Made by a program: the position numbers and the translations under genes | Assembly (NCBI GenBank): GCA_018242585.1 | Contig: JAFEBQ010000009.1 | Span: 1-64,000 of the forward strand | Direction of reading: 5' to 3' | DNA: 64,000 bases | From: Planctomycetota bacterium | Lineage (GTDB): Bacteria > Planctomycetota > Planctomycetia > Pirellulales > PNKZ01 | Part shown: positions 1 to 64,000 of the stretch, one piece after another | Position numbering within the stretch: the stretch's first letter is position 1 | Layout: each line of letters begins with the position of its first letter | The notes under the pieces: model-generated | Databases searched by the model: none | Seen by the model: the letters and a program-made list of their open reading frames with translations, nothing else | What the model was told of the DNA's origin: nothing

Positions 1-26
1 ATTTAAGTCAATAACAGGCTCTAGTA

Positions 27-446
27 ATGACGCCGCAACAGGCAAATCAGCAAGAACGTGCGCCGGCGCAAGCCGCCGTGCCACGAGGGCCAGAACCCTT
101 GCTCTTCGATATGAAGAATGCGCTCCGGCGCGTGAATGACAACACGCGACTCATGGCCGAGTTGATCGCGTTTTTCTGTGAAGATTCGCCGGTGCTGCTA
201 ACGCGCATCGACGACGCAAAGGCCGTGGGCAACGCGGCCGACGTGGGGCGCGCGGCACACAGTCTGGCAGGCTTGTCGGCCACGTTCGATGGCCATTGCG
301 TGCGCGAGGTGGCGCTCCGCGTGGAGGAATTGGCCGATCAGGACCGTCTGGCCGACGCGACGACCGACATCGAACTGCTCCGCCAAGAAGTCGATCGTCT
401 GTGCGCGGCCTTGAGAGCCTTCCCACTTTCGGCCTCGGCGACCTAG
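27..446 (+). CDS. Free-standing histidine phosphotransfer (HPt) protein
   Basis: The protein has 139 residues and is a single four-helix HPt domain after a short Gln/Ala/Pro-rich leader. The phosphoacceptor is His78 in RAAHSLAGLSATF, the counterpart of the usual AHSLKG motif; the Lys that commonly follows is Ala here. HPt proteins shuttle phosphate between receiver domains in the cytoplasm. An in-frame stop at 12-14 shows that the gene begins inside the window rather than being the tail of a larger kinase. It converges on the NtrC-type regulator 40 bp away, and a hybrid kinase with a C-terminal receiver lies beyond that. I infer that it may link the two; nothing in the sequence proves it. The fold is clear, the partner is a guess. 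Confidence 0.85.
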   Translation: MTPQQANQQERAPAQAAVPRGPEPLLFDMKNALRRVNDNTRLMAELIAFFCEDSPVLLTRIDDAKAVGNAADVGRAAHSLAGLSATFDGHCVREVALRVEELADQDRLADATTDIELLRQEVDRLCAALRAFPLSASAT

Positions 447-485
447 CGGTGTCGTCCGCAGACGCCTTCTCGTAAGCGCGACTGT

Positions 486-1952
486 CTAGACGGCCGCGCC
501 GTTCACCGCGACCGCGTCCTCGATTTGCACGACGTGATCGATGGAAATGCCCAGGGCGTGAATCTTGTTGCGCAAGCTGCCGCGGGTGATGCCCAACATC
601 TGCGCCGCCTTCGACTGGTTGCCGTGTGTAATCGACAAGACGCGCGTGATCAAATACGCCTCCATCATCGCTTGCGTCTCGGCGAACAATTGATGCGAGT
701 TGGCGCGCAGGCGTTCGTCCAAGAAAGCGGCCAGGTCGCGGTTGGGAGACTCACTTGCCGCCGCGCCGCTGACGGGCTTTGGCGAGCCACGCAGCTCACT
801 GGGGAGCGCGTCGGGCATGATCACGGGGCCCGTGGTCTGCAACAGCGCCTTGCGCAGCACGTTTTGCAACTCGCGGACGTTGCCGGGCCAGGCGTAGTGC
901 GTCAGCAGTTCCAGCGCTTCGGCGGAGAAACCATGCACGTCCTTCCCCATTTGGCGCGCGAAGCGCTCGAGAAAATGCTCCAACAGCATCACCAGATCGG
1001 CCTCCCGCTCGCGCAGCGGAGGCAACGTGATCGAAAAGTCATTCAATCGATAGAACAAATCAGCGCGGAATTTTTCCTCGCCCACCAGTTGGTCCAGCGA
1101 GCGATTCGTGGCGGCGATGATTCGCACATCGCTGTTGATGGTTTCGTTGCCCCCCACGCGTTCAAAATCGTGTTGCTGCAAGACGCGCAGCACCTTGGCC
1201 TGGACCATTGGCGACATATCGCCGACTTCGTCCAGGAAAATGGTGCCGCCGTGGCACTGTTCGAACTTGCCAATGCGCCGACGGTCGGCGCCAGTGAAGG
1301 CCCCTTTCTCGTGGCCGAACAACTCGCTTTCCAACAATGTCTCAGTCAGCGCGGCGCAATTGACGGCCAGGAATGGCCCCGTGGCGCGCTGGCTGTGATG
1401 ATAGATGGCCCGGGCGATCAACTCCTTGCCGGTGCCGCTTTCCCCCAAGATCAACACCGTCACGTCTTGCGAGGCGACGCGCCCGACAGCCTTATAGACG
1501 TCGAGCATGGCCGGGCTGCGGCCGACAAGCCGCTCGGAACCGTCGTCTTCCATCTCGCCGTTGGGCAGGCCGACGGGAACCTGCATCAATCGCCGGCTAT
1601 CGAGCGCCTGCTCGACTTGCGCGCGCAGTTTGTTCAGATCAAGCGGCTTGGGGATGTAATCGTGCGCCCCCATCTTCATCGCTTCGATCGCCGTGTCGCT
1701 CGAGCCGCTGGCGGTGATGAAGATGATCGGCAGCTTGGCGTCGAAGGCGTGTATCTTTTGAAAGGTTTCCAAGCCCGACTCATTGGGCAGCACGACGTCG
1801 AGTAACACGACGTCGATCGGATCCTTTTCAAACAGCGCCAAGCCTTCGGCCGCGGAGGCGGCGGTTTTGACGTTAATATCGGTGTCGCGAAATGCCTCGC
1901 GCACCAGATGGACGACCGAACGGTCGTCATCAATGACCATGACATTGGGCAT
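486..1952 (-). CDS. NtrC/AtoC-family sigma-54-dependent response regulator
   Basis: The protein has 488 residues in three parts. The receiver domain (about 1-120) has its phosphoacceptor Asp52 in VVLLDVVLP and the conserved Lys in YIPKPLD. The AAA+ sigma-54 activation domain (about 143-375) shows the Walker A motif GESGTGKE, the sigma-54 contact loop GAFTGA and a Walker B region around FLDEVGDM. The C-terminal Fis-type helix-turn-helix includes GNQSKAAQMLGITRGSLRNK. Such proteins bind upstream enhancers and use ATP to open promoters held by sigma-54 polymerase. It is divergent from the hybrid kinase at 2380, and both genes have sigma-54-like elements in the shared intergenic region, so autoregulation is plausible. 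The length is normal for the family and all motifs are intact. Confidence 0.97.
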   Translation of the reverse strand: MPNVMVIDDDRSVVHLVREAFRDTDINVKTAASAAEGLALFEKDPIDVVLLDVVLPNESGLETFQKIHAFDAKLPIIFITASGSSDTAIEAMKMGAHDYIPKPLDLNKLRAQVEQALDSRRLMQVPVGLPNGEMEDDGSERLVGRSPAMLDVYKAVGRVASQDVTVLILGESGTGKELIARAIYHHSQRATGPFLAVNCAALTETLLESELFGHEKGAFTGADRRRIGKFEQCHGGTIFLDEVGDMSPMVQAKVLRVLQQHDFERVGGNETINSDVRIIAATNRSLDQLVGEEKFRADLFYRLNDFSITLPPLREREADLVMLLEHFLERFARQMGKDVHGFSAEALELLTHYAWPGNVRELQNVLRKALLQTTGPVIMPDALPSELRGSPKPVSGAAASESPNRDLAAFLDERLRANSHQLFAETQAMMEAYLITRVLSITHGNQSKAAQMLGITRGSLRNKIHALGISIDHVVQIEDAVAVNGAAV

Positions 1953-2079
1953 ATACCCCTCCCAAGTTGATGGAAGTTGGCGCCAAGCAACCCGCCTTGT
2001 TCGTGGACCCGCTTGGGTGACCGTTGCGTCCCGGTCGCCTATAGTTTACGCATTCCCGGGGTCGCGAGCCATGAAGGGG

Positions 2080-2095
2080 TGCAAAGATTGCGCCA
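2080..2095 (-). promoter_or_regulatory. Putative sigma-54 promoter of the NtrC-type regulator
   Basis: Read on the minus strand the site is TGGCGC-N5-TTGCA. It has GG at -24 and GC at -12 separated by exactly ten bases, and one deviation (G for A) from the TGGCAC-N5-TTGCW consensus. It would start a transcript roughly 115 nt upstream of the regulator. The 427-bp divergent gap 1953-2379 also holds the kinase-side element; I find no gene in that gap. Confidence 0.6.
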
Positions 2096-2245
2096 AACTA
2101 ATCCCCTTCGTGGCGCGAGGTGTAATAATGGCGACTGCTAAGCGCAGGATAACTTTGACGACGCTGGGACGATTTGTCGCAGTGCTACAACCACCGTGAA
2201 TTGCTCGTCGCGATTGATTTGTTGGTAACTGCCACGAAACCCACG

Positions 2246-2260
2246 ATGGCATTACCACTG
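2246..2260 (+). promoter_or_regulatory. Putative sigma-54 promoter of the hybrid kinase
   Basis: The plus strand reads TGGCAT-N5-CTGC with the diagnostic GG-N10-GC spacing. It deviates from consensus in the sixth base and in the first base of the -12 block. It lies about 120 bp upstream of the GTG start at 2380. Taken alone it would be weak; it gains weight from four similar sites in neighbouring intergenic regions. Confidence 0.42.
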
Positions 2261-2379
2261 CGCAATGTCACTCTCGGGAAAAATCCACGGTCGACATGCG
2301 CCAGTTGCGCAAGTGAGTTCACTCAACACTTTCACATGATCTGCTGGCACGAACTGGCGGCGATCGAAGGGGCGTAGTC

Positions 2380-4062
2380 GTGTTCGAGTTTTTATCTCGG
2401 CTGTTCGATACCTCCGATTTTCCAGCGCGCTGGCATTGCGGCGCCTGGACCAGCGGCCATGGCTGGCTCCATATCATTTCCGATCTGGGAGTCTGGGCAG
2501 CCTATGTCACCATTCCCTGCGTTTTGGCCTACTTTGCCATTCGCCGCCGCGATCTGCCATTTCGCTCGATCTTTTATCTGTTCATCGCGTTCATTCTCTG
2601 CTGCGGCACAACTCATTTGATGGAAGCAATCATCTTCTGGTGGCCGGCCTATCGGCTGGCGGGAGTAATTAAGCTGATCACCGCCTTGGTGTCGTGGGCC
2701 ACGGTGATCGCGCTGATCCCGACAACTCCCAAAATCCTCGCCTTGCGCAGCCCCCAGGAACTGGAACGCGAGATCGCCGATCGCAAGCGGGCAGAAGAAG
2801 AACTGCGCAAGCTGCACGTCGAATTGGAAGCTCGCGTGGCGCAGCGGACGACCGAATTGGCCCGCGCCAACGCCGCGCTGCAGGTCGAAGTGTCCGAGCG
2901 GTCCCATGCCGAGGAAGCGCTCAAGGAAGCTGATCGCCGCAAGGATCAATTCTTGGCGATCCTGGCCCACGAGCTCCGCAATCCGCTAGCGCCCATCAGC
3001 AACGCGCTGGAACTCTGGCCGCGGGTCGAGCATGACCATGGCCAGATGGAAATGCTCCGCACCATGATCGAGCGCCAGACGCGCCAGATGGTGCGCCTGG
3101 TCGACGATCTGCTGGACGTTTCCCGCATTACCCGCGGCAAAATCCAGCTTCGCTTGCAGCCGGTTGACGTGGCCAATATTGTCAACGGCGCGCTCGAAGC
3201 GGCCCGACCCTTGATCAACCAATGCGGCCATCAACTGACGGTCTCCTTGCCGGAACAGCCATTGTACATCAATGGCGACGTCGCCCGGCTGCTGCAGGCG
3301 TGTGGCAATATCCTCCACAACGCCGCGAAATATACGGGGCGTAACGGCTCGATTTGGGTCTCGGCCCAGCGCGAAGGGGAGCTAGCTGTCATCCGCATTC
3401 GGGACAACGGGCCGGGGATTCCGCCCGAAATGCTGGCGAAAGTGTTCGAGATGTTCACCCAGGTCGATCAAACGCTCGATCGCGCGTTCGGCGGCTTGGG
3501 CATTGGGCTGACGCTGGCCAAGACGCTGGTCGAAATCCAAGGGGGCAGCGTCGAAGCCCAGAGCGACGGCCCCGGTTGCGGCAGTGAGTTCATTGTCCGC
3601 CTGCCCGTCCTCGAACAGCCGGTGCCTGCGACCAGCCATCAAGAAAGCGCCCCCCCTGCCGCCAGCGGCGGCGTCCCATCGCATCGCATCGTGGTGGTGG
3701 ATGATATTTCGGCTTCGGCCAAGACGCTGGCCATGATGCTCAAGGCGGCTAACCAGGAAGTCGAAGTCTTTGTCGACGGGCCGACGGCCATCGAGGCCAT
3801 TCGCGCGACCCGGCCTGACATCGTCTTCTTGGACATCGCCATGCCAGGCATGGACGGTTATGAAGTCGCCCGCCGACTGCGGCAAATGACGGAACTGAAA
3901 GGACTGGTGATCGTTGCCCTGACGGGATATGGCCAGGACGACGATCGCCGCAAGACCCAGGCCGCCGGCTTTGATTATCACTTGGTCAAGCCAACGAGCA
4001 TCGACACCCTGGAGCAGTTGCTCTCGTGCATCCCCGCCGGCGATCATCCAACGCGACAGTGA
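2380..4062 (+). CDS. Hybrid histidine kinase with ETR1-like ethylene-binding membrane domain
   Basis: The protein has 560 residues with a GTG start. Three membrane helices (about 33-53, 63-84, 92-115) align without gaps to the ethylene-binding domain of Arabidopsis ETR1 at a constant offset of ten. All seven ETR1 residues that matter for binding (D25, Y32, I35, P36, I62, C65, H69) are present as D35, Y42, I45, P46, I72, C75 and H79; Cys and His are the Cu(I) ligands in ETR1. A coiled linker (about 126-188) follows, then a HisKA domain with His197 in ILAHELRNP, an HATPase domain with DNGPGIPPE and GGLGIGL, and a C-terminal receiver with its Asp in VFLDIAMPG. There is no GAF domain, unlike ETR1. 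The likely role is a membrane sensor that starts a phosphorelay. Ethylene as the ligand is inferred from the conserved site. Confidence 0.95.
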   Translation: MFEFLSRLFDTSDFPARWHCGAWTSGHGWLHIISDLGVWAAYVTIPCVLAYFAIRRRDLPFRSIFYLFIAFILCCGTTHLMEAIIFWWPAYRLAGVIKLITALVSWATVIALIPTTPKILALRSPQELEREIADRKRAEEELRKLHVELEARVAQRTTELARANAALQVEVSERSHAEEALKEADRRKDQFLAILAHELRNPLAPISNALELWPRVEHDHGQMEMLRTMIERQTRQMVRLVDDLLDVSRITRGKIQLRLQPVDVANIVNGALEAARPLINQCGHQLTVSLPEQPLYINGDVARLLQACGNILHNAAKYTGRNGSIWVSAQREGELAVIRIRDNGPGIPPEMLAKVFEMFTQVDQTLDRAFGGLGIGLTLAKTLVEIQGGSVEAQSDGPGCGSEFIVRLPVLEQPVPATSHQESAPPAASGGVPSHRIVVVDDISASAKTLAMMLKAANQEVEVFVDGPTAIEAIRATRPDIVFLDIAMPGMDGYEVARRLRQMTELKGLVIVALTGYGQDDDRRKTQAAGFDYHLVKPTSIDTLEQLLSCIPAGDHPTRQ

Positions 4063-4252
4063 CGCCAAATGGCGACGCGCATTGGTCGAACGACGACCAA
4101 CATGGATTCCCATTTCGCAGCGTCGCCATCGTTAAACAAGGCATTACTAAATTCTCACAATTGCGTCGCAATGACTTTCTCGCCGAGGAATCTTGGACAT
4201 TTTGTGGCGAATCTCGATGCAAGCCCAGCCGACACCAGGCGATGATTCGCTT

Positions 4253-4268
4253 TGGCACATAACATGCA
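4253..4268 (+). promoter_or_regulatory. Putative sigma-54 promoter of csrA
   Basis: The site reads TGGCAC-N5-ATGCA. The -24 block is perfect and preceded by T, GG and GC are ten bases apart, and the -12 block has A for its first T. It would start transcription about 100 nt upstream of csrA. It lies in the 315-bp gap between the hybrid kinase and csrA (4063-4377), where I see no convincing gene. Confidence 0.5.
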
Positions 4269-4377
4269 TGTTCCGCCGGGCAATGTTGCGTGGACCGCAA
4301 CGATGGTCGATAGCGATTTGGCTAACGACCCGGGGCCTTTTGGATTCGGCTGGGGAATTGATCTCGGAGGAGCCGCG

Positions 4378-4575
4378 ATGTTAGTGCTATCTCGCAGGAT
4401 CGGTGAGGAGATTGTGATTGACGGTTCGATTGTCATCACCGTATTAGGCTCAGGCCGCGAACGGGTTCGCATCGGCTTGACCGCTCCCCGCTCGGTGCGC
4501 ATCGATCGTAAAGAGATTCAAGACCGCCGCGAACAGCACGCGCCAGAGGAACTGGCGGTAGCTACCACGGCCTAG
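4378..4575 (+). CDS. csrA: Carbon storage regulator CsrA
   Basis: The protein has 65 residues and begins MLVLSRRIGEEIVIDG, the hallmark CsrA N-terminus. The family's RNA-contacting strand region follows as GLTAPRSVRIDRKEI. A reading frame stays open upstream to 4252, but the family start is at 4378, with a GGAGGAG ribosome-binding site at 4366-4372. CsrA dimers bind GGA motifs near ribosome-binding sites and repress or stabilise mRNAs for motility, biofilm and carbon storage. No fliW neighbour or CsrB-like RNA is visible here. A sigma-54-type element lies 110 bp upstream, so expression may follow the nearby NtrC-type activator. Confidence 0.97.
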   Translation: MLVLSRRIGEEIVIDGSIVITVLGSGRERVRIGLTAPRSVRIDRKEIQDRREQHAPEELAVATTA

Positions 4576-4783
4576 GACGGTCTCGGCCAACCAGGCGGCA
4601 CATCACTCCAAAGACTTACGACACCAAGAGTCTGCGCCGCGGGGGTCGTGCGGTGATGCACGTCGCCGTTGATGGTGTCGCTGGCTTGCTCCGCCAGCGA
4701 TGCCGGTCGTTTGCCCCTGGCTTTATCCACGGCAGACAAAACTGCTTTGTTTCCTCGAGACACTCAAGCCCCTGGCATTTGAA

Positions 4784-5071
4784 ATGATCCCTCTTTGCAA
4801 CGCCACTCAGTCGTTCGACGGCGAAGTCACTTTGGCTCAAACCCGCGACGAAATGCTCAAGCAAATCATTCACTGCTCGCTTAGCCAGACAGGCTACACC
4901 TATTTCCGCAAACTTGACGTTTCGGTCAGCAGCGGGATCGTCACCCTAGAGGGGTTGGTGCCGAGCTACTACATGAAGCAGAAAGCGCAAGCGGCCGTGC
5001 TGGCCGTCGCGGCAGTGGTGGCGTTGAAAAACAATCTGCTGGTCGGCAAGCCGAGCGAGCGGGCGCGTTGA
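4784..5071 (+). CDS. BON-domain protein
   Basis: The protein has about 95 residues from the ATG at 4784. The frame is open back to 4700, but that extra stretch does not look like protein. The C-terminal two thirds match a single BON (OsmY/nodulation) domain: a Leu-rich helix, then strand LDVSVSSGIVTLEGLV, then an Ala-rich helix ending in VVALKNNL. BON domains are small lipid- or protein-binding folds found in osmotic-shock and envelope proteins. No signal peptide is visible, so the location is uncertain. There is no clear Shine-Dalgarno, which leaves the start ambiguous. It is convergent with the DUF1571 gene, 18 bp apart. Confidence 0.75.
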   Translation: MIPLCNATQSFDGEVTLAQTRDEMLKQIIHCSLSQTGYTYFRKLDVSVSSGIVTLEGLVPSYYMKQKAQAAVLAVAAVVALKNNLLVGKPSERAR

Positions 5072-5089
5072 GGCCGGATAGTTGGCGTG

Positions 5090-6082
5090 TTATTCCGAAT
5101 CACGCCATTTACGGAAGCCATATGCCTGGTTCGACGTGCTGAAGTCGTCGTCGGTCAGCCCCAGATTGGTCGTCAGCCGCTCGTAGGTATAGTCATCGAT
5201 TCGTGGTCGCGTGCCGCTGGCCGTGGCGGGCCAGCCGTCGCTTTCGTAGCGGATGGGCAAATTGGTTTCCAGATCGATATAGATCCGGGCCACGTGAAAG
5301 GTAAAGTGATCCTGCCGCCATTGATGAGTGATTTCCAGGCAAGCGCAACCTCGCCCGTTGACCGTTTCGCCGGAAACTAACCGAACCGCGCAGTCGTCGT
5401 GCCGCAGGTCTTGTTCGCCAACTTCGATCAATTGCTCGATCAATCGCCGGATGCCGACATCGGTGATCGGATGTCCGCAGGCTTGGGCGATCGGGTTGGT
5501 GGGTTTGAGTTCGACCACGCCCAAAAGCGATCCCTTCAATCCCGGCGGTCGAGCCAGCAACTTGCCGTTGTGCTGCCCCACCACGTAGAGGCACTCCTGT
5601 CCTTTCACGGCAACCGGCGCCAGAAAACGCAAGTAGACGCTGAAGGGCTCATGTCGCACTTTCATTTGAATTCGCTCACACTCGCGTAATCGCCCATGGA
5701 CGAGTTCGCGCCGCACCAGAATGGCTGAGTAGTCCCTGATCTGCTTGATGTCGGCCAGCTCCGCTCGCGCCCAACGTAGCACCGGATTCAATGGATGCTC
5801 ACCCGGCCGCTTGCACAACGTCGCGGCGATGCGCGAGTGAGCTCGCGCCGCTTCTGGGCCCAACGCGCCGTTGAGCGCCGTCGACTGGCCGCCAGCCATC
5901 ACTCGTGGCGCCGGTTCGACCTTGGGTACGTCCGTAAGTGAGACTCCGGGACGATTGGATTCTTGGGCGCGGGCGCTGAACCAGGCTTCGTTCACACCGG
6001 CAATCCACGACATCGTTGCTAAACAACCAATGGCGAGCAGCAGTCCCAGCCGCGTGCGACTTAGACACAGAAGACGGTTCAT
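5090..6082 (-). CDS. DUF1571 family secreted protein
   Basis: The protein has 330 residues. An N-terminal signal peptide or membrane anchor (about 10-32) is followed by a Pro-rich stretch and a conserved globular part (about 85-325). I recognise this part as DUF1571, a family seen almost only in planctomycetes; its pattern resembles lipoprotein-carrier-like beta sheets, for example YSAILVRRELVHGRL, PFSVYLRFLAP and ETNLPIRYES. Conserved cysteines (CERIQMK, KGQECLYV, GRGCACLEI) suggest an oxidising extracytoplasmic location. The biochemical function is unknown. It is transcribed alone, between the BON gene and the DUF1328 gene. Confidence 0.8.
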   Translation of the reverse strand: MNRLLCLSRTRLGLLLAIGCLATMSWIAGVNEAWFSARAQESNRPGVSLTDVPKVEPAPRVMAGGQSTALNGALGPEAARAHSRIAATLCKRPGEHPLNPVLRWARAELADIKQIRDYSAILVRRELVHGRLRECERIQMKVRHEPFSVYLRFLAPVAVKGQECLYVVGQHNGKLLARPPGLKGSLLGVVELKPTNPIAQACGHPITDVGIRRLIEQLIEVGEQDLRHDDCAVRLVSGETVNGRGCACLEITHQWRQDHFTFHVARIYIDLETNLPIRYESDGWPATASGTRPRIDDYTYERLTTNLGLTDDDFSTSNQAYGFRKWRDSE

Positions 6083-6245
6083 TGTTGCTATTCCTCAACG
6101 ATGCGCGTGGCTGGCGCACGTAACAAACATTTTTCCCAGCGACTGGCGCCAAGTTCCACGCCGTGGCACCAGCCCGACGGTGTCACTGCGAAATCATGCA
6201 GTTCCCGCGCTGGCCGGAACTGGGTATGCGGCCGCACGTTCGCGC

Positions 6246-6413
6246 CTAGACGATCGGACCTCGTCGTCCCACGAACAGACTCAGGACGAACAAGATCAAG
6301 AACAGCACGAATAGAACTTTGGCAATCTCGGCGGCCAGTCCGGCCAGCCCCGCAAAGCCGAAGAAGGCGGCAATAATCGCGATCACCAGAAATGTGAGTG
6401 ACCAACTTAGCAT
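6246..6413 (-). CDS. DUF1328 (YtjA-like) small membrane protein
   Basis: The protein has 55 residues: it begins [20 protein letters not shown] and ends FVGRRGPIV. It has the typical DUF1328 layout of two hydrophobic helices joined by a Gly/Ala-rich turn ([13 protein letters not shown]). The family is a set of tiny inner-membrane proteins of unknown function, often linked to stress. A GGAA ribosome-binding site precedes the ATG. A strong sigma-54-like element lies about 80 bp upstream (6492-6506), which suggests that it belongs to the local sigma-54 set. It is short enough to be missed by gene callers that use a length cut-off. Confidence 0.9.
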
Positions 6414-6491
6414 GATCCGGGTTCCTTTCGCTTCTCAATCGATGACTGAGGACTCAGGGTGCGCGAGCACAAGGCCCCGGTTTGCTAGAAG

Positions 6492-6506
6492 GCAAAAGGC
6501 ATGCCA
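6492..6506 (-). promoter_or_regulatory. Putative sigma-54 promoter of the DUF1328 gene
   Basis: The minus strand reads TGGCAT-N5-TTGC with GG-N10-GC spacing. The only deviation from the core consensus is the sixth base. The predicted start is near 6480, giving a leader of about 67 nt before the DUF1328 ATG. It is one of the two best matches in the window. Confidence 0.62.
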
Positions 6507-6904
6507 CGCGCGCATTCTTTTATCACTCCAACGCACATGCATTCGGCACGGAAGGTGCATCATCTGGTTCTCAGTGAGATCGAGCGAAATGCGTCGAATC
6601 ACCAACTGATGATGGGAGCGCGAAGCGCGGGGAAAACGCTCCGGCGCTACGCAACCAAGAGGACCACACCTTCGCAATACACCCCTGAGGAAACATCAAA
6701 AAAGCGGTTCGCCGTGCTGTCAGGCCGCGCGACATTATGCCCCGGTCGCAAGGCCGAAACGGCACGGCGGCCGCGTTTGTTTTATTGGGCAGGAATGATT
6801 TCGCCCGAGCGCGAGTAGCGGGGAAGGACGAGAAGAAACGTCCATCTGGCCCTGGAAGTGGCCGACATTTGTCGCTGGCCTTTGACGGGCCGCACGTCGT
6901 TGAC
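6507..6904. other. Intergenic stretch without a supportable gene
   Basis: The region lies between the DUF1328 promoter and the stop of the receiver gene. Several open frames cross it, the longest on the plus strand at 6501-6818, but none has a recognisable domain, a good ribosome-binding site or protein-like composition. I see no clear terminator. Confidence 0.5.
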
Positions 6905-7309
6905 CTAGTCGTCAGTGGCCGGGCTCGCGCCGGGCGGGCCGACCAATTCGCGGACCACGCGCACCAGTTCGACGGCATTGACTGGCTTGGCAACCACATG
7001 GTCCAGGCCGCAATCAATGGCGGGAAAAACCTTGTCGATCGTGGTATACGCGGTCAACAGAATCCCGTGCATTTTAGGTTGCAACTCGTGCATTTTCTTG
7101 AAGACATCGATGCCATTCAGCGTTGGCATCTGATAGTCGAGGATCGCCAGATCGAATGTTTTGCGAGCAGCCAGCTTCAAGGCCACGTCCCCCGAACCGG
7201 CCGTGTCGATGTCGTAGCCTGCCATGGAGAGAATGCTTGAGACTGCGGCAATTTGGCCCCGATCATCATCCACCACTAACAGTCGTTGCGCCACCATACC
7301 TTCCCCCAT
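6905..7309 (-). CDS. Single-domain response regulator (CheY-like)
   Basis: The protein has 134 residues, or 130 if it starts at the second Met (7297). It is one receiver domain: an acidic pocket LLVVDDD, phosphoacceptor Asp in LAILDYQMP, a Thr switch in LLTAYTT, and the conserved Lys in VVAKPVN. There is no output domain, so it acts through protein contact or as a phosphate carrier. A Pro/Ala tail follows the domain. It is monocistronic, with a sigma-54-like element 50 bp upstream, which ties it to the NtrC-type activator and HPt protein of this block. The cognate kinase is not evident; the hybrid kinase at 2380 via the HPt protein is one option. Confidence 0.92.
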   Translation of the reverse strand: MGEGMVAQRLLVVDDDRGQIAAVSSILSMAGYDIDTAGSGDVALKLAARKTFDLAILDYQMPTLNGIDVFKKMHELQPKMHGILLTAYTTIDKVFPAIDCGLDHVVAKPVNAVELVRVVRELVGPPGASPATDD

Positions 7310-7358
7310 CAGGGGCCTCCCGATTCCTCAAAATTTACACGCCCCTCGGAAAGCTCTG

Positions 7359-7374
7359 AGCAATTTGCATGCCC
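7359..7374 (-). promoter_or_regulatory. Putative sigma-54 promoter of the lone receiver gene
   Basis: The minus strand reads GGGCAT-N5-TTGCT with exact GG-N10-GC spacing. The -12 block is perfect; the -24 block has G for the first T and T for the last C. The predicted start is near 7348, leaving a leader of about 40-50 nt. The rest of the gap up to 7640 shows no gene that I can support. Confidence 0.52.
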
Positions 7375-7640
7375 GGTTCAACGCCATCGGGACGCTCGAC
7401 AGGTGCTGATTGGGCGACAAAAACTACTTTGGGGGGTCAGCGCTGAGCCGAGACGACTTCAACGCCTTGTCAAAGGTAGCGATGCCGCGTTGTGACGCTG
7501 ATAGCTGGACACCAACCCTCGGATTGATCTTGCCCCAATCGATTCGAGCGGCTTGAATGGCCCCTCGCAATGGCATCGTCTGGCGTGCCGACGACCGGCT
7601 TGGCCGCGACGCTACCACATACTTCAAGGATGAACGTGTC

Positions 7641-8144
7641 ATGAACAATCGATGGTCACGCCTGGCGATGGGTGTCTTGGTGGTAGCGGTGGTGGCGCTG
7701 ATGTGCGGCCGCGGTTGGGCGATCTACAATGGGCTTGGCCCGTCGAAGGACGAATGGAAGCTGAAATACGACGTCCAGGTCGTTGCTGCAGATAGCGACA
7801 CGCTGAACGTCGCGTTCACGCTTGTTGACGATGGGCGGCTGAAGCCGATCTATTCGATCGACCTGGTTGCATTTAGTAAGCAGACCGACAGCCAAGGTGG
7901 CCGCGCGTACGACGTCAAAGCGCCCGTCGTGTTGAAGCCGACCAACGATGGCAAGCGAGTCGGACACGTGCAAATCCGCAAGGAGTTTGCCGATCGTGCC
8001 CTGTTTCGGATTCTTACCCTGACGGTCGACGGCCAGAAACAACAGTATGCGGCCTACTACGACATTCCGCTGAACAAGTTCTTGGGCAAGACCTCGACGC
8101 AACCTTCCCTGGCCACCCCGCCCCGATCGAAAGTCACCAAGTAA
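7641..8144 (+). CDS. Secreted hypothetical protein
   Basis: The protein has 167 residues from the ATG at 7641, which begins MNNRWSRLAMGVLVVAVVAL, a classical signal peptide or anchor ending near residue 28. The frame is open further upstream to 7557 without signal-like sequence, so I choose the internal start. The mature part is a beta-rich domain with alternating hydrophobic strands (LKYDVQVVAADSDTLNVAFT and similar) and a Pro/Ser tail. I recognise no family. It is convergent with the TonB-dependent receptor gene. Function unknown; an envelope or periplasmic location is likely. Confidence 0.7.
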   Translation: MNNRWSRLAMGVLVVAVVALMCGRGWAIYNGLGPSKDEWKLKYDVQVVAADSDTLNVAFTLVDDGRLKPIYSIDLVAFSKQTDSQGGRAYDVKAPVVLKPTNDGKRVGHVQIRKEFADRALFRILTLTVDGQKQQYAAYYDIPLNKFLGKTSTQPSLATPPRSKVTK

Positions 8145-8271
8145 CGATCGGCCGGCGGCAGAGCGCTGGGGCAACGCCGATGATAAGGCCGTTTTGCTTG
8201 TGCGGCGCACATTCGCTGGTTCCAAGCCGCTTTGGTACGCGCCGATGCCAAACGAGGCACGGCGATCGCGA

Positions 8272-10752
8272 TTAGAACGTCGCTCCCAGGCTGATACGGA
8301 CATTCGACGGCATACCTTGGATCACCTGGTACTGGTTGATCGAGCTGACGGCGTAGTTAACATTGAAGATGTTGTCCCACACCAGGCCGCCACTCCACCG
8401 CCCTTGGTTGTAATAGACGCCGCTTTGCCAGGTGTTATACGATGGCAGGATGAGCGGCGAAGCATAGTCGCCGACGCGCTGTCCGACGTAAATGGTCCCC
8501 ACGGCCAGGCCGACCGTGCGGTACTGGTTTTGCAGCAGGTTGTAGCGAGCCCACACGCTGCCAGTCCAATGCGGCACGCCACGGACGCGCGTTTGATCGA
8601 TGGGCGTGCTCGAACCGGTCGCCGCTTGGGCTACACCGAACAGCAGGCTGTCATTGTAGCCAAAGTTGCTGATCGTGCTTAGCCGGCGGGTGAATTGCCC
8701 GGTCAGGTTGGTTTCCACACCTTGGCTGGTTTCCAAGCCGGCCTGCGACAGGACCGGCGTGGCGCCAATTACGGACTCGACATTCACGTTCTGTTGGCGC
8801 ATGTAGTAGCCCGAAGTGGTCATCATCAGGTTATCGGTCAGCCTTTGCTTGACGCCACCTTCCCAAATGTCGCCGTATTGCGGCAGGAGGACCGTGGAGG
8901 ACAGATTCGCCACGCCTACGCTGGGCGTAAACGAGCGTGCATAGGTCCAGTAAAGCGACGTTTCGTCGGGAACCAGGTCGTAGGTCATACCCACGCGAGG
9001 AGCATAGTTATAAAAGGCGTTTTGCGTGTAAATGTCGCCAGTGGCGAAAACCGGACCAACGCCGTTGATGTTGAACGTGTTGCTCCGCGAATAGGTTTGT
9101 TGCAGGTAATCGAAGCGACCGCCCACGAGCAAGTGCAACCGCGGCGTGAGGTCGATGATGTCCTGAAAAAACACGCCATAGCGGTTCTGGCGAAAGGCCG
9201 GGTTGTCGAACACGTTGCTGCCTGAGAATGGCGCTGCCGGTCCCAACGGAAACGAACTGCCACTGGCGAAGTTGGCCGCGCCAAATGAGCTGCCGGCGCC
9301 GAATGTCCCCGAGGTCGAAGTAAACGTGTCGTGATTGGTGATGAACCAGTCTTGCTCGGAGCCGAATACCGCCCGGTGGCGGAACACCGGACCTTCCACG
9401 TCGCCGGCCAAGGTTTCGAGAATGTCGTGGTTCTGCTCGTTGAACGGATTGGCCACCGTCTGATCGCGCCCCATGATCGGACTGGAGATGAGGCCGGCGC
9501 CATTTAGCGTGCCGTTGTCCGGGACCGTCGTCACCGACGGCGTGTTGTACCAGAGCGACATCTCGCCAACGCGGGCGGTCCAGTTATCGTTGATTTGGTG
9601 TTCCAACGTCAGCGTGGTGCGGTAGCTGGTGTAATCGGCAACGTCGCCATTCGGATCGCCGGTAAACGTGTTGCGCGAGATCGCAAATGGGTCGCCGTTG
9701 ATGGCCGGCACGCCTTGGTACATGCGGAACCGGTCTTTTTGATATTCACCCGACCAGGTCAGGCTGGTGTCGTCACTGATCAGCCACGTGACGGTCGGAG
9801 CGATGAACGTGCGTTCGTTGAACACCGTGGCTACGTTGCTGTTGCCGTTCTGGTACGCGCCGTTGATGCGGAACAACAACGAGCCGTCACGACGCAAACC
9901 GTTGTTGACGTCGAACGTATAGCGCTGCAGGCCATAGCTGCCCGTCATAAAGCCAGCACGCGCGAACGGGTCGACCTGCGCCTTCTTGGTGACGACGTTA
10001 AACGTACCCGTGGGCTGCGCCGAGCCATACAACGTCGACGAGGGGCCCTTCAGCACGTCAATCCGCTCGATATTCGCCGGATCGCGCGGCATGTACGTGG
10101 GGTCAAGGTAGCCGTCCTTGCGCCAGTTCTGCGACGTGACTTCAAAGCCGCGGACAAAGAACTGGTCGGAGCGAATCACGCCGTCGCCGCCAAACGACTT
10201 GACCGCGCTCGGAATGTTGCGGATCACGTCATCCATGTACAACACATTCTGATCCCGGATCACGTCACCGGTAATCGTGTTGATCGAGCCCGGGAACGTC
10301 ATCTGGGGCACGTCCATGAACGTGCCGACCGTCGAACTTTGCGCGTTGTACCCGCGCACCGGAGGGCTGGCGAAGACTGTCCCTTGTAATATCGAAGGGA
10401 TGTTCATCCGATCGGCGTTGGCATAGTTGCCCGGCGCCGGCGGTTGGGCGGTAATATCAACGTCCGGTAGCGTCGGAACTCGCGGGGTGGCGGGCGCTGG
10501 CGTCGCGGGGGCCGGCGTCGCCGGAGAGGGTGTGCCAGGGGCCTGGACAAGCTTGACCACTTGAGGGCGCACGGCGGGCGTGTTGGCCTCTTCAACGGCG
10601 AACGCTGGAACGTCGGATGGCGGGACAGGCATGGCCGGCCCATTGGCCGACACGGGCAAAATGCGCTCGGCGCGAACCTCGAGCGGAACCCCACACAGAC
10701 AGAGCCAACCGCACAATCCGAACAGGCTTCCACGTCCCAAACGCTTCATCAT
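8272..10752 (-). CDS. TonB-dependent siderophore receptor
   Basis: The protein has 826 residues from the ATG at 10752; a further frame to 10908 lacks signal-like sequence, and GGAAGG sits correctly before 10752. The order is signal peptide (about 1-28), a Pro/Ala/Thr linker with PATPAPATP repeats (about 55-95), a plug domain (about 120-250) with IRNIPSAVKSFGGDG, FFVRGFEV, IERIDVLKGPSSTLYG and GTFNVVTKK, and a 22-strand barrel ending in a C-terminal Phe (VRISLGATF), as outer-membrane barrels do. The plug resembles ferric-siderophore receptors such as FhuA and FpvA. It needs TonB-ExbBD for energy, none of which is in the window. It is divergent from the PhyH operon. The true substrate cannot be read from sequence; iron chelates are the family default. 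Confidence 0.95.
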   Translation of the reverse strand: MMKRLGRGSLFGLCGWLCLCGVPLEVRAERILPVSANGPAMPVPPSDVPAFAVEEANTPAVRPQVVKLVQAPGTPSPATPAPATPAPATPRVPTLPDVDITAQPPAPGNYANADRMNIPSILQGTVFASPPVRGYNAQSSTVGTFMDVPQMTFPGSINTITGDVIRDQNVLYMDDVIRNIPSAVKSFGGDGVIRSDQFFVRGFEVTSQNWRKDGYLDPTYMPRDPANIERIDVLKGPSSTLYGSAQPTGTFNVVTKKAQVDPFARAGFMTGSYGLQRYTFDVNNGLRRDGSLLFRINGAYQNGNSNVATVFNERTFIAPTVTWLISDDTSLTWSGEYQKDRFRMYQGVPAINGDPFAISRNTFTGDPNGDVADYTSYRTTLTLEHQINDNWTARVGEMSLWYNTPSVTTVPDNGTLNGAGLISSPIMGRDQTVANPFNEQNHDILETLAGDVEGPVFRHRAVFGSEQDWFITNHDTFTSTSGTFGAGSSFGAANFASGSSFPLGPAAPFSGSNVFDNPAFRQNRYGVFFQDIIDLTPRLHLLVGGRFDYLQQTYSRSNTFNINGVGPVFATGDIYTQNAFYNYAPRVGMTYDLVPDETSLYWTYARSFTPSVGVANLSSTVLLPQYGDIWEGGVKQRLTDNLMMTTSGYYMRQQNVNVESVIGATPVLSQAGLETSQGVETNLTGQFTRRLSTISNFGYNDSLLFGVAQAATGSSTPIDQTRVRGVPHWTGSVWARYNLLQNQYRTVGLAVGTIYVGQRVGDYASPLILPSYNTWQSGVYYNQGRWSGGLVWDNIFNVNYAVSSINQYQVIQGMPSNVRISLGATF

Positions 10753-11102
10753 TAGTCCCTTCCGTGGTGCGCGCGAACCTATTGGTGACCACGAACGCTT
10801 GTGTTCATCGTCGCGCTTCGATGGGTCGGGCAACGGAAACATTCTGCCGTTCATCAAATTGACAAACGCCTGTTGTGTGCTGCCCCCTACAGCCCACACC
10901 GCCACCACGGTTTAACCTCCGGCTCTGCCGTAAATACCGTCCGCTCGGCGCTTGCTGCCTGTGCTGGCGCGACAATCCAAAGACACAATCCAGCAAGGGC
11001 TTAGCATTACCAGGCCTAGACTGGTTTCCCTTGCGTCCAAAGTGGTTTACGATATTCTCACGTTCGTATGATTGGTCGTATCAAGCACTTGCGAGTGACG
11101 CC
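10753..11102. other. Divergent intergenic region, receptor/PhyH operon
   Basis: The 350-bp gap separates the TonB-dependent receptor from the PhyH operon and should hold both promoters. I looked for a Fur-type GATAATGATAATCATTATC palindrome and found none. A plus-strand frame is open from 10875 into the PhyH gene, but it lacks PhyH-like residues before 11103. Confidence 0.5.
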
Positions 11103-11891
11103 GTGTCATCGACTTTGGAAACGCCCACCCCGCTCAGCAACGAACAATTGGCGCGCTATCGGGAAGACGGCTTTTTGATTTTGCGGAACGTGTTCTCCGC
11201 GGATGAAATGGCCGCGCTCGAGGCCGAAGCCAGCGCCCTCTGGTGGCGGCAGGATCTGGTCGACAAGGACAACATCCGCTGCCGCTGGAAAGATCACGTC
11301 GCGACCGGCGAATGCACCTTCGAGTGCTTCGATCCGGTCATCGACATCAGCCCCGTCTGCGAGCGGTTCGCCCGCGATCCGCGCGTCTTGCGCCCGTTGC
11401 AAGCGATCTATGGCTCGCCGGCGCACTTGTTCAAAGACAAGCTGATCTTCAAGCCGCCGGGAACCCTGGGCTACAACATGCACCAGGACTACATTGGCTG
11501 GGCAAACTTCCCCGAGTCATTCATCACGGTGTTGATCGCCATCGATCCGGCTGACGACGACAACGGCGCCACCGAAGTCTTCCCGGGTTATCATCGTCAG
11601 GGATACTTGTCGCCGAAGGACGGCATGTACCACGACCTGCCCGAGTCGGCGGTCGATCTGTCGCGCGGGGTCCGCTTGGACCTGCAGCCGGGGGACATCG
11701 CCCTGTTCGGCGCCTTCACGCCGCACCGTTCGGCGCCGAACCAGAGCGACCGCTGGCGGCGTCAGCTCTATCTGAGCTATAGCGCCGACCACGAAGGGGG
11801 CGACCAGCGCGACGCGCACTACCGCGAATTCCACGCCTGGCTCGTCGAGCGTTACGCCGAGTACGGCAAACTCGGCGTCTTCTTCAAGTAA
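11103..11891 (+). CDS. Phytanoyl-CoA dioxygenase (PhyH) family oxygenase
   Basis: The protein has 262 residues from a GTG at 11103; no in-frame ATG lies between this point and the conserved domain. It is an Fe(II)/2-oxoglutarate oxygenase with metal ligands His127 and Asp129 in NMHQDYIGW and His208 in FTPHRSAPN. Arg219 or Arg220 is placed to bind 2-oxoglutarate, and the cap begins YREDGFLILRNVF. PhyH-family enzymes hydroxylate many small molecules, including lipids, osmolytes and natural products. It is first in a plus-strand run with an MFS carrier (28-bp gap) and an ArsI-like gene (27-bp gap), so its substrate is probably shared with the transporter. The substrate is unknown. Confidence 0.9.
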   Translation: MSSTLETPTPLSNEQLARYREDGFLILRNVFSADEMAALEAEASALWWRQDLVDKDNIRCRWKDHVATGECTFECFDPVIDISPVCERFARDPRVLRPLQAIYGSPAHLFKDKLIFKPPGTLGYNMHQDYIGWANFPESFITVLIAIDPADDDNGATEVFPGYHRQGYLSPKDGMYHDLPESAVDLSRGVRLDLQPGDIALFGAFTPHRSAPNQSDRWRRQLYLSYSADHEGGDQRDAHYREFHAWLVERYAEYGKLGVFFK

Positions 11892-11919
11892 TGGTGCGGG
11901 GCAAGGGATTGGTCAATCG

Positions 11920-13221
11920 ATGAGTAACGCGGAGTCGTCACCACCTGAGTCAACCGAGCGCGCCGGCCAGCCGTCGAACTACGGCTGGCTATTGTTGCCG
12001 CTGGCGTCGTTGGCCATGGTCGGCACGCTGCCCGGTCGGACCCACGGCCTGGGGCTGATTAACACGCCCCTGATGGAAGACCTCGGTATTTCAGTTACGA
12101 CCATGGGGGATATCAACCTGTGGGCCACGTTGATCGGCGCGCTGTTCTGCCTGCCGTGCGGCTGGATGATCGACCGCTGGGGACTGCGGCTGTCGTCGAC
12201 GGTGGTGATTCTTTCACTGGCTGCCGTCGTGATGGGAATGACGTATGTCACCACCGCGCCGCAACTGTTCGTGGCGGTCACGCTGACGCGCGGCTTTGGT
12301 CAAAGCATGCTCTCGCTGGTCAGCCTGGCCATCGTCGGCAAATGGTTCGGCGAGCGGAAGCTCGGCCTGGCGATGGGACTTTACTCGGTGTTGATGAGCA
12401 TCGGCTTCGCCGGCGCGTTCCAAGGGGTGGGAACGCTGACCACGAACGAGGGCTGGCGTTACTCGTGGTGGATCGTCGGACTTGTTTTGGCGTTGGGACT
12501 GGCGCCATTAGCGGCCTTGCTGGCGCGAGACCCGCGGCCCGGCGCATCTGGCAAATCGTCACAAGCTCCGTCGACCTCGATGGGCGCGACGTTTGCCCAA
12601 GCGCTGACGACCCCTTGTTTCTGGGTGTTTGCCGTTAGCAGTTCGTTCTTCTTGGTCATCAGTTCGGGCATTTCGCTCTATAACCAGGCGATTCTGGCCG
12701 AGCGAGGATTCTCGCGTGAGACGTTTTTGGATATTGCCTCGTGGAGCTTTCTGATCGGCATGGCGGCCAACCTCGCTGGTGGCGGCGTGGCCCGGTTCTT
12801 TTCACTGCGCTGGCAATTGGTGCTGGCCATGACGCTGATCGCGGGCTCGCTGGTGGCATTTCCGTACGTTGACACGTACGCTGAGTTATACGTTTACACG
12901 GCGATCATGGCGGCCGCCGGTGGGCTGATGACCGTCGGTTTCTTCATGGTCTGGTCCCAAGCCTTCGGCCAGCGCGAACTGGGCAAGATTCAGGGGGCCG
13001 CCCAGAAAATGACCGTGCTCGCCTCGGCCGTCGGTCCGCGCATTTTGGCCGAAGCGCACGACAGAACTGGCTCGTTCCTGAATGTGTATCCTTACCTGGC
13101 GGCGGTTGCGGCATTGCTGGCCCTGGCGGCCGCGTTCACACCCTTGGCACGACTGGCCGACGGCAATCCATCCCCCGCTGAACTGACACCCGCGGCCCCA
13201 TCGCCGGAAGCCTCGACTTGA
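11920..13221 (+). CDS. MFS transporter (oxalate/formate antiporter-like)
   Basis: The protein has 433 residues with about twelve hydrophobic helices. The loop 2-3 signature is seen as GWMIDRWGLR, and a long central loop (about 205-225) is followed by the second six-helix half. The overall look is that of the oxalate/formate or monocarboxylate group, but substrate residues cannot be assigned with confidence. It lies between a PhyH oxygenase and an ArsI-like protein and is probably cotranscribed with both. It may import the oxygenase substrate or export a product. The C-terminus is a Pro/Ala-rich cytoplasmic tail. Confidence 0.9.
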   Translation: MSNAESSPPESTERAGQPSNYGWLLLPLASLAMVGTLPGRTHGLGLINTPLMEDLGISVTTMGDINLWATLIGALFCLPCGWMIDRWGLRLSSTVVILSLAAVVMGMTYVTTAPQLFVAVTLTRGFGQSMLSLVSLAIVGKWFGERKLGLAMGLYSVLMSIGFAGAFQGVGTLTTNEGWRYSWWIVGLVLALGLAPLAALLARDPRPGASGKSSQAPSTSMGATFAQALTTPCFWVFAVSSSFFLVISSGISLYNQAILAERGFSRETFLDIASWSFLIGMAANLAGGGVARFFSLRWQLVLAMTLIAGSLVAFPYVDTYAELYVYTAIMAAAGGLMTVGFFMVWSQAFGQRELGKIQGAAQKMTVLASAVGPRILAEAHDRTGSFLNVYPYLAAVAALLALAAAFTPLARLADGNPSPAELTPAAPSPEAST

Positions 13222-13248
13222 TCCAAGCGTTACCACGAAAGGTTCCCC

Positions 13249-14214
13249 ATGTCTGTCGTTGACGCGACGCGCGACGTCGCCAATCCCAACACCGCCGAGA
13301 CGCTGGTACGTTTTCATCTGTCGCTGAACGTGGCCGAGTTGGCCCGCTCGGTGGCGTTTTATCGGCAACTGTTAGGGGTCGAGCCGGCCAAGCTGCACGA
13401 CGACTATGCCAAGTTCGAGCTGGCCGAGCCGCCGCTGGTCTTGTCGCTGATCCCGCACGGCCATGCGGGGGGCGGCGCGCTGAACCACGTGGGCATCCGC
13501 CTGGCCGACGCCAAACGGCTGGTCCAGGTGCAAGCCCGGCTCGAAACCGCCGGCTACCGAACCGAGCGCGAGGAAGGGGTCGAATGTTGCTACGCTAAGC
13601 AGACCAAGTTCTGGGCCGCCGACCCTGACGGCACGCTGTGGGAACTGTACATTCTGCACGAAGACATCGATCATTGCGGCGATGCCCAGACCACCGAACA
13701 GGCGATCATCAACGTGTCGACGACTGCCACGTCGAGTCAACCCCAGACGCCGGTGGCCGCCCCGACGAAATGCGAGTGGCGGCATTTGCTCTCGCAACCG
13801 CTTCCCGCGCGGATTCCGCACGACGACGCCAGCCTGGATGACATTTACCTACAAGGAACATTCAACCTCCGCGTCGATGCCGCGGCGCTCGACAAGTTCC
13901 TGCACGACGCCTGGCGAGCGTTGAAGCCGGGCGGGCGAGTGAGCGTGCATAGCCTGACGGCCGATCGGACATTCGACGGGACGCCAGCGTTGCCCGGCCC
14001 GGCCGCTCTGGTGCAATACGTGCCGACGCTTAGCGCGGTGATCGAAGCGCTGGGCAAAGCGGGCTTGGCCGGCGTCGAGTTTCAGAAAGTGGGCAAGTCG
14101 GCCTGCTTCACGGTCGACGGCGTCGAGATGCGCGAGTTGCAACTGACCGCGCGACGTCCGGACCCGAACGGCAAGAAGTTGTCAGCCTCGGCCTGTCACG
14201 GCGTGAATCACTAA
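13249..14214 (+). CDS. ArsI/CadI-like VOC protein fused to a partial methyltransferase domain
   Basis: The protein has 321 residues. Residues 18-143 form a vicinal-oxygen-chelate domain close to the ArsI C-As lyase/CadI family: metal ligands His23 (RFHLSLNV), His80 (LNHVGIRL) and Glu132 (LWELYIL), and the paired cysteines Cys113-Cys114 in VECCYAKQTKFW that hold trivalent organoarsenicals in ArsI. After a linker (about 144-180), residues 180-310 resemble the C-terminal half of a class I methyltransferase (FNLRVDAAALDKFL, ALKPGGRVSVHSL). The glycine-rich SAM-binding motif I is missing, so the domain is unlikely to methylate alone. ArsI normally ends soon after its VOC domain. Organoarsenical or heavy-metal detoxification is likely from the site residues. 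The role of the tail is unknown. Confidence 0.8.
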   Translation: MSVVDATRDVANPNTAETLVRFHLSLNVAELARSVAFYRQLLGVEPAKLHDDYAKFELAEPPLVLSLIPHGHAGGGALNHVGIRLADAKRLVQVQARLETAGYRTEREEGVECCYAKQTKFWAADPDGTLWELYILHEDIDHCGDAQTTEQAIINVSTTATSSQPQTPVAAPTKCEWRHLLSQPLPARIPHDDASLDDIYLQGTFNLRVDAAALDKFLHDAWRALKPGGRVSVHSLTADRTFDGTPALPGPAALVQYVPTLSAVIEALGKAGLAGVEFQKVGKSACFTVDGVEMRELQLTARRPDPNGKKLSASACHGVNH

Positions 14215-14283
14215 CGGCCAGACGCGACTACTCAGCTTGGCTAACACGTCGTCGCACCCTGCAAGCGGAAAGGAACAGCGAGC

Positions 14284-15537
14284 GTGTCGAAAATAATCGT
14301 GGCGATCGCGTTGCTGACATTGGCCGGGCCAGTCTGGGCCGCCGATTGGCCCCATCGGTTCGGTCCCTACCGGAATAATACGACACCCGAGAGCGTTGCG
14401 CCGTGGGCCGAGTCGTTGTCGGAAGCGTGGCGGCTCGACTTGGGCGAGGGGTACAGTTCTCCCACGGTGGCCGACGACCGGCTGTTCATCCACGCCAAGG
14501 TCAAAGACAAGAACGAAGAAGAGGTGCTGGCCTTCGACTCCGCGACGGGCAAGCAACTGTGGCGAGTCAGCTATGAACACAAGCCCTTCGAGAGCAACGT
14601 CGGCAACGGCCCGCGCACCGCGCCGACGATCGTCCGCGGCCGCGTCTACACGCTGGGCATCACGGGCGTATTGACATGCCTGGACGCGGCGACTGGCAAA
14701 CAGTTCTGGCAAACGAACCTGCTCGACCAGTTCCAAGCGCCGATCATGAACTTCGGCACGTCGTCGGGGCCGTTGATCGAAGGGAACCGGCTCTACCTGG
14801 CGGCCGGTGGCGCTGGTTCATGCTTGGTCGCGCTCGACTTGGAGACGGGCAGCGTCGTCTGGAAAGGGCTCAGCGAGCCGCCAACCAGCGTCACGCCGAT
14901 CATGTTTGCCCCCAAGATCGCTGGTCGCGGCGTGGTCCGGCACATCATTTACACGTCGACGCGCGGATTGATCGGCGTCAACCCACAGGACGGCCACGTG
15001 TTGTGGGAGTTTCCGCTGGCCGACTTGGCCATTGGCACCCTGCCGCCGCCGACCGTCGTGGGCGATACCGTCGTCGCGTGTTCGATGTTCACCGGTACGT
15101 TCGCGTTTCAGTTAGAGGACGTCAACGGCAAGCTCCAGCCGAAGGAAGTCTGGCGCAATCCCAAGCTGACAACCTATTTCACCCAGAATGTTACCGGTCC
15201 CGACGACAAGTTGTTCGCCATCAACGCCACGCTGATTCCCCAGGCTGAAATCGCATTGGCTTGCGTCGATATCAAGACGGGCAAGTTCCTGTGGCAGAAG
15301 CCGAAGATCGGACTCTATCAACTGAACATGGTCCGGCTGGGAGACGATCGACTATTGATGCTGGACGATACTCACGGCGATTTGATTTTGCTCGACACGC
15401 GCGCCGACGAGTATCGCGAGTTGGCCCGCGGCAAAGTCTGTCGACCGACGATCATCAGCTTTGCCGTCTCGAACGGCCGGCTTTACACCCGCGATGACCG
15501 GGGCGTGAATTGCCACGTCTTGCCCAGCGCCAAGTAG
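14284..15537 (+). CDS. Secreted PQQ-like beta-propeller protein
   Basis: The protein has 417 residues from a GTG, preceded by AAAGGA. A signal peptide ends at WAADW (about residue 21). The rest is a run of PQQ-type blades with repeated strands such as LAFDSATGKQLWRV, TCLDAATGKQFWQTN and VALDLETGSVVWKG, enough for seven or eight blades. Residues for PQQ and calcium binding in quinoprotein dehydrogenases are not evident, so an enzyme is doubtful; many planctomycete homologues are of unknown function. It follows the ArsI-like gene by 69 bp and may close that operon. A second propeller with similar architecture is at 55104. Confidence 0.85.
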   Translation: MSKIIVAIALLTLAGPVWAADWPHRFGPYRNNTTPESVAPWAESLSEAWRLDLGEGYSSPTVADDRLFIHAKVKDKNEEEVLAFDSATGKQLWRVSYEHKPFESNVGNGPRTAPTIVRGRVYTLGITGVLTCLDAATGKQFWQTNLLDQFQAPIMNFGTSSGPLIEGNRLYLAAGGAGSCLVALDLETGSVVWKGLSEPPTSVTPIMFAPKIAGRGVVRHIIYTSTRGLIGVNPQDGHVLWEFPLADLAIGTLPPPTVVGDTVVACSMFTGTFAFQLEDVNGKLQPKEVWRNPKLTTYFTQNVTGPDDKLFAINATLIPQAEIALACVDIKTGKFLWQKPKIGLYQLNMVRLGDDRLLMLDDTHGDLILLDTRADEYRELARGKVCRPTIISFAVSNGRLYTRDDRGVNCHVLPSAK

Positions 15538-15554
15538 CGGGGAGCGTGGCGGCG

Positions 15555-17039
15555 TTACTTGCCGCGAGCTTCCGTGGCCGAAATCAAGCCATCGCTGTCG
15601 CCATCGAGGCGGCGAAAGGCGTCGGCTGGCCCCAAGAATTCGCGATCCGAAACATCGCCATCCCCATTGCGGTCCATCTTCTGGAACCAGGTCGGCCCGG
15701 CGGCCGTTGCACCTTTCGCCGCAGATTGTGAGGCAACCGCTTGGTGCGGACCAAGGCTCCAGGTCAACTCACAGGCGCGCGGCAACTCGGACCATTCCAA
15801 CCGTTGATCTTGATTCACATCCCAGGGACTCAACGCGCCCCAACCGTGGCTGAGTTCGCGGGCCGTTAACTGGCCATCCGCGTCGACATCGAGCGTCTCG
15901 AAGAGTGGCACGCCCGACTGTCGGACACCGAGCACGACGCGCAGCCCGGCGCCGTCGCGCAGCAATGTTAGCCAGGACTCCAAATTCTTGAGATGCAAGC
16001 CTTGCCGATCGCCCCCGGTGACCAACAAGCCCAGATTGTCGCACGCTTGCCGAGCGCTGGATCGTTCCAACTCGGCGCGATCGAGCACTTGATCGCGGCT
16101 CACGTCGGCTTCGTCGAACTGTTGTAGCAGCGACTCGCGGGCAAACACAAACCCGTCGGCCCCCTGCCCTGCCGTTACCTGCAATGAAAGCAAAGAGGCC
16201 GGCCGCAAGGGAAGCGTCATCGTCATGCGGCGCCTTGAGCGACGACCGCGTGAAATGATTTCGCCCGCCACGGCCGGTGTTGACTTGCCGGCGCTCGAAC
16301 CGAGGAGGTTGATCTCCAGGCGCTCGGTGACCGACTCGGGTAATCTTTCCTTGTTGGATGACAGGCTCGCGACGCTAAGCACGGGGCGAGTGTTCGGCGG
16401 AGAAGGCGGCTTTTCGCTCACTTGTTGCGCCGCGTTGTCCACCTGCTCGATTTCATCGCGCGAAAGCCATTCGTCGCGATTCAGGTCATATTGGTCCAGC
16501 GTTTGCCGCCAATGCGTCAGCGTGGCCGGCGTGACTGCCTGGCCCGACTCCGCCAGCCGGGTGAATAAACCTCGCAATGCCGGCTCGCTCAAGTTGCTTC
16601 GATCGGTCAGCGACTTCAACTCGGGAAGCGCGATCCCTTGCCCAAGATAGTACCGTGTCAATTGGTCCACATCGATTCCGGCCGAAGGCGACTTCTCCTT
16701 GAGTAGATCGGTCGATTTGACGAACTCCACCACTAGGTTGTCGAAGTCGCCGCGGAGCAACGTGGTCAACGTCGCCATGTTCGGAATGCGTTCCAACTCC
16801 TGGCCGGTCAACAAGCCGTCACGGTTGCGATCGAGCAGCGTAAACAGCCGGCCACACCAGTCGCTCCACCGGGCCTCGAAGGGGTCACCGCCGTAGCGCG
16901 CGGAGACGTCCAGCGCGATCGGGCCACCGGCGGTCTGAATCGTGACTTGATAATCAGCCGCAAGTTCGGCCTGGGCTGCGGAGCACCACGCGACGCCCAC
17001 AAATCCGAATACAAGACGGAATAGCGCCTGGCGCATCAT
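15555..17039 (-). CDS. Secreted EF-hand repeat protein
   Basis: The protein has 494 residues with a signal peptide ending near residue 24 (AAQAELAAD). At least five EF-hand loops are readable: DRNRDGLLTGQEL, DLNRDEWLSRDEI, DVDADGQLTAREL, DVNQDQRLEWSEL, DRNGDGDVSDREF, and a final DGDSDGLISATEA. Most have Asp or Asn at loop positions 1, 3 and 5 and Glu at 12, so calcium binding is likely. It is the last gene of a minus-strand operon, and its start overlaps the stop of the DUF1501 gene. The trio of DUF1549, DUF1501 and EF-hand proteins is typical of planctomycetes and extracytoplasmic, but its joint function is not known. Confidence 0.85.
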   Translation of the reverse strand: MMRQALFRLVFGFVGVAWCSAAQAELAADYQVTIQTAGGPIALDVSARYGGDPFEARWSDWCGRLFTLLDRNRDGLLTGQELERIPNMATLTTLLRGDFDNLVVEFVKSTDLLKEKSPSAGIDVDQLTRYYLGQGIALPELKSLTDRSNLSEPALRGLFTRLAESGQAVTPATLTHWRQTLDQYDLNRDEWLSRDEIEQVDNAAQQVSEKPPSPPNTRPVLSVASLSSNKERLPESVTERLEINLLGSSAGKSTPAVAGEIISRGRRSRRRMTMTLPLRPASLLSLQVTAGQGADGFVFARESLLQQFDEADVSRDQVLDRAELERSSARQACDNLGLLVTGGDRQGLHLKNLESWLTLLRDGAGLRVVLGVRQSGVPLFETLDVDADGQLTARELSHGWGALSPWDVNQDQRLEWSELPRACELTWSLGPHQAVASQSAAKGATAAGPTWFQKMDRNGDGDVSDREFLGPADAFRRLDGDSDGLISATEARGK

Positions 17040-18400
17040 CGCACCAAGCCTGTCAGTGGCTGGGCGTCGTAATCGACCAGATGAATCGGACGCCCCGCGT
17101 TCGATGGGTTGGTTTTGTGCGGGTCGATGTCAAGCGCCTGGCACACCGTAGCCAGCAACTCCGAAATCGCGCACGGTCGATCGGTGACGGTTGTGCCATC
17201 GTCGCTCGTTCGGCCGACGACCTGACCTCCCTGGATCGCGCCGCCCCCCAGGACCGCGCTCCACGCCAACGGGAAATGATCGCGACCGGCGGTGCCGTTG
17301 ATCTTCGGCGTGCGGCCGAACTCGCCCATCCAGACGACCAGCGTCGAGTCGAGCAGCCCATGGTCTTGCAAGTCGCGCATCAAAGTCGACCACGCCGGAT
17401 CAAGCACGCCGCACAAGCGTTGCACGGTGTCAAAGTTGCCAACGTGGGTGTCCCAACCCATGCCACCGCTGTTCACGCCGCCGAGCGAGACTTCGACAAA
17501 CGGCACGCCGCGCTCGATCAGCCGCCGCGCCAGCAAGCAGCCCTGACCGAACAAGGTGCGACCATAGGCGTCGCGCAGCTTTTCGGGCTCTTGTTCCAGG
17601 TCGAACGCGCTGGCCGCCGCGCTGTCCATTAGCCGAACCGCGCGCTCGTACGCGGCCTGGTGACTTTGGCCAGGGATGTCGGGATGGCCCGCGACGAACG
17701 AAGCTTCCATGCCGCGCCACAAGTCAAGTCGGCTCAACTGTCGGCGGGCGGCGATGGCCCGCCCAGGGACCAGGTCGGCCACGCGCAAGGCCGATTGGTA
17801 CGAGTCGGCGGCTTGCTGTTGTGCCAGGGCGGGGGTCACATCGCCGACGATGAACGGCGCGTAACTCGGCCCCAAGAAGCCCGAGTTGTAGGCGGCCAAA
17901 TTCGTGGCACGGTAAGGGGCCACACTGACAAAGTTCGGCAGCGCCGCCGTCGGGTTGCCCAGTTCCTTGGCCATCACCGAGCCGAACGCCGGATACTGAA
18001 TCGCCGCCTCGGGGGCCCGGCCGGTGCGAACCAGGTACGACGCGCGACCGTGATCGGCCTCTTTGCCCGTCATCGAGCGCACGAGGGCCAGCCGGTCGGA
18101 CCATCGGGCAAGTTGCGGCAGATGCTCGCCGATCTGCATGCCGGGAGTCTTGGTGGCGATCGGCTTGAACGGGCCACCATTCTCGTGATTGGGCTTGGGA
18201 TCGAACGTGTCGATCTGGCTGGGACCGCCGTTCATCCACAGCAAGATGCACGATTTAGTTCGCCGCGTATCCGTCGCGGCCCGGGCCGCCAGCGCGCCAA
18301 GCCAGCCTGACATCGACCCACCCAGAGCGCCCAACGTCGACATGCGCAGCCAATCGCGGCGTGACAAAACCGGCAGCGAACTTTTTGGCCATTGATTCAT
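17036..18400 (-). CDS. DUF1501 family secreted protein
   Basis: The protein has 454 residues. A twin-arginine-like N-terminus (SRRDWLRMSTLGALGG) is followed by the DUF1501 domain. It shows the sulfatase/alkaline-phosphatase-like landmarks of the family: ILLWMNGGPSQIDTFDPKP near the N-terminus, VVWMGEFGRTPKING, and AGRDHFPLAWSAVLGGG near the C-terminus. The metal-binding Asp, His and Glu pattern is kept, but enzyme activity has not been established for the family. It lies 15 bp downstream of the DUF1549/DUF1553 gene and overlaps the EF-hand gene by 4 bp, so the three should be translated together. Confidence 0.92.
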   Translation of the reverse strand: MNQWPKSSLPVLSRRDWLRMSTLGALGGSMSGWLGALAARAATDTRRTKSCILLWMNGGPSQIDTFDPKPNHENGGPFKPIATKTPGMQIGEHLPQLARWSDRLALVRSMTGKEADHGRASYLVRTGRAPEAAIQYPAFGSVMAKELGNPTAALPNFVSVAPYRATNLAAYNSGFLGPSYAPFIVGDVTPALAQQQAADSYQSALRVADLVPGRAIAARRQLSRLDLWRGMEASFVAGHPDIPGQSHQAAYERAVRLMDSAAASAFDLEQEPEKLRDAYGRTLFGQGCLLARRLIERGVPFVEVSLGGVNSGGMGWDTHVGNFDTVQRLCGVLDPAWSTLMRDLQDHGLLDSTLVVWMGEFGRTPKINGTAGRDHFPLAWSAVLGGGAIQGGQVVGRTSDDGTTVTDRPCAISELLATVCQALDIDPHKTNPSNAGRPIHLVDYDAQPLTGLVR

Positions 18401-18415
18401 CGATTGCGTGGTGCG

Positions 18416-19987
18416 TTAGTGGTTCAGTTTGAACTCGGCGCTGTTCAACAAGGCCCAAAAGACGTCAGCCAAGGCTTCGCGCTCGTCCAACTGGCTGCTT
18501 AGGTAGGTTCTCATTTGTGCCGACTCGGCCTCAGTAGGCTGGCGCGACAGTGTCGCTAGATATAAAGTCTCGATCTTAGCGTTGAGATCGAGAAACGGCG
18601 CGTCGATAACCGCGGCCAGCGTCTTGCTTTCCGACGGCGACGTGACCGTCGAAGCCAACTGGCCGTTCATCACTGCCAGCGACTGCAAGATCGACGTCTC
18701 CATTTCGTTGGGACGCTCCAGGCTGCTGAACCTGGTCTTGATCGCGCCTCGGCTTTCCTCGCCACAGCCGGTGGCGACCGCCAGGCTGGCAAACAATTGC
18801 TCGGGTGTCAGGCCGCGCAGCACCATTCGGGCAAACAGCGCCGGCTCCTGTTGCGAAGAGTCCGTTTGACGGCTGGTTCGTTGATAGGCCTGGCTCGAAA
18901 CGATTGCGCGGATCAGAAACTTCAGATCGTAGCCGCTGGCCACGAACGCCTGGGCCAGTTCGTCGAGCAACTCGGGATGGCTTGGCGCGCTGATTCCTCC
19001 CAAGTCATCGAGCGGATTCACCAGGCCTCGCCCGAAGAAATGCGCCCATAGACGATTTACCGCGGCACGGGCAAAGTAAGGATTGTCATCGGCCGTGATC
19101 CAATCGGCCAACGCGGCGCGCGGGCTTTGCCGCTGGGACCAGTCGGGCTCGGCCCCGTCGAGGAACCGGGCCTGCACCGTGCGCTCGGTGCCCACGATCA
19201 TCAGCGAGCGTCGGTCCATCATCTCGGGGGCCGCGGCAAACGCATTGTCGGGACGCAGCCGCTGGACGCCGGCGAAAAAGCCAGCGAACTCCCAGAACTG
19301 TTCTTGTTTCCAGCGCGCGAACGGGTGGTTGTGACACTGGGCGCATTCCAAATTGACGCCTAGAAAGACACGCGACACGGCGGACGCCAATGTCTCGGGC
19401 TTGAGTTCATTGGCCTGGTAAAACGCCAACGGAGTCGCCACGATTTGCGTGGTCGAGTTCGACGCGATCCGATCTCCCAACGGCACGGTGAGAATCTCGC
19501 GGACCATCTGATCGTAAGGAGCATTCTCGCGCAGCCGCTGGGTGAGCCAGCTTTCCAGTTGCGATTCGACAAAGGCCATGTCCTGCGCCGTCGCTTGAGC
19601 GAGCAAGATGGCGCGCCACACATGTGCGAAGTTGCTGACATACTCGGGACTAGCCAAGCGGCGCTCGATAGCCACGCGGCGCTTGTCGGCGGAAGTATCG
19701 GCCAGGAAGGCGCGAACTTCCGAGACGTACGGAATTCGCCCTGTAAGATCGAGCGACAGCCGGCGCAAGAACTCGGCGTCGTCCGCTTGGGGCGCTGGCT
19801 TGACGTGGGCCTGGGCGATTCGTTCGTTGAGGCGCGCGTCGATTCGAGTTGCCAGCTTCTCGGTGCCCGCATCGGAGCCGGCTTCCCCCCCCGCGGAGAC
19901 CATCGCCCCGCCAAGGCATGTACCCAAGGCAACGGCAAGCGCGGCAACTACCCTTGGTCTCCGTACTTGGGAAAAAACTTGCATCAT
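18416..19987 (-). CDS. DUF1549/DUF1553 protein without cytochrome module
   Basis: The protein has about 523 residues from the MM pair at 19987-19982, chosen because a signal peptide follows (RRPRVVAALAVALGTCLGG). The frame is open to 20149, and a Met at 20023 is an alternative. The DUF1549 part includes FLRRLSLDLTGRIPYVSEV and a haem-like LECAQCHNHPF; the DUF1553 part includes AVNRLWAHFFGRGLVNPLDD and IVSSQAYQRTSRQ. Unlike the paralogue at 49826 it has no N-terminal PSCyt1 cytochrome and no large insert. It is the first gene of the operon with DUF1501 and EF-hand proteins. An extracytoplasmic location is expected; function unknown. Confidence 0.88.
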   Translation of the reverse strand: MMQVFSQVRRPRVVAALAVALGTCLGGAMVSAGGEAGSDAGTEKLATRIDARLNERIAQAHVKPAPQADDAEFLRRLSLDLTGRIPYVSEVRAFLADTSADKRRVAIERRLASPEYVSNFAHVWRAILLAQATAQDMAFVESQLESWLTQRLRENAPYDQMVREILTVPLGDRIASNSTTQIVATPLAFYQANELKPETLASAVSRVFLGVNLECAQCHNHPFARWKQEQFWEFAGFFAGVQRLRPDNAFAAAPEMMDRRSLMIVGTERTVQARFLDGAEPDWSQRQSPRAALADWITADDNPYFARAAVNRLWAHFFGRGLVNPLDDLGGISAPSHPELLDELAQAFVASGYDLKFLIRAIVSSQAYQRTSRQTDSSQQEPALFARMVLRGLTPEQLFASLAVATGCGEESRGAIKTRFSSLERPNEMETSILQSLAVMNGQLASTVTSPSESKTLAAVIDAPFLDLNAKIETLYLATLSRQPTEAESAQMRTYLSSQLDEREALADVFWALLNSAEFKLNH

Positions 19988-20270
19988 CACGTAAAGAAAA
20001 AAATCGGTTCGGTTTCTGGCCATTGAATTCATCTGGGCAGCCGCCGTGCTCGCCCTGTCTGTGATCGCGACCCAACGGGCGTGAGGAAAACCTTCACTAG
20101 TGTAACCAAGATGCGAATCCCTGTTAAACACCAGGGACGACGAGACCAATCAGGGGCCAACGCCTGGCTTGCCCGGCGGGTTTTTTCGATGATCGACACG
20201 ACGTCTTCCATCGCAGCGGCGGCAACCACACTGGGGACGGTTCCTGGCGAAGCTTGACACCCCGTCCCTG

Positions 20271-20445
20271 CGCGTACGGCAGCGTCAAAAAAGGTGTCCC
20301 CCGGCTCAACTCGCTTTCGGCGCCAATCTTGCCGCCGCTCTGTTCGACAATGCCCCACACCACGGCCAGCCCGAGCCTCGTTCGCACCGAGCGCAACTAA
20401 AAGGCCCCGATTCGTGAGCCAGCCTCTCCGGGCCATCGCTGGCAG
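20271..20445 (-). pseudogene. Histidine-kinase ATPase remnant
   Basis: On the minus strand a stretch of about 38 codons reads RLGLAVVWGIVEQSGGKIGA then ESELSRGTPF. This is the G2 box and following helix of an HATPase_c domain. The expected GTGLGL is altered to VRTRLGL, and no kinase core stands upstream in frame. Just before it, in another frame, DGPERLAHESGPF resembles the G1/F-box region. No plausible start, HisKA or C-terminus is present. I read it as the eroded end of a hybrid kinase gene lost from this site. Confidence 0.65.
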
Positions 20446-20937
20446 ATCACCTGACAAGCAGCTCAGGAATCGAATCAAAGGTGGAACCGCTTTCCGACTG
20501 CGGCGATCTTTTGCGGCCCCTCAACGTCGCGTTATCTGCGCCCAGGCTTATCCGCAACGATCCACCTCAACAAGTTTGCCAACACCATTCGGGGGGCGTC
20601 CCCGACCATGACAAGGCTAGTATTTCAGCATCACTCTGGAAAAAAATGCCAAGCGATAATCCAGCCGGGGCCGCGTGCGCCAATATGATGCCCATCAGGG
20701 GCTTGCGCCTTAATCTCTTCCCCGCCGAAACGCACGAAACTGGTATACCAAAACGCCAAGCTTCGACAACACGTCGAAATGGTGACAGACGCCGGCAATA
20801 TTCTATGCGGAGCAAGGGTGCTACGCGGGCCAAACGCCCCGCGCGAGCTCCCCAGCCCCCAGGGGAGGGTGTTGGGCAGGGAACACTTTCAACAACTTCT
20901 GTTGAAGGGCCGAACACCCCTTATCGGAGTCAGGGCT
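20446..20937. other. Intergenic stretch with no supportable gene
   Basis: It lies between the kinase remnant and the small candidate gene. Long frames exist on both strands (plus 20481-21128, minus 20567-20917), but their translations look random and rich in Arg, Pro and Ser. It may contain more decayed kinase sequence that is too altered to read by eye. Confidence 0.4.
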
Positions 20938-21105
20938 ATGGACCAAGCAGAAAAAGAAGCCACGCGGGCAGTCAAGGCGGCGGTGATCGAAATGGTCCGC
21001 CGTCGCGCCGAAACGGCGGGGCGTCTGGCCACGACCACGTTCGTTTCAAAAGGCACGGACACTCTCAATCGGAACACGTCCTGGCGCGCGTCGGCCCAGC
21101 GTTAG
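20938..21105 (+). CDS. Candidate small protein (55 aa), unknown
   Basis: The frame codes for 55 residues. It starts MDQAEKEATRAVKAAVIEMV, predicts one amphipathic charged helix (about 2-30), and ends with a Ser/Thr/Asn-rich tail. A GGAG ribosome-binding site sits upstream (20925-20928), somewhat far from the ATG. A good intrinsic terminator follows about 110 bp after the stop, and nothing else on this strand needs that terminator. The frame is open back to 20779 but with no protein-like sequence. I recognise no family. The alternative is that the terminator ends a small RNA. Confidence 0.4.
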   Translation: MDQAEKEATRAVKAAVIEMVRRRAETAGRLATTTFVSKGTDTLNRNTSWRASAQR

Positions 21106-21213
21106 ACCAACCAAGGCAGCAACCGTGAGCCAGCGGTTATGCAACGCAAGCCCGAGGGGGTAGCCAGCCGGGCAGAATCTTGCGCTGCGGCACGACAGGC
21201 GTAAACGAGCAAT

Positions 21214-21239
21214 GCCAGGCATGAAGCCTGGCTTTTTTT
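21214..21239 (+). terminator. Rho-independent terminator
   Basis: A perfect 7-bp stem GCCAGGC/GCCTGGC with an ATGAA loop is followed by seven T. It works on the plus strand only. The only plus-strand candidate before it is the small frame at 20938-21105 or an undetected RNA. Confidence 0.85.
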
Positions 21240-21257
21240 GCCGCAACCTTTTTCGCG

Positions 21258-22157
21258 CTAGTTCCGCGAACTAGTCAACAGCTCGCGCCGCTTGACCATC
21301 GTGATCTCGTTGCCGCGCGAGTTGTAGCGCACCTCGTCCAGAAAGGTGCGAATCAAGAACAAGCCGCGGCCGCTCAGCTTCTCGAGGTTCGCTGACTCGG
21401 AAGGATCGGGCACGATGGCTGGATCAAAGCCGTCCCCTTCGTCGCGGACGGCGATCACCGTTTCGGTGCGCGAGACACGCGCCACCACGGTCACGCGCCG
21501 CTGGGCATAAGGCTCGATTTGTCGGCGTTCCGCCACCAGTTTATCGAATGCGTCGCCGCTCCCCTCGCGCAGTTCGGAACTCACCTGCAGATTGCCGTGA
21601 TAGATGGCGTTGACCAGCGCCTCGTGGATGGCCACGCCCAGCCGCATGGCGGTATTGTCGCCGCATTGGTGAATTTCCATCACCATGTTTTGGATGTAAT
21701 TGGTCAGCGCCGGCACGCTTTCCACTTCGTTGTCGAGCTGGAAAATGGCCTCGGCCTGCTGCAGATATTGCATCAACTGATCGGGATGACGCATCTGGGC
21801 CACGGCCAGCAAACCATTGACCGTGCGGAGCAGATCCTGGGCTAATCGACGCTTGGGCACATAGCTGGCCGCGCCGCGTTTGAGGGCCTCGACCGCGATG
21901 TCGTCGCTGCCAAATGCCGTCATCAAGACGACCGGAATCGATGGACATTGATGCCGCATGGCCTCGACGAGTTCCAGGCCATTCATCTCGGGCATCTGCA
22001 GATCGGTCAGCACCAGTTGCGGATTGCCATCGACGGCCTGCTGGAGCCCTTCGCGCCCGTTACAGGCCAACCCGACCTCGTGTCCGCCAATCTGCAGCAA
22101 CGCCTGGATCAGGCGGGCTTGAGACTCGCTATCCTCCACGACCAGCAACTTGGCCAT
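21258..22157 (-). CDS. Receiver domain fused to RsbW/SpoIIAB-type ATPase
   Basis: The protein has 299 residues from the ATG at 22157 (MAKLLVVEDSES), preceded by GGGAG; an upstream frame to 22187 adds nothing domain-like. The N-terminal receiver has Asp52 in VLTDLQMPEMNG and Lys in YVPKRRL. The C-terminal HATPase of the anti-sigma type (about 160-295) has an N box in HEALVNAIYHGN, a G1 box in VRDEGDGFDP and a G2 box in LSGRGLFLIRTFLDEV. There is no HisKA, so it should act as a Ser/Thr kinase or anti-sigma-like switch gated by phosphorylation of the receiver. It is divergent from a STAS gene and a PP2C phosphatase gene, which together make a full partner-switching set. Confidence 0.93.
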   Translation of the reverse strand: MAKLLVVEDSESQARLIQALLQIGGHEVGLACNGREGLQQAVDGNPQLVLTDLQMPEMNGLELVEAMRHQCPSIPVVLMTAFGSDDIAVEALKRGAASYVPKRRLAQDLLRTVNGLLAVAQMRHPDQLMQYLQQAEAIFQLDNEVESVPALTNYIQNMVMEIHQCGDNTAMRLGVAIHEALVNAIYHGNLQVSSELREGSGDAFDKLVAERRQIEPYAQRRVTVVARVSRTETVIAVRDEGDGFDPAIVPDPSESANLEKLSGRGLFLIRTFLDEVRYNSRGNEITMVKRRELLTSSRN

Positions 22158-22275
22158 TGGACGTTTACTCCCGCAAGCGACTTCCAAGCACCCATCCCGA
22201 AACGGGATGATCGTACCCTATCCTGTGAACGGCCAAGCATTTCGGCTGATGCCAACGGCGACACCTTGCCGTAGT

Positions 22276-22281
22276 ATTATA
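22276..22281 (-). promoter_or_regulatory. Possible -10 element for the receiver-ATPase gene
   Basis: The minus strand carries a perfect TATAAT about 120 bp upstream of the gene at 21258-22157. I do not see a convincing -35 hexamer at 16-18 bp, so this rests on one motif only. Confidence 0.3.
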
Positions 22282-22410
22282 GATGGGAGTTGCCAACCCC
22301 CATTAGAGTGGTATCATGCGTGAATCACCTGGAGAATGCAAACGGTTTTCGGTCGGCAAATTGTCGACAAGCAAAGCCCGACCGACCACCACTACGCAAG
22401 TCGGGGGGGT

Positions 22411-22438
22411 AATCCTGCACGAGGTGTGCAGCGGGATT
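22411..22438 (+). other. Stem-loop in the STAS-gene leader
   Basis: AATCC-TGCAC pairs with GTGCA and GGATT across a GAGGT loop, with a GCG bulge on the 3' side. It ends about 10 nt before the ribosome-binding site at 22449 and could affect initiation. It may also be chance pairing. Confidence 0.3.
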
Positions 22439-22461
22439 CGTACGAAACGGAGGCCACTGTT

Positions 22462-22821
22462 ATGAACGCCTACGAACACTTCCAAGTCTGCCAGCAGGAG
22501 GGCGCGACGGTCATCGAACTAAGTGACGCCCACTTGCTGGACCGCGTCTGTCTGAACGAGTTGCGCGGCGAGTTGGAAGACTTCATCACGACCACTCAGC
22601 CGAACCCATTGGTGATCAGCTTTCGCAACGTGACACGCTTCGGGACCGAAGCGGTCAACGTCATGCTGTTCACCCACAAGCAGGTCGCCCACTACGGCGG
22701 CGAAATGCATCTAAGCGATATGGATCGCGACATTCGCGAAATCTTCTCCGTGCTGCGGTTGGAACGGACGGTGTTCAACATCGTCGATACTTCGACCGCA
22801 CTGGGCTCGAGCTCTTGCTAG
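22462..22821 (+). CDS. STAS-domain anti-sigma-factor antagonist
   Basis: The protein has 119 residues from the ATG at 22462, with a GGAGG ribosome-binding site about 8 nt upstream; the frame is open to 22336 but without domain sequence. It is a single STAS domain: a strand pair GATVIELSDAHLLD, a core LVISFRNVTRFGTEAVNVML, and a C-terminal helix region. In SpoIIAA the phosphorylated Ser sits in DSSG; the aligned residues here are GTEA, so Thr62 is the only hydroxyl at the site. Its likely partners are the divergent receiver-ATPase and the PP2C phosphatase 55 bp downstream. Confidence 0.9.
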   Translation: MNAYEHFQVCQQEGATVIELSDAHLLDRVCLNELRGELEDFITTTQPNPLVISFRNVTRFGTEAVNVMLFTHKQVAHYGGEMHLSDMDRDIREIFSVLRLERTVFNIVDTSTALGSSSC

Positions 22822-22876
22822 GCCAAGGCGGCTTTGGCCGGCGACGCTTTGGGGTGCTTGTGGCGGGTGACTGACG

Positions 22877-24046
22877 ATGGCTGATTCGTTTCGCGTGCTG
22901 GTGGTCGAGGATAACCCGCTCGACGTTCGCGTCATTGCGGAGCACTTGGCTCGCAGTCGGTACGCCAGCTTCCAGGCCGAAATCGCCAACTCCGTCGTGA
23001 CCGCGCTCGACAAGCTGAATAGCGACCGCTTCAGCGTCGTGTTGCTCGATCTATCGTTGGGCTCGACGATCGGTCTGGAAACCTTCCGGTTGATTCAGGG
23101 CGCGCACCCGCGAGTGCCCATCGTGATCCTGACGGGGACCAATCACGAAGAGACCGCGCTCGTGGCGATGCAAAACGGCGCGCAGGACTATCTGCTCAAG
23201 GACCGGATCAGCGCCGATTCGCTGGCCCGCGCGCTGCGCTATGCCATCGAGCGCCACAGTCGGCGCCAACTCGAAGATCGCATGCGCGAAACCAACGCCG
23301 AGTTACGAATCGCGCAACAAATCCAACATGCGCTCTTTCCACGCCAGGCGCCGCAACTCGCCGGTTTTGACCTGGCCGGCACCTGGCACCCGGCTCAGGC
23401 GACTTGCGGCGATTACTTCGACTTCTTCCCCATGGGGGATCGCCACCTGGGCATTGCCGTCGGCGATGTGTGTGGCCACGGCTTGGGACCGGGGCTGGTC
23501 ATGGCCGAAACTCGGGCCGTGCTCCGCAGCCTGGCGCCGACGCACTTGGATGTCAGCGAGATCATGACGCTGGCCAATCGACTGCTGGCCCAGGACCTCG
23601 ACGGACAACGGTTCGTGACCTTGTTCTTTGCCCGACTGAACCTCGACACCCGGGCGTTGAGCTACGCCGGGGCGGGGCATCGGGCCTATTTGATGCATGC
23701 CGCAGGGGACGTCGAGATGCTGGACAGCACCAGCATGCCCTTAGGGCTCGATACGACCGAAGACGTCGAATGCGTGACCGGACTGACGCTGATGCCGGAG
23801 GATCTGCTGCTGATTGTGACCGACGGCGTGGAAGAAGCGACCTCCCCCAGCGGTCACATGTTCGGCCGCGAAAGTCTACTGCAGTTGGTTCGCGGCTTCC
23901 GCCACGAACCGGCTCGGCGGATCGTCGACCATCTGGTCCACGAACACCTGCACAGCTTCATCAACAATTCAGCCCCCGACGACGACTTTACCGCCGTGGT
24001 GCTAAAGGTCGACCACGACAACCAAACTAACGGGAAAGCAAGTTAA
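22877..24046 (+). CDS. Response regulator with RsbU-type PP2C phosphatase
   Basis: The protein has 389 residues. The receiver (about 5-125) has its Asp in VVLLDLSLG and Lys in YLLKDRI. A coiled linker (about 130-155) precedes a SpoIIE/RsbU phosphatase domain whose metal-binding acids are in CGDYFDFF, VGDVCGHGLGPG, VTDGVEEA and DDDFTAVVLKV, all intact. Such enzymes dephosphorylate STAS proteins and so release the anti-sigma switch. It follows the STAS gene closely and is probably cotranscribed. The target sigma factor or output of the switch is not visible next to it; the ECF gene at 35372 is too far away to assign. Confidence 0.95.
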   Translation: MADSFRVLVVEDNPLDVRVIAEHLARSRYASFQAEIANSVVTALDKLNSDRFSVVLLDLSLGSTIGLETFRLIQGAHPRVPIVILTGTNHEETALVAMQNGAQDYLLKDRISADSLARALRYAIERHSRRQLEDRMRETNAELRIAQQIQHALFPRQAPQLAGFDLAGTWHPAQATCGDYFDFFPMGDRHLGIAVGDVCGHGLGPGLVMAETRAVLRSLAPTHLDVSEIMTLANRLLAQDLDGQRFVTLFFARLNLDTRALSYAGAGHRAYLMHAAGDVEMLDSTSMPLGLDTTEDVECVTGLTLMPEDLLLIVTDGVEEATSPSGHMFGRESLLQLVRGFRHEPARRIVDHLVHEHLHSFINNSAPDDDFTAVVLKVDHDNQTNGKAS

Positions 24047-24191
24047 GCGGAGCCAGCCGTCACACGAGTTGAAACCAGTGCCAAGAACACCGACTTCATT
24101 TCCGTACAGGACACGCGGATAATACATTAGTCGCTCGCCAACGCGCAACAATCCGGAGGCGCTTGACGCGACGTTTGCCGCGAGGTGTCGT

Positions 24192-24734
24192 GTGACGCAC
24201 GCGACCATCTCTCATACCGTTGCCGCCGACATCGCACGACCCGCCCCAGGCCGCGCCTACCTGGTCTTCATCTTGGCAGGCCAGCGTTACGCCCTGCCTG
24301 CGTCGCATGTGCGCGAGGTGCTGGCGCTGCCCGAGCTGGCACGTCCGGCCGGCATGCCGCCGCTGTTGGCCGGCTATGTCCGCATCGGGGCCACCGTCAT
24401 CCCCGTGCTCAGTCTGGCACGTTTGCTTGGCGTGGCCGATACGGAGCTAGGCCTGTTCACACCCTTGTTGATACTGAACGTGCCCGATCGCCCGTTGACG
24501 CTGCTCGTTGATCAGGCCGACGAGATCGTTAGCCTCACCCCCGGCCAACTGACGCCGATCAATCGCGAGCAGAGCTTCAATGACTGCTCGATCGCGGTGG
24601 CGAGCGTCAAGGAACGCACGGTGATTATTCTCGATCCGGAACGGCTGCTGAGCGAACAGGAATCGCGGCGGCTGGCCGAATTGGATGCACTTGCCCGCGA
24701 ACGCATGACCACCCTGTCGGATGAGTCGTCATGA
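24192..24734 (+). CDS. cheW: CheW-type scaffold protein (first copy, WspB-like)
   Basis: The protein has 180 residues from a GTG. It is a single CheW domain (about 20-150): AYLVFILAGQRYALPASHVREV, the central GYVRIGATVIPVLSLARLLG, and PLTLLVDQADEIVSL. A short helical tail follows. It couples a receptor to CheA at the inner face of the membrane. It is the first gene of the chemosensory operon, and its end overlaps the cheR start by 4 bp. In gene order it matches WspB. Confidence 0.93.
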   Translation: MTHATISHTVAADIARPAPGRAYLVFILAGQRYALPASHVREVLALPELARPAGMPPLLAGYVRIGATVIPVLSLARLLGVADTELGLFTPLLILNVPDRPLTLLVDQADEIVSLTPGQLTPINREQSFNDCSIAVASVKERTVIILDPERLLSEQESRRLAELDALARERMTTLSDESS

Positions 24735-26155
24735 ATGCCGTCACCGCGCTGGATATTTGCGCCGATCCCGACTTCGAGCAATTGAAGCGGCAGGTTATCC
24801 ATCTGACCGGGCTAGCCTATTACCTGGGGCGCGACGACGAGTTGTCGATCAAACTAGCCAACCGCATGACCGACGTCGGCGTGCAACGCTGTGGCGACTA
24901 CCTGCGGCTAATCTCCGAGACCAATGCCGAGACCGAAGTGGCCGGGATGGCGGCCGAGCTGACCATTGGCGAGACCAGCTTCTTTCGGCACTTCGAAGCA
25001 TTTGAAGCGCTGCGCCGCGAGGTAATTCCCGACTTGATCCAACGCAATCGCGGGCAGCGCCGGCTGCGCATCTGGAGCGCCGGCTGTGCGACCGGCGCCG
25101 AGCCCTACTCGATCGCCATCATGCTGCGGCGCGAGTTTGCCGACGAACTGTCGGGCTGGGACGTCTCAATCCAAGGGACCGACATCAACCAGCGCTACCT
25201 GTCCCAGGCGCGCGAAGGGTTTTTCAGCGACTGGTTTTTTCGCACCGCCCCCGCCGACCTGAAGAGCGCTTGCTTCCATCAACGCGGCTCGAGTTGGGTG
25301 ATCAACCCGGAGTATCGCCGTGGCGTGTCGTTCAAGTACCACAATCTGGCGCGCCACCCGTTCCCTTCGCCACTGCACGATCTGTTTGGGTTTGATCTGG
25401 TTTTGTGCCGGAACGTGATGATCTATTTCGATCAGTCGATGGTTCGCCGACTGCTCAAGCAATTCCACGATTCGCTGGTCGACACGGGCTGGCTGCTGGT
25501 CGGGCACGCCGAGCCAAACGTCGAAATGTTCCAGGACTTTACGGCGTTCAACTTTCCCGGCGCGGTCCTGTATCGCAAGCGGTCGGGCGATTACGCACCG
25601 GTCGGGCCGACGCAGGTGCCCGTCCCCGTTCCGCTGACCTGGACACCAGCCACAAGTTTCTCGCCAATTCGGCCGCCAAGCCCAGCTTCGGCGACGAGTT
25701 CGCCCCGCCGTCGTTCCGCCAAACAGGGCGATCCGTCGCCCGTGCGGCCAACGGTGGCCTGTCAACTCAAACTGATTCGCGAACAGCTTAACTTGGGTCA
25801 ATTGGACGCCGCCCACGACGCCTGTCGCCGGCTGACGAAGAGCGACCGCTTGAATCCGCTGGTCCACTTCTACGACGCCCTCGTCGCCGAGCAACTCGGC
25901 CATCACACCGAAAAGGAACACGCGCTGCGCCGGGCCATTTACCTGGACCGCGGCTTCGTGCTGGCACACTACTACCTGGGCATGACCCTGCAAAAGAAAC
26001 GCGAGCGGCGTCCCGCCGAGCGGGCGTTTCAAAATGTCCTGTCGCTCCTGAATCAGCGCGACAAGGACGAAACGATCGACAACGCCGACGGCCTGACCGT
26101 GGATGCCCTCAGGCAACTGACGGAGATGCACCTGAAAGTGCTGCAAGCCATATGA
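24731..26155 (+). CDS. cheR: CheR methyltransferase with C-terminal TPR (WspC-like)
   Basis: The protein has 474 residues. The CheR N-terminal helical domain (about 12-75) is followed by the SAM-dependent domain (about 80-285) with motif I RIWSAGCATGAEPYSIA, the contact IQGTDINQRYL, and the signature DLVLCRNVMIYFD. A Pro/Ser-rich linker (about 290-345) precedes TPR-like helices (about 350-470; LRRAIYLDRGFVLAHYYLG), as in WspC-type CheR proteins. It methylates receptor glutamates. It overlaps both neighbouring cheW genes by 4 bp, so the three are translationally coupled. Confidence 0.95.
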   Translation: MNAVTALDICADPDFEQLKRQVIHLTGLAYYLGRDDELSIKLANRMTDVGVQRCGDYLRLISETNAETEVAGMAAELTIGETSFFRHFEAFEALRREVIPDLIQRNRGQRRLRIWSAGCATGAEPYSIAIMLRREFADELSGWDVSIQGTDINQRYLSQAREGFFSDWFFRTAPADLKSACFHQRGSSWVINPEYRRGVSFKYHNLARHPFPSPLHDLFGFDLVLCRNVMIYFDQSMVRRLLKQFHDSLVDTGWLLVGHAEPNVEMFQDFTAFNFPGAVLYRKRSGDYAPVGPTQVPVPVPLTWTPATSFSPIRPPSPASATSSPRRRSAKQGDPSPVRPTVACQLKLIREQLNLGQLDAAHDACRRLTKSDRLNPLVHFYDALVAEQLGHHTEKEHALRRAIYLDRGFVLAHYYLGMTLQKKRERRPAERAFQNVLSLLNQRDKDETIDNADGLTVDALRQLTEMHLKVLQAI

Positions 26156-26748
26156 ACGGCAAATATCGCATCGACTGGACTTCCGTGCGCACGCGATTGA
26201 ACGAGGTCCAGCGGGCCACTGAACAAGGTGGCGCCGCCCAGACCGAGCGTTTCGCGCAGGTGTTGCGTGAGCGCGCGCGACAGCTTGCCGCGCGGTCGGG
26301 CGATGCGCACGTGATTGCGGCATCGACGCCGTTTCTGGTCTGCAAGCTGGGCGTGGAAAAGATTGGCTGGCCCCTGTCGGCGGTCGCTGAAGTGGTCACG
26401 TGCCGCGGACTGCGCCCATTGCCCGGCTCGGGCCCGAACGTGCGCGGGTTGATTAACGTGCGAGGGGAAGTTGTCGCCGTGATTGACCTGGCCAATTTGC
26501 TCGCGCTGCCAGAACAGAAAGAGCTCGCCGATGGGCCTGTGCTTTTGGCTCGTTGGAACAAGCGGTTGATCGGGTTGTTGGTCGACGCCGCGGAACGGAC
26601 CACGCTCGTCGACCTGGCTGCGATCTTGCCGTTCAGTTCGCTGGAGGGCGGCCCATCGTTTCGCTTCGCCTGGGGACGCACGAACGCGGGCCTGACATTG
26701 ATCGATCACGCTAAGCTGCTCGCCACCATTGCCAGCGACGCCGCATGA
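26152..26748 (+). CDS. cheW: CheW-type scaffold protein (second copy, WspD-like)
   Basis: The protein has 198 residues. A helical N-terminus (about 1-45, with LNEVQRATEQ) comes before the CheW domain (about 55-195), which shows PFLVCKLGVEKIGWPLSAVAEV, NVRGLINVRGEVVAVIDLANLL and LIGLLVDAAERTTL. Two CheW proteins flanking a TPR-bearing CheR is the Wsp arrangement, where one acts with the receptor and the other with CheA. The N-terminal extension is longer than in the first CheW. Confidence 0.93.
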   Translation: MNGKYRIDWTSVRTRLNEVQRATEQGGAAQTERFAQVLRERARQLAARSGDAHVIAASTPFLVCKLGVEKIGWPLSAVAEVVTCRGLRPLPGSGPNVRGLINVRGEVVAVIDLANLLALPEQKELADGPVLLARWNKRLIGLLVDAAERTTLVDLAAILPFSSLEGGPSFRFAWGRTNAGLTLIDHAKLLATIASDAA

Positions 26749-26873
26749 CACACGAACGAAGAGCACCACGACGAGTGGCTTGTTTCAGACAACCTGACAC
26801 ACCGAAGGCCCGGGCCACGATTGGCGGCCGGCTTTCCATGACGAAGCACTGTGATCCTTGAGGGGGGACAACC

Positions 26874-28550
26874 ATGACGAACCGGATGTGGTCGAAATGG
26901 AACACGATGTCGGTGTCGCGCAAGCTGACCGTGATTCCACTGCTATTCATTGCGGCAATTGCCGGGGTGCTGGCTTACAACGTGAAGGCGCTGAATGACA
27001 TGCAGACTGACGGCTTCCTCATTCACATGGCCGCCCGACAGCGCATGCTCCTCCACCGACAGATGACCCAAGCTCTGCTGATCACGCATGGGTATGAACA
27101 TCCCAAACCAATGCCGGCCAAGCCTGATCGCGACCGCTATCTGGCACTGACGCGGAATGCCGACTATTTGGCCACTCGGCAACTGGCGATGGACACTCTG
27201 GAGGGCATGCTTGCGGGCACCCATATCTTTGAGATGCAATCTGGTGCTTTCCGCGACGTGCCTAGTCCTTACAGCGAAGAGCTCCGTGCCAAGCTGATTG
27301 CCTCGCGGACGGCCTTCATCAACTACTTCGACCAATCGGACAAGTTCATGAAGTTGTCGCCGAGCGATCCGGGTTATGCCAAGGCGCTGGAAGACTTGCT
27401 CGATACCTGTGACAAAACCGCCACGCTGGTGCGCGGGGCGGCTGTCCAGACGTCCACCGACATGCAAACGCGAATTAGAAATATGATCGTTCGCCAGGCG
27501 ATCCTTTGTTCGGTGGCGACGTTGCTCGCCTTGGTGGCGGGCTGGTTGATTACGCGCGGCCTTGCCAATCGTCTGGGCCAGGTCGTTGGCCTGGCCGCCG
27601 AGATCGGGCAAGGCAACCTCGCCGTGAAGCAGTTGCACGTTGACTCCGCCGACGAGGTAGGAGAGCTGGGGCAGACCTTCAATCAGATGATCGTCGCCTT
27701 GCGCGAGCTCACCAGCAGCACCAAGCAGGCGGCCGAGAATCTGAAATCGGCGTCAACCGAGATTCTGGCTTCGACCCAGGAACAAGCCGCCAGTTCAAAA
27801 GAACAGGCGGCCACGATCCAGCAGATTTCGACCACCATGGAACAAGTCCGCCAGTCGGGCACCCAGATCACCGAACGGGCGCAGAACGTCGCCACCTCGG
27901 CCGAGGCGACGTCGGCCATTTCGCTGCAAGGGCTTTCGGCCGTGCAGGAGACGACGCGGACGATGGAGTCGATTCGCGAACAGATCGAGGAAACCGCCGA
28001 AACAATTGTCGCCCTCAGCGAAAAGACTCAACTGATCGGCGAAATCATCACCACGGTCAACGAACTGGCCGAGCGTTCACACTTGCTGTCGCTTAACGCC
28101 GCCATCGAGGCGGCCGCCGCCGGCGAACAGGGGAACCGCTTTTCGGTGGTCGCCAGCGAAATGAAAAACCTGGCCGACCAGGCCAAGGAATCGACCGTGC
28201 AAGTCAGGCAGGTCTTGAACGAAATCCAAAAGGGGATTCATGGCTCGGTGATGCTCACCGAAGAGGCCGTCCGCCGCTCCGAGGCGGGCAAGCATCAGTC
28301 CGAGATCACCGAGCAGACGATCCGCCGCATGACCGACACGACCCAAGAAAGCATTCACGCCTTCCAGCAGATCATCGGCGCGACCGGCCAGCAACAAATC
28401 GGCTTCGAGCAAGTGACCCAGGGCATGCATGAAATCCGCCAGGCGGCCACCCAGACCGCCGCCAGCACCACGCAGTTGGAAAAAGCGGTCAAGCATCTCG
28501 ACTTGCAGGGAACCCAACTGCGTGATGCCGTCGAAAGGTATCAGTTGTGA
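26874..28550 (+). CDS. Methyl-accepting chemotaxis protein with PilJ-type sensor
   Basis: The protein has 558 residues, with GGGGGA before the ATG. Two membrane helices (about 19-36 and 203-224) flank a periplasmic domain of the PilJ N-terminal/NIT-related type, with the motif [18 protein letters not shown] after the first helix. A HAMP domain (about 225-280) leads to the methyl-accepting region, whose hairpin tip reads [20 protein letters not shown]. The usual tip residues IADQTN are changed to LAERSH. No C-terminal CheR-docking pentapeptide is present (it ends ERYQL), consistent with a TPR-tethered CheR. It overlaps cheA by 4 bp. The ligand is unknown; PilJ-type domains are linked to surface or pilus signals and nitrate. 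Confidence 0.95.
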   Translation: [558 protein letters not shown]

Positions 28551-31126
28551 GCGATATCAACCAACAACTGATCGAGGCTTTTCAAATCGAAGGCGCCGAG
28601 CACCTGGCGACCATTCGCGCCAGCCTGGCTGCCTGGCCCAACGATCGCGTGCCTCCTAATATCGACGACGTTTTCCGCCGCGCGCACAGTCTGAAAGGGG
28701 CCGCGCGAATCGTGGGCATGGCGCCGGTCCAGGAGTTGGCGCACCGGCTCGAAGACCTCTTTGCCGGCATTCGCGACGCCACGCTGACACCAGCCGCCGA
28801 AGTCCAGACCGTGATTCATGCCGCGCTCGACCTGATTGAAGACACGATCGGGAACTTGCTGCTGGCACAGCCAGCGGCCGACACCGCCGAAATGCTGCGC
28901 CAACTCGACAGCTTGGTTCGCGGCGAAGGGCACTGCAAAGTCAACACCAACGGCGACGACCGGCACCGGCGCCTGTTGCGCGAGGCGTTTCAGGAGGAGT
29001 ATCCGGTCCATCTCGAGACCATGCGCCGCGCCACCGAGCAGGCATTGAGCGATGCCAACGGCGCGCGCTTTGACCACGAAGTGATCATTCGCTGTGCGAA
29101 CAGCCTGGCGGGAGCGGCACACCTGGTTGGCGCGACGACCGTCGAGTCGATCGCCCACGAATTGGAGATGTCGGTCGTCAACCTCAATGGCGACGACACA
29201 CACGTCGACCCCGCGCTGGTCCAACGGGTCATTCGCCAACTCGCCGCGATCGAGGCCGAAGCGGCCCAATATCGCTTGGACGACGAAGCTCCGCCCTCGT
29301 CCGTCGTGGCGGCTCCCCTTTCGGTGGGACCGATCGCACAGGAGACGACTCCCGCTCCGGCAATGTCGGACAAGTTCCCAGTCACGCCGGGCATTGATAC
29401 CTTGCGGCTCAGCGCGGAAAGCCTTGACCGCCTGCTTGAATCGGCCGGTCAGTTGTTGACCGAGAACCTGCATCAGGACTTCCTGGGCCAGGAACTACAC
29501 GGCATCGCCCAGCAGCTTGCCTCGGTCGAGCGTCAATGGCTGGTCTTGTCGCGGGCCGATGGCCGACACAGTCGCCGACATCTGTTGCGCGACGAGGAAG
29601 ATCGCACGATCCTGTTACAACACGAAATCCGCGCCCTGGCGCGTCGGCTGCGCGCCATCAGGATTCACCAACAGCAATCGACCTGGTCGGTCAAGGCGTT
29701 GGCCACGCAGTTGCACCGCGACATCCAGCAAGCCCGGATGGTTGCGGCCGAGAGCGAATTTCACGGCTTCCGCAAGATGATGCGCGATCTGGCCCGCGAT
29801 CAGCGGAAACAGGTGGAGTTCCTGACGACGGGCCTCGAAGTGCGCGCCGATCGCATGGTGCTGCAAACGATCAAAGACCCGCTGATGCACATCTTGCGTA
29901 ACGCGATTTGCCACGGCATTGAATCACCCGATCAACGGCAAGCAGTCGGCAAGCGCCCCGTCGGCGCTGTCTCGCTCGACCTGCGCATCAGCGGCAACCA
30001 GTTGATGATCACAGTGACGGACGACGGCCGTGGGGTCGACTTGAACCAGATTGCGCGGCTGGCCGTTCGCCAAGGTCTGATCTCGCAAAACGACCCGCAA
30101 CTCCGGCGGCCGGCCGAGTTGCTGCGCGTGTTGTTGCTACCAGGCTTCTCGACGTCTCGCAATGTCGACGATCTGGCCGGCCGGGGCATGGGCCTGTCCG
30201 CCGTGGCCGAGGCGGTGTCACGCTTGCAAGGCTCGCTCGAAATCATTCCCGCCGAACCGGCCGGCCTGTCGCTGGTCATCACAGTCCCACTGTCGATCGC
30301 CACGCATCAATTATTGCTGTTCCGCGCTGGCGAGACCGTGTTGGCGCTGCCGGCGTTTGGAGTGACGGGACTGCTGCGATTGAAGCCCGATGATCTGATT
30401 CACGTGGAAGGAAAACCAATGGTCGCGACCGGTGGCCAGTTGGTTCATCTGGCGATGCTCGACGAGTTGCTAGCCAGCGGTTCCGCAATCAGCGTGGGCA
30501 GTGACGGCGCCTGGTCGGCGGTGCTGGTGCGGGTTGGCGCGCAGCGAATGGCCATCGTGGTTGACGCGATCATGGCCGAGCGCAAGGCGCTGATCAAACC
30601 GCTCGGCCCGCCGGTCGATCGGTCGCCACTGTATCTGGGCGCCATCGTCCTGGAAGATGGCGCGGTGGCGCCGGTCCTGAACCCGGCTGAACTCGTCAAG
30701 CGCTTCAAACCAACTCACTTGCGGGTCGCTGAAACGCCACGACCGGCGGCGCCCCAGCGCGACGTGCCGACCATCCTGGTGGTCGACGATTCGTTCACCA
30801 CCCGCACTTTGGAAACCGGCATCCTTGAAACGAATGGCTATCGGGTGCGGGTGGCTGTCGATGGGATCGAAGCACTGTCGCAATTGCGCGCCCATCCAAT
30901 CGACCTGGTCATCTCCGATATCCAGATGCCTCGGCTCGACGGCTTTGGGTTGCTGGAACAAATGAAGCGGGACGCGCACCTGGCCAAGATTCCGATCATT
31001 ATCGTGTCGTCAGTCGACCGCACCGAGGAACAACGTCGTGGGCTCGACCTGGGGGCCGACGCCTACATCGTCAAGCAACGGTTCGATCACCAAGAACTGC
31101 TGAACACCATCCGACAAATTATCTAG
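28547..31126 (+). CDS. cheA: CheA histidine kinase fused to a receiver (WspE-like)
   Basis: The protein has 859 residues with a GTG start that overlaps the receptor stop. The first HPt (about 1-105) has His47 in RRAHSLKGAARIVG. A second HPt-like domain (about 140-240) repeats the pattern as RCANSLAGAAHLVG, with Asn185 in place of His, so it cannot be phosphorylated there. The kinase core (about 270-590) has HILRNAICHGIES, TDDGRGVDL and GRGMGLSAV. A CheW-like domain (about 595-725) follows, then a C-terminal receiver (about 740-859) with its Asp in LVISDIQMPRLDG. The CheA-REC fusion is as in WspE and FrzE. It phosphorylates CheB and probably the downstream hybrid kinase or its own receiver. 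Confidence 0.96.
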   Translation: MSDINQQLIEAFQIEGAEHLATIRASLAAWPNDRVPPNIDDVFRRAHSLKGAARIVGMAPVQELAHRLEDLFAGIRDATLTPAAEVQTVIHAALDLIEDTIGNLLLAQPAADTAEMLRQLDSLVRGEGHCKVNTNGDDRHRRLLREAFQEEYPVHLETMRRATEQALSDANGARFDHEVIIRCANSLAGAAHLVGATTVESIAHELEMSVVNLNGDDTHVDPALVQRVIRQLAAIEAEAAQYRLDDEAPPSSVVAAPLSVGPIAQETTPAPAMSDKFPVTPGIDTLRLSAESLDRLLESAGQLLTENLHQDFLGQELHGIAQQLASVERQWLVLSRADGRHSRRHLLRDEEDRTILLQHEIRALARRLRAIRIHQQQSTWSVKALATQLHRDIQQARMVAAESEFHGFRKMMRDLARDQRKQVEFLTTGLEVRADRMVLQTIKDPLMHILRNAICHGIESPDQRQAVGKRPVGAVSLDLRISGNQLMITVTDDGRGVDLNQIARLAVRQGLISQNDPQLRRPAELLRVLLLPGFSTSRNVDDLAGRGMGLSAVAEAVSRLQGSLEIIPAEPAGLSLVITVPLSIATHQLLLFRAGETVLALPAFGVTGLLRLKPDDLIHVEGKPMVATGGQLVHLAMLDELLASGSAISVGSDGAWSAVLVRVGAQRMAIVVDAIMAERKALIKPLGPPVDRSPLYLGAIVLEDGAVAPVLNPAELVKRFKPTHLRVAETPRPAAPQRDVPTILVVDDSFTTRTLETGILETNGYRVRVAVDGIEALSQLRAHPIDLVISDIQMPRLDGFGLLEQMKRDAHLAKIPIIIVSSVDRTEEQRRGLDLGADAYIVKQRFDHQELLNTIRQII

Positions 31127-31150
31127 CCCAGTCTGACACTGGCCCGGACC

Positions 31151-32224
31151 ATGACACCCAAACGGCGCGTTCGCGTAATGATCGTCGAAGACTCGCCGGT
31201 GGCGCGCGCCTATTTGCAGCATCTGATCCGCCAGGATGCTCGCTTGGAAGTGGCGGCCAGCTTTGCAAGCGGCGAAGCAGCCATCGAGCACTTGCCGCAA
31301 GTCGCTCCGGACGTGATCTCGATGGACATTCGACTGCCAGGCATGAACGGCTTTGAGGTCACTCGGCGCGTGATGCGCGAACATCCCACCCCCATCGTGG
31401 TCGTCTCGGCCAGTATCGAATCGGAGGATTTGCGAATCTCGATGAACGCCCTGCGGGCCGGCGCGCTGGCCGTCGTCGAAAAACCGGCCGGGCCCGATCA
31501 TCGTGACAGCCAAGTGATGGCCGCGCGGCTGTGCGACCAACTGGCGCTGATGAGCGAAGTAAAAGTGATTCGCCAGCGACTCAGCGGATCGCCGGCAATC
31601 TTAGCGCGCAACGGCGCGAGCGCAACGCGCCCAACTCGCGAACCTTTGCCGGCCAGCCTCGTGGGTATTGTCGCTTCGACCGGCGGGCCAGCGGCGTTAC
31701 AGACCGTTTTGTCCGCGCTGGGCCCACATTTCCCCGTGCCGATCGTGCTGGTCCAGCATATTGCCCCCGGCTTTGTCGAAGGCTTTAGCAGTTGGCTGAA
31801 CAGCGTCTTGCCGCTCGAAGTGCGGCTGGCGCGCGATGGCGAGCTGCCCACGCCGGAAACCGTGTACGTCGCGCCGGCCAATCACCACCTGGTGGTTCAG
31901 CACGCGCGCCTGCGGCTACTCGGCGAGCCAGCGACGCACCTGCACCTTCCCTCGGGCACGATTCTCTTTCAATCGCTGGCGCGGAATGTCGGCTCGTCGG
32001 CGGTTGGCGTGTTACTGACCGGCATGGGGGACGACGGCGCCGAGGGGCTGAAGGCCATGTACGACGCCGGCTGTCACACGATCGCCGAGGATGAATCGAC
32101 AGCGGTTGTCTATGGCATGCCGGCCGTGGCCGTGAAACTGAACGCGGTTCGCGAAAGCTTGCCGCTGCCTGAAATCGGCACACGCATCCAACAACTTGCG
32201 CTCGCCGGAAGGGAACGCCGATGA
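31151..32224 (+). CDS. cheB: CheB methylesterase response regulator (WspF-like)
   Basis: The protein has 357 residues. The receiver has Asp59 in [13 protein letters not shown]; the methylesterase domain (about 168-350) has the catalytic triad Ser176 (VASTGGP), His203 (VQHIAPGF) and Asp295 (GMGDDGAEG). It removes methyl groups from the receptor after phosphorylation by CheA. It starts 24 bp after cheA and overlaps the hybrid kinase start by 4 bp. All active-site residues are present. Confidence 0.97.
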
Positions 32225-35142
32225 CCCCACGCATTTACCACATTTTGCTGATCGAGGACTCGCGGACCCAGGCCGTCGAGTTGACGTACGTGCTGCAAAA
32301 GGAAGGCTGGGAAGTCCAATGGGCGGCCACGGCGCAAGATGCGCTGGCGGCGATCGGTCGGCGCGCGCCCGACTTGATTGTGATGGATTACTATTTGCCC
32401 GGCATGCGCGGCGACGAGCTGTGCCGTCGCATTCGGATGAACATCGACACGCGCAATATCCCGATTCTGATGTTGACCACGGCCGCCGGCCAGCAAGCCG
32501 AAATTCAAGGGCTGGAAAGCGGCGCCGACGATTTCGTGGTCAAGCACGCCGATGCCGACGTGCTGCTGGCCCGGATTCGCACCTTGCTTGCCAAGTCCAA
32601 GGAATCGCCCAGCATCCTCCACCCCGTCGAGCAGGCGTTGCAGTCGGCGCGGATACTGACCATCGACGATAGCGCGACCTATCAGGAATACCTGCGCGAA
32701 GAATTGACTAAGGAAGGTTATCGCATCGAAAGCGCTGCGGGCGGGGCCGAAGGGTTGGCGCTACTCGATCAGGAACGCTTCGATTGCGTCCTAGTCGACC
32801 TGGTCATGCCCGTAATGAACGGCATTGAGGTCTGCGGCAAGATCAACGAGCTGCGACTGGCGCGTGAAGACACGGTTGCGGTCCTGATGCTGACTGGGCG
32901 AGAGAACAAAGAGGATCTGACGCGCGCCTTCGAGGCCGGCGCTGACGATTTCGTGGGCAAATCGAGTGACATGGCGGTGCTGAAGAGTCGCATTCGCGCG
33001 CTGCTGCGGCGCAAGGCTTTCCAGGAGGAAAACCAGCGGATCGTCGCCGAGCTGAAGAACAAAGAAATCGAAATGCTGCGTGCCCAGACCGCCAAGGAAG
33101 CCGCCGAAGCCCGCGCCGCCCTGGTCGGCGAATTGCAGCGCACCGCCGACGAGTTGCGCATCTCGCAGGTCGAACTGCGCTCGGCCAAGGACGCCGCCGA
33201 AGCGGCCAATCGGGCCAAGAGCGCGTTCCTGGCCAACATGAGCCACGAAATCCGCACTCCCATGAACGGCATCATCGGCATGACTGAGTTGGCGCTCCAC
33301 ACCGAGTTGACGGCCGACCAGCACGAGTACTTGTCCACCGTAAAACAATCGGCCGAGTCGCTCCTCAGGCTGCTAAACGACATTTTGGACTTCTCGAAGA
33401 TCGAAGCCGGAAAGCTCGGTCTCGAGTCGATTACATTCAGTCTGCGCGACTGCCTGGGAGATGCGGTTCGCACGTTGGCCATCGCCGCCCATGCCAAGCA
33501 ACTTGAGCTCGCTTGCCACGTGCCACCCGACGTGCCCGACGCGCTGGTCGGCGACCCCGGCCGGCTGCGGCAGATCGTGGTCAATCTGGTCGGCAATGCC
33601 ATCAAGTTCACCACCGCCGGCGAGGTCGTGGTCGATGTGTTGTCGTCCCAGGCCCAAGACCAGCAGCTCGAACTGCACCTCGTCGTGCATGACACCGGCA
33701 TTGGCATTCCACCCGAGAAGCAACAAGTGATTTTCGACGCCTTTAGCCAGGCCGACTCCTCAACCACGCGGCACTTCGGCGGCACCGGCCTGGGGCTGGC
33801 CATCTCGGGCCGCCTGGCGGGAATGATGGGAGGAAGAATCTGGGTGGAAAGCGAGGTGGGCCGCGGCAGTGATTTCCATTTGACCGCGCGATTCGGCCTG
33901 GCCAACGAGCCGATCACTCACTTTCACCTCGACGCCGCCGCCCTGCGCGGCACCGAGGTGCTGGTGGTCGACGACAATCAAACCAATCGCCGCATCCTGG
34001 AAGAAATGCTCGGCAGTTGGGGCATGGCGCCCGTCATGGCCGAAAGTGGCACCGCCGCGCTCGCCTACCTGAGACAGGCCGCCCAGGCTGGTCACCCCTT
34101 TTCACTGATGCTCGTCGACTGCCTAATGCCGCAGATGGACGGGTTCCATCTGGCCGAGCAAATCAATCGAGAACCGCTGTTGGCCGGCACGACCATGCTC
34201 ATGCTTTCGTCGTCCGGGCATCCCGATGACGCCACCCAGTGCCAATCGCTCGGCATCGTCCGCTGCTTGACTAAACCCATCAAGGAATCTGAATTGTTCG
34301 ATGCCATCGCGCGCGCCTTTGACAGCCAGCGTACGAGTCGGGCGGCGGCACAGGTTCCCGCGATCAAGCCGGCCGCGACGCCGTTGCGCGTGCTGCTGGC
34401 CGAAGATAGCCTGGTTAATCAGAAGGTCGCCACTGGCCTGCTGGCCATGCGTGGACACCAGGTCACGATCGCCAACAACGGCCGCGAGGCGGTCGAGGCG
34501 CTCGAACGCGAGACGTTTGACGTCGTATTGATGGACGTTCAAATGCCCGAGATGGACGGGTTGGAAGCCACGCAACTGATTCGCCAACGGGAACAAGGCA
34601 CCGAGCGCCACGTGCCGATCGTTGCCATGACGGCCCATGCCATGAAAGGTGACCGGGATCGCTTTTTGAGCGTTGGCATGGACTCGTACGTGTCAAAGCC
34701 GATCGAAGCCGAGGCACTGTTCGCCACGATCGAGCGCTACGGTGACATGCGTCTGTCACCCACCCCTGAAAAACGCCGTCCCGCCGCGCTCGACTGGGAC
34801 CAAGCCCTGCACTTCATGCACGATCGCCACGACTTGCTCGTGGAAATCGCCCAATTATTCTTACAGGAGTGCCCGAAATTGATCGGGGAGATTCACGAAG
34901 CGATCTCTCATAAAGACTCGATTCGACTTCGCCGCGCTGCCCACACGCTGAAGAGTTCGGCGGCCATCTTCGCCGCCAGGCCGACCATGGAGGCGGCCTT
35001 GAAGCTCGAACAACTGGGCCAGCGCGGCTCGATTAGCGAGGCGATCGAGGCCTGTGACGCCCTGGAACAGCAGGCCAGTCTGCTGATTCCATCGATTGCC
35101 GAACATTTAAACGAAATTGATTCCATGAACCACGGACAATGA
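32221..35142 (+). CDS. REC-REC-HisKA-HATPase-REC-REC-HPt hybrid kinase, output of the Che operon
   Basis: The protein has 973 residues and no membrane helix. The modules are receiver 1 (Asp56 in [10 protein letters not shown]), receiver 2 (Asp193 in [11 protein letters not shown]), a coiled coil (about 265-335), HisKA (His342 in [12 protein letters not shown]), HATPase ([20 protein letters not shown]), receiver 3 (Asp633 in [11 protein letters not shown]), receiver 4 (Asp772 in [11 protein letters not shown]) and HPt (His908 in [13 protein letters not shown]). All phosphoacceptors are intact. Its ATG lies inside the cheB end, so it is translationally coupled to the chemosensory genes and stands where Wsp operons have the diguanylate cyclase WspR. 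CheA may phosphorylate its N-terminal receivers and so gate an onward relay. The final target is not in the operon. Confidence 0.96.
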
Positions 35143-35371
35143 AGGTTTGGGAGCTTGTGGGTGTTTTCACAAAGTCCGAATCGAGTATTGCTTCCTGAGT
35201 TGCAGACATCGTTAACAAAGACAGACGATGAATGCCCAAACTTTGATCCAACGAGCGCGCACTCAAGCAATTATTTCAAGCGTGAATTCAAAGGTTGCAT
35301 CCCAAACGGGTTGTCGGTAGCCTACGAAGTGTCTCTAGTGGTGTGTACAGCCAAGCGGGGGCCAAGATCCT

Positions 35372-36004
35372 GTGACACACGTTGACGATCGAACTAATTC
35401 CGGCGCAGGCGAATCAGGTTCGACTTCCACCAACATGCTGCGCGGCATGCGCGCGTACGATCCACTGCAGTGGAAGCGGATGGTCGGCGCCTTTGCGCCG
35501 TTGATCTACCGCTGGTGCATTCGCGCCGGAGCGCGCCCGGACGACGCGCCCGACATCGTGCAGGAGGTGTTTCGCGTGGTGGCGGCGAGAATCGACGACT
35601 TCAACAAGACGAGCGACGGCAGCTTTCATGGCTGGTTGTTGATGATCACTCGCAACAAGCTGGGCGACACCTTTCGCCGCAGCAAATCCGAACCCACGGC
35701 AATCGGCGGTTCCGATTTTCTCAATCGGGTGCATTTGATTCCCGACGAGCGTTCCGATCCGCTGGTCAGCGCCAACGACGGCCTGGCGGATATCTACCAA
35801 GGCATTCTCGCGCTGATTGGCGAAGAGTTCTCCGAAAAGACCTGGCAGGCGTTCTGGCTCACCGCCGTCGAGGGACGCTATCCGGCGGATGTGGCGCAAG
35901 AGTTGGGCATGAGCGTCAATTCGGTCTACCTGGCCAAAGGGCGCGTGCTGCGCCGCTTGCGCGAAGAGATCGAGCCGCCACCAGGCCGCGGCGCCAAGCC
36001 TTGA
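35372..36004 (+). CDS. ECF-type RNA polymerase sigma factor
   Basis: The protein has 210 residues from a GTG; an ATG at 35435 is a possible later start. Region 2 (about 35-100) reads LIYRWCIRAGARPDDAPDIV then QEVFRVVAARI and FHGWLLMITRNKLGD. Region 4 (about 140-200) reads WLTAVEGRYPADVAQELGMS then VNSVYLAKGRVLRRLR. It matches the planctomycete ECF group that sits beside Ser/Thr kinases. It lies 16 bp upstream of a zinc-finger kinase gene, its probable anti-sigma or activating partner. No C-terminal extension beyond a Pro/Gly tail is seen. Confidence 0.93.
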   Translation: MTHVDDRTNSGAGESGSTSTNMLRGMRAYDPLQWKRMVGAFAPLIYRWCIRAGARPDDAPDIVQEVFRVVAARIDDFNKTSDGSFHGWLLMITRNKLGDTFRRSKSEPTAIGGSDFLNRVHLIPDERSDPLVSANDGLADIYQGILALIGEEFSEKTWQAFWLTAVEGRYPADVAQELGMSVNSVYLAKGRVLRRLREEIEPPPGRGAKP

Positions 36005-36020
36005 ATACCGCCGAGGAGCC

Positions 36021-38267
36021 ATGGGCAATCACGAACCCATCGACGCCTGTGCCACTCGCGAAGTCTTGCTCGAGTTTGCCTCGGGCGTCTTGGCTGACGA
36101 TCGTGCCGAGCGGATCGCGGCGCACCTCGAACATTGCGACTCGTGCGCCGAAGCGCTCGGCGCGCTCGATCTGACATCCGATCCGATGCTGGCGGCGCTA
36201 CGCCAGATTGCCGGCCGCGGAACCGCGCGCGGCGAAGCGCCCGAGATGCTCGTCAGTCTAATCTTGGCCACGGTGCCAGTCCCGCTGGCCGCCAATGACG
36301 CGCGGGCGCGATCGTTGCTTTTGCCGGCCGACACCCTGCAGGATGACGACCAATCGTTGCCGTCAACCGAGCCCTCGGACCACCAACGCCAGCACGGTTC
36401 GCGTGAGAGCTTGTTGGAACTCGAAGAGACGATCGACTGCTACCAGCTCATCAGCCTGCTGGGCGAAGGCGGGATGGGCACGGTCTACAAAGCCCGGCAC
36501 TTGCACCTGAACTCCATTGTCGCCGTCAAATTGCTGTCGCCTCACCGCCTGCGCAGCCCCCACGCCGTGGCGCGGTTCCACCGCGAGATGCAAGCCATCG
36601 GCCGGCTCGATCACCCCAATATCGTGGGCGCGCGCGACGCCGGCCGGGCCGACGACGTCGACTTCCTGGTCATGGATTACGTCGACGGTGTCGACTTGAA
36701 GACCCTGGCGCGGCAAATCGGCGCTTTCCCCATGACCGAAGCTTGCGAGATCATCCGCCAGGCGGCCTGCGGCTTGCAACATGCCCACGAGCATGGCCTG
36801 GTTCACCGCGATCTGACCCCGGCCAATCTGATGCTGACGAGTCATGGCCAGGTCAAGATTCTCGATCTCGGGCTGTCGATGCTGACGCTTGATGAGGATG
36901 AAACCCTGAGCACCAGCGAAGTGACTTTGGGAACCGTCGATTACATGGCGCCCGAGCAAATCCGCAATAGCCACGACGCCAGTCCTTCGTCCGACTTGTA
37001 CAGCTTGGGCTGCACGTTGTATCGGCTGCTGCTGGGACAATCACCTTACTCGGGTCCGCGCTACAATTCGATTGCCAAGAAGTTGCTGGGACACGTGCAA
37101 GCCCCGGTGCCCCACCTGATTGACTTCTTGCCCACCATTCCCCCGGTGCTCGACAAGATTGTCCATCGGCTGATGGCCAAGGCGCCGCGAGATCGGTTTC
37201 AGTCGGCGGCCGAATTGGCCGCGGCGCTCGCGCCGTTTGCCGCCGGTTATGACTTCAAGCGCCTTACCGCCGCGACCGTGGCGCTGCCTCCCAAGGCGGT
37301 TCCGCGCGGCGCCTGGATTCGTGTCGGCAAACAGATCGCTCTGACCGTCTCGCTGATGTTGCTTGGTTGCGCCGTGACACTGGCCATCCAGTACCTGGGT
37401 CGGCGGCAAGTGGAACCTTCGTCCGAAAATCTCCCGGCTAACCCTTCGCCACTCGATCCTCATAGCCAGCCGTCACAGCGTGACGTCGCCAAAAGGCTCC
37501 TAGCGTTGGGCGCGCGGCTGGTCGTTTACAACGACCTTCACAAAGAGGTGGAAGTCGACAACGTGTCCAACTTGCCCGACGCCCCCTTTAAGGTCTTCAA
37601 AGTGGTGCTCAGCCACAACGAGAAAGTCACGGACGCCGATCTGGATGACCGGTTCGTTTTCAGCAACATGAGGTCGCTCAATCTGAATTTTACCCGCATC
37701 TCGGACGCTGGCGTGGCCCATCTGACCAACATGTCGTCGTTGGGTTCGCTGTCGCTGGACGGAACTCGGGTTACCGACGCAGGACTTCAAGCGATTGCCA
37801 CGGACGTGAGCCTGCACCACCTGACTCTGGGCTGGACTCCCATCTCGGACGAGGGGCTTGGCTCCCTGAAATCACTTAAGCATCTGTCCACGCTGGCCCT
37901 CAACCACAGTCCGATCAGCGGGCAGGGCCTGGCCAAACTGGGCGAAATGCCCGAATTGACAATGCTTTATCTGAGCGGCATCAACATTCGGGACGACGAA
38001 CTTGCCGTCCTGAAACAATTCCCAAACCTGCAGTCCCTGCACCTGGACCAGACCGACATCTCGGACGCCGGCGTGACGTGGCTGATCACCTATCCCAAGC
38101 TCCACACGCTGGCCGTCCGGGGCACGCGCATTACCGACGCGGGGCTCGAGCAATTGCAAGCGCTGCCCTACTTGCGGCAACTCTGCATCTCCCACGAGCA
38201 ATACTCCGCCGCCGCGATCAAGCGTTTCACGGACGCGCGGCCTGACTGTTCGCTGAAGCAAAAATAG
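36021..38267 (+). CDS. Membrane Ser/Thr protein kinase with zinc-finger N-terminus and leucine-rich repeats
   Basis: The protein has 748 residues. An anti-sigma-type zinc finger (His35, Cys39, Cys42 in AAHLEHCDSCAEAL) is followed by a kinase domain (about 140-405): P-loop GEGGMG, Lys170 in VAVKLL, catalytic Asp264 in VHRDLTPANLM, DLG in place of DFG, and APEQ. The usual Lys of HRDLKPxN is Thr266, which is unusual for a Ser/Thr kinase. One membrane helix (about 437-459) leads to an extracytoplasmic domain with about seven leucine-rich repeats of the type ISDAGVAHLTNM. The gene follows the ECF sigma gene closely. The layout suggests that the finger holds the sigma factor and the repeats sense the envelope; this is inferred from known ECF/kinase pairs in planctomycetes. 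Confidence 0.93.
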   Translation: MGNHEPIDACATREVLLEFASGVLADDRAERIAAHLEHCDSCAEALGALDLTSDPMLAALRQIAGRGTARGEAPEMLVSLILATVPVPLAANDARARSLLLPADTLQDDDQSLPSTEPSDHQRQHGSRESLLELEETIDCYQLISLLGEGGMGTVYKARHLHLNSIVAVKLLSPHRLRSPHAVARFHREMQAIGRLDHPNIVGARDAGRADDVDFLVMDYVDGVDLKTLARQIGAFPMTEACEIIRQAACGLQHAHEHGLVHRDLTPANLMLTSHGQVKILDLGLSMLTLDEDETLSTSEVTLGTVDYMAPEQIRNSHDASPSSDLYSLGCTLYRLLLGQSPYSGPRYNSIAKKLLGHVQAPVPHLIDFLPTIPPVLDKIVHRLMAKAPRDRFQSAAELAAALAPFAAGYDFKRLTAATVALPPKAVPRGAWIRVGKQIALTVSLMLLGCAVTLAIQYLGRRQVEPSSENLPANPSPLDPHSQPSQRDVAKRLLALGARLVVYNDLHKEVEVDNVSNLPDAPFKVFKVVLSHNEKVTDADLDDRFVFSNMRSLNLNFTRISDAGVAHLTNMSSLGSLSLDGTRVTDAGLQAIATDVSLHHLTLGWTPISDEGLGSLKSLKHLSTLALNHSPISGQGLAKLGEMPELTMLYLSGINIRDDELAVLKQFPNLQSLHLDQTDISDAGVTWLITYPKLHTLAVRGTRITDAGLEQLQALPYLRQLCISHEQYSAAAIKRFTDARPDCSLKQK

Positions 38268-38300
38268 TCGCCGCGAGTAGCCCTCGCAGCCGTGGCGCGC

Positions 38301-39701
38301 TCAGAGCGTCTTCAAGTACTCAAGCACCGCGCGCTTCTCGGCTTCGGTCAAGGCATCGGGAAATCGATGCCCGGCGGCGCTCTTGCCCAAGTCTTCGGTA
38401 TTGTACCACCGTCGGCGGCGCGACGGAGGCGACGATTCCGCGTCGGGCAGTTCGCCGGCTTCGACCACCTTTAACCCGACACGCTCCTGGTCATATTCGG
38501 TGGGCGAGCGCTTCCAGACCGCCGGGCGCTGGTCCGCGCGCAACACGTGCCACAACGTGGGAACCGAGCCATTGTGAAAGTACGGGGCCGTCGCCCACAC
38601 CCCGTCAAGCGGCGGCGCTACATAACCGATCGGCTTGACGACCGTGGTCACCTTGGCGTCCTGGGCAAACCAACTTTCCGAGTACCGCTGCCGCCCTTCG
38701 CCCGCCAAGGCGTCGAACCGCACCCGATCGGTTCCCAACTCGTCGATCGACACGCACCGCTCGGGATAGTTCCCCTCTTCGCCGTACGTGCCGTGGCACT
38801 CGGCACACACCCGATTGAACGCGGCCCTCCCCTGCTCGGCCAACCCGCGATCGATTGGCCACGGATACTTCGGCGGCTCGATCGTTTCGATCCAGGCTAG
38901 AATCTGCGCATAATCCCCTTCCCAGGCGCGGAAGTGCTCGGCCTTGTTCCGGGGAATCAGCAAGAACTGCATCAGCGCCCGGGCTGTCTTGGGCGCAAAG
39001 CCATCGATGTACATTCGCTGCTTGCGCTTCAAGTGCCACCAGGCCGGCGCGTCCATGTCGTGATGCGGCAAGCTCGGCGGAATCCGCCGTTCGACCAGCT
39101 TCAACTCCGCATCGCGATAACCCAGCAGCAGCTTGCCGAACACCACGGCATTGGTCGTCCCCACCGAGCTGCCCAGGGGAACAATCGTCAGCCCCTTGTC
39201 CATGTGTGACAGGGTTTTCCCCAGCCGCAACTTGGTCGCGCGCACGTCCTCGATGAACGATTGCAGATCCAAGTGGGCGTTCGGCAAGCCGGGAATGTAC
39301 TGTCCGTTGACCGCGCCCCCGTGACAGACCAGACAGTGCATCGCCCAGCCGGTGTGGGCGGGTTGCTGATCGGCCGGCGGCACGCGCGCGTATTGAGCAA
39401 AGCTGACGGTCGCGTCCTCGGCCCGCAAAGGTTCGCTGGCGTACAAACCATAGCGCGCCAACGTCAGACGTCGCCGCTCGGCTAGCGTGGCGTTTTCGGC
39501 CGCGCGACGATCATCATCATCACTCCACGTTTGCCAAAGCTGATCGAACACTTCCTGGTCGAAGTCGCTCGGCAAATAGGCCTTGGTCGTCAGCAACCGA
39601 TAGCCGGGGTGATCGCTCGCGACCGATTGCGCCTGGGCCGTCGAACATGCGCCGGCAATCGCAACCAGGCACGCCAGCCACCACACTTTCCCGCACCTCA
39701 T
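38301..39701 (-). CDS. RoxA-like dihaem c-type cytochrome
   Basis: The protein has 466 residues with a signal peptide ending at TAQAQS (about residue 25). It has two haem attachment motifs, CLVCHGG (about 122) and CAECHGT (about 303). The C-terminal segment APPLDGVWATAPYFHNGS is typical of the RoxA/CcpA-MauG-related group of dihaem oxygenases and peroxidases. The spacing of the two haems and the length fit that group better than plain electron-transfer cytochromes. RoxA cleaves rubber, but most relatives have unknown substrates, so I do not assign one. It is periplasmic and monocistronic, and convergent with the kinase gene 33 bp away. Confidence 0.82.
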   Translation of the reverse strand: MRCGKVWWLACLVAIAGACSTAQAQSVASDHPGYRLLTTKAYLPSDFDQEVFDQLWQTWSDDDDRRAAENATLAERRRLTLARYGLYASEPLRAEDATVSFAQYARVPPADQQPAHTGWAMHCLVCHGGAVNGQYIPGLPNAHLDLQSFIEDVRATKLRLGKTLSHMDKGLTIVPLGSSVGTTNAVVFGKLLLGYRDAELKLVERRIPPSLPHHDMDAPAWWHLKRKQRMYIDGFAPKTARALMQFLLIPRNKAEHFRAWEGDYAQILAWIETIEPPKYPWPIDRGLAEQGRAAFNRVCAECHGTYGEEGNYPERCVSIDELGTDRVRFDALAGEGRQRYSESWFAQDAKVTTVVKPIGYVAPPLDGVWATAPYFHNGSVPTLWHVLRADQRPAVWKRSPTEYDQERVGLKVVEAGELPDAESSPPSRRRRWYNTEDLGKSAAGHRFPDALTEAEKRAVLEYLKTL

Positions 39702-39917
39702 CGCCCCTGATCTCCGCGGCCAATCCTTGATGACTCCGAAGCCTTGAGTGTATCGCGTGATCCGCGCGCTGGCAATTCAATGCTTGTGGGGGAGACGACG
39801 CGCGCCGTGGTTCGATTTGCGTAGCCCCCGGCTGTACACTAGCTAGCGACTGCGTGCCGCGGTGACCGTGGTGCGCACCCGCCCTCCTTCTCACCACCTT
39901 GTCAGGCAGTTACGCAC

Positions 39918-40700
39918 ATGAGCATCTTCGACCGCTTTCGACTCGACGGCAAACGACTGTTCATCACCGGCGGCAGCCGCGGCCTGGGGCGAGAAATGGC
40001 GCTGGCCATCGCCGACGCCGGGGCCGACGTGATCCTGGTCGGTCGCGAAGCGAGCAGCCTGGAAAAAACCGCCCTCGACATTCGCCAATTGGGCCGGCAA
40101 GCGTTCGTGCTGCAGGGGGACATCGGCCAGCCCGCCGAATGCGAAGCCATTTGCCAGCGCGCTCTCGACGAGTTCGGCCCGATTCACATCCTGATCAACA
40201 ACGTCGGCGGGCGCGTGGTGCCGACGCCGACCATCGAGCTGCCGACCGAAACCTGGCTCGAGTTGATGGACCTGAACCTGACCAGCGTATTCATCTGCAC
40301 CAAACTGATCGGCGGCGAAATGGTGCGGCGCGGCCAGGGGGGTCGCGTGATCAACATCGCCTCGATCTCGGGGATGATCGCCAACAAGGGGATCGGCGGA
40401 CGCAGCTACGAGACCGCCAAGGCGGCAGTCATCCACTTTACCCGGGCCACCGCGGTCGATTGGGCCCCGCATCGTGTAACGGTCAACGCGATCTGTCCCG
40501 GCGGTTTCATGACCGAGCCGAACGTCCGCTGGTCCCAGGAAAAGCCCGAGGTGATCGCCGGCTTTCGCGCCGAGATCCCGCTGGGCGATTTTGGCCAGCC
40601 CGAGGATCTGGGGCCGCTGGCGGTCTATCTGGCGAGCGACGCCTCGCGCTACATGACCGGCGCGGCACTGGTAATCGACGGCGGGTATACGCTGCTGTGA
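39918..40700 (+). CDS. Short-chain dehydrogenase/reductase (SDR)
   Basis: The protein has 260 residues, a classical SDR. The nucleotide-binding motif is ITGGSRGLG (about 17-24), NNVGG lies at 94-98, and the catalytic set is Asn120, Ser151, Tyr164 and Lys168 (SYETAK). The C-terminal GAALVIDGGYTLL is normal for the family. The Arg at position 43 after the second strand (VGREAS) suggests NADP use. The overall look is that of gluconate 5-dehydrogenase or 3-oxoacyl reductase types; the substrate cannot be fixed. It is divergent from the RoxA-like gene and convergent with the FAD oxidoreductase gene. Confidence 0.93.
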   Translation: MSIFDRFRLDGKRLFITGGSRGLGREMALAIADAGADVILVGREASSLEKTALDIRQLGRQAFVLQGDIGQPAECEAICQRALDEFGPIHILINNVGGRVVPTPTIELPTETWLELMDLNLTSVFICTKLIGGEMVRRGQGGRVINIASISGMIANKGIGGRSYETAKAAVIHFTRATAVDWAPHRVTVNAICPGGFMTEPNVRWSQEKPEVIAGFRAEIPLGDFGQPEDLGPLAVYLASDASRYMTGAALVIDGGYTLL

Positions 40701-40746
40701 CGCGGCATTGCTGTCGAGCACGCGCCGATCAAATCCTCGTCCCGCG

Positions 40747-42816
<2,070 letters not shown>

Positions 42817-42935
42817 GACAACTCTCCTGCAAAAAAACTCGGCAGCGAACACAGACTGCCTGCGATTGTCGTTGGAAAGTGCACTCGTGGCAAGTTAGCG
42901 GGGGCCGCAACTGACAACGGACATCAGACAACCTG

Positions 42936-44033
42936 TCACTTCGCCGCCAGCGCTACTTGGGCCGCGGCAAGTTCCCTCGGGTGCGGCTTAACGGCCCGGC
43001 CAGGCAACGAGGTTAGCACGACGCAAATCGTCTGGCTCGTCGGATCGGCCCACGCCAACGTGCCCGTCGAGCCCGTATGGCCAAACGTCCGCTCCGAACA
43101 GCCCGGGCTGCCGGCCGCCGCGCCGACCACAAATCCCAACCCGCGCGCCGTCTGGCCCGGTGGGTTGTGATTCATGGTCATCAGCCGCGCCGTCTCGGGA
43201 CGCACGACCTTGCCTTGCTGCAAGAGAAACTCCGTCAGAAATCTGGCGACGTCCCCTGCCGAGCAATGAGTTCCCCCCCAGGGGGCGCCAAGTTTGCGCC
43301 AGTACGCGCTGTTCCAATCCCAGTCCTTGGCGCCGGGATCACCAGCGCCGGCCTCGGGGGCGGCAAACTCGGTCTGCACAGGCACCAACTGTTCCAACGC
43401 GAAGCGACCGAGCCCTTGCGCCGAGTGTTGCATCCCGAGCGGCTGGAACACGGTTCGATCGACCAGACTCAGAATATCGGTCCCGCTCAGCAACTCGGCC
43501 ACGCGCGCCGCCAGCAGGATGCCCATGCTGGAGTATTGGTAGCGCGACCCTGGCGTGAATTCGAGCGGCGTGCGAATGGCCTGGGCCACGAACTCGCCCA
43601 GCGGTGCGTGCCGCCGGCGCAGCGCGTCATTATCGCGCAATTGATCGGGCAACCCCGACACGTGCGTCAACAAGTGTTGCATCGTCACCGTCTCACGCCC
43701 ATCGCCCCTGAACTCCGGGATGAACTTTTTCAGCGGATCCGCCAGCTTGAACTCGTCTCGATCAAAGAATGTCATCAGCGACGTCATCGCGATCGGCTTG
43801 GAAATCGAACCCAGCAAGAACATGGCGCGCTCGCCCGCGGCTTTGCCAAACGCGCGCGTGAACGACTCGTTTCGCCGTGAAACGTGAAGCGCCGCTGCCG
43901 CCACTTGCCCCGAGGCCGTCGCGCGATTCAACACATCGACGGCATCGTCGAGCCGGGCCCGCTGCAACGCCGCCAACAACGGACTCCCCAGGGTCGAGAC
44001 AACTCCGAACTTGAGCAGCGTGCGTCGATTCAT
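42936..44033 (-). CDS. Secreted serine beta-lactamase-fold hydrolase (class C/EstB type)
   Basis: The protein has 365 residues from the ATG at 44033, which gives a Tat-like N-terminus (NRRTLLKFGVVSTLG); the frame is open to 44072. The active-site nucleophile is Ser76 in SISK, the second motif is Tyr-Ser-Ser in YQYSSMG rather than Tyr-x-Asn, and the third is HTG in FGHTGSTG. This pattern suits esterases and D-amino peptidases of the family better than true AmpC enzymes. It lies 120 bp upstream of the FAD oxidoreductase on the same strand and could share its transcript. An esterase or peptidase role is likely; antibiotic resistance is not implied. Confidence 0.88.
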   Translation of the reverse strand: MNRRTLLKFGVVSTLGSPLLAALQRARLDDAVDVLNRATASGQVAAAALHVSRRNESFTRAFGKAAGERAMFLLGSISKPIAMTSLMTFFDRDEFKLADPLKKFIPEFRGDGRETVTMQHLLTHVSGLPDQLRDNDALRRRHAPLGEFVAQAIRTPLEFTPGSRYQYSSMGILLAARVAELLSGTDILSLVDRTVFQPLGMQHSAQGLGRFALEQLVPVQTEFAAPEAGAGDPGAKDWDWNSAYWRKLGAPWGGTHCSAGDVARFLTEFLLQQGKVVRPETARLMTMNHNPPGQTARGLGFVVGAAAGSPGCSERTFGHTGSTGTLAWADPTSQTICVVLTSLPGRAVKPHPRELAAAQVALAAK

Positions 44034-44414
44034 GGTGCGTTCACCCTGGTGGCGTGGATGATGGGCAGGCACATTGAGGCATTTTGCCTATTACTCGGGC
44101 TTACGCAACGCGCTTGCAACCCGGTCGCGCCGACTTTCCTCTCGACGGCTTGATAATCTTTTTGCCAGATTGCAACCAACGACAACGACAGGACTCTCCC
44201 CCATATCCCAGGCGGAATCGACCGCTCGGAACGACACTCGCCGAGTTGAAACCGCTCCTCGGCCTGATGATCGCACCAGGTGTCGACGCGCCACTTCGCG
44301 GGCATATTTCTGCTTGCCGCGCTTGCCAATTGGGTCGGGCTGGACGATCATCCAAGCTCGCAGCAGTAATACCTGCTCGCCCCGCCCCACCTTCTTTGGA
44401 TTGGCTTGCCTACC
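44034..44414. other. Divergent intergenic region
   Basis: The 380-bp gap lies between the beta-lactamase-fold gene and the double-esterase gene. Several short overlapping frames exist on both strands, but none has protein-like composition or a domain. It should contain two divergent promoters; I could not pick a convincing one. Confidence 0.45.
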
Positions 44415-47024
44415 ATGATTCGTCTCAGCGTCGCCGCCCTTGCCTTGCTTTGCGCCACGTTAACACTTCGCGCGGCCGACGCGCCGAAGCCGGTGCATCC
44501 CGACCGGCAAGCCCAGCCCGGCGTGCCGCAAGGCAAGATCACCAAGGGAGTCTTTGAAGACAGCAAGATTTTCCCCGGCACGCGGCGGGACTACAGCGTT
44601 TATGTCCCGGCTCAGTATTCGCCCGAAAAGCCGGCCAGCCTGATGGTGTTCATGGACGGCAACGGCTACGCCAAGGCGGACGGCGCGTTTCGAGTGCCGG
44701 TCGTGTTCGACAATCTGATTCATCAAGGGGCCATGCCAGTTACGATTGCCGTGTTCGTGAGCCCCGGCAACATTCCCGCCACGCAGCCCGGCGCCAAGGA
44801 CCGGAGCAATCGCTCGTTTGAGTACGACTCGATGGGGGACCGCTACGCCCGGTTCTTGATCGATGAGTTCCTGCCCGTGGCGCTCAAGGACTTAAACGCC
44901 TCGACCGATCCCAAGCAGCGAGCCGTGTGCGGCATTTCGTCGGGCGGCATCTGCGCGTTTACCGTGGCCTGGGAAAAGCCCGAGCAATTCGGCAAGGTGC
45001 TCAGCCACATCGGCAGCTTCACCAACATCCGTGGCGGTTGGGCTTACCCGGGCCTGGTGCGCAGGACCAAAGCCTCGCCCAAGCCGATCAAGGTTTACCT
45101 GCAAGAAGGCAAAGACGACTTGAACAATCTGTTCGGCAACTGGCCGCTGGCCAATCAGGATCTGGCCGCGGCCTTGCGCTTCGCTGGTTACCAGCATCAA
45201 CTGGTGATGACCGATGGCGGGCACAGCGGCCAGTTTGGCGGCGAAGCGTTGCCCGACGCGCTCCGCTGGTTGTGGGGAACCCAGGAGATGCCTGCGCCAG
45301 TTGCAGCGAATCCCGACGCGAACAAAGCTGCTACCAACTGGCAGCCACACCCCGACGCGGTGCCGCGCGACGACGTGCCCCACGGCACGGTCGAGAAGAT
45401 GGCGACCTGGGAATCGAAGATTTTCCCTGGCACGACGCGCGACTGGGCCGTCTACGTCCCGGCCCAATACAACAAGGAAACACCCGCCGCGCTGATGGTG
45501 TTCCAGGACGGCCACAGCTACCTGGACGTCAAGGGTCGCTGGCGCGTGCCGGTGGTGTTTGACAATTTGATTGCGCGCGGCAACATGCCGCCGACCATCG
45601 CCGTGTTTATTAACCCCGGGCACGAGGTCTCGAAAGCGAAGCCAAACAGCCCGTGGCGCTCGTCGAACCGCAGTTACGAGTACGACAACCTGGGGGACCG
45701 CTACGCCCGGTTCCTGCTCGAAGAGATTCTGCCCGAGGTCGAAAAGCGCTACAACGTGACCAAGAATCCCGAGTTGCGCGCCATCGGCGGCGCGAGCTCA
45801 GGGGGCATCTGCGCGTTTACCGTGGCTTGGGAACATCCCGATTCGTTCCGCAAGGTGCTGTCGACCGTCGGCAGCTTCACGAATCTGCGCGGCGGCAATG
45901 TCTACCCATCGTTGGTGCGCAAGACCGAACCCAAGCCGTTGCGAGTTTACCTGGCCGATACCAGCGGCGACGTCGACAACCAGTTCGGTAGCTGGCCCTG
46001 GTCGAATCAATTGATGAACTCCGCGCTGAGCTACATGGGCTATGACGTTCGCTTTGATTGGGCCGAGGGGTACGCGCACAACTCCGATCACGGCGGCGCG
46101 TTGTTTCCCGAAGCGCTGAAATGGCTGTGGCGCAAGGAGCGATACGCGCCCGAGATTGATACCAAGGGTGACCTGCGCGGCGACATGACGCTGTTGAAGC
46201 TGCTGATCCCTGGCGAAGAGTGGCGGCCGGTGGCCGAGAACCTGGGCTTTGCCGACGCACCGTGTACCGACACCGAGGGGAACTTCTACTTCTCCGACAT
46301 GAAGGCCCCGGCCGTTTACAAGTTGAACGTGGCTAAGGGTTCGCGGATCGAGCTGGTCAAGGAAGCGGTCAGCGGGTTGGAGTTCGGACCCGATGGCTTG
46401 CTGTATGGCTGTCAGGGAGCGAAGAGCCGCGTGATCTCGATCGATCCCAAAAGCGGTGCGGTCAAGGTATTGGCCGAAAATGTCGCGCCGAACGATTTGG
46501 CCGTCACCGCCGATGGTTTCGTATTGATCACCGAGACCAAGCACAGTCGCGTCACGCGCATCGACACTCGTACCGGCGAGGTGGCCGTAGCGGCGTCGGG
46601 AATTACCCGTCCCAATGGCATCGCTCTGTCGGGTGACGGCGGGACGTTGGCCGTCTCGGACTCGGGGGGCGAAAACGTCTGGACCTTCCGCGTGAATGCC
46701 GGCGGCGTGCTCGACGCGCAAATGCCCTCGATGACCATGCGCCTGCTGATCGATCCCAAGGGCGAGTTCAAGTTCAACGAGCCGCCCCCGTACCAGGCCG
46801 CGTCGCGCGGCGACGGAATGGCCGTTGACAAGTCAGGGCGCTACTACGTCACGTCGGCGGCCGGCGTGCAGGTGTTCGACCCGACCGGTCGCCAGTGTGG
46901 CGTGCTGCCCAAGCCGATCGAGTCGCAGCCGTTGACGAGTTGTGTCCTGGCCGGCGCGGGACACGAATACCTTTACGTCACCAACGGCAACACCATCTTC
47001 CGCCGCAAACTGAAGGTAGAGTAG
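44415..47024 (+). CDS. Tandem esterase (Esterase D type) fused to SMP-30/gluconolactonase propeller
   Basis: The protein has 869 residues from the ATG at 44415, with a signal peptide to LRAAD (about 20). Two homologous alpha/beta-hydrolase domains of the enterochelin-esterase/esterase D family follow (about 35-285 and 325-575). Each begins SKIFPGT.RD..VYVPAQY and has a nucleophile elbow, GISSGGICAFTVAW and GASSGGICAFTVAW; the terminal His regions are DGGHSGQFGG and AHNSDHGG. The C-terminal part (about 590-869) is an SMP-30-like six-bladed propeller, with DMKAPAVYKLNV, GPDGLLYGCQG and RPNGIALSGDG. It is probably secreted and acts on sugar esters or lactones, by analogy. The two esterase copies are clearly a tandem duplication. 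Confidence 0.9.
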   Translation: MIRLSVAALALLCATLTLRAADAPKPVHPDRQAQPGVPQGKITKGVFEDSKIFPGTRRDYSVYVPAQYSPEKPASLMVFMDGNGYAKADGAFRVPVVFDNLIHQGAMPVTIAVFVSPGNIPATQPGAKDRSNRSFEYDSMGDRYARFLIDEFLPVALKDLNASTDPKQRAVCGISSGGICAFTVAWEKPEQFGKVLSHIGSFTNIRGGWAYPGLVRRTKASPKPIKVYLQEGKDDLNNLFGNWPLANQDLAAALRFAGYQHQLVMTDGGHSGQFGGEALPDALRWLWGTQEMPAPVAANPDANKAATNWQPHPDAVPRDDVPHGTVEKMATWESKIFPGTTRDWAVYVPAQYNKETPAALMVFQDGHSYLDVKGRWRVPVVFDNLIARGNMPPTIAVFINPGHEVSKAKPNSPWRSSNRSYEYDNLGDRYARFLLEEILPEVEKRYNVTKNPELRAIGGASSGGICAFTVAWEHPDSFRKVLSTVGSFTNLRGGNVYPSLVRKTEPKPLRVYLADTSGDVDNQFGSWPWSNQLMNSALSYMGYDVRFDWAEGYAHNSDHGGALFPEALKWLWRKERYAPEIDTKGDLRGDMTLLKLLIPGEEWRPVAENLGFADAPCTDTEGNFYFSDMKAPAVYKLNVAKGSRIELVKEAVSGLEFGPDGLLYGCQGAKSRVISIDPKSGAVKVLAENVAPNDLAVTADGFVLITETKHSRVTRIDTRTGEVAVAASGITRPNGIALSGDGGTLAVSDSGGENVWTFRVNAGGVLDAQMPSMTMRLLIDPKGEFKFNEPPPYQAASRGDGMAVDKSGRYYVTSAAGVQVFDPTGRQCGVLPKPIESQPLTSCVLAGAGHEYLYVTNGNTIFRRKLKVE

Positions 47025-47078
47025 CGGGCCAGGCTCGCAAAGTTAAGCTGACCAGCGGCACGTAGAAGGCGCAACAAC

Positions 47079-49595
47079 TTGGCTCGACAAATGGCAATAC
47101 TCCGGCTTGGCGGTTTGATCCTGACAATCGTGCTGGCCGCATGGAACGGTACAACCTGCGCCGCTGAGAACCTGTTGCTGAACAGCCAGTTCTCGTTCCA
47201 TGCGTTCGACAGCTCGCGCACCGGGACGCCGGGCACGTATCGCAGCGGGTCGGTCCCCTGCTGGAACACCGACGCTTATGGCGACGTGGAAGTCTGGCGT
47301 TCGACGCGCGCTCCCCAACTGCGCCCGCCGCGCCCGACCGATGGCGTGGTCAAGTTGCGGCCTGGCAAACGATTCTCGCAGTTCATGCTGCTGTGCGAGG
47401 TCGGCCTCGACCACGGCGACCAGGTCAGCTTGCAAGTCTTTGGCCGACAGTCGCGCCCCGGTGCTTTGCAAGCGGCTGTGCATTGTCTGCGGCTCGACAA
47501 CCAGCCGGGCACCTTCAGCAATCCGCCCGACGCCCGGGTGTTTCCCAAGCATTCGCGCGGCGAGTTGGTGCGCGGGCCCAGCTACACCTCCGGCGCCAAC
47601 GCCGCCGGCGATGTCGTCGTCAAAGTCGAAAGGGCCACAATCGTCGGCAAGTTCACCGAAAGCGCCGACGCGTCGAATGACGAGCCCAACACCATCGGCT
47701 TGCTCATCGAGTTCACCAATACCTCAACCGACGATGTCTGGTTCTACAGCCCCACGCTGTGCCGTGGCCCGAAGGCGCAAGGCAATCTTGCCGACGCGCG
47801 GGCGACGCCCGAGCTGTACCGAAGCATTCCGCGCACCATGCAAAAGCTGTGGCGCGGCGAACCGTTGCACATCATCGTCATGGGAAGCAGCATCGATCGC
47901 GGCAGCGCCAACCCGCGGCTGGTCCTCTATGACGAGGATCCTCAGTCGTCAACATTCAAGCAAGCGCTGACCGGCAGCGACTTCGACGGCGAGAAGATTG
48001 GACGCCCCGAGTGGAACGACTACATCGGCTGGTGGCAGCATCACTTCATGTATGGCGGCCGGCTGCGTCAACTGCTGATGCAGAAGTTCGATTATCCGAT
48101 CGACAAACTGTTGCTAAACACGATGGCCTGTGACGGTTCCTCGGTCGGAGAGTCCCACTCGGGACTAGCCGAGTATGCCGAACTCCGCGTTCGGCCAAAC
48201 CCAGCGGCCAATGGCCACCGCGAAGGAAAGTCCTGGCGCGAGCTGTATCCCACGGTGTTTGCTCGTGCGGAAGGCGCGCGCCCCGACCTGGTCGTCTTTG
48301 GCAGCGGGGCCAACGAGCACATCGACGGCCCGGACGAGGTGGCGGTCTTCGAGGGAGCGATTCGCTGGTTCCAGCGGCATTACCCCGAGACGGAGTTCGT
48401 CTTCTGCATGTGGCAGAACCGCGAGGCGTATTCTCCCAACCCACCCCATCTCGACGAGTTGGCCCTGCGTTACCAGATTCCCCTGGTTGATCTAGGTCGC
48501 ACGCTCAGTCTGACCACGCGGCATTGCAACAGCTATGCCCTCTGTCCCAAAGACGGCCACCCGCAGGCGGCCGGGCACTACTTGTGGGCCAAGCAATTGG
48601 AACAAGTGTTCGACGCGCCGGGACCAATTCGCTCGGGCCTGGCCCAACTTCAACTCCCCGAACGGATCAGCCCGCAATCGATCAGCTGGGAAGCCGAGAT
48701 GACGACCTACGACGCGGGGCACTCGCGCCTGCGCGGCAAGACCGCGGTGATCCTCGACGATACCGTGGTCAATCTGTGGGCCAAGACAAAGAGCGAATTG
48801 GTGACGATCGTGGTGGATGGCGCCACCATGCCCAATCAGCGCCGGCCCTCTCCGCGCCGCGACACGCGCAACTCGACCGTGGCGCTGGGGCGTTTGACGC
48901 TCGGAGACCGACACATTGTCGAAGTGACTGGCGATGGTGTTGAGCTGGTGGCGGTCGATATGAAGACCGCACTCAATCGACGCTGGTATGGCGTGGAAAA
49001 TCCGCTGTGGAGCGGCCAGTCCGCGTTGCAACCGCAAGCGAGCGGCGCCAGCGCGAGTAAAGCAGCCGAACCGTTCACATCGAGTTGGGGCGCCCCCTTC
49101 GGCAACCAGCAACGCATGCTGAAGCCCGGTGAATCAATAGAGATCATTGCCCCTGCCACGGACTTATCAGTGGCCTTTGCCGACGACCCAGCGGGGGGCG
49201 AACTGCTGATCACGGTTGACGAAGCCGACGCTTTGAAGCTGGCGACCAATCAGCCGTTTGTCATGGCCAACGGCGAAAAAGTATTTGGCGAAAACCGTCG
49301 CGGCATTCGCGGCTTGCCCTACGGCCTGCACCTGGTGCGCGTGACGGCTCAAGGGGACAACGTGCGGCTGTTGGGGTTGTTCGCCTATGACACGCGCGCC
49401 AATCGAAACCACGAGCGCGTGCTGCGCGGCTATGCCTCGCCCGGCGAGCGAATTGATTTCGCCACGCCGTTCAAGGCGCGCCCCTTGGTCTTTACGACCG
49501 GCGGGCTGAATGTCGAGCGAGTGACTGAGATTCGGCCCGAAAGGGTCACGTTTGGCGGCTCGGCGGCCGGTGGCTACGAGATCATCGGCGAATGA
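47079..49595 (+). CDS. Large secreted SGNH/GDSL hydrolase
   Basis: The protein has 838 residues from a TTG with GAAGG about 10 nt upstream, or 834 from the ATG at 47091. A signal peptide (about 8-29) leads to an N-terminal beta-sandwich (about 30-240; FSFHAFDSSRTGTPG). The central SGNH hydrolase domain (about 260-510) has block I IIVMGSSIDRG, a block III-like FGSGANEH, and the Asp-His pair in KDGHPQAAGHY. The C-terminal half (about 520-838) is again beta-rich, without a recognised name. It follows the double esterase by 54 bp and is probably cotranscribed, suggesting joint work on an esterified polysaccharide. Substrate unknown. Confidence 0.82.
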   Translation: MARQMAILRLGGLILTIVLAAWNGTTCAAENLLLNSQFSFHAFDSSRTGTPGTYRSGSVPCWNTDAYGDVEVWRSTRAPQLRPPRPTDGVVKLRPGKRFSQFMLLCEVGLDHGDQVSLQVFGRQSRPGALQAAVHCLRLDNQPGTFSNPPDARVFPKHSRGELVRGPSYTSGANAAGDVVVKVERATIVGKFTESADASNDEPNTIGLLIEFTNTSTDDVWFYSPTLCRGPKAQGNLADARATPELYRSIPRTMQKLWRGEPLHIIVMGSSIDRGSANPRLVLYDEDPQSSTFKQALTGSDFDGEKIGRPEWNDYIGWWQHHFMYGGRLRQLLMQKFDYPIDKLLLNTMACDGSSVGESHSGLAEYAELRVRPNPAANGHREGKSWRELYPTVFARAEGARPDLVVFGSGANEHIDGPDEVAVFEGAIRWFQRHYPETEFVFCMWQNREAYSPNPPHLDELALRYQIPLVDLGRTLSLTTRHCNSYALCPKDGHPQAAGHYLWAKQLEQVFDAPGPIRSGLAQLQLPERISPQSISWEAEMTTYDAGHSRLRGKTAVILDDTVVNLWAKTKSELVTIVVDGATMPNQRRPSPRRDTRNSTVALGRLTLGDRHIVEVTGDGVELVAVDMKTALNRRWYGVENPLWSGQSALQPQASGASASKAAEPFTSSWGAPFGNQQRMLKPGESIEIIAPATDLSVAFADDPAGGELLITVDEADALKLATNQPFVMANGEKVFGENRRGIRGLPYGLHLVRVTAQGDNVRLLGLFAYDTRANRNHERVLRGYASPGERIDFATPFKARPLVFTTGGLNVERVTEIRPERVTFGGSAAGGYEIIGE

Positions 49596-49825
49596 TCCTG
49601 GCCGGGGTGCGTGTGCCTCTCAGCGCATTCTCAAGGGCGAGAGCGGGCGAAATCGACCATCGTGGCGCGCGATTCCGCCAGGAAAGCTCGGGTTTTGTGC
49701 TGTCGACGGGCTTTTTGTATTGAAGTGCCGGCCGGGCGTTTTCACAATAGACTGATTAGCCCGCCCCGCGTATCGCCTCTCGCCCCTTGCCGGCCGGCCT
49801 TGCCCCGCGTCGGTCTCAGCGTGCT

Positions 49826-52800
49826 ATGAAATCTGTCCTTCATATTGCGATCATTTTGTCGGCACTGAGTGCGCTGGCGCCTCGCGCCGCTGCCGAGCCG
49901 CGTCCCGTCGATTACAGCCGCGATGTGCAGCCGCTCTTGGCCGAGCACTGCTTCCATTGCCACGGCCGCGACGAGGGTTCACGCGAGGGGGGCCTGCGAC
50001 TCGATGTCCGCGAGCTCGCTCTGCAAGGGGGCGATTCCGAGAAGCCCGCCATTGTGCCGGGGCATCCCGAGCGGAGCGAGTTGCTGGCCCGCATCACGTC
50101 GCCAGACGCCGACGAAGTGATGCCGCCGCGCAAGCAGAACCACCCGGTCAAGGCCGCCGATGTCGGGTTGCTGCGCCGTTGGATCGCCGACGGAGCGCCC
50201 TATGGTCAGCACTGGGCGTTCGTCGCGCCGGTCAAAGCGCCCCTCCCCAAAGGATCAAAGCAACCGGTCGATGCGTTCATCGGCGGTCGATTAAAGGCCG
50301 CCGGCCTGAAGATGTCGGAGCCAGCACCGGCGACGACGCTCTGTCGCCGTTTGTACCTGGACCTGATCGGCTTGCCGCCAGCGCCGGCCGAAGTTGACAA
50401 GTTCGTGGCCCAGGCCACCAGCCAGGGGACGCCGGCCGCGGCGAGCGCACTGGCCGAGCAATTGATGAACGACCGCCGCTTTGGCGAGAAGTGGGCGCGG
50501 CTGTGGCTTGACGTGGCCCGCTTTGCCGACAGCAACGGCTACGAGAAGGACTTGCCGCGCGAGCAATGGATTTGGCGCGATTGGGTGATCAACGCGCTGA
50601 ACGCCGACATGCCCTACAACCAGTTCCTCGTCGAGCAAGTGGCCGGTGACTTGCTGCCCCATCGGACGCCCGAGCAGTTGATCGCCACCGGCTTTTTGCG
50701 CAACGGGATGGTGAACGAGGAAGGGGCGATTGTGCCCGAGCAGTTCCGCATGGAAGGGATGTTCGATCGGCTCGACGTCATCGGCACCGGCATTCTGGGC
50801 ATGTCGCTCAAGTGCGCCCAGTGCCACTCACACAAGTTCGACCCGATCTCTCACGCCGAGTACTACCAGACGTTCGCGTTTCTGAACAACACCTACGAAG
50901 CCCAGTCGTGGATTTACAACGAAGCGCAGCAACGCGAGATCGACGACCTGCTGGCCAGGATATTCCTGCTCGAAGCCCGGCTCAAGGAAGAACATCACGA
51001 CTGGCGCGAGCGCTTCAATGCCTGGCTGGCCGTCGAGGCTAAAGCTCAGAGTGCCGTTCCCTGGATCTTCGTCGAAGCGGACGATCTGCATTCATCGTCC
51101 GAGTTGAACCATCCGACCATGCTGGCCGACAAGTCGATCACCGTGCTGGGGCACCGGACGATTCATGGCGACGTGCATATGTTCGCCGAGCCCAAGGTCA
51201 CCGGCGTGACGGGCATTCGCGTGGAAATCTTGAAGTATGGCGACTTGCCGTTCGGCGGGCCGGGACGCAGCTTCAAGGGAACCTGGGCATTGACCGAACT
51301 GGTGGTCGAGGCCAAGCAACACGGCACCGACAAATGGGAACGCCTGAAGCTGAAAAACGTCACGGCTGACTTCGCCGAGCCGGAAGGCAAAATGGAGCCC
51401 GAGTGGGAGAACGCTTCGCGCGATAAAGACCACAAGCGAACCCGCGGTCCCGCCAAGTTCCTGGCCGACGGCGACGAACAGACCGCCTGGCGCGCCGACC
51501 GTGGTCCCGGCCGCCGCAACAGCGAGTCGGTCGCGGTCGCCCAATTCGAATCGCCCGTCACACTGCCCGAGGGGACACGGCTCAAGGTCGCGCTGGTCAC
51601 CAATCACGGCGGCGACGACAACGGCCCCAAGAACACGCAGATTGGCCGCTTCCGCGTCTCGTTGACCACGGCCCCCGACCCCAAGGTGAACGGCACACCC
51701 TACGCCGCCGTGTTGGCGCTACAAACACCCGCCGAGCGCCGCACCGCCGCGCAGAACTCGGCGTTGTTTGCCGCCTGGCGCGCGACGGTGCCGGCGTACA
51801 AAACCATCAACGACGAAATCGACTCGCTCTGGAAAAAGTATCCCGAGGCGATGACATCGGTCCTCCATCTGGCCGAGCGGAGCGGCGACGATGCACGCGA
51901 CACGTTCCTGCTCGATCGCGGCGGCTGGGACAGGCCCAAGGCCAAGGTCCAGCCGGGCGTGATTGCCGCGTTCCATCCGCTGCCGACCGACGCCCCTCAG
52001 GATCGGCTGACGTTCGCCCGCTGGCTGGCCGATCGTCGCTCGCCGTTGACCGCGCGCGTGGCGGTGAACCGAATTTGGCAAGCAATATTCGGCCTGGGCC
52101 TGCAAGAAACGGCCGAGGACTTTGGCACACGTGGCAGCGAGCCGACCCATCCCGAGTTGCTCGACTGGCTGGCGGTCGACTTTATGCAACACCGCTGGAG
52201 CCAGAAGCACGTCATTCGCCAGATCGTCAACTCGGCGGCTTATCAGCAATCGTCGCGCGTCACGCCCGAGTTGCTCGAAAAGGATTCTCGCAATCGCCTG
52301 GTCTCGCGCGGGCCGCGGTTTCGCGCCGACGCGGAAGTGGTGCGCGACATCGCGATTGGCACTTCAGGATTGTTGTCCAGCAAGTTCGGCGGGCCGAGCC
52401 TGTTCCCGCCGGTGCCGCAAAACGTGCTGGAATACAACTACTTCAAGCCGACTTACTGGCAGGTGGCCGAGGGGCCCGATCGTTACTGCCGCAGCCTGTA
52501 CGTGTTTCGCAAGCGTTCGATGCCGGACCCGTTGTTGAGCAGTTTCGATGCGCCGAACGGTGACTTCACGTGTCCGCGCCGGGCGCGCTCGAACTCGCCG
52601 TTGGCGGCGCTGACATCGTTGAACGAGCCGGTGTTTGTCGAAGCAGCCCAGGCGATGGCTCTGCGCGTATTGCGCGAAGGGGGGAAGTCCGACCCCGAGC
52701 GAATCGATTACGCCTATCGCTTGTGTACCGGCCGACCGGTACAACCGGCCGAGCGCGACGAGGTGCTCAAGCTGCTCGCTTCGCGCCGTCGGCAACTGGC

Positions 52801-52951
52801 CGAAGGGTGGTTGTCGATGCGCGAGATTGCCACCGGCGACCCGGCCAAGCTGCCCAAGCTTCCCACCGGCGCCACGCCGCAAGACGCGGCCGCCTGGACC
52901 ATCGTGGCCCGCGTGCTGTTGAATCTGGATGAAACCCTGAACAAGAACTAA
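49826..52951 (+). CDS. PSCyt1-DUF1549-DUF1553 protein
   Basis: The protein has 1041 residues from the ATG at 49826 (signal MKSVLHIAIILSALSALAPR); a TTG-initiated extension is unlikely. The order is planctomycete cytochrome PSCyt1 (about 30-115, haem motif CFHCHGRDEGS), DUF1549 (about 145-360, with YLDLIGLPPAPAEVDKF and a second CxxCH in LKCAQCHSHKFDPI), a concanavalin-like insert (about 410-620), and DUF1553 (about 720-1000, with RVAVNRIWQAIFGLGLQETA and IVNSAAYQQSSR). It is one of the large planctomycete PSD proteins thought to sit in the periplasm and take part in polysaccharide processing; the function is unproven. It lies 3 bp before a DUF1501 gene, the usual partner. Confidence 0.95.
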   Translation: MKSVLHIAIILSALSALAPRAAAEPRPVDYSRDVQPLLAEHCFHCHGRDEGSREGGLRLDVRELALQGGDSEKPAIVPGHPERSELLARITSPDADEVMPPRKQNHPVKAADVGLLRRWIADGAPYGQHWAFVAPVKAPLPKGSKQPVDAFIGGRLKAAGLKMSEPAPATTLCRRLYLDLIGLPPAPAEVDKFVAQATSQGTPAAASALAEQLMNDRRFGEKWARLWLDVARFADSNGYEKDLPREQWIWRDWVINALNADMPYNQFLVEQVAGDLLPHRTPEQLIATGFLRNGMVNEEGAIVPEQFRMEGMFDRLDVIGTGILGMSLKCAQCHSHKFDPISHAEYYQTFAFLNNTYEAQSWIYNEAQQREIDDLLARIFLLEARLKEEHHDWRERFNAWLAVEAKAQSAVPWIFVEADDLHSSSELNHPTMLADKSITVLGHRTIHGDVHMFAEPKVTGVTGIRVEILKYGDLPFGGPGRSFKGTWALTELVVEAKQHGTDKWERLKLKNVTADFAEPEGKMEPEWENASRDKDHKRTRGPAKFLADGDEQTAWRADRGPGRRNSESVAVAQFESPVTLPEGTRLKVALVTNHGGDDNGPKNTQIGRFRVSLTTAPDPKVNGTPYAAVLALQTPAERRTAAQNSALFAAWRATVPAYKTINDEIDSLWKKYPEAMTSVLHLAERSGDDARDTFLLDRGGWDRPKAKVQPGVIAAFHPLPTDAPQDRLTFARWLADRRSPLTARVAVNRIWQAIFGLGLQETAEDFGTRGSEPTHPELLDWLAVDFMQHRWSQKHVIRQIVNSAAYQQSSRVTPELLEKDSRNRLVSRGPRFRADAEVVRDIAIGTSGLLSSKFGGPSLFPPVPQNVLEYNYFKPTYWQVAEGPDRYCRSLYVFRKRSMPDPLLSSFDAPNGDFTCPRRARSNSPLAALTSLNEPVFVEAAQAMALRVLREGGKSDPERIDYAYRLCTGRPVQPAERDEVLKLLASRRRQLAEGWLSMREIATGDPAKLPKLPTGATPQDAAAWTIVARVLLNLDETLNKN

Positions 52952-52954
52952 GTC

Positions 52955-54382
52955 ATGAATCTGCTCGCCGACATTCAACGTGAACAGGCTCGCCTGGCGT
53001 CGCGCCGCTGGTTCTTACAAGACTGCGGCCTGGGGCTAGCAGGGATTGCTCTATCGTCACTGCTGGGTCGCGACGCTTGGGCAGCCACGTCAACGAACCC
53101 CCTGGCGCCGCGTCGGCCGCACTTTGCCCCCAAGGCCAAGCGAGTGATCTATCTGTTCCAAGCCGGCGCGCCGAGCCACCTCGAGCTGTTCGACTACAAG
53201 CCCGAGTTGGCCAAACGGAGCGGGCAGTTGCCGCCGGCGGAGTTGCTGAAGAATTATCGCGCCGCGTTCATCAAGCCCAACTCGGCCCTGCTTGGTCCCA
53301 AGTACAAGTTCGTCAAGCATGGCCAATGCGGCATGGAGATCAGCGAACTGCTGCCTCACACGGCGGGAATCGTCGACGACATTTGCCTGATCCGGACCAT
53401 GCAGACCGACGCGGTCAATCACGCTCCAGCGCAGATCATGATGAACACCGGTTCCCAGAACTTCGGCCGCCCTAGCTTTGGCGCATGGACGTTGTATGGG
53501 CTGGGAAGCGAGGGGGACGATCTGCCAGGCTACGTCGTGTTGACCAGCGCCAAGGGGACCAGCGGCGGGGCCAGCAACTACGGCTCGGGCTTTCTGCCCG
53601 CGACCTATGGCGGCGTGCCATTGCGTTCGAGCGGCGACCCGATTCTGTACCTGTCGAACCCGCACGGCATCGATGATGAGACACAGCGCGAGTCGCTGGA
53701 AACCCTCAGGCATTTGAACGAAATCGGCCTGGCCGCCTCGGGCGATCCCGATACGGCGGCGCGAATTCAAAGCTACGAAATGGCCTATCGACTGCAATCG
53801 AGCGCGCCGGAGTTGGCGAATCTGAGCAGCGAGTCCCCCGAAACGCTTGCCATGTACGGCATCAAGGATCCGAACGAGGCGAACTACGCCCGCAACTGCC
53901 TGCTGGCGCGGCGCTTGATCGAACGCGGCGTCCGCTTCGTGCAACTGTTCCACGAGGCATGGGACCAGCACGCCAATCTGACCAAGGCCATCAAGAAGAA
54001 CTGCGACGATACCGACCAGGCCAGCGCGGCACTGGTCAAGGACTTGAAACAACGCGGGCTGCTGGATGATACGCTGGTTGTGTGGGGGGGTGAGTTTGGC
54101 CGCACGCCGATGGTCCAAGGTGGCAACGACGGCCGCGACCACCACAATCGTTCGTTCTCGTTCTGGCTGGCCGGCGGCGGCGCGAAGCGCGGCTACGTGC
54201 ATGGCGAGACTGACGAGCTGGGTTTCAACGTGGCCACGCACCCGGTACACGTCAACGACCTGAACGCAACGCTGCTGCACTTGCTCGGTTTCGATCACAA
54301 GCGGCTGACGTTCCGCTCGCAAGGGCTCGACATGCGCCTGACCGGTGTCGCCGGCGAGCTGGTGAAGCCGATCCTGGCCTGA
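52955..54382 (+). CDS. DUF1501 family secreted protein
   Basis: The protein has 475 residues. The N-terminus SRRWFLQDCGLGLAGIALSS is Tat-like. The family landmarks are VIYLFQAGAPSHLELFDYKP, then VVWGGEFGRTPMVQGGNDG, RDHHNRSFSFWLAGGG and HVNDLNATLLHLLGFDHKRL. The HVNDLNATLLHLLG end is typical of the large DUF1501 subgroup, which differs from the paralogue at 17036. It is coupled to the PSCyt1 protein (3-bp gap). A severed sulfatase tail begins right after its stop. Confidence 0.95.
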   Translation: MNLLADIQREQARLASRRWFLQDCGLGLAGIALSSLLGRDAWAATSTNPLAPRRPHFAPKAKRVIYLFQAGAPSHLELFDYKPELAKRSGQLPPAELLKNYRAAFIKPNSALLGPKYKFVKHGQCGMEISELLPHTAGIVDDICLIRTMQTDAVNHAPAQIMMNTGSQNFGRPSFGAWTLYGLGSEGDDLPGYVVLTSAKGTSGGASNYGSGFLPATYGGVPLRSSGDPILYLSNPHGIDDETQRESLETLRHLNEIGLAASGDPDTAARIQSYEMAYRLQSSAPELANLSSESPETLAMYGIKDPNEANYARNCLLARRLIERGVRFVQLFHEAWDQHANLTKAIKKNCDDTDQASAALVKDLKQRGLLDDTLVVWGGEFGRTPMVQGGNDGRDHHNRSFSFWLAGGGAKRGYVHGETDELGFNVATHPVHVNDLNATLLHLLGFDHKRLTFRSQGLDMRLTGVAGELVKPILA

Positions 54383-54600
54383 GCGAGCGCGATCCGGACG
54401 AGGTCAACAATCTGGCCGACGATCCCAGCTATGCGCAGTTGCGCCGCGAGATGAGCGAGCGATTGTTGGCCCGATTGCGCGAGACTGACGATCACTGGCT
54501 CGAACGCTACCAATTGCCCCTGCCGGGCGAGCAAGTGAACGTCACGCTGCTGCCTCCCAAGGGCTACGCCCCACCGCGGAAAAAGACCCGCGAGAACTAG
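54383..54600 (+). pseudogene. C-terminal fragment of a sulfatase gene
   Basis: In the frame that ends at the TAG at 54598-54600 the translation begins SERDPDEVNNLADDPSYAQL, continues LRREMSERLLARLRETDDHW and LERYQLPLPG, and ends in a basic tail. This is the C-terminus of an arylsulfatase-type protein, where E-L-Y-D-L..DP.E..NLA precedes the last helices. The catalytic domain is absent and there is no start; the fragment abuts the TGA of the DUF1501 gene in another frame. The best reading is a deletion that removed the front of a sulfatase once located downstream of the PSD/DUF1501 pair. Confidence 0.8.
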
Positions 54601-55073
54601 CCGCGTCTCGCGTCCTTCTTCTGCGTGCCCAAATCAGCGCGGCCAGGAAGCAGTGCGGAGATCGAGGGACAGTTAGCTACTAAACCGACCAAGTCCCGTA
54701 CGGTAACGACTGGCCGCACCTGGACAAGCTGCTCGTCGGGCGGGAACTGGCGGCCACAATCCGCGATGACTTTTTGGATCGTTTCATCCAAGTCTTCGTC
54801 GACCATTCCGTAGATGCGGCCAATGTCATCGTCGGCGCGGATCGGGAACGTGGCCGCGGCATCGGCGCACCACCTTTGAAGCTCTGCGTAAACTGCTAGT
54901 AGCACTTCCTGCGGGGGTTCGTGAGGGGCGAACGCCGCTCGGAACGTATCGAAGTTCTCACCAGACCTGGAAAGCGCTGTCCGCCGGGTGCGTACGCGAA
55001 TCCAGATCGTGCCGACCACGATGAGTAACGCGCACGCTCCGAGGGCAAAGACGACACTGTCCACTTGTTTCAA
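54597..55073 (-). CDS. Membrane-anchored hypothetical with acyl-carrier-like tail domain
   Basis: The protein has 158 residues. The likely start is the TTG at 55073; a GTG at 55064 is an alternative. One membrane helix (about 8-27) is followed by a basic stop-transfer (RVRTRR) and a cytoplasmic domain of about 110 residues. The latter part (DDDIGRIYGMVDEDLDETIQ, then VTVRDLVGLVANC) has the helix pattern and acidic character of an acyl-carrier-protein fold, but no DSL phosphopantetheine site is visible. I do not recognise a named family. It ends inside the sulfatase fragment on the other strand. Coding is likely from its length and composition; function unknown. Confidence 0.6.
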   Translation of the reverse strand: MKQVDSVVFALGACALLIVVGTIWIRVRTRRTALSRSGENFDTFRAAFAPHEPPQEVLLAVYAELQRWCADAAATFPIRADDDIGRIYGMVDEDLDETIQKVIADCGRQFPPDEQLVQVRPVVTVRDLVGLVANCPSISALLPGRADLGTQKKDARRG

Positions 55074-55103
55074 CCCTGCGCAAGTGTTCGAGCACCCTTA
55101 CTC

Positions 55104-56471
55104 CTACCGCTCTTCGATCCGATACAAATGCGTATCGGTCCTGAGGTAGATCGCTCGGTCGGCGAAGGCCAGTGATGCCAGGGTGCGGCCGTCGACCTGG
55201 TTGACCGCCAGCTCCTTGTACTCTTCGCCCGGCGCGATGACCGTCGTCTTCCCCTCTTCGTCGGTCAGGTAAATCCGCCCGTCGGCGTCACTGGGCGAGG
55301 CCGAGAAGTTGCCCCCCACGCGCTGATGCCAAACCTCTTCGCCGCTCGCGGCGCGCAGGCACGTCAGAATCCCCTTGTCGCTGATCAGGTACAGCTGCTC
55401 GCCCAGCAGCAGCGGCGAGGGATTGTGCGGCACGGCCTTGTCGAGTTTCCAGGCTACGTGCGACTCGGTGATGTCGCCGCGACCGCCCAGCCGCACCGCC
55501 AGCAGCGACGGCCGATCGTAGCCGGTGCAAATGAACGCCAGCCCGTGCCCCACGACCGGCCGCGGCACCAGCGAGTAGCCGTCGTACTTGACTTGCCAAA
55601 TCTCGTCGCCGCTCGCCGGATCATAGGCCGTCACCGAGTTGCCGCCGGTGCTGATCAGTTGCGGCCGACCATCGACCGGAACCAACAACGGGGTCGAGTA
55701 CGCCATCTTGCCGTCGCGCGAACTCTTCCAACGCACCGCCCCGGTCCGCTTGTCGAGCGCCGCCAGGTATTGCACATCGGTCCCGTCGCAACTCACTAGC
55801 AGCAGATCGCCAAACAGCACCGGCGAGCCACCCGGCCCGTGACGATGTTCGTACTTCAACTCTTCGGTCCGCCAGACGATTTTGCCATCGGTCGTCAGGC
55901 ACGCGGTGCCATGGGCGCCGAAGTGGACATACACGCGACCGTCTGCGAAGATTGCGGTCGGCGAGGCGTGGCTGTTCTTGCCGTGAATGCCCGCCACGTG
56001 ATCCTTGCGGAACAGCTCGACGTCATGCACCACCTTGCCGGTGGCACGATCCAAGCAGACGGCGCGCAAGGTCACGTTGACCAGCGCGGGCGGCTTCTTG
56101 GCCGGCGGTTCGGTCGCCTTGGGCGGAGTCGCGCCGTCGGTAGCCGGAACGCCGGCGGCCGCTGGGGCAGTGGCAACAGCGGCCGCGTCGGCCTTCGGTT
56201 TGGCAGGTTCAACCGGCGTCGGCAGCTTTTCGACCAGCGCCGTGGTCAGCCAGATCTGCGGCCCGACGATCACCGGCGACGACCAACCCAAGCCCGGCAC
56301 CGGGGCTTTCCAAGTGACGTGTTCGGTCTCGCTCCAGGTGAGCGGATAGCCCCGGTCGGCCACGTGCCCTTCGCCGCTGGGCCCGCGAAATTGCGGCCAG
56401 TCGGCGGCGCGGGCCATCAAAGGCATCAACAACAATAGAGCTACGACCAACGAACAAGTCTTGAGCGTCAT
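55104..56471 (-). CDS. Secreted PQQ-like beta-propeller protein (second copy)
   Basis: The protein has 455 residues from the ATG at 56471, chosen because a signal peptide follows (MTLKTCSLVVALLLLMPLMA); the longer frame to 56678 runs into repeat-rich intergenic DNA. The mature part starts DWPQFRGPSGEGHV, the hallmark of this planctomycete propeller group, then an Ala/Pro/Thr-rich insert (about 80-125), then blades such as VCLDRATGKVVHDVEL, AALDKRTGAVRWK and TAYDPASGDEIWQV. No quinoprotein dehydrogenase active site is seen. It probably serves as a periplasmic scaffold or binding protein. Confidence 0.88.
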   Translation of the reverse strand: MTLKTCSLVVALLLLMPLMARAADWPQFRGPSGEGHVADRGYPLTWSETEHVTWKAPVPGLGWSSPVIVGPQIWLTTALVEKLPTPVEPAKPKADAAAVATAPAAAGVPATDGATPPKATEPPAKKPPALVNVTLRAVCLDRATGKVVHDVELFRKDHVAGIHGKNSHASPTAIFADGRVYVHFGAHGTACLTTDGKIVWRTEELKYEHRHGPGGSPVLFGDLLLVSCDGTDVQYLAALDKRTGAVRWKSSRDGKMAYSTPLLVPVDGRPQLISTGGNSVTAYDPASGDEIWQVKYDGYSLVPRPVVGHGLAFICTGYDRPSLLAVRLGGRGDITESHVAWKLDKAVPHNPSPLLLGEQLYLISDKGILTCLRAASGEEVWHQRVGGNFSASPSDADGRIYLTDEEGKTTVIAPGEEYKELAVNQVDGRTLASLAFADRAIYLRTDTHLYRIEER

Positions 56472-56636
56472 TGGGTTGACTCGCGGCGGGAGAAACGGGG
56501 CAGGAGCGTCGATGCAGTTGCTCGCGGAGGTTCGAGCGCAAGTGCGTCGTTCGGCAGGAAAGATCAGCAGGCGGACCAGTCCAATATGACAGCTAGCCGC
56601 GCCGCTGACCAGAGTTTTGCGGTATCGTGTCTCACC

Positions 56637-56686
56637 CCAAGCCGGCGGCTCCGCCGCCGTTCCGGGTGGCAAAGCCACCGGCTTGG
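56637..56686. repeat. Short palindromic element
   Basis: CCAAGCCGG and CCGGCTTGG form perfect outer arms, with internal GCGGCTCCGCCGC and GGTGGCAAAGCCACC hairpins. It lies 12 bp from a 116-bp repeat copy in the 370-bp gap upstream of the propeller gene. I see only one copy in the window. Confidence 0.6.
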
Positions 56687-56698
56687 TTTCGGAAACTC

Positions 56699-56814
56699 GG
56701 GTAGCACCGACAACTTATTGTCGGTGTCGCGCAGCGATCAGAGGGCAATGGAACACCGGTCCTGAACCCTCTTGCGGCTGCGCCGCCCAGACAAGCGAGT
56801 TGTCTGGGCTACCC
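56699..56814 (-). repeat. 116-bp palindromic repeat, copy A (inverted)
   Basis: It is bounded by GGGTAGC and GCTACCC. It is the reverse complement of copies at 60222 and 62520 with only a few changes. Read in the orientation of those copies it has a left hairpin (CCCAGACAA/TTGTCTGGG), a GCGGC-GCA-GCCGC hairpin, a conserved unpaired core around AAGAGGGTTCAGGACCGG, and a right hairpin (CACCGACAA/TTGTCGGTG). No reading frame in it is conserved as protein. Confidence 0.9.
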
Positions 56815-56841
56815 ACATAATTCAACTTCCGCACGCCACTC

Positions 56842-58971
56842 CTACCGCGTGAACGTCAACCGCGTCGTGTCGTTGATCGGGGCAAAGGCCAGCGACCCGT
56901 CCGGGTTCAACGTGATGTCGCTGATCATTGTGCCGCCCGAGTCAGGTTGCATCACCAGGTTGTTGCCGCGCACGATGTACGCGCCGGCCATTTCTTGCGC
57001 CTGCCCGTCGCGGGTGAACTGCCAAGTGAACTTGTCATCGCTCCCCAGGTTCATCTTGAACTTGCCGTCCTTGGTGTTCGACAGCCAATTGCCTTGCAGC
57101 TTGTCGAGCGGATAGGCCGGCTGGTCGTAGTTTGACGCCGCGCCACCTGAAGCTGACGACGCAGGGGCCGGCGCCCCAGGAGCAGACGCCGCGGGGACGG
57201 GCGTGCCATTTGCCGCCACGGCCTGGTCGGGCTGCGATCCGTACATCTGCAGCAACTGCGAGGACAGCTTGTCCTTGGGCTCGATCTGTGTGACCAGCTT
57301 CAACTGTTCGACCGCGGCGGCCTGCTGGTCGATGGTCACGTACTGATAAGCCAGCAAGAAATGCCCGTCGGCTTGCTTGGGGTTCGACTTCACGTAGGTC
57401 TCGAGCGCACGCAACTGCTTGGTGTAGTCGTCCTGGTTGCCGTAGAGCGAGATCATGGTCGTCCAGTCCCAGCCCGGCCCGCCGGCCAACACCGCGTGCA
57501 AAGTGGCGGCCGCTTCGCGGTATTGCCCCACGGCGAACAGGCAGAGCGCGCGGAACTCGTTCACCGCCGCGTCGCGCGGCGCTTGCTTCAAGACGTCGTT
57601 CGTCATCTGCAGCGCTTGGGCATATTGCCCGCTGTTGAAAGCCTGGCGCGCGGCGTCAAAGCCCTGCGTCACCGGATCGGCGGCGGTGTCGTCGGCCGGC
57701 GGCTGGTTCGACTGGTCGCCGATCACTGGCGAGTCGTACGCCGTCACCGACGCGGCACCGCCATAGTACGGGTTGTAATAGTCGCCGACGCCGAACGCGT
57801 AGTTCACGGCGTTCAGCCCCCACATCGTGGCGCCAAAGGCCATCGCCACCGGGTATTGATTCCACAGATAGTTCCAGCGGCCGCTCCCCCAGCACGGGCC
57901 ATAGCCGTTGTACCAACCCCAATTGCGCGACCAATGTCCGGCCGGTCCCCAATAACCGGCCCGTCCATAAGCGCCGCCGGCCCCGATCGCGCCGGTGTGT
58001 CCCCAGTAGCCGCCGTTGGGACCGTGAATGCCGGTGTGCCCCCAGTAGCCATTTGGTCCCCAGAAGCCAATGTGATTGATTTCGCCGCCGTTCGGGCCGG
58101 TCCATTCATTGTGATGCCAGCCGCTGTTTTGCAGGCTGTCAAACTTGTTGGCCAGGTCTTGATGCCGATCGGCGACACTGGCCTTGTTGCTGGCGTTCCA
58201 GCGCTCGCCACCACCGGCCGCGCCGGGGCCAGCGCGATCGCCGGCCATGCGATTGCCCGCGCCCCCTTGGTTCAGGTGCCCGGCCCCCGCACGTTCCCCC
58301 GCGCCGCCCGCCCCGACGCGCGAGCCGCCACCCAGACCGGGCAAGCTGCCGCCACCTTGATTGATTCGTTCGCCAGCGCCCCCCTGTCCTACGCGCGACA
58401 CGTCGCGCGTGCCAGCGCCACCTGCGCCAAATTCACCGCGATTGCCGAATTCTCCTCGGCCGCCCGCGCCACCTTGGCCGCGATTGCCGGCATTGAAATC
58501 GCGAGTGATCGCGCCACCCGTGGGAATCTGCCCGCGCGAGCCCATATCAAACGCTCCGCGATCACCGGCGTTGTGAACCAGGTTCGAGCGCCCCGCCCCG
58601 CCGCTGTTCTCAAAGCTTGGCAGCCGGGTGTTGTTCTGCGAGCGCATCCCCTGCCCCGACAGACCTCCGCCCCCTTGGTAACCGCGGCCCGCGCCGCCGC
58701 TCGAAAAACCGCCACCACCCGAGAAGTTGCCGCCGCCAAAACCACCACCATTGAAGTTACCACCACCCCGGTAGCCACCACCCCCCGAGAAGCCGCCGCC
58801 TCCCATGCCGCCGCGCATCCCTCCACCACCCATGCCACCACCTCCCATGCCGCCGCGCATGCCGCCCCCTCCGCCCCCTCGGCCGCCGCCGCCACGAGCA
58901 AAGACCAAGGGACAAGCGATCGCCAGCCCCAATGCGGCGATCAAGCTTCCTCGAACGAACTTCGTCTGCAT
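56842..58971 (-). CDS. Secreted Gly-rich protein with W-G-P-N-G repeats and TPR
   Basis: The protein has 709 residues. A signal peptide (about 1-25) is followed by a very Gly-rich low-complexity region (about 26-265) with short GGGGF/GGGM and GGAGERA-type repeats. Next comes a Trp/Gly/Asn/His region (about 290-360) in which WGPNG, HGPNG and WGHTG recur. TPR-like helices (about 430-600; YAQALQMTNDVLKQAPRDAA) precede a C-terminal lipocalin-like beta domain (about 625-709; LQGNWLSNTKDGKFKMNLG). I recognise no single family. A surface or wall-associated role is a guess from composition. The Gly-rich part makes a long open frame on the opposite strand, which I reject. Confidence 0.82.
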   Translation of the reverse strand: MQTKFVRGSLIAALGLAIACPLVFARGGGGRGGGGGGMRGGMGGGGMGGGGMRGGMGGGGFSGGGGYRGGGNFNGGGFGGGNFSGGGGFSSGGAGRGYQGGGGLSGQGMRSQNNTRLPSFENSGGAGRSNLVHNAGDRGAFDMGSRGQIPTGGAITRDFNAGNRGQGGAGGRGEFGNRGEFGAGGAGTRDVSRVGQGGAGERINQGGGSLPGLGGGSRVGAGGAGERAGAGHLNQGGAGNRMAGDRAGPGAAGGGERWNASNKASVADRHQDLANKFDSLQNSGWHHNEWTGPNGGEINHIGFWGPNGYWGHTGIHGPNGGYWGHTGAIGAGGAYGRAGYWGPAGHWSRNWGWYNGYGPCWGSGRWNYLWNQYPVAMAFGATMWGLNAVNYAFGVGDYYNPYYGGAASVTAYDSPVIGDQSNQPPADDTAADPVTQGFDAARQAFNSGQYAQALQMTNDVLKQAPRDAAVNEFRALCLFAVGQYREAAATLHAVLAGGPGWDWTTMISLYGNQDDYTKQLRALETYVKSNPKQADGHFLLAYQYVTIDQQAAAVEQLKLVTQIEPKDKLSSQLLQMYGSQPDQAVAANGTPVPAASAPGAPAPASSASGGAASNYDQPAYPLDKLQGNWLSNTKDGKFKMNLGSDDKFTWQFTRDGQAQEMAGAYIVRGNNLVMQPDSGGTMISDITLNPDGSLAFAPINDTTRLTFTR

Positions 58972-59038
58972 GGCATTTCCTTTGGCAACGGCGAGATCAA
59001 GTATTGAAACGAGTCACCGGCGACGACTGGTTTGCTGG

Positions 59039-59959
59039 TTACTTGGCGCTTTCCGGCTGGGGCGGTTGACGCACGACGCGATGCATTTCATCGGGCACGC
59101 TCTCGCCACCGCGCAACGCCCCCTCGGTGCGTACGACTAAGGCGTCCTTCCCATCGGGCGAGTAGGTGAGCGTCGACAAGACGCGCGTCCCTGCCAGGTC
59201 GACGCCACTCAGGTCGACCGACCACGCGCCGTCCGCGCTTTCGCGCCACCAACCTTCGGCCGCGCAACCGCTGGCGTCAAAGACCCACGAGCGGAACTGC
59301 TTGCGTTCGGCGTCCCAGCCAATGCGATGCGAGCCTTGCAGCCCGCGCCGCTCGGCGCGCTTGAGCGAGAAGCTGCTGAGCAGGTAGTTACCATCCTCGG
59401 ACCAACTCCAACGAGTGTCGATCACACTGCCGCGCACTTCTTCGCGCCACGCGCCGACCAGCCAACCGAGGGCTTGCAGCCGGTCGTGCGGGCTGACCCG
59501 ATCGGGTTCCAGGTCGCGCACACTGGCCAACAGCCAAGCGCCGTCCGATTGGCGGACGTGAGTGGCGGTATAGCGGGTCTGGCTGCTGGCACCGTCGGGG
59601 GCCGTGAAGGTCGACACCCCTTCCTCGACGACGACCCCGTCGGCTACCGGACGAATGGAGGTCAACTCGATCTTCACGGCCCCTTGCCGGTCCAGCGCGA
59701 AGGCCGCTACGTATTCGGCCTCGATCGCATCGCGACCATGAAAGACCGTCCCGTCGGCATCAACGTATTCGGCCTGGGGCGTGAACAGCAGGGCAAGCGC
59801 CTTGGCGTCCCGGGCTTCATAAGCCTTGGTATATCGCGCGACGGTCTTCTCGATCTGGGCCTGTAAGTCATCGGCCGCCGGCTCGGCGGCACGTGCGGCC
59901 CATTGCGCCGCGGCCACGGCCAGAACGCAACCACCAATGGCCAAAAGAAAGCGTTTCAT
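59039..59959 (-). CDS. Secreted SnoaL/NTF2-like (DUF4440/SgcJ-type) protein
   Basis: The protein has 306 residues from the ATG at 59959, which starts a signal peptide (MKRFLLAIGGCVLAVAAAQW); the frame is open to 60088. The N-terminal NTF2-like domain (about 30-155) has VARYTKAYEARDAKALALLF, the FHGRDAIEAEY helix and a final VRQSDGAWLLASV, as in the SgcJ/EcaC group. The second half (about 170-300) is a lipocalin-like beta sheet: WLVGAWREEV, WSWSEDGNYLLSSFSL and GLQGSHRIGWDA. The pairing recurs in planctomycetes; ligand and function are unknown. It lies 67 bp upstream of the Gly-rich gene on the same strand. Confidence 0.85.
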   Translation of the reverse strand: MKRFLLAIGGCVLAVAAAQWAARAAEPAADDLQAQIEKTVARYTKAYEARDAKALALLFTPQAEYVDADGTVFHGRDAIEAEYVAAFALDRQGAVKIELTSIRPVADGVVVEEGVSTFTAPDGASSQTRYTATHVRQSDGAWLLASVRDLEPDRVSPHDRLQALGWLVGAWREEVRGSVIDTRWSWSEDGNYLLSSFSLKRAERRGLQGSHRIGWDAERKQFRSWVFDASGCAAEGWWRESADGAWSVDLSGVDLAGTRVLSTLTYSPDGKDALVVRTEGALRGGESVPDEMHRVVRQPPQPESAK

Positions 59960-60103
59960 CGTCCGCCATGCTCCCCAACAAAGATAAGAATCGGGCTGGC
60001 CTGTTTCCTTTTGTTCTACGGGGGCGTCCGCAGCCGGGCAAGCGAATCTACCCAAACATCGACACGATTTGATTGGGCACGCTGGCAAGATTCTGAAACA
60101 GCC

Positions 60104-60203
60104 GTAGGTCAGGCTTCAGCCTGACGAAAATGTGTGAGCAAACCGCTTGCGGTCACATTCGCGAAAGGTGACCACAATGATGTCAGGCCAAGGCCTGACC
60201 TAC
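60104..60203. repeat. 100-bp element with paired hairpins, related in layout
   Basis: The outer arms GTAGGTCAGGC and GCCTGACCTAC are perfect inverted repeats. Each end also forms its own hairpin (GTCAGGC-TTCA-GCCTGAC and GTCAGGCC-AA-GGCCTGAC). It has the same end-hairpin design and size as the 116-bp repeats but a different sequence. Only one copy is seen. Confidence 0.65.
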
Positions 60204-60221
60204 GAAGCTACGAAAAGGATC

Positions 60222-60336
60222 GGTAGCCCAGACAACTGGCTTATCTGGGCGGCGCAGCCGCAAGAGGGTTCAGGACCGGTGTTCCATTGCCCGCTTGTCA
60301 CTGCGCGACACCGACAACCAGTTGTCGGTGCTACCC
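60222..60336 (+). repeat. 115-bp palindromic repeat, copy B
   Basis: It runs from GGTAGCCC to GTGCTACCC. The left hairpin is slightly imperfect (CCCAGACAA against TTATCTGGG), and the right hairpin CACCGACAA/TTGTCGGTG is perfect. The core is nearly the same as in copies A and C. It lies 4 bp before a long inverted repeat, in the 568-bp gap 59960-60527, which holds no gene. Confidence 0.9.
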
Positions 60337-60340
60337 GCTT

Positions 60341-60417
60341 GCCGTCATTCCCGCGCAGGCGGGAATCTAGGGGTGACGGCCTAGCGTCTAGATTCCCGCC
60401 TGCGCGGGAATGACGGC
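60341..60417. repeat. Long perfect inverted repeat, copy 1
   Basis: Two 30-bp arms (60341-60370 and 60388-60417) are exact reverse complements across a 17-bp spacer. Each arm contains CATTCCCGCGCAGGCGGGAA, itself a hairpin (TTCCCGC/GCGGGAA). It is nearly the same as the copy at 62653. Confidence 0.92.
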
Positions 60418-60527
60418 GACAGGGCGTGGCTTCTTGCCGCGCTCGCTTAAAACTTGCCGCGCCCTGTGCCGCGGCTTAGGCTATACCATCACGCCCCGCC
60501 CCTACCCGCCTGCCCTGGAGTTCTCGC

Positions 60528-61841
60528 ATGTCTCTCGACACTCGTTCGACGCGCCGCCAAATATTGCTGGCCTCGGCCGCCGCGACTGCGGCCACCACGA
60601 TCTCAAACATTGTCCCCTCAGCTTTCGCGCGCGATGGCAAGACCGCGCCGAGCGATAAGCTGGCGCTGGGCGTGATTGGCATTGGGCCGCGCTGCACGTA
60701 CGACCTGAAGGCGATGCTCGCGTTCGAGGACATTCGCTGCGTCGCCATCGCCGATGTCCAGGCCGTCCGCCGCGACGCCGGCAAGGCCCTTGTCGACGGC
60801 CATTACGGCAACTCGGACCTCCGGCTGTACCAGGACTTTCGCGAACTGCTCGCGCGCCAGGATATCGACGCGGTGCTGATCGCCACCGGCGACCGCTGGC
60901 ACGCGCCGGCGTCGATCATGGCGGCCCAGGCCGGCAAGGACGTGTACAGCGAAAAGCCGTGCGGCATCACCATTGGCGCGTGTCAGGAGCTGGCCGACAC
61001 CATCACCAAAACCAAGCGCGTGTTTCAGGCCGGCACGCAGCGCCGCAGCGTGCCGAACTTCCAGCAAGCGGTCAACTTGGTCCACAGCGGCAAGCTCGGC
61101 AAGCTTCGCACCATGCACGCCTCGGTCTACAAGCCGACGCTCGACAACACCTGGCTCCCCGCCGAGCCGCAGCCGACGCGCGAGGTGTGCGACTGGAACA
61201 TGTGGCTGGGCCCGGCCCCGTGGCGCCCCTACAACAAGCAATACCTGGGTCGCGGCTGGCGCGGGCAATGGGACTTTGACTCGGGCGCTCGCATTCTCGA
61301 TTGGGGCGCCCACACGGTCGATCTGTGCCAGTGGGCGAACCAGGCCGACGACACCGTACCGATCGAGTACGAGCCGACGGTCAATAACATCGTTTGCACC
61401 TACGCGAACGGCGTGAAGTTGATCATCGACTTCTTGCCCGAGGCGTTCGGCAAACGCGAGCCGTTTTACATCACGCGCCTGGGCACCTGCCCGGTTCGCT
61501 TCATCGGCGACCTGGGCTCGGTCGAGACCGGCGACGAAGGCGAAATGGTCGTCACGCCCGAAGCGTTGCAGAAGGAGCTGCCCGAAACGGCCAAGCGCGT
61601 CCGCGGACTCGACGTCTCGGCGCACGCCCGCGACTTTTTCGATTGCATCCGCACGCGCGGCAAGCCGGCCGCCAATCAGGACGTGATGCGACGCTCGCAC
61701 ATCGCGTCGCACGCGGCGGCCATCGCGTGGATCATGCAGCGCAAGCTGAAGTTCGATCCGGTCAAGGAAGAGTTTATCGACGCCTCGGACGCGAACGTCC
61801 TACGCACAAGAGCCGCCCGCGATTGGGCCGCGTTTGCGTAG
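60528..61841 (+). CDS. Gfo/Idh/MocA family oxidoreductase, Tat-exported
   Basis: The protein has 437 residues with a twin-arginine signal (TRRQILLASAAATAATTI). The NAD(P)-binding Rossmann fold begins LGVIGIGPRC, the family motif is seen as YSEKPCG (Glu-Lys-Pro, about 143), and the C-terminal domain includes WDFDSGARILDWGAHTVDLC, where the His is in the usual catalytic place. Planctomycetes have many exported members that act on sugars or sugar derivatives with a tightly held cofactor. It is monocistronic and preceded by repeat DNA. Substrate unknown. Confidence 0.93.
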   Translation: MSLDTRSTRRQILLASAAATAATTISNIVPSAFARDGKTAPSDKLALGVIGIGPRCTYDLKAMLAFEDIRCVAIADVQAVRRDAGKALVDGHYGNSDLRLYQDFRELLARQDIDAVLIATGDRWHAPASIMAAQAGKDVYSEKPCGITIGACQELADTITKTKRVFQAGTQRRSVPNFQQAVNLVHSGKLGKLRTMHASVYKPTLDNTWLPAEPQPTREVCDWNMWLGPAPWRPYNKQYLGRGWRGQWDFDSGARILDWGAHTVDLCQWANQADDTVPIEYEPTVNNIVCTYANGVKLIIDFLPEAFGKREPFYITRLGTCPVRFIGDLGSVETGDEGEMVVTPEALQKELPETAKRVRGLDVSAHARDFFDCIRTRGKPAANQDVMRRSHIASHAAAIAWIMQRKLKFDPVKEEFIDASDANVLRTRAARDWAAFA

Positions 61842-61988
61842 GCGACAGCCGACACGAACGAGAATACGTCGTTGTGAATCAGACGGGACCGGGTCATTCT
61901 CTAATTGGACTTGCCCCTTGCCCCCGTTTTCGTCTCGCATCGCAATCTGTCTTGCATCGAACGGGGTGGGCCAACTTGTCCAAGCATT

Positions 61989-62459
61989 ATGAAACGCACC
62001 ATCCTCGTGAGTTCAATTCTCGTTCCATTTGGGTTCATTGCAGCGATCTTTTTTACAGGAATTGGGCCTCCCACCGGGGAAAGCGCGGTTGGATGGTCCA
62101 TTGGCGAAACGGAGTTCCGCATCGACTTCGGATACTCGCTATGGGGCCTAAAGCTACGTTATGCCATCGTGCGGTCATGGCCGAAAGACGCGAGGCTAGA
62201 AGAGCGAATTAACGATCCGCGTGTGGGAAGAGATTATCTTGGACGACGTCTTGTTCGAGCAGAAAATGGAAAATTGGTGCAGCCCGGGTCCGAAGGCACT
62301 GTGTATCTGTTCGATGGCGCGGCGATCAAAACTATGCGAGTCCAGATGAACGAGCATGACGATACAGTTGGTCTCAATACAGCGCAGAATTTGGACGAAG
62401 TATGGGCCCACTTCCGGCGATTTGAGGTAGGCAAAGTGGGCGGCGCGGCCAATCAATGA
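61989..62459 (+). CDS. Hypothetical membrane-anchored protein
   Basis: The protein has 156 residues from the ATG at 61989 (MKRTILVSSILVPFGFIAAI), a signal peptide or anchor; the frame is open to 61905 but without signal-like sequence. The remainder is a mixed domain with WSIGETEFRIDFGYSLWGLK and a C-terminal helix LDEVWAHFRRFEVGK. I recognise no family. Base composition is lower in GC than that of the flanking genes, especially in the first third, which could mark recent arrival. It sits between an oxidoreductase gene and repeat-rich DNA. Confidence 0.65.
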   Translation: MKRTILVSSILVPFGFIAAIFFTGIGPPTGESAVGWSIGETEFRIDFGYSLWGLKLRYAIVRSWPKDARLEERINDPRVGRDYLGRRLVRAENGKLVQPGSEGTVYLFDGAAIKTMRVQMNEHDDTVGLNTAQNLDEVWAHFRRFEVGKVGGAANQ

Positions 62460-62519
62460 GCGTGGGATTGCCCTGCCAACTGCACAAAGTGGGACCGTGC
62501 CCCTCGGTGGACATCGAGC

Positions 62520-62635
62520 GGGTAGCCCGGACAACTTGCTTGTCTGGGCGGCGCAGCCGCAAGAGGGTTCAGGACCGGTATTCCATCGCCCTCTTGTCGC
62601 TGCGCGACACCGACAACCAGTTGTCGGTGCTACCC
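62520..62635 (+). repeat. 116-bp palindromic repeat, copy C
   Basis: It has perfect GGGTAGC and GCTACCC ends. The left hairpin is CCCGGACAA against TTGTCTGGG, the middle GCGGC-GCA-GCCGC, and the right hairpin CACCGACAA/TTGTCGGTG. It has the same orientation as copy B and is likewise followed by the long inverted repeat, here after 17 bp. Confidence 0.9.
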
Positions 62636-62652
62636 AAATTTCAACAGGCGCA

Positions 62653-62726
62653 CCGTCATTCCCGCGCAGGCGGGAATCTAGGGGCGCGGCTTAATGTCTA
62701 GATTCCCGCCTGCGCGGGAATGACGG
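62653..62726. repeat. Long perfect inverted repeat, copy 2
   Basis: The arms 62653-62681 and 62698-62726 are exact 29-bp reverse complements with a 16-bp spacer. The arm sequence equals that of copy 1; the spacer differs. It ends 60 bp after the ada stop on the opposite strand and could also act as a barrier to transcription. Confidence 0.92.
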
Positions 62727-62786
62727 CTCCAAGGGCTACGCTGCAACGAATTGAAAGCCGCCCGGCCGCAGTCGATGCCGTCGACC

Positions 62787-63899
62787 TTACGACCGTCGCG
62801 GCGCGTTTCGCGCAGCGACATCTTGCTCGCGCAGCAGCAGTGCTCGTTTGCGGTCGATGCCCCAGCGATACCCCGAAAGGGAGCCATCGGTACGGACGAC
62901 GCGATGGCACGGGATGGCGACGGCCAGGGCGTTGGCGGCGCACGCTCCGGCGACGGCGCGCACGCCGTTTGGATGGCCGATCTTTCGGGCGACCTCCGTA
63001 TAACTCACCGTCGTGCCGATGGGGATCGCGCGCAGCGCTTCCCATACTTGCTGTTGGAAGGCCGTGCCGCGGATATCGAGCGGCAAGGCCAGTCCACGCG
63101 AAGGGTCATCGACAAAGCCGACGACGCGGGCCACCCAGGTTTCGAACTCGGCGTCGCCCCCCACCAGTTCCGCTCCTTGAAAGCGGTTCTGCAAGTCGCG
63201 CGTCAGCGCGTCGGCATCGTCGCCAATCAGAATAGCGCAGATTCCCCGCGGCGTGGCGGCGACCAGAATCGCCCCCAGCCAGCATTGCCCCACGGCAAAG
63301 CGAATGGTCGTGTTCTTGCCTCGCTCGCGAAAGGCGGTCGGTGTCATGCCGAGCGTGGCCGCCGACGATTCGTAAAGTCGGCTGTTTGATGAGTAGCCGG
63401 CCCCGTAAATCGCGGCCGCGACAGTCGGGCGCTGGGACAACTCATCGCGCAGTCGCTTCACGCGCTGGGCGGCCGCGTATTGGCGCGGCGTGATGCCGGT
63501 CTGGGCTTTGAACAAACGGTGCAAGTGATAGGTGCTCATCTCGGCCACTTCGGCGAGTTCGCTCAGGCTGGGGACTGACTCGGCAGCCTCGATGTAGCGG
63601 CAGACCTTCGCGACCAGGGCGGCTTGAAGCTCGGCGAGGCTCGCCTCGTCGGGGCGACAGCGGCGACACGGCCGAAAGCCGGCCGCGCGGGCTGCCTGGG
63701 GCGTATCGTGAAACGTGACGTTCTTTCTGAGGGGCAATCGCGCCGCGCAGTTGGGCCGACAGTAGACGCCCGTCGTGCTGACCGAGTAATAGAAAGCGCC
63801 GTCGGCGGCTGGATCGCGCTCGACGACGGCACGCCAACGCTGGTCGTCGGTGCGGAACGCTCGCTGCCTCTGTATGGGTCGCTTTCGAGTGGCCTTCAT
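62787..63899 (-). CDS. ada: Bifunctional Ada: alkylation sensor, AraC-type regulator and O6-methylguanine-DNA methyltransferase
   Basis: The protein has 370 residues in the full E. coli Ada layout. The N-terminal zinc domain has Cys47, Cys51, Cys78 and Cys81, a constant offset of nine from E. coli Cys38, 42, 69 and 72; Cys47 accepts methyl from phosphotriesters. An AraC-type helix-turn-helix (about 95-190) includes STYHLHRLFKAQTGITPRQY. The C-terminal methyltransferase (about 200-360) has the active-site Cys331 in IPCHRVV and the upstream QQQVWEALRAIPIG. It repairs O6-methylguanine and, when methylated, activates its own and other repair genes. It is read alone; no alkB or alkA neighbour is in the window. 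Confidence 0.97.
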   Translation of the reverse strand: MKATRKRPIQRQRAFRTDDQRWRAVVERDPAADGAFYYSVSTTGVYCRPNCAARLPLRKNVTFHDTPQAARAAGFRPCRRCRPDEASLAELQAALVAKVCRYIEAAESVPSLSELAEVAEMSTYHLHRLFKAQTGITPRQYAAAQRVKRLRDELSQRPTVAAAIYGAGYSSNSRLYESSAATLGMTPTAFRERGKNTTIRFAVGQCWLGAILVAATPRGICAILIGDDADALTRDLQNRFQGAELVGGDAEFETWVARVVGFVDDPSRGLALPLDIRGTAFQQQVWEALRAIPIGTTVSYTEVARKIGHPNGVRAVAGACAANALAVAIPCHRVVRTDGSLSGYRWGIDRKRALLLREQDVAARNAPRRS

Positions 63900-64000
63900 A
63901 GTCGCGTTCTCGCCGCTCTCGGCTTACTAAGTCGCGTCGCTGATCTTCACTGTCTTGGAAGTCTATCCGCGCAAGAACGCGACGGCACTCCGGTTCTTGC

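Follow-up and report, generated by a model that had tools for sequence, protein, structure and literature searches.

The plant receptor ETR1 has a three-helix Cu(I) domain, followed by a kinase and a receiver. A GAF domain is present as well, the receptor resides in the ER, and its main signalling route is CTR1. The same order of ethylene-binding domain (EBD), kinase and receiver is found in a hybrid histidine kinase encoded in the 64,000-nucleotide stretch of planctomycete DNA analysed here (the window), and the two proteins are 36% identical over 95 residues. In its GAF domain, ER location and main output through CTR1, ETR1 differs from the window kinase, which is predicted to feed a sigma-54 relay.

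AzoEtr1 of Azospirillum brasilense, for which ethylene binding has been shown and whose gene adjoins that of a response regulator, also has an N-terminal ETR1-type domain on a histidine kinase, and its residues D35, H79 and K98 bear the same numbers as in the window kinase (PMC11819568). In contrast to the window kinase, AzoEtr1 contains a PAS domain but lacks a fused receiver, and its regulator is a 135-residue receiver lacking an output domain, where the window has an Hpt protein and a sigma-54 activator (PMC11819568). SynEtr1 (slr1212) of Synechocystis is similarly a bacterial ethylene-binding kinase that acts by phosphotransfer to a gene regulator, but it is a bifunctional receptor of ethylene and light, Slr1213 acts on csiR1/slr1214, and a Hpt or sigma-54 step is not described (PMC6682694). 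Bacterial EBD proteins with a wide range of outputs have been reviewed, and proteobacteria and cyanobacteria are named (PMC7700396). In the part of the literature covered, nothing was found on ethylene receptors in planctomycetes, and among the best-ranked papers for ethylene receptors paired with sigma54 or NtrC none was about ethylene receptors. The receptor type itself is already known; a sigma-54 output of a putative ethylene receptor is apparently unreported.

The features of the locus are collected in Table 1. The GTG start of the kinase gene is backed by the sequence AAGGGG immediately 5' and by relatives with an identical start position. ETR1_N (PF25487) is matched at residues 27-122 (E 1.5e-36, 125 bits; the Pfam cut-off is 27 bits), and is followed by a coiled linker, HisKA (188-253), HATPase_c (299-410) and Response_reg (437-547). 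H197 in HisKA, N314 and D342 in HATPase_c, and D485 and K537 in the receiver are all present. The ETR1-type domain and the complete kinase plus receiver, both proposed for this gene by an earlier, sequence-only reading, are thereby borne out. PAS or GAF domains, found between sensor and kinase in several relatives, are missing in the window kinase. PF25487 occurs exactly once in the source genome.

Table 1. Features of the locus (window positions)
Feature	Position	Strand	Remarks
Free-standing Hpt phosphotransfer protein	27..446	+	139 aa; PF01627, E 8e-10
NtrC-type sigma-54 response regulator	486..1952	-	488 aa; divergent from kinase gene
Divergent intergenic region, possible operators	1953..2379	.	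427 bp
EBD hybrid histidine kinase	2380..4062	+	560 aa; GTG start
C20 codon	2437	+	directly before EBD; C20 kept in 151/155 homologous domains
Three-helix membrane ethylene-binding domain (putative)	2458..2745	+	PF25487; AlphaFold2 model
EBD residue codons	D35 2482, Y42 2503, I45 2512, P46 2515	+	
EBD residue codons	I72 2593, C75 2602, H79 2614, K98 2671	+	
csrA-like gene, 3' of kinase	4378..4575	+	link to system uncertain
Stand-alone receiver	6905..7309	-	134 aa, D58; possible accessory part

The resemblance to ETR1 is far beyond chance. In a BLASTP comparison with the Arabidopsis ETR1 N-terminus, the 95-residue alignment (E 8e-15) is gap-free from 33/23 through H79/H69, a single 3-residue gap being found later. 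The constant offset of ten, previously claimed for residues 33-79, is therefore correct. Wang et al., in 2006, are said to have found seven ETR1 residues to be required for ethylene binding, which we take to correspond to D35, Y42, I45, P46, I72, C75 and H79 of the window kinase. All seven are in place, C75 and H79 included, as the earlier reading had held. K98, also present, has its counterpart in the output lysine of AzoEtr1, likewise K98, which in turn corresponds to the output lysine of ETR1 (PMC11819568). An AlphaFold2 model of the domain, made from 14 aligned domains, has helices at 26-55, 62-84 and 91-120 (mean pLDDT 78.6), and the three transmembrane helices of the family profile are thus found both in the PF25487 match and in the model. 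A sequence search for a solved structure of the domain matched none. The window kinase is a putative ethylene receptor, predicted to bind copper and ethylene.

Completeness of the site had been presented as the remarkable point, and this part of the interpretation did not survive. PF25487 scores above the cut-off in 131 of the 398 Planctomycetia genomes sampled (133 of 398 at E 0.001), and in none of 14 control genomes. Among 155 distinct EBDs C75 is invariant, D35, Y42, I45, P46 and H79 are each kept in 153-154, and I72 in 148. C20 (151/155) and position 31 (H or Y) are also conserved. A complete site is the rule, each residue being found in 148-155 of 155 homologues, and cannot count as a novelty. 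Domains of the same type occur outside the class in Bacteroidota and other phyla, judged by record titles, and ethylene binding has already been demonstrated for two bacterial homologues with an equivalent site, AzoEtr1 and SynEtr1 (PMC11819568, PMC6682694).

The other part of the interpretation, a receptor-type kinase beside a sigma-54 activator, stands. The regulator gene adjoins that of the kinase, divergently, with 427 bp between the start codons, and encodes a receiver (D52), an AAA+ domain (Walker A at 170, GAFTGA at 217, D241) and a Fis-type HTH. Convergent with the regulator gene is a gene absent from the earlier account, encoding a free-standing Hpt protein with H78 as candidate phospho-histidine. 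The contig starts at window base 1, hence at the Hpt side of the locus. The wiring is stronger than was first claimed, because the free Hpt completes a relay. As the phosphosites (kinase H197, receiver D485, Hpt H78, regulator D52) are intact, and rpoN is present in the source genome, the His-Asp-His-Asp parts list ending in sigma-54 is complete within 4.1 kb. The GAFTGA and Walker motifs are intact too. The gene content found is that of a multistep phosphorelay, with the Hpt H78 and a final regulator having D52, AAA+ and HTH; phosphotransfer from kinase through Hpt to sigma-54 regulator is predicted on these grounds.

Two genes farther 3' were considered. Homologues of the stand-alone receiver are found near a sigma-54 regulator or an EBD kinase at six other loci (L209, L210, L216, L224, L227, L071). 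The csrA-like gene was rejected as a module member or target. The source genome has seven csrA matches and Pirellulales genomes hold 2-14 csrA genes each, so that adjacency means little. The csrA-like genes of the window and of locus L205 are each preceded by a one-mismatch sigma-54-like site, at a distance of 125 bp in the window (4253-4267) and of 82 bp in L205; each may be due to chance, and both are near an NtrC-Hpt pair.

Searches for promoters and operators gave little. A scan of the window for the sigma-54 consensus returned 83 consensus-like sites, against 85 expected, and sites upstream of the regulator had no strand bias (6 forward, 7 reverse of 42). The one sigma-54-like site in the intergenic region, 2095-2081(-), is unconserved in relatives. 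The proposal of a promoter or operator for sigma-54 close to these genes was consequently discarded, the matches being at chance level or unconserved. GCGC-centred palindromes are found in the same region (TTGGCGCCAA at 1977, TTGCGCCA at 2088, CTGCGCAA at 2258 and TTGCGCAA at 2305), and three TTGCGCAA-like sites in these 427 bp compare with about 0.3 expected at the window rate. They are possible operators of this locus; as a conserved operator they were set aside, being rarely present upstream of orthologous regulators. Also discarded was the conserved TGGCACGGAAGGTGC upstream of Gemmata-type EBD genes: it coincides with the beginning of the divergently transcribed regulator gene, where it may form part of the coding region or of a leader.

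Orthologues of the sigma-54 regulator are found at 54-64% identity across the order Pirellulales, to which the window belongs. At 27 of 41 regulator loci read in detail (counted by hand from a table) there is an Hpt no more than about 3.5 kb away; it is either a free protein encoded convergently, the arrangement of the window, or a part of a hybrid kinase. Regulator and Hpt form a conserved hub. The sensor of the hybrid kinase next to it varies: CHASE3 in L210, L222 and L232, PAS-like in L205 and L227 by reading of the sequences, and an EBD in the window and in L069. The latter (L069/L127) is a second EBD kinase that has both regulator and free Hpt adjoining. Across Pirellulales the pair usually comes with no ethylene sensor. 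In four genomes of the same family (G003-G006) the pair has no EBD kinase alongside, and the EBD kinase is found elsewhere; adjacency is therefore no family-wide rule. The EBD kinase appears to have joined the pair late and not to have been an original part of it.

Looked at from the side of the EBD, a sigma-54 regulator is found within 5 kb at 18 of 101 EBD loci (891 kb of flank), where about 2 are expected, given that 16 genomes of 5.6-9.9 Mb have 11-21 sigma-54 activator genes each. In thirteen of the 18, kinase and regulator genes are divergent, their starts lying 130-540 bp apart. By similarity to the window proteins these pairs span at least three kinase/regulator lineages, the window type, the L255/L258 type and the Gemmata type. 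They are not all independent events, since most sit in one family (f20). The twelve divergent pairs other than that of the window are at L254, L255, L258, L263, L266, L276, L277, L289, L291, L293, L294 and L300; these mostly belong to f20, which includes Zavarzinella of the Gemmataceae, and L255 and L258 make a separate lineage. In a Gemmataceae MAG (L080, 4944-15801) a different organization was noticed, a run of hybrid-kinase genes in which an EBD kinase with no fused receiver precedes a receiver encoded by its own gene and a large double-kinase protein.

The best matches to the kinase-receiver core of the window kinase (383 residues), at 60-61% identity, are in genomes G382, G406 and G104, and the sensors of these kinases are CHASE3 + PAS, DUF4118 and CHASE3 + PAS, an EBD being found in none of the three. 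Among the Pirellulales kinases alike at 60-61% over this core are the CHASE3/PAS hybrid kinases L232 and L335 and the DUF4118 kinase L334; L232 has the further likeness of being flanked by an NtrC-type regulator and an Hpt, but all three differ from the window kinase in having another sensor domain and no EBD. Sensors have been swapped on the core, because its closest relatives carry CHASE3 or DUF4118. In a careful tree of 60 cores, from which L315 and L323 were left out, their loci being clipped, the window kinase groups with these three non-EBD kinases (98/86); the non-EBD labels of several clipped loci were confirmed by genome search. The EBD label needs 12 changes on this tree, at least 9 of them forced by well-supported branches, and a single origin of EBD kinases is rejected on cores (p-AU 5e-89). 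L105 is the nearest EBD relative of the core, yet the EBDs are only 61% identical. The EBDs closest to that of the window, at 78%, 76% and 75% identity, are held by kinases which are either placed in other parts of the core tree or truncated at contig ends. A single acquisition of the EBD, shared by the window kinase and L105, may nevertheless have taken place (p-AU 0.31 on kinase cores and 0.08 on EBDs). The mixture of sensors found on a single kinase core shows that the EBD travels between kinases as a unit.

The reading we favour, and consider rather probable, is that of a Cu(I)-dependent hybrid kinase for ethylene or a similar ligand, feeding the adjoining Hpt, the NtrC-type regulator and, through it, sigma-54 promoters. 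C75 and H79 would hold Cu(I) in the three-helix ETR1-type domain, and this site would sense ethylene, or a chemically similar small ligand, at the membrane. The ligand state would set autophosphorylation of H197; the direction of its effect we infer from sequence, as we do phosphotransfer between the proteins and the target genes. From H197 the phosphate would move to D485 in the receiver of the same protein, on to H78 of the adjoining Hpt and finally to D52 of the divergently encoded regulator, which would activate sigma-54 promoters. The EBD would be an interchangeable sensor on a core that in its closest relatives is combined with other sensors, and the kinase carrying it would feed a regulator-Hpt pair conserved in Pirellulales.

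One of the two main rivals concerns the adjacency of kinase and pair. The EBD may be a true sensor with its partner elsewhere, the Hpt and regulator being a hub for one or more other hybrid kinases, and the neighbourhood incidental. Pairs with no EBD kinase beside them in G003-G006 (L208, L211, L213, L214), fusion of the Hpt to kinases with other sensors in L230, L231, L233, L234, L237 and L238, and two other hybrid kinases with similar cores in the source genome all fit this account, and the separation of EBD kinase and pair within the same family means that another kinase could serve the window Hpt. EBD kinases, however, neighbour sigma-54 regulators at about nine times the expectation, a free-standing Hpt needs the receiver of a hybrid kinase as donor, and the window kinase is the only hybrid kinase beside the Hpt in the sequenced stretch. 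Incidental adjacency is on balance rather unlikely.

About the same low probability is given to a different input, with Cu(I) bound through C75 and H79 and the kinase responding to copper level, redox state, CO or some other unsaturated small ligand. The conserved positions take in the metal site and its surroundings, as would be needed for any Cu(I)-dependent ligand, and extend to C20 and position 31 (H or Y), and the literature searched gives no ethylene link for planctomycetes; the two best-studied bacterial proteins having this site, on the other hand, bind and respond to ethylene (PMC6682694, PMC11819568). That the fold is a vestigial sensor, serving as membrane anchor for a kinase that is constitutive or driven by a cytoplasmic input, is very improbable: the direct passage from sensor to kinase, with no PAS or GAF, unlike in several relatives, would suit it, but none of the seven ligand residues has been lost, nor has the output lysine, contrary to expectation for a decayed sensor.

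An ethylene receptor feeding an Hpt and a sigma-54 regulator remains the preferred reading for the window. For Planctomycetia as a whole it is tentatively suggested, as a possibility short of an even chance, that the EBD is a widely traded gas-sensor cassette, repeatedly coupled to sigma-54 and reading ethylene through Hpt/NtrC-type relays. If so, a mostly aquatic and soil class, whose members are not known plant symbionts, would read ethylene as a transcriptional cue, the sources being photochemistry, algae or plants. For bacterial ethylene receptors, an output has been established in very few species. As the candidate output here is a sigma-54 activator with an adjoining Hpt, its targets could be read directly by RNA-seq with and without ethylene, and since the pairing recurs in several planctomycete lineages, a cultured strain could be used. 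In this way the association of EBD kinases and sigma-54 regulators offers, for a bacterial receptor of a "plant hormone", an output in gene control that can be tested.
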